A DNA stretch of 26,492 nucleotides, taken from the IMG/VR virus record IMGVR_UViG_3300025697_000125, positions 1 to 26,492 of that record; one strand, written 5' to 3'. Below the pieces are notes generated by a model. The model was not told the origin of the DNA, searched no databases, and saw only the letters and a list, made by a program, of their open reading frames with translations. The position numbers were made by a program, and so were the translations under genes. Source of the stretch: a virus. Of the stretch, positions 1 to 26,492 are shown piece by piece; position 1 is the first letter of the stretch; each line of letters begins with the position of its first letter.

Positions 1-1
1 C

Positions 2-940
2 GGCACCGTTGCGGCGACGGCATCTGTCGCGGGTCTGAAGCTCAACGAACTCGGCGCGATGATGTCAACCCTAACCCGTAATGGTATTAAGGCGTCTAAT
101 GCTACGGTTGCAATACAGGGCGTCCTTCAAGCGTTCTTGAAGCCTGCTGACGATGCGAAGAAAGCAGCGGAGGCATACGGGATAGAACTCTCGACAGAGA
201 CGCTTAGAACCGAAGGGCTTATCGGTGTGCTGAAACGTCTGCAAGGTGTGCGTGCGGAAGACCTTGCTAAGATGTTCCCGAACATCCGAGGGCTAAAAGG
301 TATCGCGGCAGCGTTGCAAGATGTGACCGGCTTCGAGACTGACCTAGCCGGGCAGATGGAACGCACCGGCGAGGCTATGACGGCACAGGAAAAGGTCACT
401 GCGACGCTTGCATTCCAGTGGAGTCAGATGAAAGAGCAGTTGAATAATGTCTGGAAGATGATCGGGGAGAAGTTGAAGCCGGTGTTCGTTAAATTCCTCG
501 ATTGGTTCATGGGCGAAATGCCAGCGATTACTGCGTGGATTGAAAGCACATTGATACCTATAATGAAGACAATGCTTCAGGTAACGGCGTGGGTTGTCAG
601 AAGTATAATGACGCTGCTTAAGCCTGTGCTGTGGGTCATTACAAAGGTGACAGAAGGTCTTCAGGCAGTCGGGATTATGGATAAAACTAGCATCGGGGTC
701 AACGGGGCGGAGCGAACACCGGGCATTCAAACGGTCTACGAGCCGGAAGAAGGCATGACAAGCAGACCGACGAGCAGCTACTCAGACACCCCGGCTCCAG
801 CGGGTATTGCTCCGGCTCGAGCAGGGGGCCAACAGAAAACGTATGACAAAGAAGTCGCGGGGCGGCTTGACAAGTTGATAGACCTGTGGACGAACTCAGG
901 CACAGACAGAACCTTAGACTACGGGCCAACGAGGGCATAG
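2..940 (+). CDS. Tail tape measure protein, C-terminal part (5' truncated)
   Basis: The frame is open from the left edge, so about 312 residues of a larger protein are visible. The first ~80 residues match the conserved core of TP901/PhageMin_Tail tape measure proteins: alanine-rich helices, then a LNELGAMMSTLTRNGI-type segment, a 'KPADDAKKAAEAYGI' segment and a 'GLIGVLKRLQGV' segment. Next come an 'MKEQLNNVWKMIGEKLKPVF' helix and hydrophobic helices at roughly residues 175-220 that could insert in a membrane. The last ~80 residues are hydrophilic and low in complexity. Tape measure proteins set tail length and help DNA cross the envelope. The ATG near position 59 is internal, because conserved coding sequence continues upstream of it. 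The next gene starts 1 nt after the stop, as in a tail operon. Family assignment is confident; the subfamily is not. Confidence 0.88.
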   Translation, partial: GTVAATASVAGLKLNELGAMMSTLTRNGIKASNATVAIQGVLQAFLKPADDAKKAAEAYGIELSTETLRTEGLIGVLKRLQGVRAEDLAKMFPNIRGLKGIAAALQDVTGFETDLAGQMERTGEAMTAQEKVTATLAFQWSQMKEQLNNVWKMIGEKLKPVFVKFLDWFMGEMPAITAWIESTLIPIMKTMLQVTAWVVRSIMTLLKPVLWVITKVTEGLQAVGIMDKTSIGVNGAERTPGIQTVYEPEEGMTSRPTSSYSDTPAPAGIAPARAGGQQKTYDKEVAGRLDKLIDLWTNSGTDRTLDYGPTRA

Positions 941-941
941 C

Positions 942-1610
942 ATGGGTGCGAATGATGACAGGTGGATTAGCAGAGCATTCGAGACAACCGCTGGCGCAGA
1001 TGGCAAGGTTGAATCGGAGGAGCGCGTATACGAAGTCACCGACGCGCAAGCTCTCGCGTGGCGGGACAAGATAGGCGACCAGCACCCCGACGATGATATG
1101 TCTGACTTGCGGATTACCCGTGTGGGAATCGGGCGGCATCTGCTTGGTAAGAATGCGAAGATCACTGTCATATATTCAACCGGTGGCGTGGAAGACCCGA
1201 ATGATTATGAGTTGCGCATTAGCCCGGCTGGGAATAGAGACCGCAAGATATTCTATTGCCCGGAGGACCAGGAGCCGTTAGAGTTTGACGTTCCGGGGTC
1301 ATTGCTTAATATAACCGCCACGAACTGGCGCACGTCCCTGCCTCTTGGAACTATTGTGCCGTGGACAAATTGCACGAACATGAACGCGCACAGGATTCAG
1401 GGCTACTTGTTCCCAGAGAATACACTGCTATTTCAAGGGGCACCGGGCGAACGGGTAGGGCAAGCTCGATGGCGCGTAACTTGGTCATGGCTCTATAACC
1501 CTGACGCATGGCAAGGGTTGTGTCGCACACACAAGAAGGTGATATACCTCTACCCACGCCAAAACATGACATCAGAGCTTGGCAAAATCGCGGAGAAATA
1601 CGATGTCTAA
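942..1610 (+). CDS. Putative tail/virion protein of unknown function
   Basis: A 222-residue protein whose ATG lies 1 nt after the tape measure stop, with a GAGGGC ribosome-binding site overlapping the end of that gene. No membrane segment or signal peptide is visible. The composition is mixed, with many Trp, Asp and Pro residues and a beta-rich look in the second half, including a VGQARWRVTWSWLYNPDAW stretch. I do not recognise the family. Its position directly after the tape measure gene suggests a distal-tail or tail-associated structural protein, but this rests on gene order alone. The 3' end overlaps the start of the next gene by 8 nt, so the two are probably translationally coupled. Confidence 0.7.
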   Translation: MGANDDRWISRAFETTAGADGKVESEERVYEVTDAQALAWRDKIGDQHPDDDMSDLRITRVGIGRHLLGKNAKITVIYSTGGVEDPNDYELRISPAGNRDRKIFYCPEDQEPLEFDVPGSLLNITATNWRTSLPLGTIVPWTNCTNMNAHRIQGYLFPENTLLFQGAPGERVGQARWRVTWSWLYNPDAWQGLCRTHKKVIYLYPRQNMTSELGKIAEKYDV

Positions 1611-2628
1611 AATCAGCCCAACGGGGCGCATGGTTGAGACGAACCCTACAGAGAGGGTTGCGCAGACGATTGATAAGACCTCGCGCCGGATATCCGGTGA
1701 AGGTCTGGCGGTTACAGACAGCCCGCATGGCACGGCGACGGGGCTGACGGAACTGCCGGTGCGTATGGTTCAGGTGGTGACAAACAAAACCGGCGGGATT
1801 TATTCGGTGAAGCAAATCAATCAGGGTGGCGACGACATGGAACGTCCTCTGTTTTGGGCCGAGCACGTCAACGGCGACGATGGCCTTGCAGTAGACACGA
1901 AGGGCTTTGCAGTCTACGGGACGGAGGGCCGGTGGGGTTTTTTTACTGAACAACGGCAGCTCGTGAGGTTTGCGGGGTCTTGTATGCTCGACAAAGCAAA
2001 CGATGCTGCCCCGACCCCAGACGTCGTGTCTTTTACGAACACTGCGAACGCGGGGCCGGGTAACCCCTTGACTCCGGTTGCTGCATCAGAGCAGAGATTG
2101 GCTATCAAGTTTGACGCACCAGTAACCCCGGCGGGGGGTTCTACTTGGACTTTCCCGGTGGGGCTGCAAGACATAATAAAATGGGAAGTCCAGAATGACC
2201 CTACTAGCGCAGACCTTACATGGGGGGGTTACATCTGGTTTATCACCGTTGATTTTGATTACACGGGGGTTGGTTGCGCTACCTGGAACTCGCTTAACTG
2301 TGTATCGCAAGGGGTCGCTGGGTATCCATCAGCGGACACAATGGCCCCGGGTGATGCCGTTAGCGGATGGTATCATCACCAGACGAATGGAGATGGCTTA
2401 ACTGGGAACTTGGTTCTACGACTCAAGACAGCACCCGCGACGGCGGGAGACAATCCACACGCCATAGCGATTAGAGAGCCGCTTACTGCGGATACAGAGG
2501 TCTTCGGCCTTATGGTGTATGCTGATGATTGGTCGGCTCCGGGAGGAGTGAATCTTATTTCTGCCAACCACACAACTACGTATACAGGCATAAGCCCTGA
2601 CGGGCTTATCGGGGTGCATAGCGGTTAA
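1603..2628 (+). CDS. Putative virion/tail-distal protein, unknown function
   Basis: A 341-residue protein. I place the start at ATG 1603 rather than the in-frame TTG at 1579, because a GGAGA site at 1592-1596 is well spaced for the ATG and the ATG overlaps the preceding stop. The N-terminal ~70 residues are polar. After that the protein is rich in Gly, Thr and aromatic residues in short alternating patterns, for example GGYIWFITVDFDYTG, as in beta-sandwich virion or host-binding proteins. No catalytic motif is visible, so an endolysin is unlikely. Its position between the tape measure region and a beta-solenoid-like protein fits a tail tip or adsorption component. The function is inferred from context only. 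Confidence 0.65.
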   Translation: MSKISPTGRMVETNPTERVAQTIDKTSRRISGEGLAVTDSPHGTATGLTELPVRMVQVVTNKTGGIYSVKQINQGGDDMERPLFWAEHVNGDDGLAVDTKGFAVYGTEGRWGFFTEQRQLVRFAGSCMLDKANDAAPTPDVVSFTNTANAGPGNPLTPVAASEQRLAIKFDAPVTPAGGSTWTFPVGLQDIIKWEVQNDPTSADLTWGGYIWFITVDFDYTGVGCATWNSLNCVSQGVAGYPSADTMAPGDAVSGWYHHQTNGDGLTGNLVLRLKTAPATAGDNPHAIAIREPLTADTEVFGLMVYADDWSAPGGVNLISANHTTTYTGISPDGLIGVHSG

Positions 2629-2656
2629 CCAGAGCTGAATCCTAAGAGGTGACACA

Positions 2657-3475
2657 ATGGCAACACGAAGATGGGTAGGGACGGCGGGTTTGGCAGGCAG
2701 CTTTGCTGATGCGGCCAACTGGGACCCCGCGACGATTCCGGTAGCTAACGACGAGGTGTATTTCGATAGCGGCAGCGAAGACCTCGACCTAACGCTAGAC
2801 CAGAGCGCAATCACTCTAGATATTCTCTGCATCACGGAAGGCTTCACCGGGAATATTGCCGATGGATTCAAGATCAATGCGACCAACTTCTACGAGCGGG
2901 GCAGCGAGGGTGAACACTACTTCGAGGGGACGTATACCACGGCCATCATCAACAACTCATCGCCAGAGGCAGACGGCGTGCACCTCGATGGGACCATTAC
3001 GAACCTGTTATTGTTCAAGGGCAACGTGACTCTCGAAGCCGCGGCCACGGCGACCACAATACAATGCGGATATGCCGGCAATCAAGTCGGCGATGTGGAC
3101 TTGACGATTGAAGTAGGCGCAACAGTTACAACCATCTGGCAAAACGGCGGGGATATTACTTGCGGGGCAGCGTGGACGAATCTGTATCTTGTGGCAGGCA
3201 GCTTCACGCATACGGACACGAACGCAACTAACATCTATGTATTCGACGGATCGTTTGACTACCAGGCTGCGGGGCATACGCTTACAAGCGCGGTCATCTA
3301 TGGGGGGCGGTTTGACACAACTGGGCAATATGAAGCGTTGACAGTCACCGACCTCGAAATGTGGCCCGGCTCTGTCGTTGACTTGCGCAACCAGAGCAAC
3401 ACGGTTGTCATTACCAACGGAGTGTTGAAACACGGCGGGCGTCTGCTTGTCGAGGAAGGCACTAACTTAACATAG
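2657..3475 (+). CDS. Putative tail fiber/spike-like beta-solenoid protein
   Basis: A 272-residue protein with a good AGAGGTG ribosome-binding site 7 nt before ATG 2657. The N-terminus (WVGTAG..GSFADAANWDPATIPVANDEVYF) resembles the 'W.G..g.w..a.NW....P...D.v.f' opening seen in phage tail fiber and autotransporter-like beta-helix proteins. The rest is built of short Thr/Asn/Gly-rich strands with regularly spaced hydrophobics (TTIQCGYAGNQ, TTIWQNGGDITC, TNLYLVAGSFTH, TNIYVFDGSFDY, SAVIYGGRFD), which suggests about eight beta-solenoid coils. No trimerisation or cleavage domain is obvious. Host attachment is the likeliest role. The family call comes from pattern only. Confidence 0.65.
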   Translation: MATRRWVGTAGLAGSFADAANWDPATIPVANDEVYFDSGSEDLDLTLDQSAITLDILCITEGFTGNIADGFKINATNFYERGSEGEHYFEGTYTTAIINNSSPEADGVHLDGTITNLLLFKGNVTLEAAATATTIQCGYAGNQVGDVDLTIEVGATVTTIWQNGGDITCGAAWTNLYLVAGSFTHTDTNATNIYVFDGSFDYQAAGHTLTSAVIYGGRFDTTGQYEALTVTDLEMWPGSVVDLRNQSNTVVITNGVLKHGGRLLVEEGTNLT

Positions 3476-3485
3476 GGAGGAAGTG

Positions 3486-3686
3486 ATGAGTAAGGTATTG
3501 GCGTTTCTCAAGGGCAAGAAAACATACGTGGTGGGCTTGCTGATTATCGTCGGTGTGATTCTCGAAATGCAGTTCGGCATCGAGATCCCGGAAGTCGCAT
3601 ACGTCGTGCTTGCCGGTCTCGGATTCGTAACTGTCCGCGCCGGCATTGCCGACATGAAAAAGAATCTACCCCCGGCGAAGAAATGA
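3486..3686 (+). CDS. Small holin-like membrane protein
   Basis: A 66-residue protein. I prefer ATG 3486 to the adjacent GTG 3483 because the GGGAGGA ribosome-binding site at 3475-3481 sits 5 nt upstream. A basic N-terminus (KVLAFLKGKKTY) is followed by a hydrophobic helix at about residues 13-31, a short loop, and a second hydrophobic helix at about residues 36-53, with a Lys-rich C-terminal tail ending PPAKK. Two helices, small size and charged ends fit a class II holin or a phage holin-like protein, and the gene sits immediately upstream of a spanin-like pair. There is no diagnostic sequence family match I can name. It overlaps the next gene by ATGA. Confidence 0.6.
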   Translation: MSKVLAFLKGKKTYVVGLLIIVGVILEMQFGIEIPEVAYVVLAGLGFVTVRAGIADMKKNLPPAKK

Positions 3687-3901
3687 TAAGCGTAATCCTC
3701 GAGCTTGCGTTGATCGTCTACAAGTGGTGGACGAACCCTAATCGAATGAAGCGCGAACTGATACGTGCAACGGAGGCTGCCCATGTTAAAGCCGTGGCTG
3801 CATTCTCAAAGAAAGTTGACGCGAAAGACGAGGACGGCGTTAATGCTGATATTGACGCTATGCTTGATCGTGTCGATAGGATGCACAACGACGCCGACTG
3901 A
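3683..3901 (+). CDS. Putative inner-membrane spanin (i-spanin-like)
   Basis: A 72-residue protein starting at an ATGA overlap with the holin-like gene. Residues 1-16 (MISVILELALIVYKWW) form a single N-terminal membrane anchor. The rest is charged and strongly helical, as expected for the periplasmic coiled coil of an i-spanin. It is short for an i-spanin, so a simpler membrane-anchored lysis accessory protein is possible. The main support is architectural: a lipoprotein reading frame begins inside its 3' end in another frame, which is the classical overlapped Rz/Rz1 arrangement. Spanins fuse inner and outer membranes in the last step of lysis of diderm hosts. Confidence 0.55.
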   Translation: MISVILELALIVYKWWTNPNRMKRELIRATEAAHVKAVAAFSKKVDAKDEDGVNADIDAMLDRVDRMHNDAD

Positions 3902-4046
3902 GCATGTCGTTATCATCGACAAGACGGAACGCATCGTGCATCTAGAGGATGGGGAGCTTGCCCCGTTTACCGGTTGGCTGATGGCTCCTGAACGTCTGAA
4001 GGAAATCTTCGATGCGCTGGACCGGAAGTATCCACCGACCCCTTGA
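3843..4046 (+). CDS. Putative outer-membrane lipoprotein spanin (o-spanin-like)
   Basis: A 67-residue protein in the +1 frame relative to its neighbour, starting inside that gene. I choose ATG 3843 because a GAGGA site lies 8 nt upstream and because this start gives a compact signal peptide, MLILTLCLIVSIGC, ending in a lipobox-like SIGC with the lipidated cysteine at residue 14. In-frame ATGs at 3765 and 3783 would add a basic extension. The mature part is small and polar, with Pro at the C-terminus (RKYPPTP). A lipoprotein overlapping a membrane-anchored helical protein at the end of the late region is the hallmark of an o-spanin. No family-level similarity is claimed. Confidence 0.6.
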   Translation: MLILTLCLIVSIGCTTTPTEHVVIIDKTERIVHLEDGELAPFTGWLMAPERLKEIFDALDRKYPPTP

Positions 4047-4072
4047 CCCCCGTTGATAGTACCGACGGGACC

Positions 4073-4104
4073 GACGCCCTGCGGCTTTCGAGTCGTGGGG
4101 CGTT
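4073..4104 (+). terminator. UUCG-loop hairpin, probable late-operon terminator
   Basis: ACGCCC (4074-4079) pairs with GGGCGT (4098-4103), and inside this CGGCT (4082-4086) pairs with AGTCG (4091-4095), closed by a TTCG tetraloop. TTCTTCAGTTCT follows, a poor but pyrimidine-biased tail. The hairpin lies 27 nt after the last late gene and before a new promoter, where a terminator is expected. The weak U-tract limits confidence. Apart from this hairpin, the promoter at 4235 and the first gene's ribosome-binding site, I see nothing convincing in the gene-free stretch 4047-4308. Confidence 0.55.
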
Positions 4105-4234
4105 CTTCAGTTCTGGCCCACCGTATATGCCCCATTTCCAGCGAATCGCAAACTTTCTCAAAAGAATGTGTAACCGTAACCCTTTGCCACACTACGGCTT
4201 ATATCGTATCTACGAATCCGTGTTCAGAATTAGG

Positions 4235-4262
4235 TTCACATTAGCCGATAGTGGGGTATAGT
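4235..4262 (+). promoter_or_regulatory. Sigma70-like promoter for the early/accessory operon
   Basis: TTCACA (4235-4240) and TATAGT (4257-4262) each match the consensus at 5 of 6 positions, with a 16-nt spacer. The promoter lies about 45 nt upstream of the first start codon after the late region, just past a terminator-like hairpin. It probably drives the long operon that begins at 4309. Confidence 0.55.
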
Positions 4263-4308
4263 TCTGGTAGATTCATTAAGCGATTCTCTTTCCAGGAGGG
4301 TGCGAACA

Positions 4309-4746
4309 ATGACACAATCGACAGATACCGTAGCTATGCTGCACAATGCGAGGATAGCCCTAAGATTCTACCGTGAGCGTATGGCGGACTCCTGTCCGGG
4401 CGTAGACTACCCCCATCGGGAAGTTTACGGTTCGATAACACAAACCACATTTCAGGAGGATGTGACAATGGCGACATATATCATCTGTAAGTATGCTGAT
4501 AATGGGTGTAATCAGGCGCATGGCATCGACGAGGATGAAATCTGCGGGGTGCGGTATTTCTGGGAGCTGTCCGGGGCTGATGGGGCGTGGTATCTGCTGT
4601 TCCGGGAGCCCAAGCACTCCGACGAAGATATTAGGCAGGCTAAAGAGGCGTTGAGGCGTTCGCAGGACGTTACAGGTATCGCGGTGTTCCGGATCACAGA
4701 GGCGGCTTTGCTTGACAGCGCACGCAAGGCGGAGGTGCCAGAATGA
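4309..4746 (+). CDS. Hypothetical phage protein with two in-frame start sites
   Basis: A 145-residue frame from ATG 4309, which has an AGGAGGG site 8 nt upstream; the GTG at 4300 overlaps that site and is rejected. A second in-frame ATG at 4468 has its own strong AGGAGGA site at 4454-4460 and would give a 92-residue protein starting MATYIICKYADNG. The N-terminal part (MTQSTDTVAMLHNARIALRF) looks unrelated to the C-terminal part, which contains scattered Cys residues and a WELSGADGAWYLLF segment. The shorter product may be the main one, with the first ~53 codons a leader or an alternative form. I do not recognise either part. The stop overlaps the next start by ATGA. Confidence 0.6.
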   Translation: MTQSTDTVAMLHNARIALRFYRERMADSCPGVDYPHREVYGSITQTTFQEDVTMATYIICKYADNGCNQAHGIDEDEICGVRYFWELSGADGAWYLLFREPKHSDEDIRQAKEALRRSQDVTGIAVFRITEAALLDSARKAEVPE

Positions 4747-4976
4747 TACGAGAGCTATTGAAATCGCTCGGTATGGGAATTGCGGTTGTGCTGGCCATCT
4801 TGGCCATTCCTGCGGGGGCGGTGTTGATTCTTGGGGCGGGGTTAATCGTGGCCGAGGGGCTGGCGTGGGCTTTCGGCATGACCGCAGAACAACACAATGC
4901 CACCCTAATCGTTTGCGTAGCGGCGCAGATGCTGGTCATGCTTACGATTGCTGGTTATATCACCCGAAAGGACTAG
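4743..4976 (+). CDS. Small membrane protein, two transmembrane segments
   Basis: A 77-residue protein starting at an ATGA overlap with the preceding gene. Hydrophobic segments at about residues 11-42 (GMGIAVVLAILAIPAGAVLILGA and onward) and 53-72 (ATLIVCVAAQMLVMLTIAGY) predict two membrane helices, with the C-terminus ending in ITRKD. No catalytic or pore motif is seen and no function can be assigned. It is one of several tiny membrane proteins in this operon. Confidence 0.65.
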   Translation: MIRELLKSLGMGIAVVLAILAIPAGAVLILGAGLIVAEGLAWAFGMTAEQHNATLIVCVAAQMLVMLTIAGYITRKD

Positions 4977-4979
4977 ACA

Positions 4980-5090
4980 ATGTGGCTACCTGAACCATCA
5001 GCAAGCAATTTTGCAATCGTGGGTTTGGCGTGCATCGTCATACCGTGGGCAATAGCGCAGTATTTACACTATCGTCGGAGGGTGAAATGA
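4980..5090 (+). CDS. 36-residue single-span membrane microprotein
   Basis: ATG 4980 lies 3 nt after the preceding stop, and the frame runs 36 codons to TGA 5088-5090. The product begins MWLPEPSASN, has one hydrophobic helix (FAIVGLACIVIPWAIAQY, about residues 11-28) and ends with the basic tail LHYRRRVK, as expected for an N-out, positive-inside membrane peptide. It overlaps the next start codon and fills an otherwise unexplained gap, which supports a real gene. The ribosome-binding site is weak (AAGGACTAG inside the upstream gene). Function unknown. Confidence 0.5.
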   Translation: MWLPEPSASNFAIVGLACIVIPWAIAQYLHYRRRVK

Positions 5091-5785
5091 TGGCGAAGTC
5101 AAAGACGAAACAGGTTGCGGTTGAGGTGCATGAGGCGAAGCTGGAGACGCTGAAGTTGACGGTTGTTGGGACATCGGCTCTGCTGGTGCATAACTTCTCG
5201 ATGAAGGCTCGGGGGCAGATGCTTGCGAAACAGTGTAAGGTCACTTGGCCGAAAGAGGCGAAAGACCCGGTAGCGCAATTCAACGGGGCGACGTACTTCA
5301 TCGACGCGGATGGACGAGAGATTCCAAACCCCGCAGATCTGTCCCTTGTCTACGAGGGGAAGGTCAAAGACTTCATCGACCTGTTCAACAAGCACGTTAA
5401 GACGATGGCTGGCAACAAGAAGGCCCGGTTTGGCTTCCCGAGTGTCGGACTCAAGGCGTGTGCAATCCGTGGCGCGAAGTCGTTGGGGCTGGTGATGGCC
5501 GATATGAAGGGCGCGATGTTCATTCCCCGCGAGTTTATCGAGATCAAGGGCAAGCGGGTCATGCGCTCGGATATGGTGCGAATTTCGCATAGCACCTCGG
5601 ACATCCGGTTTCGCCCGGAGTTCCTGCCGTGGGAAATGAGCTTCGATGTGGTCTATAACACGGCCATCATCACGGCTGACCTCGTTGTCAATATGTTCAA
5701 TGCAGGTGGCTTCAGTTGCGGTATTGGCGAATGGCGACCAGAGAAGGGCGGCAGTAAGGGCATGTTTGCAGTCAAGCGTAGCTAA
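5087..5785 (+). CDS. Conserved phage protein, possible Cas7/RAMP-like fold
   Basis: A 232-residue protein. ATG 5087 overlaps the previous stop, and ATG 5090 is an equally good start; GGAGGG at 5077-5082 serves both. Upstream in-frame codons lack a site. Visible landmarks are a beta-rich N-terminal segment with GTSALLVHNFSMKA, a central FGFPSVGLKACAIRGAKSLG block, MRSDMVRISHSTSDIRFRPE, and a C-terminal GGFSCGIGEWRPEKGGSKG. I recognise this as a recurring uncharacterised phage protein but cannot name a family. The glycine-rich end, with an arginine in a G.GEWRPE..G context, is reminiscent of RAMP/Cas7 proteins; that link is a weak inference. The gene sits directly before a pentanucleotide array. 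Confidence 0.7.
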   Translation: MMAKSKTKQVAVEVHEAKLETLKLTVVGTSALLVHNFSMKARGQMLAKQCKVTWPKEAKDPVAQFNGATYFIDADGREIPNPADLSLVYEGKVKDFIDLFNKHVKTMAGNKKARFGFPSVGLKACAIRGAKSLGLVMADMKGAMFIPREFIEIKGKRVMRSDMVRISHSTSDIRFRPEFLPWEMSFDVVYNTAIITADLVVNMFNAGGFSCGIGEWRPEKGGSKGMFAVKRS

Positions 5786-5790
5786 TTCTG

Positions 5791-5950
5791 GCAGGCACGG
5801 CATGTCGAGGACAGGTTAGGCACGTCCAGGCATGGTCGGGCAGGGCAGGTTTGGCCCCTCGGGGTCTGGATAGGCTAGGCCAGGTATGGCGTGGCAGGTA
5901 AGGTACGGCGGGGCGTGGTGCGGTCAGGTATGGTGGGGCTGGTTTGGTTT
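5791..5950 (+). repeat. Degenerate NNNGG pentanucleotide array
   Basis: This stretch is a run of about 31 five-base units in which the last two bases are nearly always GG and the first three vary, mostly C/T then A/T (for example GCAGG, CACGG, CCAGG, CATGG, TAGGC in shifted register). The register slips by one base near 5846 and again near 5896, giving three in-phase blocks. A short CCCCTCGGGG interruption lies at about 5855-5864. The + strand is G-rich. Stops occur in the forward frames, so it is not a protein-coding repeat here. It occupies nearly the whole gap between two conserved phage genes. Confidence 0.8.
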
Positions 5951-5979
5951 TACACATTTTCTCTTTGGAGGGTGGATAA

Positions 5980-6441
5980 GTGACGAACGCAGAACGACGT
6001 AGAGAGCTTGAGAAGATACGCAAGGCGCACGGAGGGCAACTGGTGCCGGCAGATGTTTTGTCGGTAGCAGAAAGCCCCAAACACCCGCTCCATGACGATT
6101 TCGAGTGGGATGATACAAAGGCGGCGCACCAACACCGGCTATGGCAAGCCCGACACATGATTAGCGTGGTCGTTATTTTCTCTGACACAGAGAGCGAAGA
6201 ACCGACCCGGGCATACGTTAGCTTGCTTCAGGACAGAAAGACCGGCGGCGGGTATCGTGCCGCGGTCGAGGTAATGTGTGATGCAGGGATGCGCAACCAG
6301 CTACTTGCAGAGGCGGAGAAAGACATGGAGGGCTTCCAGGTGAAGTATCGGCGGCTTACAGAGCTTGCCGATGTGTTCAAGGCCATGCGGGTGGCCAAGC
6401 GCGCAAAGGCGGCAACGGCGGTAATGGGGCGGAGGATCTGA
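5980..6441 (+). CDS. Conserved phage protein downstream of the pentamer array
   Basis: A 153-residue protein starting at GTG 5980 with a strong GGAGGG site 7 nt upstream. The N-terminus is a basic helix (NAERRRELEKIRKAHGG), followed by an ESPKHPLHDDFEWDDTKAAHQHRLWQ block, a beta-rich middle ending GGGYRAA, and a C-terminal helical part with many Arg and Lys (KYRRLTELADVFKAMRVAKRAKAA). I recognise the HPLH..FEWDD..AA...R..QAR pattern as typical of an uncharacterised phage family; no enzyme motif is visible. The basic ends suggest nucleic acid binding. It and the gene at 5087 flank the repeat array, which suggests a shared role. Confidence 0.7.
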   Translation: MTNAERRRELEKIRKAHGGQLVPADVLSVAESPKHPLHDDFEWDDTKAAHQHRLWQARHMISVVVIFSDTESEEPTRAYVSLLQDRKTGGGYRAAVEVMCDAGMRNQLLAEAEKDMEGFQVKYRRLTELADVFKAMRVAKRAKAATAVMGRRI

Positions 6442-6471
6442 TCGCCAGCGGGGGTGGCATATTAGATGTTC

Positions 6472-6512
6472 AAACTGTAAGGTTTTACTGTGACACCATG
6501 CTGTGACAGTTT
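6472..6512 (+). promoter_or_regulatory. Possible operator: inverted and direct repeats before a zinc-ribbon gene
   Basis: AAACTGT (6472-6478) is the inverse of ACAGTTT (6506-6512). Between and partly inside these lie two direct copies of CTGTGACA (6488-6495 and 6501-6508), centred 13 nt apart. The element lies about 25 nt before the start of the gene at 6536. It could be a repressor-binding site or an RNA stem. No partner protein is known, so this is pattern evidence only. Confidence 0.35.
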
Positions 6513-6535
6513 AGCACTTAACTAGGGGTCTTATA

Positions 6536-6877
6536 ATGGGGCGCAACAAGGGACCAGAATCATGCGGGAACTGCGGACGCGAGATCAATACACGGCTTGG
6601 CTGGAAATGCCCACGATGCGGATATGACAACATTCGCGGCCAGGAATTCGCTCGCAACATGAACGTCGGCAAGCACATGACAACCGCGCAATTCAGCGCA
6701 TATTCCGACGCGGCAAGCGAAATGAACAGAGAAGCCAGTAGGGCGATTCTAAGCGGCCAATGGGATAACGCCTACTCGTTAGACGCATTAGCCGACGAAG
6801 ACGCACAGGGGCCATTCTCGGACGATGTAGAGGACGTGGCGGCAGAGTTGACCTTGCAAGGCATGATGCGCCGATGA
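6536..6877 (+). CDS. Small zinc-ribbon protein
   Basis: A 113-residue protein starting at ATG 6536 behind a weak AGGGGTC site. Two CxxC pairs near the N-terminus (CGNCG at about residues 10-14 and CPRCG at about residues 25-29) form a zinc ribbon, followed by YDNIRGQEFARN. The rest is acidic and helical, ending in LQGMMRR. Zinc ribbons of this type bind nucleic acid or protein partners. It is the last gene before a long non-coding stretch, so the transcript probably continues into that RNA. Function unknown. Confidence 0.65.
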   Translation: MGRNKGPESCGNCGREINTRLGWKCPRCGYDNIRGQEFARNMNVGKHMTTAQFSAYSDAASEMNREASRAILSGQWDNAYSLDALADEDAQGPFSDDVEDVAAELTLQGMMRR

Positions 6878-6960
6878 ATCTTTGCAATCGGTTACGGATT
6901 TATGTTGACATTGCGCGATGGGTTGTTAGGGTTGGGACCAGCATTGTTCTTTGACATTTT

Positions 6961-7402
6961 GGGTGGGTGGGAAGCCCAGTGCCGCGCTGACGGAGTCGCC
7001 TAACCACATGGCGGTTACGCGGATATAAAGGCCTGAGGGGAACTAGACGAGTGGTCCTTGCGAGAAATTGCGAGTAGGTCTAGGGATGTGAAGGCAATAG
7101 CCCGTGTTCGGCGACCCACCACCCAGACATTAGCTCTCTCATGCGGCGTGCGACGCCGGGTAAGATTGTTCGCGGAGGAACGCGCATCGTGCAGAAGGGT
7201 GCGACCACGGCCTGAGTTATCCGGTCAAGAGCGTGTTCCATCAAAGAGGCAACGTGGCAGGGAGCCGAGTGGGAATCCGGCCATGAGGGAGCGACATTGA
7301 CTGCCCCGTGCAGCGTGGTGAGACACGCCTAAGCAGTCTACGTGCGAGAGCCCTTCGAGAGTAGACTAGGGGGGAAGCCGGTATCGAATCCGGTCACGGG
7401 GT
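6961..7402 (+). ncRNA. Candidate large structured non-coding RNA with tRNA-like 3' domain
   Basis: The gene-free stretch 6878-7452 holds a dense series of local helices. They are CCGCG/CGCGG (6982-6986 with 7018-7022) enclosing TAACC/GGTTA, CTAGAC/GTCTAG (7043-7048 with 7078-7083) enclosing CTTGC/GCGAG, CGGCGT/ACGCCG (7144-7149 with 7153-7158), CGCATC/GGTGCG (7183-7188 with 7198-7203), and a 9-bp helix with a two-base bulge (7205-7213 with 7247-7257). A tRNA-like domain follows at 7304-7402. The only forward reading frame across it (7058-7300) has no ribosome-binding site and an Arg/Pro/Ser-rich product, as expected from a translated structural RNA. The boundaries are uncertain. I do not recognise a known RNA class; GOLLD- or ROOL-type phage RNAs are possibilities. 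No clear -10 box was found. Confidence 0.5.
7304..7402 (+). ncRNA. tRNA-like cloverleaf without a recognisable anticodon arm
   Basis: CCCCGTG (7304-7310) pairs perfectly with CACGGGG (7395-7401) as a 7-bp acceptor stem. A 2-nt linker leads to a 5-bp arm, GCGTG/CACGC (7313-7317 with 7324-7328). A 7-bp arm follows, AGTCTAC/GTAGACT (7335-7341 with 7361-7367), with a 19-nt loop. Last is a T-arm-like hairpin, GCCGG/CCGGT (7377-7381 with 7390-7394), with loop TATCGAAT, abutting the acceptor strand with no linker exactly as in tRNA. It lacks a 5-bp/7-nt anticodon arm, standard D-loop bases and an encoded CCA (TAG follows). It is tRNA-like rather than a tRNA; a degenerate or mimicking role is inferred. 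Confidence 0.55.
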
Positions 7403-7414
7403 AGTCTTGACATT
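7377..7414 (+). repeat. 38-bp direct repeat, upstream copy (tRNA-like 3' end)
   Basis: A perfect copy of this 38-bp sequence, which begins GCCGGTATCG and ends GTCTTGACATT, occurs at 7989-8026. It covers the T-arm-like hairpin, the 3' acceptor strand and 13 nt beyond, ending in a TTGACA hexamer. The two copies flank one gene (7453-7983). Similarity stops sharply at both ends of each copy. Confidence 0.9.
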
Positions 7415-7452
7415 TTGATTTAGCGAGGATAGCCTTTTTGAGAGGACTAGAA

Positions 7453-7983
7453 ATGTGTAGATTTGCCTCCGCGGTGTTTAACCCGAAAACAATGGAGGTT
7501 CGGGTTGCCGACCTAAGCTCGCACTCAGAAACCTATAAGAAGCTAGGTTTGGCAGACGGGCCAAAACCCAACCAATGGCGAGAGATGCACTACACATCTG
7601 ATGGCGAGGTAGAATGTCGTGTCTTGGACGTGGACAGCCGGACCGCTCCCGAGTGTGTCGAGGCCATTACTGCTCGTTGGCCCTCATTTGTGCAATTTAT
7701 TTCGTGGGCCATTAACAACCCGGAGAGCGTTGGCGGTTATCTCGATCTTGGAGGCCTCACTAGCGCCGAAGGTCTGAAGCTTCCGGAGAGCGTTGGCGGC
7801 TATCTCGATCTTAGCGGCCTCACTAGCGCCGAAGGTCTGAAGCTTCCGGAGAGCGTTGGCGGCTATCTCGATCTTAGCGGCCTCACTAGCGCCGAAGGTC
7901 TGAAGCTTCCGGAGAGCGTTGGCGACTATCTCGATCTTGGAGGCAGGTATTACGCAGTATCGCACGGGAAAATCGTGGAATAA
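7453..7983 (+). CDS. Repeat protein with 21-residue LRR-like/beta-solenoid repeats
   Basis: A 176-residue protein. I choose ATG 7453, with a GAGAGGA site 6 nt upstream, over the in-frame TTG at 7438. The N-terminal ~90 residues (MCRFASAVFNPKTMEVRV...) form a non-repetitive domain ending in a RWPSFVQFISWAIN helix. From residue ~91 come 3.5 nearly identical copies of a 21-residue unit (ESVGGYLDL.GLTSAEGLKLP), then a short cap, YYAVSHGKIVE. Units of this kind resemble leucine-rich or pentapeptide-like solenoids found in phage and bacterial surface or moron proteins. The gene is flanked by 38-bp direct repeats, which suggests it arrived as a unit. Function unknown; protein binding is the likeliest role. 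Confidence 0.7.
   Translation: MCRFASAVFNPKTMEVRVADLSSHSETYKKLGLADGPKPNQWREMHYTSDGEVECRVLDVDSRTAPECVEAITARWPSFVQFISWAINNPESVGGYLDLGGLTSAEGLKLPESVGGYLDLSGLTSAEGLKLPESVGGYLDLSGLTSAEGLKLPESVGDYLDLGGRYYAVSHGKIVE
7722..7944 (+). repeat. 63-bp tandem repeat inside the repeat-protein gene
   Basis: Units begin at 7722, 7785 and 7848, with a partial fourth at 7911. They are almost identical at nucleotide level, including third codon positions; only a few bases differ between the first and later units (GGAGGC versus AGCGGC). The period is a multiple of three, so changes in copy number would keep the frame. High nucleotide identity implies recent duplication. Confidence 0.9.
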
Positions 7984-7988
7984 GGGTT

Positions 7989-8026
7989 GCCGGTATCGAA
8001 TCCGGTCACGGGGTAGTCTTGACATT
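7989..8026 (+). repeat. 38-bp direct repeat, downstream copy
   Basis: Identical to 7377-7414 over 38 bp and begins 5 nt after the stop codon of the repeat-protein gene. Here the T-arm-like hairpin and the 3' acceptor strand have no 5' partner, because CCCCGTG is absent nearby. It is therefore a partial duplicate of the RNA's 3' end rather than a second tRNA-like gene. Confidence 0.9.
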
Positions 8027-8044
8027 AACCAAAAGGGGGCACAG

Positions 8045-8368
8045 ATGCCGGAAGAGAAACCAGACGCGATGCTTCAATCGGACATGACAATGACGCAGGC
8101 TCGGCACACGGACTCGCCCATATTCGGCGGCATCGTGCTTGACAAGAGTCCGAAGCTTGGCCCGGTCGCGTTCTACAAGGTCGAATACACCGAACGCGAG
8201 ACGGAAGAGCGCAAGGCCGGATACGTCGCGGTATTCATGCTATCCGGCACGATGCTTGCCAGTATCGATAACAAGGTTACGGAATGGATGGTGCCGGTTG
8301 CTCCGGTCTGGGAGCTTGCGGTTGACCCCAAGACGGGGCAGGCGTTTATCGAGACCGACGAAGAGTAG
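8045..8368 (+). CDS. Hypothetical phage protein
   Basis: A 107-residue protein from ATG 8045 with a modest AAGGGGG site 5 nt upstream; in-frame codons further up would run through the direct repeat and are rejected. The first ~25 residues are polar and Met/Asp-rich. The rest alternates strands and turns (VAFYKVEYTERETEERKAGYVAVFMLSG), suggesting a small beta-rich domain, and the tail is acidic (FIETDEE). No motif is recognised. It is the first gene after the duplicated RNA 3' end and would be the original downstream neighbour of that RNA if the flanked cassette were inserted later. Confidence 0.6.
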   Translation: MPEEKPDAMLQSDMTMTQARHTDSPIFGGIVLDKSPKLGPVAFYKVEYTERETEERKAGYVAVFMLSGTMLASIDNKVTEWMVPVAPVWELAVDPKTGQAFIETDEE

Positions 8369-8375
8369 CGAACAG

Positions 8376-8425
8376 TGCCGGTATCCTGCCACGGCGGGGC
8401 GAACGAGGCTAACTGCCCACCGGCA
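8376..8425 (+). other. Structured intergenic element (multi-helix hairpin)
   Basis: TGCCGGT (8376-8382) pairs with ACCGGCA (8419-8425), enclosing a second hairpin, CCTGC/GCGGG, with a CACG loop (8385-8398). ATATTTT follows directly, so a weak terminator is possible. Its first ten bases (TGCCGGTATC) match the sequence at the start of the 38-bp repeat, but the resemblance does not extend further. It lies between two genes 80 nt apart. Confidence 0.35.
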
Positions 8426-8448
8426 TATTTTAACGAAGGGAGAATAGC

Positions 8449-8694
8449 ATGGCATTTGAGCTAAACAAGCAATTACAGGACAAGTTCAAGACTCACAAGG
8501 CGCGGGGGTTGACGCAGGCGGAATTGGCAGTCAGCGTGTTGCACGTCAACGTATCGACAGTCGGCAACTGGATGCGGGACGTTCACGAAATCACAGGGCT
8601 AGGCTATCGCGCCCCGGTGCATGAGTATGTCGCGGGGAAACGCGACGGTGCGGTTGACGCGATACTCGAAGCCAAGAAGGGAGGCTCAGCATGA
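8449..8694 (+). CDS. Small helix-turn-helix-like DNA-binding protein
   Basis: An 81-residue protein with a GGGAGAA site 7 nt before ATG 8449. Residues ~19-43 (RGLTQAELAVSVLHVNVSTVGNWMR) fit a helix-turn-helix: a 'TQAELA' first helix, a turn, and a 'NVSTVGNW' recognition helix, as in XRE-like or transposase-type domains. The C-terminal half has no second domain that I recognise and ends in a Lys-rich helix. It is the first gene of the recombination cluster and overlaps the nuclease gene by ATGA. It could be a transcriptional regulator or a DNA-binding accessory factor. Confidence 0.6.
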   Translation: MAFELNKQLQDKFKTHKARGLTQAELAVSVLHVNVSTVGNWMRDVHEITGLGYRAPVHEYVAGKRDGAVDAILEAKKGGSA

Positions 8695-9806
8695 GCGAAC
8701 GCATTGAAGCACGATGTAGCTCACTCCCGCGCCTTTGGGAATGTCAAGGCGAACGATTCATTGACGCGCCTGAGATCAGAAGCAAGGGCGACGATACCGC
8801 ATCAACCGGCAGCGCGGCGCATGAATACATGGCGCAATTTGTCGCCGACGAAACCCAACTCCCAAGCCTCGAAGAAATAGCAAGCCGATGGGGTGCAGAC
8901 CTCGACGAACTGGAATACCTTACCGCGATGGGCAAGAAAGCATGGGCCACGCTGAAGGATTACGTTGACGACGATATGCCCATGACCGAGCACGCGATGT
9001 CGGCTTGCATGAACAACACGATCATGCTCACGGGGCATTTGGACGTAAGCGCGGTTGATGAAGCAAGGCGGCGCGGCCTCGTGGTTGATTGGTTCACTGG
9101 ATACCTTGATGCAAATAAAGAACAGCAGATGCGAGGATACGCCTATATGGAAGTAATCAGCCACGACATCGACGAAGTGGTCGCGGCGGTTGTTCACTGT
9201 CGCCTACAGACGATTCAGACGTGGGTATGGTCCAAGAAGGAACTCGTTGACTGGTGGGAGGCGTTGTGCGACAAACTCCAGCACGCCGACGGCGCCCAGT
9301 TTCAGACCGGCAAGCATTGCACATACTGTCCGAAGTTTCTATCATGCCCAGCACAGATGCAGGTTGTGAGATTCGCGGCAAACGCACTCGCGGAGGTTGA
9401 CGCTAAGATGGCGGTCATGTCTTCCGGCGAGAAAGTCGAACTCTATCAGGCAATGCAGACCATCGACAAGCGCATGAAGGCAGCGAAGGACATCTTGCGT
9501 GCCGAGCTTGACGCGACGGGCGAACCGATAACCGGCGACGGTTGGGAACTCGCGCTGAAGGAATCAGAGAAGACAACCATCGACGCGGCAAGCGGTTGGG
9601 CGATTCTCGCGGAGGCAGTCGGCGGGGCTGAGAACATGGCATCATGCGTCAAGGTTGGCAAGGGCGCGGTTGAGACGGCAATCAGAGCGCGAACAGACAA
9701 GGGCAAGAAGGCAGCGGTTGATTTCGTGATGGAACAACTTGACGCGGTTGGCGCGTTGACCACGAAGACCACACGTAGCTTGGCCCTTAAGAAAACGGAG
9801 GCGTGA
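8691..9806 (+). CDS. PD-(D/E)XK exonuclease-family protein (Cas4/RecB-like), atypical active site
   Basis: A 371-residue protein. Nuclease landmarks are in order: TGSAAHEYMA with His44, LTGHLDV with Asp118, VVDWFTG with Asp133, QQMRGYAYM near residues 145-153, and a CxxC...C cluster at Cys210, Cys213 and Cys219 that, with Cys18, could hold an iron-sulfur cluster. This is the plan of phage RecB-like/Cas4-like nucleases that resect DNA for the partner annealase. The catalytic lysine expected two residues after Asp133 (D-x-K-T-G) is Phe135 here (codon TTC), so activity is doubtful unless another lysine substitutes. The C-terminal ~100 residues form a separate helical region. The recT gene follows 1 nt after its stop. 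Confidence 0.8.
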   Translation: MSERIEARCSSLPRLWECQGERFIDAPEIRSKGDDTASTGSAAHEYMAQFVADETQLPSLEEIASRWGADLDELEYLTAMGKKAWATLKDYVDDDMPMTEHAMSACMNNTIMLTGHLDVSAVDEARRRGLVVDWFTGYLDANKEQQMRGYAYMEVISHDIDEVVAAVVHCRLQTIQTWVWSKKELVDWWEALCDKLQHADGAQFQTGKHCTYCPKFLSCPAQMQVVRFAANALAEVDAKMAVMSSGEKVELYQAMQTIDKRMKAAKDILRAELDATGEPITGDGWELALKESEKTTIDAASGWAILAEAVGGAENMASCVKVGKGAVETAIRARTDKGKKAAVDFVMEQLDAVGALTTKTTRSLALKKTEA

Positions 9807-9807
9807 T

Positions 9808-10752
9808 ATGCCCGAGAAAGCAAGCGAGGCGAAGGTCTACGAAATGGAGTGCGTCGGCAAGCGTGAGAATCTCGATACGATACTCGGCAGTAATACACTC
9901 TTGCAACGCATCAGCGACATCGGCGGCATCGAATCGGGCGAACACGCGAGGACCGTCCAGCGCGAGTGTCTGGGCCTCATGTTGACCGCGGCGACACGGC
10001 AACCCGACATCATGCGATGCAGTCCGGCCAGCATTGTTGACTGCGTGTTGAAGTCTGCGGAATTGGATCTCCCGCTATCGAACACACGCGGCTTGGCATA
10101 CGTTGTGCCTTACGGAAAGTCGCTGACATTCATACCAGGCTATCGCGGCCTGTGCGAATTGGCGCGGCGTTCGGGGCTTATCACGATGATCGAGGCGCAT
10201 GTTGCATATGAGAAAGACCCGGCGTTTGATGTGCTGCTCGGCACAGCCCCCGTGATAATCCACAAGCGACTGCTGAAGGGCGACCGTGGGGATGTCATAG
10301 GTGCTTACGCTGTGGCGACTTACGCCGACGGCAAACGGCAGGCGGACTATATGAGCATCGACGAACTCGACGTAATCAAGAACCGCAGCAAGGCGAAGGG
10401 TGGGCCGTGGAGGTCCGACCCCGACGAAATGCGAAAGAAGACAGTTACCCGCAGACTTTGCAAGTATCTCCCACAGACTAAGGCACTCGGCAAGGCGTTG
10501 GAGTATGACAACGAGGCAACCGGCATCGACGTGGGCGACATACCCGACACGGCTGGCAAGGCGGTAGCATTCGGCGACTTCGCAAGCGCACCGGCAGCAG
10601 ACGAGCCACCGATAGACGATACCGACATCGACGCGGGTGATGATGTTCTGAGGTGTATCGACTGTGGCCTGCCTTTGAGTGGTGATGAGGGGCCTCGATG
10701 TGATGACTGCGAACGAGTCGAAATGGGACTTGGGAACAGAGGTGGCAAATGA
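9808..10752 (+). CDS. recT: RecT-family single-strand annealing protein with C-terminal zinc ribbon
   Basis: A 314-residue protein; GGAG lies about 7 nt before ATG 9808. Conserved RecT features include SPASIVDCVLKSAELDLPL (residues 73-91), LAYVVPYGKSLTFIPGYRGLCELARRSG (split across residues 96-123), a VIGAYAVATYADG strand, and GGPWRSDPDEMRKKTVTRRLCKYLP near residues 190-220. RecT binds single-stranded DNA and anneals complementary strands during phage recombination and replication. An Asp/Ala-rich linker leads to a terminal zinc-ribbon-like motif (CIDC...CDDC, residues 283-301), which is less usual in this family and may recruit a partner. It sits directly after the nuclease gene and overlaps the next gene by ATGA. 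Confidence 0.9.
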   Translation: MPEKASEAKVYEMECVGKRENLDTILGSNTLLQRISDIGGIESGEHARTVQRECLGLMLTAATRQPDIMRCSPASIVDCVLKSAELDLPLSNTRGLAYVVPYGKSLTFIPGYRGLCELARRSGLITMIEAHVAYEKDPAFDVLLGTAPVIIHKRLLKGDRGDVIGAYAVATYADGKRQADYMSIDELDVIKNRSKAKGGPWRSDPDEMRKKTVTRRLCKYLPQTKALGKALEYDNEATGIDVGDIPDTAGKAVAFGDFASAPAADEPPIDDTDIDAGDDVLRCIDCGLPLSGDEGPRCDDCERVEMGLGNRGGK

Positions 10753-10946
10753 TACTCAAAGGCAATAAGGCGGTGTGGAAGAAAAGACACAAGGCCGGGC
10801 GCAAGATGCTCCTCGCCTTTTGGGACAGCATGCCCGTTGGTTCGCGCTGGGAGATAGTTGAGGAGACGGACATCATACAAAGCACGAGCGGGTATCGCGT
10901 CTTAAGCGACCCCGGCCCGAAGACAATCACTATCAGAGAACTGTGA
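10749..10946 (+). CDS. Small basic hypothetical protein
   Basis: A 65-residue protein beginning at the ATGA overlap with recT. The N-terminal third is strongly basic (MILKGNKAVWKKRHKAGRKM). A compact beta-like part follows (VGSRWEIVEETDIIQSTSGYRVLS), ending PKTITIREL. The basic end suggests nucleic acid contact. Tight coupling to recT suggests a role in recombination or simple co-expression. I do not recognise the family. Confidence 0.55.
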   Translation: MILKGNKAVWKKRHKAGRKMLLAFWDSMPVGSRWEIVEETDIIQSTSGYRVLSDPGPKTITIREL

Positions 10947-10954
10947 GGTGGCAA

Positions 10955-11149
10955 ATGAGTAAATCCGCCAAGCTGCATATGCAACTGCTGCTGACAACGA
11001 TTCTGCTTATCGTCTCGCTGTGGTTCTCCGACGTTAGCTTTGCCACAGTCGGCGTGTTGGTGTTCGGTATGCTAGCGGGGCATATTGTGCGAGATATGGA
11101 CCACGATAAAGAGAAGGAGGTTCAGGATGAGAATAGAGACAAAGTTTAG
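10955..11149 (+). CDS. Small membrane protein
   Basis: A 64-residue protein from ATG 10955, preceded by GAGGTGG with about 4-5 nt spacing; an in-frame GTG at 10943 overlaps the previous stop and is less likely. Two hydrophobic helices (LLLTTILLIVSLWF and VGVLVFGMLAGHIV) are followed by a very charged tail (RDMDHDKEKEVQDENRDKV). It overlaps the next gene by 23 nt in another frame, and the next gene's ribosome-binding site lies inside its 3' end. Function unknown. Confidence 0.55.
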   Translation: MSKSAKLHMQLLLTTILLIVSLWFSDVSFATVGVLVFGMLAGHIVRDMDHDKEKEVQDENRDKV

Positions 11150-11576
11150 CCCGGGGAATACGGTGTTCTCCGTAAGTCGGGAGTCCGAGAAGGTTTGGGT
11201 AACGTGTTCGTTCTGCGGCGGCAAGGGGCAGATCACGGGTGCGGATAAGGTAGAACGCTCATGCCCTGAGTGCTATAACCGCAAGGGGGAGTACGAATAC
11301 CAACCCCTAGCATGGCAAATCTTAAGTGATGGGAGTCTCACGATTGGGCAGGTGCGCGTGGAGATCACCGACACGATGACCACCGGCGATCCCGATACGA
11401 ACTTCGACAACTATAAACCCAAGAAAGGCCGCAAGGAAACCTATATGTGCGTCGAGACTGGGGTGGGGTCTGGCTCAGTTCACGATGCCGAACACCTATT
11501 TGCAACCAGTGAGGAAGCGCAAGCCGATGCCGACAGGCGGAACAAGGGGGCCACCGATGAAGCAGTGGGAGATTGA
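11127..11576 (+). CDS. Phage protein with DnaJ-type zinc finger
   Basis: A 149-residue protein from ATG 11127 with an excellent AAGGAGG site 6 nt upstream; upstream in-frame codons are rejected for that reason. Residues ~4-16 (ETKFSPGNTVFSV) lead into VTCSFCGGKGQITGADK and SCPECYNRKG, a CxxCxGKG pair resembling the DnaJ cysteine-rich domain. The C-terminal part includes VHDAEHLFATSEEAQADADRRN, a pattern common in small phage proteins. It probably binds zinc and a protein or nucleic acid partner. The enzymatic role is unknown. Confidence 0.65.
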   Translation: MRIETKFSPGNTVFSVSRESEKVWVTCSFCGGKGQITGADKVERSCPECYNRKGEYEYQPLAWQILSDGSLTIGQVRVEITDTMTTGDPDTNFDNYKPKKGRKETYMCVETGVGSGSVHDAEHLFATSEEAQADADRRNKGATDEAVGD

Positions 11577-11865
11577 AGGCCGCACGTTGCATACGTTCAT
11601 CAACGATTGCGGGTTCGGGGTAATCGTCCCATTGACTGAGGCCGAGGCACAGATGCCGACGTTGATGGATCGGCTCCAAACCAACATGACAGAGGTGACA
11701 GAGCAAGGATGCACGCTGTGCGCATACGCCACCGGGTTCGAGGACATATCCACCGACGCGGCGCACTCAATCGACTTCACGCTTCGGGCGTTGTCCCGTG
11801 CGCTACGTGCCAACTGCGAGAACGCGCACGCCATGAGCATACGGTTCAGAAAGGAGAACGAGTGA
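11557..11865 (+). CDS. Hypothetical phage protein
   Basis: A 102-residue protein from ATG 11557 with an AAGGGGG site 6-7 nt upstream; it overlaps the preceding gene by 20 nt. In-frame ATGs at 11485 and 11527 lack good sites. It is a small alpha/beta protein starting MKQWEIEGRTLHTFINDCGFGVIVPL, with three cysteines in the middle of no obvious pattern, and ends IRFRKENE. I do not recognise a family. It is translationally coupled to the next gene by ATGA. Confidence 0.55.
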   Translation: MKQWEIEGRTLHTFINDCGFGVIVPLTEAEAQMPTLMDRLQTNMTEVTEQGCTLCAYATGFEDISTDAAHSIDFTLRALSRALRANCENAHAMSIRFRKENE

Positions 11866-12113
11866 TGAGGACAGACGCTATAATCGATCCAGAGGTCGAC
11901 CCGGTAATTTACATCAGAACCCCGTGGGGGGTGTTCCGGTTTTTATTAACGCGCACAGATTTTGAGGAAGCCCCGCCCAATATGGCGCACTCCATCCCGC
12001 GGTTGAGGGGCGGGTTCGATATTGATGTGCGCGAGATAGGCGTCACGATGCACGGGAAGACAGTTGGGGAACCCGTTCCCAAGAGAGATTTCAAGGAGAA
12101 CCCCGATGCTTAA
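11865..12113 (+). CDS. Hypothetical phage protein
   Basis: An 82-residue protein starting at the TGATG overlap, with AAGGAG about 8 nt upstream. It is beta-rich (PVIYIRTPWGVFRFLLT, RGGFDIDVREIGVTMHGK), with no cysteine clusters, signal peptide or membrane helix. No family is recognised. Its 3' end overlaps the start of the RusA-like gene by 8 nt. Confidence 0.5.
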   Translation: MRTDAIIDPEVDPVIYIRTPWGVFRFLLTRTDFEEAPPNMAHSIPRLRGGFDIDVREIGVTMHGKTVGEPVPKRDFKENPDA

Positions 12114-12624
12114 TCACACCAAGTCATTCAGCATATACGGGACGCCCAAGACGGCTGGCAGCAAGAAGGGCTTCATCATGCCAGTCAAGGGCAAGCCGGG
12201 CAAGAACCGCGTCGTAATCACCGATGACTGCAAAGGCGGCAAGGCATGGCGCAAGATCATCGAGAAGTCAACCCTCGATGTGAAATGCACACCCGATGAA
12301 ATGAAATCCGCAGTCGGCATGGTCATGGTGTTCTATCTCAGGCGTCCGAAGTCACACTATCGGTCAGGGCGGTTCAGCCACCTTTTAAGAGACGATGCGC
12401 CATCGGAGCATATTATACGGCCCGACGCATTGAAGCTCGCTAGAGCGGTCGAGGATGCGCTTACCGGCATCACGTGGAGGGACGATGCGCAGATCGTATC
12501 AGAGACAATCGAAAAGCGATTCGGCAAAGCCGAGGGGGTTCATGTAACCGTGTTCTACAGGGCGAATGCCAGCACCGATGGCGATGCCGAGTTTGCGGCA
12601 AACGCACCGGAAAGGGGGCAGTAA
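12106..12624 (+). CDS. rusA: RusA-family Holliday junction resolvase
   Basis: A 172-residue protein; ATG 12106 has AAGGAG upstream at about 8 nt, and upstream in-frame codons lack a site. The RusA core is visible: an N-terminal strand SFSIYGTPKTAGSKKGF, VGMVMVFYLRRPKSHY near residues 70-85, RPDALKLARAVEDALTG (Asp107, Glu116-Asp117) and WRDDAQIV (Asp126-Asp127). These acidic residues bind metal for symmetric cleavage of four-way junctions, which clears replication and recombination intermediates before packaging. The second Asp of the classical PDxDN is Leu here, as far as I recall a common variant in phage relatives. Context (RecT, helicase, replication initiator) supports the call. Confidence 0.85.
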   Translation: MLNHTKSFSIYGTPKTAGSKKGFIMPVKGKPGKNRVVITDDCKGGKAWRKIIEKSTLDVKCTPDEMKSAVGMVMVFYLRRPKSHYRSGRFSHLLRDDAPSEHIIRPDALKLARAVEDALTGITWRDDAQIVSETIEKRFGKAEGVHVTVFYRANASTDGDAEFAANAPERGQ

Positions 12625-12815
12625 TGGCAAGGCAACAAGAGAGTAAGTATTGTGTAGCGTGCAAGAGAAATACCCTGCACCAACGAGATGTCTTTGGCGG
12701 CGGGATGGGCTGCCTGCTGACTGTCGTAACGGGTGGGCTGTTTATCCCCATCTGGATAGTGCTCTACCTGCTGGGAGACCGCAAGAAGTATCGGTGCCAA
12801 GTCTGCGGTTTGTAA
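12624..12815 (+). CDS. Microprotein with membrane helix flanked by two CxxC knuckles
   Basis: A 63-residue protein starting at a TAATG overlap with rusA; AAAGGGGG lies 6 nt upstream. It has a CVAC motif at residues ~10-13, a hydrophobic helix (GCLLTVVTGGLFIPIWIVLYLLG, about residues 28-50) and a terminal CQVC. The two half-knuckles lie on either side of a hydrophobic span, as in LITAF-like membrane-embedded zinc domains in which the span forms a hairpin. The function is not recognised. It is the last gene before a promoter and structured leader. Confidence 0.55.
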   Translation: MARQQESKYCVACKRNTLHQRDVFGGGMGCLLTVVTGGLFIPIWIVLYLLGDRKKYRCQVCGL

Positions 12816-12824
12816 GTTTTCGCT

Positions 12825-12851
12825 TTACATCGGCGGTGGGTGATGTATAAT
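12825..12851 (+). promoter_or_regulatory. Promoter with perfect TATAAT for the replication-initiator gene
   Basis: TTTACA (12825-12830) is followed after 15 nt by TATAAT (12846-12851). The -10 is a perfect consensus; the spacer is short by about two bases. Initiation would fall at about 12858, just before a strongly structured leader at 12861-12967. Confidence 0.55.
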
Positions 12852-12860
12852 ATAGGTAGG

Positions 12861-12967
12861 TCATGCGAGGATGCTATGAGAAACCACACCAAAACCGAGC
12901 CGTTGCAGGGGAGATCACGCCTATTCCGCAAGGGATTAGCATCCTCCATGACCACCTGCAGCGGCTC
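12861..12967 (+). ncRNA. Leader RNA with two interleaved long helices
   Basis: Arm A, 12861-12876 (starts TCATG, ends GAGGATGCTA), pairs with 12937-12951 (TAGCATCCTC then CATGA) over 15 bp with one bulged C at 12866. Arm B, GAGCCGTTGCAGG (12897-12909), pairs with CCTGCAGCGGCTC (12955-12967) over 13 bp with one G-U pair. The order is A-B-A'-B', so the helices either form a pseudoknot or exclude each other. The ribosome-binding GCGGGGGC of the next gene starts 14 nt later. The placement between a promoter and a replication gene suggests a cis-regulatory switch; an origin-like DNA structure is the alternative. Confidence 0.6.
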
Positions 12968-12993
12968 TCTTTCTATTCCAAGCGGGGGCATCT

Positions 12994-13716
12994 ATGGGCC
13001 GTAAGCAATACTGGCTAAAGCTCCTGTATCGAGACTTCCTCAGCGATGAGAAGATCAGGCTATGTTCAGCTGCGGCGCGGGGAATATACATCTCGCTATT
13101 GTGCCAAGCCGCATCGTCCCCGAAGCAAGGCTACCTGCTTTTGACCAAGAAGCGCAAGCCAACTTACGAGGAATTGGCGCACATTATCGGTGTAAACCCA
13201 GATGAATTAGTGAATAACTTGGACGGAACTCTCATTGAACTTGGCCTTATCTCTCGGACGCGGGGGGGGGTTCTCTACTTTAAGAATTGGCGTAAGTATC
13301 AGCGGGGCAGGACGTTAGAGCCAGACTGCGTTGGACCAAAAAGCGGCACTGCGTTGGACCACTTTTCGCCCCTAGAGGAAGACGAAGACGAAGAGGAAGA
13401 GAAAGAGAAGATAGAAACGAATAACGTCGTTACAAACTGCTCGTTTCAAGATGACAAATCTCTCCTCTACGTCGCAGACATTGAAGGGCAAGAAGAACAG
13501 GCGCGGCTGATGTGGGACTGGGTGAATGACTTCATTCCGGATCTTGATGTGACAGCGATGCAACGGTTCAAGGATATTCTGGGGTTCATCACAATTGGCC
13601 CGATGCAAATACTGGAGATCGGCAAGATGCGGAAGAATGCGAAAGTGGCTAAGAATCCGTCCTCATATGTGATGGCGGAATGTGAACGATTACTGGAACA
13701 GCACAGGAGGATATAG
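12994..13716 (+). CDS. Replication initiator/DnaD-like N-terminal domain protein
   Basis: A 240-residue protein from ATG 12994, with GGGGGC 6 nt upstream. Residues 1-115 fit the winged-helix domain of phage replisome organisers: WLKLLYRDFLSDEKIRLCSAAARGIYISLLCQA, then GYLLLTKKRKPTYEELAHIIGVNPDELVNNLDGTLIELGLI, then GVLYFKNWRKYQ (each part continuous in the protein). A very acidic linker follows (EEDEDEEEEKEK, about residues 128-140), then a helical C-terminal domain that may contact a helicase or loader. Such proteins bind the phage origin and recruit the replicative helicase. A run of nine G at 13262-13270 lies inside the winged-helix region. The gene is set apart by its own promoter and leader. 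Confidence 0.65.
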   Translation: MGRKQYWLKLLYRDFLSDEKIRLCSAAARGIYISLLCQAASSPKQGYLLLTKKRKPTYEELAHIIGVNPDELVNNLDGTLIELGLISRTRGGVLYFKNWRKYQRGRTLEPDCVGPKSGTALDHFSPLEEDEDEEEEKEKIETNNVVTNCSFQDDKSLLYVADIEGQEEQARLMWDWVNDFIPDLDVTAMQRFKDILGFITIGPMQILEIGKMRKNAKVAKNPSSYVMAECERLLEQHRRI

Positions 13717-13718
13717 CG

Positions 13719-13760
13719 ATGGACACCCAAACGATTAGCGAGGAGGCTACCGATGTCTGA
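13719..13760 (+). CDS. 13-codon mini-ORF bridging two genes
   Basis: ATG 13719 is 8 nt after a strong AGGAGG (13705-13710) and encodes MDTQTISEEATDV, stopping at TGA 13758-13760, just past the next start (ATG 13753). Its only visible role is to carry ribosomes onto the next gene, whose own AGGAGG lies inside it. It may be a coupling leader or a true microprotein. Confidence 0.35.
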   Translation: MDTQTISEEATDV

Positions 13761-14022
13761 CAGGGTTGAACGAGTGATCCCATTCTCAAACGGTTGCCAG
13801 CACTCCACTTGGGAAGACAGAAACTGTGCGCGTTGTGCCAAGAGCGACCTGAATACCATCGATGGCAAGGGTTGCTGTGACGTGCTCGACGACATTGTGA
13901 ATGCGTTCTGGACTGATGGCACGATGGACGCGGGGATGGCTAAACGCATGGGATACGAAGAGCCTGGACTGAAGTATACGTGGGACTGCCCCGAACGAAA
14001 AGATGTGACCGATGACAAATAA
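13753..14022 (+). CDS. Small Cys-rich phage protein
   Basis: An 89-residue protein with GAGGAGG 6-7 nt before ATG 13753. A CQHSTWEDRNCARCAK segment (about residues 15-30) followed by GKGCCDVLDDI supplies five cysteines and a histidine, which suggests zinc binding. The second half is helical and acidic, with a FWTDGTMDAGMAKRMGY helix. No family is recognised. It overlaps the next gene by 11 nt. Confidence 0.55.
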   Translation: MSDRVERVIPFSNGCQHSTWEDRNCARCAKSDLNTIDGKGCCDVLDDIVNAFWTDGTMDAGMAKRMGYEEPGLKYTWDCPERKDVTDDK

Positions 14023-14404
14023 CGACAAGGTTCCGGAAGGGCGCGTGTGGTTGTGCAGATATCCACCGAATATCTGGATATGGGTTTCGCTGGATAGGCC
14101 GCGTCAGTTGGGGAATATGTGGGCCTTTGACGAGGGGACAGCCACGGACGCTGTCGGGGCTGATGATAGCGATAAGGCTGTGCCAGAGGCCGCGTGGTGG
14201 ATGAAGCATCTGCTAGGCGAGGCCATCCCGCTTGAGAACGAGGCGCGGCTGATTACTACGCATGAGCAAGAATACCAATGCCCTGTTTGCAAGAAGTGGC
14301 AGACGCGGGCGAGCATTTTCTGTGATCGGTGCAAGAGCGGTCTGGCGTTTGCCAAATCCCGCTGCCGGGTTATCGAGACAATTAACCTGGAGGAATCGAA
14401 ATGA
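14012..14404 (+). CDS. Phage protein with C-terminal zinc ribbon
   Basis: A 130-residue protein whose start lies within the preceding gene. The N-terminal part is Trp-rich and beta-like (RVWLCRYPPNIWIWVSLDRP); the C-terminal part has a clear zinc ribbon, QCPVCKKWQTRASIFCDRC (about residues 89-107). The role is unknown; the ribbon may bind nucleic acid or another phage protein. It overlaps the following gene by ATGA. Confidence 0.55.
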   Translation: MTNNDKVPEGRVWLCRYPPNIWIWVSLDRPRQLGNMWAFDEGTATDAVGADDSDKAVPEAAWWMKHLLGEAIPLENEARLITTHEQEYQCPVCKKWQTRASIFCDRCKSGLAFAKSRCRVIETINLEESK

Positions 14405-14853
14405 GCGAACGCGAAATAACCCACGATGATGTGCTAATCCGCAATGCCGAATTGGAGATTGAGCAGATGGAGGAAGCCGACCCCGTGCCGCTGACGGATG
14501 AACTGATTGAGATTTTGCGTGACGGGGAACCCTGCAAGGGTTCAACGTGGGGCTTGTTGTCGGTGAAAGACCCCGAATCTGGCATAACTGTCTCATTCGG
14601 CAGAGGTGTGATTCTCGCCACCATCGCCGCCGACCGCGCGAGGATTGCGGAGTCGAAAGACCTATTGCGCCGGTTGTTGTCAAAACTTTCGCACGAGAGG
14701 CGTGATTACAGCGGGGTGGGTTGGTGTGCCGGATGCGGAGCGGTGCTCTATTGCAGTGGGGATGACCAACCACGCGACCCATGTAAGTCGAATTGCGTGT
14801 TACAAGAGGCACTCCGCGCCGCCGAGAAAGGGGGATGTGATGAAGCTGTTTAG
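14401..14853 (+). CDS. Hypothetical phage protein with C-terminal Cys motif
   Basis: A 150-residue protein starting at an ATGA overlap with GGAGG upstream. Most of it is acidic and helical; the C-terminal third carries WCAGCGAVLYCSGDDQ followed by DPCKSNCVLQEALRAAE, a set of five to six cysteines that could hold zinc. The first half resembles many small phage 'scaffold-like' helical proteins without a specific match. Its 3' end overlaps the start of the next gene by 14 nt. Confidence 0.5.
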   Translation: MSEREITHDDVLIRNAELEIEQMEEADPVPLTDELIEILRDGEPCKGSTWGLLSVKDPESGITVSFGRGVILATIAADRARIAESKDLLRRLLSKLSHERRDYSGVGWCAGCGAVLYCSGDDQPRDPCKSNCVLQEALRAAEKGGCDEAV

Positions 14854-15130
14854 GAAGAAGCCGGTGATAGTAGAGGCGATGCGTTACGGCCATTGCACAG
14901 ACGTTGACCTTTTGTGCTGGATTAGTAGTGGTGGGGTGCTGGTTGTGAGTGTGGTTGAGGGTGGAAAACGGTGGTTGGAGATACCGACCCTTGAGGGCCT
15001 AATGAAAGCACACGACGGCGATTGGATCATCAAGGGCGTGAAGGGGGAATTCTACCCCTGCAAGCCAGATATTTTTGCTCTGACCTACGAACCCGTACCA
15101 GAAGGGGAGGAGGCCGAACGTGAAGATTAA
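14840..15130 (+). CDS. Widespread small phage protein (MKLFRKKPVIVEA type)
   Basis: A 96-residue protein from ATG 14840 with AGGGGGA 4-5 nt upstream; the longer in-frame extension lies over the preceding gene and is rejected. It matches a pattern I recognise from many phages: MKLFRKKPVIVEAMRY at the N-terminus, IPTLEGLMKAHDGDWIIKGVKGEFYPC in the middle and KPDIFALTYEPV near the end. The family is common in tailed phages, but its function is unknown to me. It is predicted soluble. The stop overlaps the next start codon. Confidence 0.7.
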   Translation: MKLFRKKPVIVEAMRYGHCTDVDLLCWISSGGVLVVSVVEGGKRWLEIPTLEGLMKAHDGDWIIKGVKGEFYPCKPDIFALTYEPVPEGEEAERED

Positions 15131-15374
15131 AGAGCTTGAGAAAATCGGGCAGGATGCTCGCAAGGGTGGACCGGGGGCGTGGTGCTCCCAAATGATTGCA
15201 CATTTCCAACCCTTGCTCGAGGTGGCGAAGGCGGCTGACACCTTAGCATATTTTGTTAGGCACTTCGACATGGAGTGTGCCGCCGAAGACGTTTCGATGG
15301 GATGTTGGGAGGAGCTTGTGCAAGCGCAGTTAGATTTCGACGCCGCGCTCAAAGCCCTGGAGGAGACCAAATGA
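15120..15374 (+). CDS. Small helical hypothetical protein
   Basis: An 84-residue protein from GTG 15120 with a strong GGGGAGGAGG site. It is almost entirely alpha-helical in look (IKELEKIGQDARK, HFQPLLEVAKAADTLAYFVRHF, LDFDAALKALEETK) with no motif that I recognise. It overlaps its neighbours on both sides. Confidence 0.5.
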   Translation: MKIKELEKIGQDARKGGPGAWCSQMIAHFQPLLEVAKAADTLAYFVRHFDMECAAEDVSMGCWEELVQAQLDFDAALKALEETK

Positions 15375-15421
15375 ACAAAGCAGATATAGCGGAGATCGAG
15401 ATGGCAGAGGAGGGGTTATGA
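15371..15421 (+). CDS. 16-codon mini-ORF bridging two genes
   Basis: ATG 15371 overlaps the previous stop (ATGA) and encodes MNKADIAEIEMAEEGL, ending at TGA 15419-15421, overlapping the next ATG (15418). AGGAG lies upstream at about 5-6 nt, and the next gene's GGAGGGG lies inside. It mirrors the mini-ORF at 13719 in size, acidity and placement. Confidence 0.35.
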   Translation: MNKADIAEIEMAEEGL

Positions 15422-15603
15422 CCGACACGACAGGCGACGAAGCCAACAAGCGATACTACGCGGAAGGCTACGAGGATCACACGACAAGCGAATCCGAGCC
15501 GCTGTTCACGTGTAGCTGCGGGGGCGGGGTTTACGATGTCATAGTGTGCAAAGAGGCCGGATATGACCGGACGGCGATGATGTGCGATAACGATGAATGT
15601 TGA
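15418..15603 (+). CDS. Small Cys-rich protein, probably truncated by an in-frame TGA
   Basis: A 61-residue frame with GAGGAGGGG just upstream of ATG 15418. It contains FTCSCGGGVYDVIVC and CDNDEC at its very end, which together would make a zinc ribbon. The stop falls immediately after the last cysteine, where ribbons usually continue with Gly-aromatic. The same frame stays open for 78 further codons. A single G-to-T change turning GGA into TGA would explain this, so the gene is probably the front half of a 140-residue protein. If the TGA is real, the short protein may still fold around zinc. Confidence 0.5.
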   Translation: MTDTTGDEANKRYYAEGYEDHTTSESEPLFTCSCGGGVYDVIVCKEAGYDRTAMMCDNDEC

Positions 15604-15840
15604 TGGGCATACACCCCCGAGGCCCGAGACGGTCTGGCCACGCTGAGAGAGGGGATACGGCTCGCGGATGAATGGGACGAGGCCCGGAAACGATACCAGG
15701 CCGGTCTTAGATCGGTTCGGCCAATGGCGATGTTGTTCGGCCTTCACAATGCAATGCAGAGCAAGGCAATAGCATACCGCGACTGGAAGGATGCCCCCAA
15801 TGTGGAAGCTGAGGCGGTGGCGAAAATCAAGGGAGGATAG
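15604..15840 (+). pseudogene. In-frame continuation of the 15418 gene after TGA
   Basis: Directly after TGA 15601-15603 the same frame runs 78 codons to TAG 15838-15840. The product (beginning WAYTPEARDGLATLREG, ending AEAVAKIKGG) looks like genuine coding sequence: charged helices, balanced composition and codon third positions rich in G/C. It has no plausible start near its beginning; the first ATGs are at about residue 41. The best reading is the 3' half of a gene split by a nonsense change or sequencing error; readthrough is a less likely alternative. Confidence 0.5.
15818..15836 (+). repeat. 19-bp direct repeat, upstream of the radical SAM gene
   Basis: TGGCGAAAATCAAGGGAGG is identical to 16676-16694. 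Here it encodes the C-terminal residues AKIKGG of the preceding frame and provides the GGGAGG site for the next gene. Confidence 0.8.
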
Positions 15841-15843
15841 GGA

Positions 15844-16701
15844 TTGAAAAGGATCATTCGCGTATTCCCAAGCCGCACCAAACAGACACCCACCGACGAA
15901 CTCGCATTTGTCGGGGATCCCCAGTTGTTCCGGCCAGAATCCGATGAAGTGCATGTCAGCGTGACATTCACATGGGATAAGCCTGAAGCGGAACGCCTTG
16001 TAGACGCATGGGGCAGGTATTACAAGACCGTCCGTATTGGTGGTCCAGCCTACGGGGATCCGGGAGGCGAATTTGTTGGTGGTCGCTACGTCAAAGAGGG
16101 CGTTACGTTCACGAGTCGTGGCTGCCCCAACAAGTGCAAAAGCTGCATGGTTCCGGGTCGGGAGGGCAAGCTACGCGAACTCAAAACGATTGTGCCGGGT
16201 AACACTGTTCAAGACAACAACCTGCTGGCCTGTTCGCGGGATCACTTCGAGCGGGTCTGCGACATGCTTGAGGGGCAACGCGATATTCAGTTTAGCGGGG
16301 GCTTTGAGGCCGCACGGCTCACAGACTGGCATGTTAAGCGGCTAATGCGACTGCGGGTCGGGCAGATGTTCTTGGCTTACGACCGACCGGAAGAACTAAA
16401 ACCCGTGTTGCGTGCGATAGACCACTTGCGGTGGGCGGGGTTCAAGCAGAGGCAGATTCGATGCTTTGTTCTTGTGGGGCACACGCTAGAGGACACACCA
16501 CAGGCGGCAGAGAATCGATTAAGCACGATATTCAATGCCGGGGCGTTGCCTTATGTGATGTTCTGGCGTGACGAAAATAGCAAGAAAGAGATACCGCAAT
16601 CGTGGAAAAAGCTGGTTTGGCTCTGGTCTCGACCGGGGGCTACGATGTCGCACGGGAATAAACTACGGGCCGAGATGGCGAAAATCAAGGGAGGTGGATG
16701 A
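15844..16701 (+). CDS. Radical SAM protein of unknown substrate
   Basis: A 285-residue protein starting at TTG 15844, 7 nt after GGGAGG. A radical SAM cluster motif CxxxCxxC is seen at Cys94, Cys98 and Cys101 (RGCPNKCKSCMVPGREG), followed by a GNTVQDNNLLACSRDHFERVC segment (about residues 118-138) and FSGGFEAARLTD. The order fits a TIM-barrel enzyme that makes the 5'-deoxyadenosyl radical. Similar genes occur in phages, but their substrate is unknown; modification of a nucleic acid base or a small molecule is possible. The gene is flanked by 19-bp repeats coding for the same C-terminal residues, which suggests insertion. Confidence 0.8.
   Translation: MKRIIRVFPSRTKQTPTDELAFVGDPQLFRPESDEVHVSVTFTWDKPEAERLVDAWGRYYKTVRIGGPAYGDPGGEFVGGRYVKEGVTFTSRGCPNKCKSCMVPGREGKLRELKTIVPGNTVQDNNLLACSRDHFERVCDMLEGQRDIQFSGGFEAARLTDWHVKRLMRLRVGQMFLAYDRPEELKPVLRAIDHLRWAGFKQRQIRCFVLVGHTLEDTPQAAENRLSTIFNAGALPYVMFWRDENSKKEIPQSWKKLVWLWSRPGATMSHGNKLRAEMAKIKGGG
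16676..16694 (+). repeat. 19-bp direct repeat, end of the radical SAM gene
   Basis: Second copy of the sequence at 15818-15836, 858 bp further on. It encodes AKIKGG at the end of the radical SAM protein and holds the ribosome-binding site of the next gene. Confidence 0.8.
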
Positions 16702-16907
16702 TGGAAAAGTATCTGGAAAACTTGGCGAATGACTTACGTGCCAGGGCAAGTAGCTTGAAGGAAAGCGCACGGGCCATCTATCGCGAATCGGCAGAACTGA
16801 CAATGATAGCCGACGCGATAGACTTCAAGGTGTTAACCGCGGCATGTGGCAATGAAGACGAACCGCCCGAAGAGCCGGAGGTATTCGGCAGTGGGAAAGG
16901 GGGCTGA
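16698..16907 (+). CDS. Small coiled-coil-like hypothetical protein
   Basis: A 69-residue protein at an ATGATG start (16698 or 16701) overlapping the radical SAM stop; GGGAGG lies just upstream. Residues 2-50 form one long amphipathic helix with Ala/Leu/Glu spacing (YLENLANDLRARASSLKESAR), followed by an acidic Pro-rich tail ending GSGKGG. No family is recognised. Confidence 0.5.
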   Translation: MMEKYLENLANDLRARASSLKESARAIYRESAELTMIADAIDFKVLTAACGNEDEPPEEPEVFGSGKGG

Positions 16908-16908
16908 T

Positions 16909-17301
16909 ATGAGCAAGAAAAAGACGGGCGTGCCGGCAGAATTGACAAGCGCACTGATATGGGAGTTGAAATTTCTGGAGGGTGCGGCAATGCACCTGAA
17001 ACCCCTTGTGTCAATGGTAAACCGGCGGCTGGTAGTCGGGGGGTTTGCGGGTGGCCACTCCGAACGCGCCATCCGCCGGGCAATCGGCGAGGCAATCAAA
17101 GATGAGAACATCAGCGCGTGCATCGGCTCCGGGCAGGATGGGTATTACATCATCACGAATCTCGCCGGTCTGCGTGCGGCACAGAACGAACTAATATGCC
17201 GGGCCAACGAGCTACACGCGAGATCCGCGCAACTGGCAAAGAACTACATGAGATCGGAATCGGGCAAGGTGCAGACCAGACTATTCGGAGGGGGGAAGTG
17301 A
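16909..17301 (+). CDS. Winged-helix-like DNA-binding phage protein
   Basis: A 130-residue protein; ATG 16909 lies 1 nt after the previous stop with AAAGGGGG upstream. The middle part SERAIRRAIGEAIKDENISACI followed by GSGQDGYYIITN fits the recognition helix and wing of a winged-helix domain that ends in the GYY pattern common in phage replication proteins. The C-terminal half is a long helix (AAQNELICRANELHARSAQL). A role in replication or regulation is inferred from this and from the adjacent helicase. The stop overlaps the helicase GTG. Confidence 0.6.
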   Translation: MSKKKTGVPAELTSALIWELKFLEGAAMHLKPLVSMVNRRLVVGGFAGGHSERAIRRAIGEAIKDENISACIGSGQDGYYIITNLAGLRAAQNELICRANELHARSAQLAKNYMRSESGKVQTRLFGGGK

Positions 17302-18668
17302 TTAACACAAGAGAAGACGCATACCGCGCCATAATCGAGAGCAAGGCGGCATCAACACATGAGTCGGGATTCGATGTAGACTTGGCGGCAACGCCCCTGT
17401 ATGAATGGCAGCAGCGTATCGGAGAGTGGGCGACACGCAAGGGACGCTCGGCTATCTTCGCCGACTGCGGGTTAGGCAAGACTCCAATGCAGTTGGTGTG
17501 GGCTGATGAAGTAAGCCGCCGCGAGAATAAGCCGGTGTTGATTCTAGCCCCGCTTGCCGTGTCGGAGCAGACCGTGCGCGAAGGGAAGAAGTTCAATATC
17601 GAAGTTGACCACCGGCGCAACGAGGCATCAAACGTGCCGATTCAGATAACCAACTACGAACGCTTGCATCACTTCGACCCGGCAGATTTCACTGGTATCG
17701 TGCTTGATGAATCCTCAATCTTGAAGAACTATTCTGGCAGCACCCGGCAGATGATAATCGACTGGTCATCGGGTTTGCAGTATCGGCTGGCTTGCACGGC
17801 TACACCAGCACCGAATGACTACATGGAGATCGGGAATCATTCAGAGTTCCTCGGGGTGATGCGCCGCGTTGAAATGCTATCACGGTTCTTTGTGCATGAC
17901 GGGGGGGATACTGCCCTTTGGCGGCTCAAGAAACACGCGCAGAGTGTATTCTGGAAGTGGATGGCTACGTGGTGCGTGGCATTAAGAACCCCATCGGATA
18001 TTGGCTTTGACGATGATAGATTCAATTTGCCGCCGATGTTTACACAAGAGCATATCGTCGAGAACACCCACCACACAGGCTATCTATTCACGGTGGGGGG
18101 GCAGACGCTTCAGGAGCGACGGGCAGCCCGCCGCGGAAGCCTGAATGAGCGTGTCGGGCTTGCAGCAGAACTGGCGAACGCGAGCGATAAGCCGTTCCTG
18201 TGTTGGTGCAACCTGAACGCCGAGAGCAAGGCGCTGAAGAACGCGATACCAGATGCGGTCGAGGTCTGTGGGGCAGATAGCGAAGAGCACAAGATAGACG
18301 CGATGCTCGGATTCTCTGAGGGCAGATATCGTGTCCTGGTCACGAAGCCTTCGATATGCGGGTTCGGGATGAACTGGCAGCATTGCGCGGAGATGGCCTT
18401 TGTGGGGTTGTCTGATAGCTATGAGCAGTATTACCAAGCACTACGGAGATGCTGGCGACACGGGCAGCAGAACCCCGTCACGGCGCACATCATTATCAGC
18501 GAGGCCGAGGGTGCTGTCAGGGCCAACGTCCAACGCAAAGAGCGGCAGGCATCAGAGATGTTCGATGAACTTGTTAAGCATGTAACGATATACGACATGG
18601 GGAAGCGGATAACCAACACACTAATCGCGGGCAATACCAGAATGGAGGTTCCAGCATGGCTGAAGTAA
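17298..18668 (+). CDS. SNF2-like SF2 DNA helicase/translocase
   Basis: A 456-residue protein. I choose GTG 17298, which overlaps the previous stop and has GGAGGGGGG just upstream; the longer frame lies over the preceding gene. Helicase motifs are in order: the Q-like LYEWQQRIGEWA (residues ~34-45), Walker A FADCGLGKTPM (54-64), LILAPLAV (81-88), ITNYERL (117-123), motif II LDESS (136-140), motif III TATPAPN (167-173) and motif VI YQALRRCWRHGQ (~379-390). It is a compact phage SNF2-type ATPase likely to move along duplex DNA in replication or recombination. Its last 13 nt overlap the methyltransferase start. Confidence 0.85.
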   Translation: MINTREDAYRAIIESKAASTHESGFDVDLAATPLYEWQQRIGEWATRKGRSAIFADCGLGKTPMQLVWADEVSRRENKPVLILAPLAVSEQTVREGKKFNIEVDHRRNEASNVPIQITNYERLHHFDPADFTGIVLDESSILKNYSGSTRQMIIDWSSGLQYRLACTATPAPNDYMEIGNHSEFLGVMRRVEMLSRFFVHDGGDTALWRLKKHAQSVFWKWMATWCVALRTPSDIGFDDDRFNLPPMFTQEHIVENTHHTGYLFTVGGQTLQERRAARRGSLNERVGLAAELANASDKPFLCWCNLNAESKALKNAIPDAVEVCGADSEEHKIDAMLGFSEGRYRVLVTKPSICGFGMNWQHCAEMAFVGLSDSYEQYYQALRRCWRHGQQNPVTAHIIISEAEGAVRANVQRKERQASEMFDELVKHVTIYDMGKRITNTLIAGNTRMEVPAWLK

Positions 18669-19594
18669 ATGTAATATCACAGGAAACCGGGGAAAACTGG
18701 GCATTATATCGAGGCGATTGCGTAGAGTCGATGGCGGGCATACCCGACGCAAGTGTGGGGTTGTCTGTGTTTTCTCCACCGTTTGCGGAATTGTATGTTT
18801 ACAGCAACGACCCGAGAGACATGGGAAATAGCAAGAACTATGCAGAGTTCTTCGAGCAACTAGGATTCCTTGTCAGGCAACTGCGCCGGGTCATGCAGCC
18901 GGGCCGGTCAGTGGCATTTCATTGCATGGATATTCCCGCCATGAAAGAGCGTGATGGGTATATCGGCCTGAAGGATTTTCCCGGCGACCTTATACGGGCA
19001 TTTCAGGCCGAGGGGTTCATCTACCACAGCCGACACGTCATATGGAAAGACCCGCTGATCGAAGCAACGCGCACGAAGGCACTCGGTCTGATGCACAAGC
19101 AACTATGCAAGGATTCGACAAAATGCAGATCGGGGCTGCCTGATTATCTAATCGCCATGCGGGCACCCGGCGCCAACGAGAACCCCGTGGCGCACGATAA
19201 CGGCCTGACCACCTTTGCAGGCGAGAACGCACCCGAAGGGGCGGGGGTCAAGCGCAGCCACAACATCTGGCGACGATACGCAAGCCCCGTGTGGATGGAC
19301 ATCAACCAGTCAAACACGCTGAACAAGGCGCGAGCGCGGGGTGCTGAGGACGAAAAGCACATATGCCCCCTGCAGCTCGACGTGATAGAAAGGGCTATCG
19401 AGTTGTGGTCGAACCCCGGGGATGTGGTGCTGTCACCGTTCGCCGGTGTTGGCTCAGAGGGCTATCAGGCTGTCAGAATGGGGCGTCGGTTCATCGGCAT
19501 GGAACTGAAAGACACATATTACGCCGAGGCAGTGCGCAATCTCAAAGCCGCAGAGAAGTCAGGACACCAGTCAGACCTATGGGGGACGGCATGA
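18656..19594 (+). CDS. DNA methyltransferase (beta class, N4-C or N6-A)
   Basis: A 312-residue protein from ATG 18656 with GGAGG about 9 nt upstream. The catalytic motif SPPF (residues 40-43) comes first, and the S-adenosylmethionine-binding motif LSPFAGVGSEGYQAV (about 259-273), followed by GRRFIGMELKDTYYAEA, comes near the C-terminus; this order defines the beta class. Between them lies a variable part with Cys and Trp residues that would contact the target sequence. SPPF with Ser favours N4-cytosine or N6-adenine methylation. No matching restriction enzyme is nearby, so protection of phage DNA from host restriction is the likely role. Confidence 0.85.
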   Translation: MAEVNVISQETGENWALYRGDCVESMAGIPDASVGLSVFSPPFAELYVYSNDPRDMGNSKNYAEFFEQLGFLVRQLRRVMQPGRSVAFHCMDIPAMKERDGYIGLKDFPGDLIRAFQAEGFIYHSRHVIWKDPLIEATRTKALGLMHKQLCKDSTKCRSGLPDYLIAMRAPGANENPVAHDNGLTTFAGENAPEGAGVKRSHNIWRRYASPVWMDINQSNTLNKARARGAEDEKHICPLQLDVIERAIELWSNPGDVVLSPFAGVGSEGYQAVRMGRRFIGMELKDTYYAEAVRNLKAAEKSGHQSDLWGTA

Positions 19595-19779
19595 TAGGAT
19601 GCAGACACGGCAACGGGGGCGGTTGGTATTGGTTCAAGCGTCCTTTCAAGGGCGAAATGCAAGACGCCGCATGGTGCAGATTCTGCGGGACAATGAAGGT
19701 CAAGACCCCAAACGGGGCAGGGTTCACATACCGATACCCTGAGAGCGAGAAGGCCGCAATGGCAAGGGAGGGCGCATGA
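19591..19779 (+). CDS. Small zinc-ribbon-like protein
   Basis: A 62-residue protein at an ATGA overlap with the methyltransferase gene. CRHGNGGGWYWF, AWCRFCGTMKVK and a terminal YRYPESEKAAMAREGA are visible. One CxxC plus an N-terminal CxH could complete a zinc site. It resembles many short phage ribbons; the function is unknown. It overlaps the next start. Confidence 0.5.
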   Translation: MIGCRHGNGGGWYWFKRPFKGEMQDAAWCRFCGTMKVKTPNGAGFTYRYPESEKAAMAREGA

Positions 19780-19991
19780 TGTTCGACGTAGCAATTATAC
19801 CAGCAAAAGGCGCGGAAGGTGACTCGGCACGGTGGACAATCGCATTCACGGCAACGAGCGTTGATTTGTATAAACTCGGACGCATAATCGAGAAGGCGAG
19901 GAAACGCGGCATGGTGTGTGATGAGGTAGTAGCACCGGCTACCGGCGACATTACGGTTACGATGAACCTTAATCAACTAATGGGAGGATGA
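19776..19991 (+). CDS. Hypothetical small protein
   Basis: A 71-residue protein with a double start ATGATG (19776/19779) overlapping the previous stop, and AGGGAGG about 5-8 nt upstream. It appears as a small alpha/beta domain: a strand (FDVAIIPA), a strand (WTIAFTA), a basic helix (DLYKLGRIIEKARKRG) and a last strand (DITVTMNL). There are no catalytic residues or cysteine clusters. Not recognised. Confidence 0.5.
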   Translation: MMFDVAIIPAKGAEGDSARWTIAFTATSVDLYKLGRIIEKARKRGMVCDEVVAPATGDITVTMNLNQLMGG

Positions 19992-19994
19992 ACG

Positions 19995-20210
19995 ATGACG
20001 GCTAAAGCGCAATACTCGATGATATGTGATCTGTGCGGGAAGACATTAACCGGCCCCTCCCGCGACGATGAACAGGAGGCTCGGGATGCCGCCATTAAGT
20101 GTGGTTGGCGAGGTGATGTGTCGGATGTGTCGGGTAGCATGGACATCTGCCCCAATTGCCAATCCGAATACGACATGGTGGTCGCTGCGCAAGGGAGGGC
20201 GCATGAATAA
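19995..20210 (+). CDS. Small zinc-ribbon protein
   Basis: A 71-residue protein from ATG 19995 with GGGAGG upstream. CDLCGK (about residues 11-16) and CPNCQ (about 52-56) are separated by a polar helical insert (DDEQEARDAAIKCGWR). This CxxC...CxxC layout with a helix between is a typical treble-clef or ribbon domain in phages. Function unknown. Its end overlaps the next small gene. Confidence 0.55.
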   Translation: MTAKAQYSMICDLCGKTLTGPSRDDEQEARDAAIKCGWRGDVSDVSGSMDICPNCQSEYDMVVAAQGRAHE

Positions 20211-20337
20211 GCTATTCCCGACGATGCTGATTGTCCTAGACGTATGCGCGGCAATAGGTTACGTGCCGTGTGGGGATTGGCGCAAGGTGGTATATTGGCT
20301 GGCAGCAGCAGTATTGACAACGGTAATCACTTGGTAG
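20203..20337 (+). CDS. 44-residue membrane protein
   Basis: ATG 20203 has AAGGGAGG upstream and overlaps the previous gene. The product begins MNKLFPTMLIVLDVCAAIGY, has a hydrophilic turn (VPCGDWRKV) and a second hydrophobic stretch (VYWLAAAVLTTVITW), so it could span the membrane twice as a hairpin. The longer in-frame extension to 20068 runs over the preceding gene and is rejected. Function unknown. Confidence 0.5.
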   Translation: MNKLFPTMLIVLDVCAAIGYVPCGDWRKVVYWLAAAVLTTVITW

Positions 20338-20347
20338 GAGGCAAGCT

Positions 20348-20542
20348 ATGAGATTCGAGATATACGAGGACAAGGCAGGGAAATGGCGATGGCGATTCAA
20401 GAGCAACGGGCGAATCATGGCCGATTCAGGGCAGGGGTATGCCAGCAAGGGGGGATGCCTGAAAGGGATAAACACGATGATACGCATATTGCGTTGGGAA
20501 GTTAGGAAGGGCACAGGCATAATAACCAGGGAAATCATTTGA
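20348..20542 (+). CDS. DUF1508/YegP-like domain protein
   Basis: A 64-residue protein from ATG 20348 with GGAGG about 8 nt upstream. FEIYEDKAGKWRWRFKSNGR, then IMADSGQGYASKGGCLKGI, matches the DUF1508 (YegP) domain pattern FEI.kdk.g.wrWrl...ng..ia.Sg.gY.sk..c...I. Cellular YegP proteins carry one or two such domains and their role is unclear. It is the last gene before the late promoter, and the promoter's -35 lies within its stop region. Confidence 0.7.
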   Translation: MRFEIYEDKAGKWRWRFKSNGRIMADSGQGYASKGGCLKGINTMIRILRWEVRKGTGIITREII

Positions 20543-20567
20543 CATAGACATCTGCATCGGCTACAAT
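20539..20567 (+). promoter_or_regulatory. Near-consensus sigma70 promoter before the packaging genes
   Basis: TTGACA (20539-20544) is perfect; TACAAT (20562-20567) matches the consensus at 5 of 6 positions; the spacer is the ideal 17 nt. It faces the terminase region and ends the early operon. It needs no activator by its looks. Confidence 0.75.
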
Positions 20568-20598
20568 ATGGTATGGTTATCAAGGGGATGGACCTTCT

Positions 20599-20640
20599 TG
20601 TGTTGCTAAATAACACAGGGGAGGTCTGCCCCTATTTTTG
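20599..20640 (+). terminator. Tandem hairpins with U-tract: terminator or attenuator
   Basis: TGTGTT/AACACA (20599-20604 with 20612-20617) forms a first hairpin. AGGGG/CCCCT (20617-20621 with 20629-20633) forms a second, followed by ATTTTTG, an intrinsic-terminator layout. It lies about 35 nt after the promoter at 20539, so it would also attenuate transcripts from that promoter unless antitermination occurs. The rest of the gap, 20641-20707, shows only the ribosome-binding region of the next gene. Confidence 0.65.
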
Positions 20641-20707
20641 TGTACCGGGCAATCTGAAGTGACATACCGGCTGTCGGTGGGAGATCGGTAGAGGATGGAT
20701 AAAGGCA

Positions 20708-21061
20708 ATGGGAGACTTCCCGAACAAGGCGACGCAGTTCAAACCAGGCAACAAGGGCGGCCCCAAAGGACTCACCAAAGCCCAGAAGATGGGGAAGATC
20801 ATCGACATGGTGTTGGGCGTGCCGTGTGAGGACATAACGGCGATTGATGGCAAGACTAACTTCGCTGTGCTGCAAGAGAAGCTGCAGGAGGCGTTCAGGG
20901 AGAAGCCGATTGATTACTTGTTGAAGCTCTGGGGGCCGATTGCTGAGTTGACGAACAAGGCGCGAATCGAGATCGACGTGAGGCACAAGGCACCCTTGCA
21001 GATTAACTTCAATGGCATGGCGCCAGGCAAGGTGGTAGACGCTAAGCCTGACTCGGAATAG
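20708..21061 (+). CDS. Putative terminase small subunit
   Basis: A 117-residue protein from ATG 20708 with AAAGG 4 nt upstream. The N-terminus (FPNKATQFKPGNKGGPKGLTKAQKMGKIIDMVL) matches the basic 'FKPGnkgGP.Gr' opening of DUF5681-like proteins and small terminases, followed by a helical middle (NFAVLQEKLQEAFREKPIDYLLKLWG) and a beta-like tail. Small terminases recognise the packaging site and hand DNA to the large subunit. Its position first in the packaging module, upstream of the large terminase, supports the call. Three small genes intervene before that gene, which is unusual. Confidence 0.6.
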   Translation: MGDFPNKATQFKPGNKGGPKGLTKAQKMGKIIDMVLGVPCEDITAIDGKTNFAVLQEKLQEAFREKPIDYLLKLWGPIAELTNKARIEIDVRHKAPLQINFNGMAPGKVVDAKPDSE

Positions 21062-21071
21062 CGCAAATCTT

Positions 21072-21138
21072 CGTTCTAGGGCGTATCGGGCTGAGGGCCA
21101 AGTGAAAACACATAAAGTCAGCGCGACGCCTTAGAACG
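21072..21138 (+). other. Long imperfect hairpin after the small terminase gene
   Basis: CGTTCTAGGGCGT (21072-21084) pairs with ACGCCTTAGAACG (21126-21138) over 13 positions with one G-U. Inside, GCTGA (21090-21094) pairs with TCAGC (21118-21122). It fills nearly all of the 97-nt gap before the next gene. It could be an RNA element or, given its place beside the terminase gene, part of a packaging (cos or pac) site. No T-tract follows, so a terminator is unlikely. Confidence 0.55.
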
Positions 21139-21158
21139 TGTTTAACGTGGGGTGAGTG

Positions 21159-21329
21159 ATGAAGGTTGTAAACGGGGGCAGGCCGATGGATGATGACGCA
21201 ATGGGGCCTGAAGAGTATCACGGGCCGTATTACGGTAATCAGTGCCCGGCAGGAGTGCGCTTGTGGGCCGCGGCATTGACCGGGGCATTGGCAGCTGTGG
21301 CGGCGTTGGGCGCGTTGGGGCTGTTCTGA
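21159..21329 (+). CDS. 56-residue C-terminally anchored membrane protein
   Basis: ATG 21159 encodes MKVVNGGRPMDDDAMGPEE and onward; GGGGTGAG lies about 3-9 nt upstream as a weak site. The first ~30 residues are polar and acidic with a YHGPYYGNQCPAG segment, and the last ~22 are an Ala/Leu/Gly membrane helix (WAAALTGALAAVAALGALGLF). It sits between two genes with normal spacing, so it is probably real. Function unknown. Confidence 0.5.
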   Translation: MKVVNGGRPMDDDAMGPEEYHGPYYGNQCPAGVRLWAAALTGALAAVAALGALGLF

Positions 21330-21339
21330 GGGGGGTGGC

Positions 21340-21657
21340 ATGACTAAATGCGAGTGCTGCGAGCAAGATGCCGACAGGCTATATCGGGTTGAACTCAGCA
21401 AGAGCAAGTGCTCGGGGGCGTTCAAGGTCTTCTGCGACATCCTGCAAGACAGCCCGAGCATCTGGATATGCGGCCAGTGCGAGTGCATCATCCGGGTAAT
21501 GGCAAGCGTTGGCATGTTGACAATGAGCCGGATAGTGGCAAGTCATTCGGAAACCGGGGACATCCCCAGGTTTAAGGGTGGCAGGGGATCGACATGCCTC
21601 GGCGCGATAAGGCAGGCCGGCGGGGTCGCTATCGGCAGGGTAGAGGCTTGGCAATGA
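21340..21657 (+). CDS. Cys-rich small protein (zinc-binding type)
   Basis: A 105-residue protein from ATG 21340 with GGGGGGTGG just upstream. CECCEQDADRLYRVELSKSK at the start, then KCSGAFKVFC, then ICGQCECIIRV give eight cysteines in the first 50 residues, suited to two zinc sites. The C-terminal part (FKGGRGSTCLGAIRQAGG) has no motif. It lies inside the terminase region but shows no terminase feature. Confidence 0.5.
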   Translation: MTKCECCEQDADRLYRVELSKSKCSGAFKVFCDILQDSPSIWICGQCECIIRVMASVGMLTMSRIVASHSETGDIPRFKGGRGSTCLGAIRQAGGVAIGRVEAWQ

Positions 21658-21676
21658 CCTTAACGGAGGGAAGGAC

Positions 21677-21871
21677 ATGGGTAGAACGTGCGAAACCTGC
21701 AAGGTAGCGGCTGTCTGTGATATATGGGATGGGTTCCGACGGACCGTTTCGAGAACAAGAGAGATGCACCAGGCGTGGTTCCCAGACGCAGACACCACTC
21801 TTCGCGGCGTGCAAACAGAGATTGGGGGGGTTGTTGGTTCTCGGTGCGAGCTTTACACCGAGAGGGCGTAG
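21677..21871 (+). CDS. Small Cys-containing protein upstream of the large terminase
   Basis: A 64-residue protein from ATG 21677 with GGAGGGAAGG upstream. CETCKVAAVC at residues 5-14 and a distant Cys57 are seen, with a basic helix (FRRTVSRTREMHQAWF) between. It has no recognised family. The stop abuts the terminase start directly, indicating coupled translation. Confidence 0.5.
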   Translation: MGRTCETCKVAAVCDIWDGFRRTVSRTREMHQAWFPDADTTLRGVQTEIGGVVGSRCELYTERA

Positions 21872-23140
21872 ATGACAATGGCACCCGAAGCGGTCGAGCC
21901 GATTGTCATAGACCTGCACCCTGGACAGACCAGAGCGATGCAATCGGAAGCGCGATACGTCGCTATGATCTGCGGCACTGGTGGGGGTAAGACATGGTTC
22001 GGGCCTTATTGGTGTTTGAATGAGATATGCAAGCACCCGGGCGGGTCGGGCATGATAGTCTCGCCGACGTATGATATGCTCGAAAGAGAAGCGCGGCAGC
22101 TGTTCTTCAACGCGGTTAAGGGCACAGAGTTTGAGGGCACGTTCCATGCGAGACAGAACAAATACACATGCCCCGATGGGACTGAGATATTCTTCAGAAG
22201 TGCCGACAAGCCGAATAGCCTCGAAGGTGGGCAGCGTGACTGGATATGGCTTGACGAGGCAGGGCAGTATAAGGTTGCCGCGTGGATTGCATTGCAGGCA
22301 CGAGTCGGGTTCAAGCTCGGACGGGCCTTGTTCACCACAACGCCATACGCTCAGAACTGGCTTAAGAAAGAGATCGAAGACCGATGGAAAAAGGGCGATA
22401 AGGACTATGACGTTATTCGATTCGCGTCCATCGAGAACCCCCAGTATCCGAAAGAGGAGTTTGAACGAGCACGGCGAACACTACCGAAGGCTATCTTCGA
22501 GCGACGATACCTCGGCCTGTTCACAAAGCTTGCCGGGCTTGTATACCCGGACCTCGAAAACGCGCTGTGCAAACCTTTCGATATACCAGAAAGTTGGCAG
22601 CGCATCGGGGCCATCGACTTCGGTTTTCATTCCCCGTTCGTTGCACTGTCCGGGGCAATAGCACCTGATGGCGTATTGTTCCTTTACAACGAGTATTACA
22701 CGCACCCGCACCTTGAGGGCGACAAGCTGTCCGAGGATCACGTTGACAAGCTGATAGCGCGGACTCGATACAAGTGTGACCCTGAAGACCCACAGCTTAG
22801 GGTCGACATGCAGGCTATCATCGACCGCCGGCGTGGCGAAGAGGGCGGTAAGCGGTTTAAGGGCATCCAGTTAGAGCAGGCCAAGAACCCAATTCAGAGC
22901 GGTATCGAGCTTGTGACGCAACGTATTAAGTCCGGGGGGCTGAAGATATTCAAGGGTAGTTGCCCGAACATGATGGATGAGGGTGAGCTGTATCGTTACC
23001 CCGGTGATGAGATGACACCCGAGAAGGGTGAGAAGCCGGTTGACAGTGACAACCACGCGCTCGATTGTCTGAGGTATATCATCTACGACCTGGACCATGA
23101 GAGCGACGAAGCGAAGCCAGCGTTCTGGCAGTTAGCATAG
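21872..23140 (+). CDS. terL: Terminase large subunit
   Basis: A 422-residue protein. ATG 21872 follows the previous stop directly; ATG 21878 is an alternative. The ATPase has Walker A CGTGGGKT (residues 34-41) and Walker B WIWLDEA with Asp128-Glu129. A coupling TTTP motif (~155-158) follows. The RNase H-like nuclease has GAIDFGF with Asp249 and a terminal DSDNHALDCLRY with Asp398. The enzyme pumps DNA into the prohead and cuts it to length. Length and motif order are normal for phage large terminases with HK97-type heads. This is one of the clearest calls in the window. Confidence 0.95.
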   Translation: MTMAPEAVEPIVIDLHPGQTRAMQSEARYVAMICGTGGGKTWFGPYWCLNEICKHPGGSGMIVSPTYDMLEREARQLFFNAVKGTEFEGTFHARQNKYTCPDGTEIFFRSADKPNSLEGGQRDWIWLDEAGQYKVAAWIALQARVGFKLGRALFTTTPYAQNWLKKEIEDRWKKGDKDYDVIRFASIENPQYPKEEFERARRTLPKAIFERRYLGLFTKLAGLVYPDLENALCKPFDIPESWQRIGAIDFGFHSPFVALSGAIAPDGVLFLYNEYYTHPHLEGDKLSEDHVDKLIARTRYKCDPEDPQLRVDMQAIIDRRRGEEGGKRFKGIQLEQAKNPIQSGIELVTQRIKSGGLKIFKGSCPNMMDEGELYRYPGDEMTPEKGEKPVDSDNHALDCLRYIIYDLDHESDEAKPAFWQLA

Positions 23141-23149
23141 GAGCCGCGT

Positions 23150-23248
23150 ATGGACACGCTCGTTGACGCTTGCGGGGTTATCGTCTTGGCGGCAATCGTG
23201 GTGTATCTAGGATGCATGGGGATTTGGCTTATTCGGAGGGGTAGGTGA
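23150..23248 (+). CDS. 32-residue membrane microprotein
   Basis: ATG 23150, 9 nt after the terminase stop, encodes MDTLVDACGVIVLAAIVVY and onward to the basic end IRRGR. A single hydrophobic helix with a positive C-terminus is seen. TAGGAG lies 6-7 nt upstream, and its stop overlaps the next start (GTGATG). It resembles the other single-span microproteins of this phage. Function unknown. Confidence 0.45.
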   Translation: MDTLVDACGVIVLAAIVVYLGCMGIWLIRRGR

Positions 23249-23571
23249 TGGGTGGGCCACTCATGGGGCATGATAGGGAACTGCTCGCATGGCTGAAGAC
23301 TCTACTGGGCGATGATGCCGGGAACTTATGCCGGGTCATCATAGACATTCCAGTCAACGGCCTTGTAACGGTTTACACTGAGCAATACCCGGACAAGGAT
23401 ATACTGAGCGAACCAATCCCGCAGGCGATATTGCAAGCGGGTCTTTTAAGCGCAAAGGAGTTAGACAATGGGAAACCCAAAATACGTGAAGCCGTATGCC
23501 GCACCGTCGAAGGACAAGAAGATAGCGAAGAAAGACACCAAGAAGAAAGCGGCCAAGAAATAGGAGCATAG
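23248..23571 (+). CDS. Hypothetical protein between terminase and portal
   Basis: A 107-residue frame from ATG 23248 (GTG 23245 is adjacent), with CGGAGGGG upstream. The first ~75 residues look like a real compact domain (ELLAWLKTLLGDDAGNLCRVIIDIPVNGLVTVYTEQY). The last ~33 residues (from KPKIREAVCR on) coincide with a separate well-supported frame and are Glu/Gln-rich, so the true functional domain may end near residue 74. No family is recognised. Confidence 0.5.
   Translation: MGGPLMGHDRELLAWLKTLLGDDAGNLCRVIIDIPVNGLVTVYTEQYPDKDILSEPIPQAILQAGLLSAKELDNGKPKIREAVCRTVEGQEDSEERHQEESGQEIGA
23468..23563 (+). CDS. 31-residue Lys-rich basic peptide, overlapping frame
   Basis: ATG 23468 has a strong AAGGAG (23455-23460) 7 nt upstream and reads 31 codons to TAG 23561-23563. 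The product begins MGNPKYVKPYAAPSKDKK and ends in a Lys/Ala run (KKDTKKKAAKK). It lies wholly within the 3' part of the preceding frame, in another frame. Basic short peptides of this kind occur near phage head genes, possibly binding DNA or head proteins; that role is inferred. Confidence 0.5.
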   Translation: MGNPKYVKPYAAPSKDKKIAKKDTKKKAAKK

Positions 23572-23572
23572 C

Positions 23573-25786
23573 ATGGGGTTACTCAACTCTATCGCTGGGA
23601 TGTTCGGTTACTCATGGGGGGATCCTTCTGTGGGTGGCAAGGCCGGAAGTCCAGCAGACGTTGACACGGCAGGCGCGTTTGGCGTCTGGCTTCAGCGTAT
23701 AGCCGCTGGGATGGATAAGGGCAAGTCGGCGGCGAACTACAGCACGATGATGGATAGCTACACAAGCTACGTCTATGCCTGCGCAAGCCGTAATGCCAGT
23801 GCCGCGGCGAAGGTGCCCTTGCGGCTGTATGTCGCCAAGCCTACACGCGGCGCGCGGATGTCCGTGCCTACCATGTCTGTCGGCTATCACCGTGAGAAGC
23901 ATCTACGAGGCAAGGCATCGTTGCGCAAATGGACGATGAAAGCCGAGCCGGGCGCGGTTGAGGAGGTCACAGAACACCCCCTGCTGCGATTGCTCGATAT
24001 TGTCAATGACATCGAAGACCACTTTACCTTGTTCGAGTTGACGCACATCTGCGAGGAAATGACAGGTAACGGCTACTGGCATACCCCCAAGAACGGCCTC
24101 GGCCTACCGGAAGAGATTATCCCGATATTACCGCAATATATGTGGGCCTTGACCAATAAGGCTGGCACGCGGATTACTGGCTATCGATACAAGCGCGGCA
24201 TGGTAAAGATCGATTACTCGGTTGATGACATTATCCATTTCCGATACCCGAATCCCCAGAGTCGCATATACGGGCTTGGGAAGTTCGCAGCGGCATCAGA
24301 GGCGTTCGACATCTTCAGTGGGTATAATGAATACGAGCGTGCGTTGCTCGATAATCAGGGTAGGCCCGATACGATACTGAGCACAAAGGGCAGCGTGGGT
24401 GAGGACGAACGCAAGCGCATGGCGAAAGCCTGGAAGAAACAATTCGGCGGGGCAAGCAAAGCCGGCGGTGTCTTCGTTGCAGAGGGCGGGCTGGAGCCTA
24501 AGCCAATGGCCTATCCTCCTAAGGACATGGCACCGCTCCAGAGTCGCAAGCTGTCAAGAGAAGAGATCGCCGCAGTGTTCGGTGTGCCTCTTTCCAAGCT
24601 CACGGTTGAGGCGGTGAATCTTGCAAATGCGGAGGCTGGTAACTACTCGCATCTTGCGGACACCGTAGAGCCGATGTTGCTAAGGAACGAGCAGACCTTG
24701 AACGCACGCTTGACCCCGCTTTATGGAGAGAATCTGTTCTTGGCGTATGATGATTGTGTCCCGGAGAATGTAGAGATAGCACTGAAAGAGCGCGGGGAGA
24801 ACATCAAGAACGGTTACAGTTCGATTAACGAGGAACGAGAACAGGCTGGACGCGACCCGGCAGGGTGGGGCGATGAACCGATACTGCCGGTCAATGTTGC
24901 GCCTATCAGCATGTCGAGAGAGATCACACAGGACGCCCCGGTAGTGCCGGAAGCACCGAAGGCCGTAAAGCAGACAGCATGCGACCATGAGCACCCTGGC
25001 GAGAAGAGAGTCAACCCCCGAGCCGACGCTGATGAAGAGTTCCGGCGTCCGTATCGCAGGGATATGGAGATGGCGTTGCGTGATTTCTGGACAGAGCAGG
25101 AACGCGCCATACTTCGATTGCTCCGGAAGTCAAAGGCCCCGTCTGATGTATCCGAGATGGTGTCTATCGGGCTGAACACTTGGAATGAGAGATTCACGCA
25201 AGATGTTGGGCCGGTCTATAAGGCGTTGGCGTTTGCATCAGGCGAGCGTGAACTGAGCAAGCTGAACGTCACCGGTATTACGTTTGACGTAGAGACGCCG
25301 GAACTGTCGCGACACTTCGACGAATACGGCATGAAGCTGGCACATGGCGTCAATGAGAAGACCGCTAACGAACTCGGCGAGGCGATGAAGGCCGGTATAG
25401 CTGAAGGTGAGAACACCCGCGAATTGAGCAAACGCATACAAAAGGTATTTGCAAACAAGCGACTATGGGAAGCAACAACGATAGCCAGAACCGAGACATG
25501 CCGGGCGCAGATGTTTGCAGCCGAGCAGGGCATGATTCAATCCGGAGTTGTCAAGGCTAAGGTGTGGTCAGTCGCCGGTGCCCCGTGTCCGTGGTGTGAC
25601 GAAATGGATGGGCGCGAGATTGCACTCGGCACCGCATATTTCAGCGAACTGGACAGCATGAACATAGAGACAGTCGGGGCAGACGGAGAACCCAAGACAC
25701 GCACGCTATCCTTTGACTTCGGCGCGATTAACGGGCCACCGTTGCATCCGAATTGTCGATGCACTCTTATTGAGGTGATGAAATAA
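23573..25786 (+). CDS. Portal protein fused to SPP1 gp7/Mu F-like minor head protein
   Basis: A 737-residue protein from ATG 23573 with GGAG 7-8 nt upstream. Residues 1 to ~440 are an HK97-type portal: SYVYACASRNASAAAKVPLRLYV, GNGYWHTPKNGLGLPEEIIPILPQ, DDIIHFRYPNPQSRIYGLG, LSREEIAAVFGVPLSKL and a tail with NVEIALKERGENIKNGYSSINEER (each split at natural breaks). After a Pro/Val-rich linker, residues ~490-737 are a gp7/F-like domain: ATTIARTETCRAQMFAAEQG, KVWSVAGAPCPWCDEMDG and a terminal HPNCRC (725-730). These proteins are usually separate genes. No internal stop or ribosome-binding site splits them, so the fusion looks genuine. Confidence 0.9.
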   Translation: MGLLNSIAGMFGYSWGDPSVGGKAGSPADVDTAGAFGVWLQRIAAGMDKGKSAANYSTMMDSYTSYVYACASRNASAAAKVPLRLYVAKPTRGARMSVPTMSVGYHREKHLRGKASLRKWTMKAEPGAVEEVTEHPLLRLLDIVNDIEDHFTLFELTHICEEMTGNGYWHTPKNGLGLPEEIIPILPQYMWALTNKAGTRITGYRYKRGMVKIDYSVDDIIHFRYPNPQSRIYGLGKFAAASEAFDIFSGYNEYERALLDNQGRPDTILSTKGSVGEDERKRMAKAWKKQFGGASKAGGVFVAEGGLEPKPMAYPPKDMAPLQSRKLSREEIAAVFGVPLSKLTVEAVNLANAEAGNYSHLADTVEPMLLRNEQTLNARLTPLYGENLFLAYDDCVPENVEIALKERGENIKNGYSSINEEREQAGRDPAGWGDEPILPVNVAPISMSREITQDAPVVPEAPKAVKQTACDHEHPGEKRVNPRADADEEFRRPYRRDMEMALRDFWTEQERAILRLLRKSKAPSDVSEMVSIGLNTWNERFTQDVGPVYKALAFASGERELSKLNVTGITFDVETPELSRHFDEYGMKLAHGVNEKTANELGEAMKAGIAEGENTRELSKRIQKVFANKRLWEATTIARTETCRAQMFAAEQGMIQSGVVKAKVWSVAGAPCPWCDEMDGREIALGTAYFSELDSMNIETVGADGEPKTRTLSFDFGAINGPPLHPNCRCTLIEVMK

Positions 25787-26492
25787 TGAACGTGGAAATC
25801 GTAACAGAACGGATGCCGTTGGTTGAGATATACCCCGACGTGGCTAAGGCACTCGACAAGCCCGATGCGGAGTTCGTGCGGAAGTATTACGCCGGCAAGG
25901 CACCCGAACTTCAGAAAGACGAACGGTCGCTGATAGCCTACGTGACAACCGAGGACATCGACCGCGATATGGAAGTCATCTTGACTCGCGGGATTGACCT
26001 GAAGCATTTCAAGAAGAATCCCGTCGTGCTCTGGGGGCATGACTATGACGGCCTGCCGGTAGCGAAGGCCGACTGGATTAAGCGTGGCACCACCGGGGAC
26101 AGTAACGCCCTGATAGCAAAGGCCACATTCGCAGAGCACGCACTGGCTGACGAGGTCTGGAATCTCTACAAGGGCGGGTTCTTGAAGGCGTTCAGTATTG
26201 GCTTCATCGTCACCAGCTACCGTGCGGCGAACAAGGATGAATTCGGTGACAAGACAGAAAGTGTGCGCGGCGTAATCGAGAAATGTCAGCTATTGGAGTT
26301 CTCGTGTGTAAACGTCCCGGCTAACCAGGCCGCATTAGTCGCGGCGGTTGCCAAGTCGCTTATCGTCCTGAGTGATGATACACAGAAGCAGTTGGGGTTA
26401 GAAGACCATGAAGCCGAGGAAGTCGCTGAGGATGCGGCTGATGATGTCACGGGCGGCGTCAAGGCAGACGATGACTTGATATGCAAGATGGA
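25786..26492 (+). CDS. HK97-type prohead protease, 3' truncated
   Basis: The frame starts at a TAATG overlap with the portal gene, preceded by GAGGTGATGAAAT, and runs off the right edge after 235 codons. LWGHDYDGLPVAKADW (His85) and FLKAFSIGF (Ser137) are the catalytic His and Ser of U35 prohead proteases, followed by LLEFSCVNVPANQAALVAAV (about residues 170-190). The protease matures the capsid by removing the scaffolding part of the head proteins. The acidic end (EAEEVAEDAADD) may be the start of a scaffold-like region fused in frame. Confidence 0.9.
   Translation, partial: MNVEIVTERMPLVEIYPDVAKALDKPDAEFVRKYYAGKAPELQKDERSLIAYVTTEDIDRDMEVILTRGIDLKHFKKNPVVLWGHDYDGLPVAKADWIKRGTTGDSNALIAKATFAEHALADEVWNLYKGGFLKAFSIGFIVTSYRAANKDEFGDKTESVRGVIEKCQLLEFSCVNVPANQAALVAAVAKSLIVLSDDTQKQLGLEDHEAEEVAEDAADDVTGGVKADDDLICKM

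Follow-up and report, generated by a model that had tools for sequence, protein, structure and literature searches.

The leader and its locus

The window, which is the whole stretch of DNA analysed here, is a linear phage fragment of 26.5 kb from IMG/VR. It contains a leader of about 136 nt, preceded by a 63-aa gene and followed by a DnaD-like replication gene; the parts of this locus are all on the plus strand. The replication gene (12994-13716) encodes a replisome organizer of 240 aa; its product matches Pfam Phage_rep_org_N (PF09681) at 2.7e-8 and the PHROG 'DnaD-like helicase loader' (phrog_186) at 8.3e-11, which agrees with the assignment made in the original prediction from the sequence. 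The TATAAT promoter proposed there is also present: a consensus scan finds the near-consensus sigma-70-type site TTTACA-16-TATAAT at 12824-12851, with 11 of 12 matching positions, and no other site in the left half of the window scores 11/12. From the position of this promoter, the RNA is predicted to start at about 12858, where helix A begins.

Helix A is formed by a 5' strand at 12859-12876, with C12866 bulged, and a 3' strand (A') at 12937-12953. Between them lies the 5' strand of helix B (12897-12909), and its partner B' (12955-12967) follows A'. In the minimum-energy folds, both for the first ~80 nt and for the leader with B paired, the 5' end folds instead into a hairpin, P0 (12861-12879), with arms at 12861-12866 and 12873-12879 and one bulge. 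The 6-nt loop of P0, GAGGAU (12867-12872), is complementary to the core of A', AUCCUC (12941-12946); hairpins analogous to P0 surround A in the Bacteroidetes-type families described below. Directly 3' of B' is a U-rich tract, UCUUUCUAUU (12968-12977), with 5 U in its first 8 positions. Judged by its composition, this tract would be at best a weak terminator-like tail, whereas most analogous leaders carry stronger U-runs at the same place. A GGGGG at 12984-12988 is the probable Shine-Dalgarno sequence of the DnaD-like gene and has a pairing option in the nested folds; the ATG of the gene starts 26 nt after the end of B'.

The leader also contains an open reading frame of 42 codons (12876-13004), with a GAGG, inside helix A, 5 nt before its ATG. 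The frame runs on for about 10 nt beyond the first base of the DnaD start codon, which gives the look of translational coupling. Its codon usage is not gene-like, as it scores -0.03 per codon, compared with 0.22 +/- 0.10 for genes and -0.30 +/- 0.16 for out-of-frame reading.

Geometry, energy and significance of the interleaved helices

The two inverted repeats are both present in the order A-B-A'-B', as had been claimed. Helix A joins 12859-12865 and 12867-12876 to 12937-12953 in 17 pairs with the single bulge, and helix B has 13 pairs, including one G-U. The length given originally was correct for B; the 15 bp given for A omitted its last two pairs, and for the same reason the spacer between A' and B' had been put at 3 nt, while it is a single nucleotide, A12954. 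The duplex energies are about -30.6 kcal/mol for A and -30.9 kcal/mol for B. The short spacer had been taken to strain simultaneous pairing. This view is not supported, because A' and B' are on one continuous strand; by geometric reasoning, end-to-end stacking of A/A' on B/B' is feasible, with crossing loops of 20 and 27 nt. Moreover, the leaders of three other loci (L035, L091 and L191), which are among the strongest relatives, have a gap of 0-1 nt at this place.

A switch between two folds, the other option proposed, is in keeping with the energies. When the A-only and B-only states were folded separately with nested-only tools, they came to -45.6 and -45.9 kcal/mol, i.e., they are isoenergetic, thus making a switch plausible. 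In nested folds of the growing chain, P0 appears first, A/A' follows from about 12943, and P0 together with B/B' takes over once B' is complete. In the A-only fold, the 3' end of B' (12964-12969) pairs with 12984-12989 and covers the GGGGG.

The combination of the two helices is what stands out. A scan of the whole window for interleaved helix pairs within 120 nt places A and B at the top, with a weaker-helix score of 33.5 against 26.5 for the runner-up. Dinucleotide shuffling of the whole window never reaches this pair in 240 trials (shuffle maximum 32.0), and none of 300 shuffles of the 142-nt leader alone does so (z = 7.6). Each helix by itself is unexceptional, since a better single stem occurs in 14 of the 240 window shuffles. 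We regard the interleaved structure as very probably real.

Recurrence of the layout before phage replication genes

Relatives of the window leader were sought by sequence. The DnaD protein of the window has no relative in IMG/VR or the GTDB genomes, its RecT has none in IMG/VR, and blastn against phages gives no close relative. The exact 17-mer of A' occurs once in IMG/VR, at a place where the rest of the leader is absent. The same type of phage was found through the methylase and terminase side, and those contigs stop short of the leader. In Rfam 15 there is no gathering match in the window nor in 10 loci that carry the element, and the best permissive score, 6.5 bits, compares with a cutoff of 80. 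Ribozymes of the HDV-like, twister, pistol and hammerhead types do not fit, in view of their layout and of the lack of an Rfam match. As the window leader has no sequence homologue, covariation within its own family is not available, and the architecture was searched for instead of the sequence.

A search with the DnaD-like protein alignment gave 80 loci, which were scanned together with seven further loci; several of the top matches lie directly upstream of a DnaD-like start. When 95 loci were scanned for strong arrangements of the A-B-A'-B' type, L035 ranked next after the leader of the window (L001). Its helix A (4064-4080/4149-4165) and helix B (4111-4125/4167-4181) leave 1 nt between A' and B', and downstream of the pseudoknot come a T-run, then an HNH gene and then the DnaD-like gene. 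The same series, pseudoknot, U-run, HNH gene and DnaD-like gene, is found again in a third unrelated phage (L191). At L091 (6277-6381, the same as L094), a leader with pseudoknot and U-run precedes a ParB-like gene, not a DnaD-like one; this leader has an additional helix nested in A. Thus, the layout proposed for the leader of a DnaD-like gene, a pseudoknot or a switch, recurs in other phages, and the analogous leaders keep both helices. In most of them B' ends about 10-26 nt, usually 16-26 nt, before the start codon, and a U-run stands directly 3' of B'; the U-tract is absent or degraded in L131, L158 and L178.

Two comparisons bear on how specific this association is. First, after dereplication, scores of at least 42 are reached by 9 of 50 DnaD leaders and by 2 of 277 regions upstream of other open reading frames. 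Second, we called a gene leader-headed if it had at least 90 nt of intergenic sequence before it or, 85-160 nt upstream, a promoter of the Bacteroidetes type (TAnnTTTG), the structure itself not being used, and an A-B-A'-B' structure significant if at most 3 of 300 shuffles matched it. Significant structures precede 19 of 28 leader-headed DnaD-like genes (18 without L102) and none of 44 within operons; the Fisher p of 6e-11 is generous, since the sets contain related sequences and L102 is operator-like, and the split is still clean. At L102 (3885-3995), CCGTCAAAG-type repeats, direct and inverted, surround the start of the DnaD-like gene, together with a T6 run, and this looks like an operator array with a terminator rather than the same leader element. 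The element does not extend to every DnaD gene: 80 DnaD loci of the prophage type from GTDB genomes gave only chance-level matches, and it was not found at the DnaD loci of Vibrio, Pseudoalteromonas and Enterobacter phages.

In the Bacteroidetes-type leaders the parts follow one another in a constant order: promoter, P0 with A in its loop, an A-rich linker, B/B' with A' in its loop, TTTTTT, and the start codon. With A in the loop of the 5' hairpin and A' in that of the terminator-like one, A/A' amounts to a kissing-loop pseudoknot. MAFFT alignments of the leaders are off by one base or more in the helices, and covariation was therefore counted on hand-segmented helices. In the F1 family, with eight distinct leaders, 99.5% of the cells pair and two-sided changes occur at 19 of 23 pairs, spanning all three helices; since the manual choice of segments favoured pairing, these counts are inflated. 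The slid and shuffled controls are nonetheless far off, with a covariation score of 0.86 against 0.23 when shuffled and at most 0.12 when slid. The compensatory changes called for by the original prediction are therefore present where a leader family could be aligned, in analogous phages and not in the family of the window itself. The L131/L151 and L158/L176 families keep the topology with different sequences. Among the L131, L151 and L158 leaders there is one family in which the last ~12 nt before the ATG repeat A, e.g., ATACGCAACCA; pairing of A' with the start region is thus conceivable as well and may tie the element directly to translation.

The element is also present in cultured phages. 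In the Flavobacterium phages lillamy9-1 and hemulen6-2, P0 is TAATG/CATTA, A is GTGAGACG/CGTCTCAC, B is AATCCTATTCA/TGAATGGGATT, and a T7 run follows; the element heads an operon of a small gene, a replication protein and a primase. The lillamy9-1 leader is at 14.1-14.2 kb, with the RNA predicted to start just after TATATTTG. In phage elemoD_13-5B (P0 GTTATTA/TAATAAC, A TGAGAGC/GCTCTCA, B AATCCTAAC/GTTGGGATT, T6), it precedes a small gene, a replication protein and a primase-helicase, and in Cellulophaga phage phi18:3 a small gene and a DnaD-like gene. A template scan ranks the leader first genome-wide in lillamy9-1 and first in the first 50 kb of phi18:3; there are no annotated RNA features at these two leaders. 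In shuffle tests of the short leaders, the structure was reached in 0 of 300 shuffles for elemoD, 5 of 300 for lillamy9-1 and 15 of 300 for phi18:3, so the latter two are individually modest.

The window leader has in common with the Bacteroidetes-type element its position, the promoter at its 5' end, the A-B-A'-B' topology and the distance from B' to the start codon. It lacks the blocks GAAGTA before A' and CTACGGA after A'; moreover, its A is much longer than in those families, its A'-B' gap is 1 nt and its U-tract is weaker. Its geometry is closest to that of L035, L091 and L191. By analogy, the window leader would function like the Bacteroidetes-type families, with or without common descent.

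A candidate RNA switch and its alternatives

We propose that the leader is a cis-acting pseudoknot or kissing-loop regulator of the replication operon, a reading we think probable on balance. P0 at the 5' end would present A in its loop, and the B/B' hairpin just upstream of the start codon would present A' in its own; A would then pair with A' as a kissing loop or pseudoknot, which in the window version can zip to 17 pairs. During transcription, P0 would form first, then A/A' holding B in its loop; then B' would emerge, and B/B' could form beside the U-rich tract. Whichever of the A-paired and B-paired states prevails would set read-through or translation into the DnaD-like gene, and in the window B/B' may also keep B' off the Shine-Dalgarno sequence. 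As to the mode of control, attenuation seems the likeliest single option, given the U-run that stands after B' in the majority of leaders, with odds slightly below even; that the window leader acts in RNA, and that it attenuates, is an inference.

The same U-run directly 3' of B' in most leaders would also suit a leader whose main product is a terminated small RNA of ~110 nt, acting in trans or as a primer near an origin, with the gene expressed by read-through. The promoter at the exact 5' end fits this alternative as well, and so does the finding that in cultured phages the element heads the operon for replication. However, the U-tract is weak in the window, the usual distance of 10-26 nt from B' to the start codon is that of a typical cis leader, and the window has no origin signature. 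We consider the small RNA unlikely.

Equally unlikely, in our judgement, is a translation switch without attenuation, in which the A-only fold would let the 3' end of B' mask the Shine-Dalgarno sequence, and B/B' or the full pseudoknot would free it. The pairing of 12964-12969 with 12984-12989 in the A-only fold and the weak U-tract of the window are what such a switch would predict. On the other hand, this pairing relies on G-U pairs, and no sequestration of the Shine-Dalgarno sequence is seen in L035 or L191; masking is thus rejected as the common mechanism. Bacteroidetes phages are not known to rely on Shine-Dalgarno pairing, which also counts against a translation switch.

Overlapping inverted repeats could also act in DNA, as an origin or a protein operator. 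The element does sit before the gene of a replisome organizer, covariation alone does not separate DNA from RNA, and L102 has operator-like direct and inverted repeats. However, the arms of A and B occur elsewhere in the window no more often than by chance, so that an operator array is rejected, and the arms are 60 nt (A) and 45 nt (B) apart. The phage origin that had been suggested as the alternative lacks support, as there is no iteron array near the gene and no reversal of GC skew in the window. The constant spacing to promoter and start codon suits an RNA, and a DNA-level element is in our view improbable. Finally, that the window repeats are accidental or a relic unrelated to the other leaders, as the lack of a homologue and of sequence common with other families might suggest, is very improbable in view of the shuffle results, and because the repeats line up with the promoter start and the start of the gene and share an architecture that recurs elsewhere.

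The proposed cis-acting regulator may be compared with known leaders of replication genes; in plasmids, RNA switches placed in initiator-gene leaders control replication. In the rep leaders of IncI-alpha, IncB and IncL/M plasmids (ColIb-P9 repZ; Asano & Mizobuchi 1998, cited in PMC10724649), a pseudoknot with a hairpin loop sets initiator expression. The likeness to ColIb-P9/IncB repZ is that a 5' hairpin loop pairs with a start-proximal sequence upstream of a replication gene, in the window GAGGAU with AUCCUC, as judged by base complementarity. The ColIb-P9 type needs a translated leader peptide and an antisense RNA, whereas the 42-codon frame of the window scores as non-coding and a consensus scan, which is weak evidence, finds no promoter-like site on the minus strand at 12500-13800; in addition, A' lies here inside a second, often terminator-like hairpin. 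In the pT181/pIP501 attenuators, a terminator-like hairpin and a poly-T tract stand immediately upstream of the rep start (PMC5703833). These share with our element a complementary leader segment upstream of the terminator-like hairpin; at the place of their tract before the rep start, the window has the weak UCUUUCUAUU and most analogous leaders have clear U-runs. The pre-emptor of pT181 targets the terminator's 5' arm, whereas here A pairs with the loop of B/B', whose stem arms pair with each other.

The gene 32 leader of T4/RB69 has a pseudoknot of ~28 nt at its 5' end and UUAAA repeats bound by gp32 (PMC535899). Like our element, this pseudoknot stands before a replication gene of a phage; its sequence varies among phages, and some lack it. 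Our element differs in its ~110 nt, its long helices and the DnaD-like loader gene. Pseudoknotted and kissing-loop riboswitches resemble it as leader pseudoknots coupled to terminators, but here there is no conserved ligand core, all helices covary freely and no Rfam family applies. Within the open text of PubMed Central, the plasmid rep-leader switches and the gene 32 pseudoknot are the nearest systems. The element appears to work like the plasmid switches, yet it meets the definition of none of them, and the same literature gave no comparable RNA control of DnaD-type phage replication organizers.

Present in unrelated sequence before the replication genes of many phages, the layout looks like an uncatalogued RNA switch that times DNA copying. 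Tentatively, it could represent a widespread uncatalogued class of regulatory phage RNA: leaders of replication operons, in many unrelated phages, with a kissing interaction between the loops of two hairpins, one at the 5' end and one terminator-like. If so, only the topology would be conserved and the sequences would be free, possibly giving each phage a private specificity, as with the copy-number RNAs of plasmids; databases of RNA families overlook elements that keep their topology but not their sequence. The timing and dosing of phage replication proteins would become directly testable, as the element is present in cultured Flavobacterium and Cellulophaga phages.

Two other places in the window may be mentioned. 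At 6878-7450, some 560 nt have no convincing open reading frame and are flanked by two copies of TTGACATTTTG (6952 and 7407); this stretch has no Rfam or phage DNA match and a fold z-score of only -0.9, and it is possibly a non-coding RNA or a decayed gene. At 7438-7983, a gene encodes near-identical tandem repeats, LPESVGGYLDLSGLTSAEGLK.

Follow-up and report, generated by a model that had tools for sequence, protein, structure and literature searches.

An orphan cysteine-rich phage gene probably interrupted by a premature in-frame TGA

The DNA analysed here, referred to throughout as the window, is a whole virus record of 26,492 bases. Genes for a terminase and a radical SAM protein within it have database matches, and portal, helicase and methylase genes were assigned by our own reading of the translations. 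Directly ahead of the radical SAM gene there is a reading frame of 140 codons (15418-15837) that is made up of 61 codons, a TGA and 78 open codons and is followed by a TAG (Table 1), with its first part ending ...MMCDNDEC immediately 5' of the TGA. A preliminary description of this DNA had reported an in-frame TGA with 78 open codons beyond it at 15418-15840, and this is confirmed from the sequence. The stop of the upstream gene and the start of the split frame are both overlapped through ATGA by a 16-codon frame at 15371-15421 (MNKADIAEIEMAEEGL), which has GGAGG upstream of it and is possibly a coupling leader. A 38-nt stretch that is 82% identical between its two copies is common to the gene ends at 15818-15855 and 16676-16713, where it encodes AKIKGG together with the Shine-Dalgarno site of the next gene. 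Elsewhere in the window, the protein encoded at 7438-7983 contains several near-identical repeats LPESVGGYLDLSGLTSAEGLK.

Table 1. Features in and around the split frame, in window coordinates
Feature	Position	Strand	Remarks
Upstream gene	15120..15374	+	No PHROGs or Pfam match at E <=1
Shine-Dalgarno-like AGGAGG	15408..15413	+	4 nt 5' of ATG 15418
Split frame, first part	15418..15600	+	61 codons; scores as coding
In-frame TGA	15601..15603	+	Read from sequence
Split frame, second part	15604..15837	+	78 codons; same-frame coding score; weak DUF2460 likeness; three modelled helices
Hairpin 3' of TGA	15621..15639	+	Fits loose bSECIS model; stability as in shuffles
TAG closing the long frame	15838..15840	+	3 nt ahead of start at 15844
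Downstream gene, radical SAM domain protein	15844..16701	+	TTG start; GGAGG 7 nt upstream

Coding content beyond the TGA was assessed with a codon model trained on the other genes of the window, with a gene's own codons left out when windows inside that gene were scored. The gene set was set by hand from the ORFs of the window and comprised 46 intervals, 4 of which were dropped for being in the wrong frame to leave 42 tiled genes; later codon statistics used a 27-gene subset of the hand-set genes. The 78 codons after the TGA score 0.12 bits/codon, and 39% of 115 in-gene windows score as low while none of 230 forward off-frame windows scores as high (an earlier run that included reverse frames gave 7 of 900 off-frame windows as high). 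Dinucleotide shuffling of the same stretch (n=4000) left it open in frame in 5.25% of cases, with a single shuffle both open and scoring as high. A longer same-frame open stretch, of 101 codons, follows one of 27 other window genes, a case explained by the separate start of the following gene (13753 after 13716). The open length of the stretch is by itself weak evidence, and its codon content is the stronger evidence. The coding score is highest past 15718: codons 15718-15837 score 0.23, which 0 of 542 off-frame windows reach, versus 0.003 for the first 38 codons (15604-15717), a value as low as that of 10% of 285 in-gene windows and reached by 4.9% of 570 off-frame windows. In these first 38 codons the frame leads the two remaining forward frames by 0.26 bits/codon, and 0.18% of the 570 off-frame windows show a lead as large. 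Same-frame coding is thus well supported for the later half of the stretch and moderately supported for its first 38 codons.

The spacing of the neighbouring genes bears on whether one gene or two are present. Between 13716 and 16701, with hand-set starts, successive gaps between genes measure 36, -11, -4, -14, -11, 43, 240 and -4 nt, with the 240-nt gap being the one that follows the TGA. Ending the gene at the TAG shrinks this gap to 3 nt, as compared with -14 to 43 nt for the other seven. Coding in a shared frame together with closure of the gap in a packed gene run therefore indicates that the split frame is probably a single gene with a stop inside it, which is a simpler reading than two genes.

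Alternatively, a small Cys-rich gene could end naturally at the TGA and be followed by a separate small gene or by a decayed remnant, possibly of a DUF2460 tail gene. This we consider unlikely. In-frame ATG codons at 15724, 15730 and 15754, the rise of the coding score past 15718, the same-frame start that follows a stop at 13753 and a weak DUF2460 likeness confined to the second part all speak for it. However, past the TGA the frame contains six ATG, GTG or TTG codons (15724, 15730, 15733, 15754, 15802 and 15817), and the only one with a core Shine-Dalgarno match is GTG 15802 (AAGGA at 10 nt), which sits twelve codons ahead of the TAG; no core match precedes 15724, 15730, 15733, 15754 or 15817. 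This Shine-Dalgarno test is a loose one: it accepts 26 of 34 gene starts but also 28.6% of 5000 positions drawn at random. GAGG is found 11 nt ahead of a CTG at 15634. Re-initiation at the TGATG (15603) was rejected as a start, as it yields a frame of just 22 codons with a negative coding score. The frame margin of the first 38 codons also counts against a natural end, and a remnant should show stops or frame shifts, of which there are none before 15838. Same-frame coding on both sides of the stop, with a second part that has no convincing start of its own, is the pattern of a gene interrupted by a nonsense codon.

What the second part might encode is suggested by a likeness to part of DUF2460, which has moderate support and is best treated as an open lead. 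The best family match of the 78 residues is TIGR02217 (E 0.002; 17.7 bits against a cut-off of 136.65), a phage distal tail protein of the Rcc01695 family, and PF09343 (DUF2460) gives E 0.045 and 13.6 bits against a cut-off of 30.4. The top phage match of the frame by tblastn (E 7) likewise falls in a protein annotated as DUF2460; the 78 residues score 73 against that protein, which was itself chosen by its similarity to the second part, and none of 2000 shuffles and none of 98 pieces taken from other genes of the window scores as high. Thirteen DUF2460 members were fetched through this protein, gp049, these being 13 of the best 30 of 115 records, and a genome-contig scan with gp049 gave one locus that was left out of the comparison. 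The mean local score against the 13 members is 47.8, which 0 of 98 control pieces match on average, and for single members 0-8 of 300 shuffles and 0-2 of 98 control pieces are as high. Among 40,254 peptides searched with a profile built from the 13 proteins, the second part came out on top (E 0.041). The likeness to these GTA-type distal tail proteins (DUF2460/TIGR02217) extends over about 50 residues of the second part, including W...R..Y and DW.D, and stays below the family cut-offs. No DUF2460 match was obtained for the first part of the frame, nor did PF09343 match in a six-frame search of the window. Support for the likeness is only moderate because the family was picked by the same similarity. 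The profile rank suggests that the post-TGA sequence is real protein in the same frame and, if the likeness is real, the second part may be of separate origin from the first. In the preliminary description it was stated that protein-like sequence continues past the TGA, and the codon scores, the closure of the gap and the DUF2460 profile rank all uphold this. The DUF2460-like part adjoins the radical SAM gene and not a recognised tail block.

The first part of the frame has Cys residues at positions 32, 34, 44, 56 and 61. A CCHC zinc knuckle follows the pattern C-x2-C-x4-H-x4-C, which these five residues do not satisfy, and the zinc-knuckle cysteine of the preliminary description is therefore not retained. 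The five Cys suggest a putative zinc finger or ribbon. Family scans of the split gene gave no match that reaches a cut-off, and PHROGs, for which there is no cut-off, gave nothing below E 0.2. The Ogr/Delta zinc finger PF04606, which has the C-x4-C second half in common with the split gene, scored 13.8 bits against a cut-off of 26.3 (E 0.055), a weak match obtained with a 65-residue piece only when the TGA was read as Gly and lost when it was read as X or Trp. The best match among PDB sequences, AP endonuclease 1, had E 0.0087 for the whole and only 0.74 for the stretch, and was taken as chance. Further small proteins with Cys pairs are encoded at 14012-14404 and 6536-6877, and the former shows weak double zinc ribbon matches below cut-off.

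Structure modelling from the single sequence, with no alignment, gave one model with a mean pLDDT of 62 and four others at 36-43. Strands are predicted at residues 54-57 and 60-63 and helices at 67-98, 103-125 and 129-139, with block means of 67-87, and residues 1-33 and 35-52 fall under 50. If this model is right, a stop after Cys61 would remove the second strand (60-63).

Relatives of the full 140-residue frame, proposed in the preliminary description as a check, were sought in viral and genome contigs, phages and plasmids. Neither an intact copy of the 140-codon frame nor a homologue spanning the TGA was found in these collections. A peptide-pattern search of viral contigs returned only the same phage, over residues 78-140, and the DNA pattern C-x-W-x-YTPEA gave 7 matches, every one of them in frames of 22-27 codons. 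The genome-contig search for the whole frame yielded no homologue, and tblastn against phages and plasmids yielded nothing at E 1, the best values being E 7-9. Related loci were collected via the radical SAM, terminase, helicase and methylase genes, using the best 80 matches listed for helicase and methylase, and tblastn against these loci detected no homologue of the whole frame. When phmmer was run on 39,731 six-frame peptides from 2.12 Mb, the best matches were E 0.25 for the second part and 0.61 for the whole, both to one and the same peptide of locus L060. Scans with two other window genes recovered no relative, and a search without a positive control found a homologue of the frame in 0 of the 50 whole records behind 50 loci.

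Closely related DNA was recovered for other portions of the window. Contig G001 (L001/L007) is the same phage and matches the window at every one of the 10,846 bases between 15647 and the end of the window; as it begins at 15647, 44 nt past the TGA, it is without the TGA site. Identity over this length makes gross assembly error look rare. L008 has 1 mismatch with the window in 4919 bases and 3 with G001 in 812 bases beyond the window, and L009 and L010, with terminase identities of 81% and 78%, do not cover the split-gene region. Position 26366 is T in the window and C in L008, which comes from another sample, and this changes Val to Ala in the last, incomplete frame.

Nothing suggests that TGA 15601 is deliberately read as an amino acid by the phage. 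TGA serves as an ordinary stop in this phage, in which it is the commonest stop codon and ends 22 of the 42 tiled genes; the pattern of a reassigned codon, avoided as a stop and frequent inside genes, was not found. A code in which TGA stands for an amino acid has just the one in-frame TGA to recommend it and is barely credible given this stop usage, and the window contains a single split frame of such kind under strict criteria. The stop-reassigned phages in the accounts of PMC9523058 and PMC10607447 do resemble the present case in having a stop codon within a coding frame, but TAG is reported in 41 ORFs in PMC10607447 as opposed to the one frame touched here.

Programmed or tolerated readthrough is a further possibility, whereby translation would mostly end after Cys61 while a minority of ribosomes would insert an amino acid at the TGA and add the 78-residue part. 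A coding extension does lie in frame 3' of the stop, with same-frame coding on either side of the TGA, and the stop falls directly after the last Cys, such that two product lengths are conceivable. We nevertheless judge readthrough to be distinctly unlikely. The RNA 3' of the TGA is no more stable than shuffles (z of -0.13 to 1.22 across five lengths), and an Rfam search matched no family. The window and L007, L008, L009, L010 and L109, which are incomplete records, yielded no tRNA gene, suppressor included, and no relative that could show conservation was found among viral and genome contigs, phages and plasmids. In the low-confidence structure model the TGA additionally falls within strand 60-63, which stopping would remove. 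The Qbeta coat/A1 system, as presented in PMC12469967, resembles this locus in that an open, coding extension continues the frame past a stop codon. It differs in that it belongs to an RNA phage and its A1 product is a known protein that infection requires, whereas the extension described here is known from sequence alone. A narrower version, in which an orphan gene of a dsDNA phage, so far seen once, has a leaky UGA after the last Cys of a putative finger and would give two products, we find quite improbable, and the same applies to the proposed identity of these products as the finger alone and the finger plus a small domain akin to part of DUF2460.

Selenocysteine insertion at the TGA, which had also been raised in the preliminary description along with a search for a SECIS element nearby, has fared poorly and is highly improbable. 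The legend to Fig. 2 of PMC13188914 gives a bSECIS model with a loop of 3-9 nt, a stem of 4-16 bp, G in the first two loop positions, a distance of 16-37 nt from the UGA and an MFE of <= -7.5. A hairpin that fits this loose model is present 24 nt after TGA 15601; its 5-nt loop begins with G and its fold energy is -12.6 kcal/mol. However, using a script that tolerated small stem bulges and counting TGA trinucleotides on both strands of the window, 195 of 838 TGAs fit equally well; requiring the usual G[G/U] loop leaves 77 of 838, and TGA 15601 is not among these. Cys homologues at the TGA position are presented as a requirement in PMC1088965, and a Cys-bearing homologue aligned to TGA 15601 was not found in the viral, genome-contig, phage and plasmid searches, just as no tRNA gene was found in the records scanned. 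The locus is like the bSECIS selenoproteins treated in PMC13188914 and PMC1088965 in that a hairpin stands at an allowed distance from an in-frame TGA, but unlike them its hairpin is at chance level and its searches returned no Cys homologue. Its TGA also comes directly after a Cys and is not in a selenoprotein CXXU or UXXC motif.

We conclude, with a probability of about 0.73, that this is an orphan Cys-rich gene in which the premature TGA is a nonsense mutation or a base error. Such a phage gene would have 140 codons, its first part rich in Cys and putatively zinc-binding and its second mostly helical, and the one TGA inside it would stem from a nonsense mutation of the phage that was sampled or from a base error of assembly. 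Ribosomes would halt after Cys61 to leave a 61-residue product and, if the TGA is a nonsense mutation, the gene would be dispensable. Among the options offered earlier, a nonsense change or sequence error is the one that fits best, while readthrough is left without a positive sign. Ordinary phage genes interrupted by a nonsense codon likewise have one stop, coding sequence on both sides of it and no signal around it, but for the split gene an intact copy, which would be proof, was not found. Should the TGA prove to be a lesion or an error, the consequence is for annotation only, as gene callers give a protein of 61 residues and miss the 78-residue part. Were it instead a conserved leaky stop, the gene would offer a counterpart, in a DNA phage, to the readthrough protein of Qbeta.

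Frames split by a stop in this manner are rare among other viral loci. Strict criteria modelled on this case were applied to loci of at least 6 kb with enough training ORFs, some of them overlapping, and gave a single stop-split coding frame in the 2.01 Mb that 157 other viral loci make up, and likewise 1 in the window; an earlier run of the search gave 0 in 91 loci. The score thresholds are passed by 811 of 1460 real ORFs when cut into 61+78 codons. The filter that requires 35 codons with no start was chosen after this case had been seen, and when it is set at 20, 10 or 0 codons the 157 other loci give 6, 18 or 118 candidates and the window 1, 1 or 2. A frequency of one in 2.01 Mb is what rare lesions would give. 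The sole other strict candidate in the 157 viral loci lies in L118, on the minus strand at 1619-2386, where the frame is split by a TAA.
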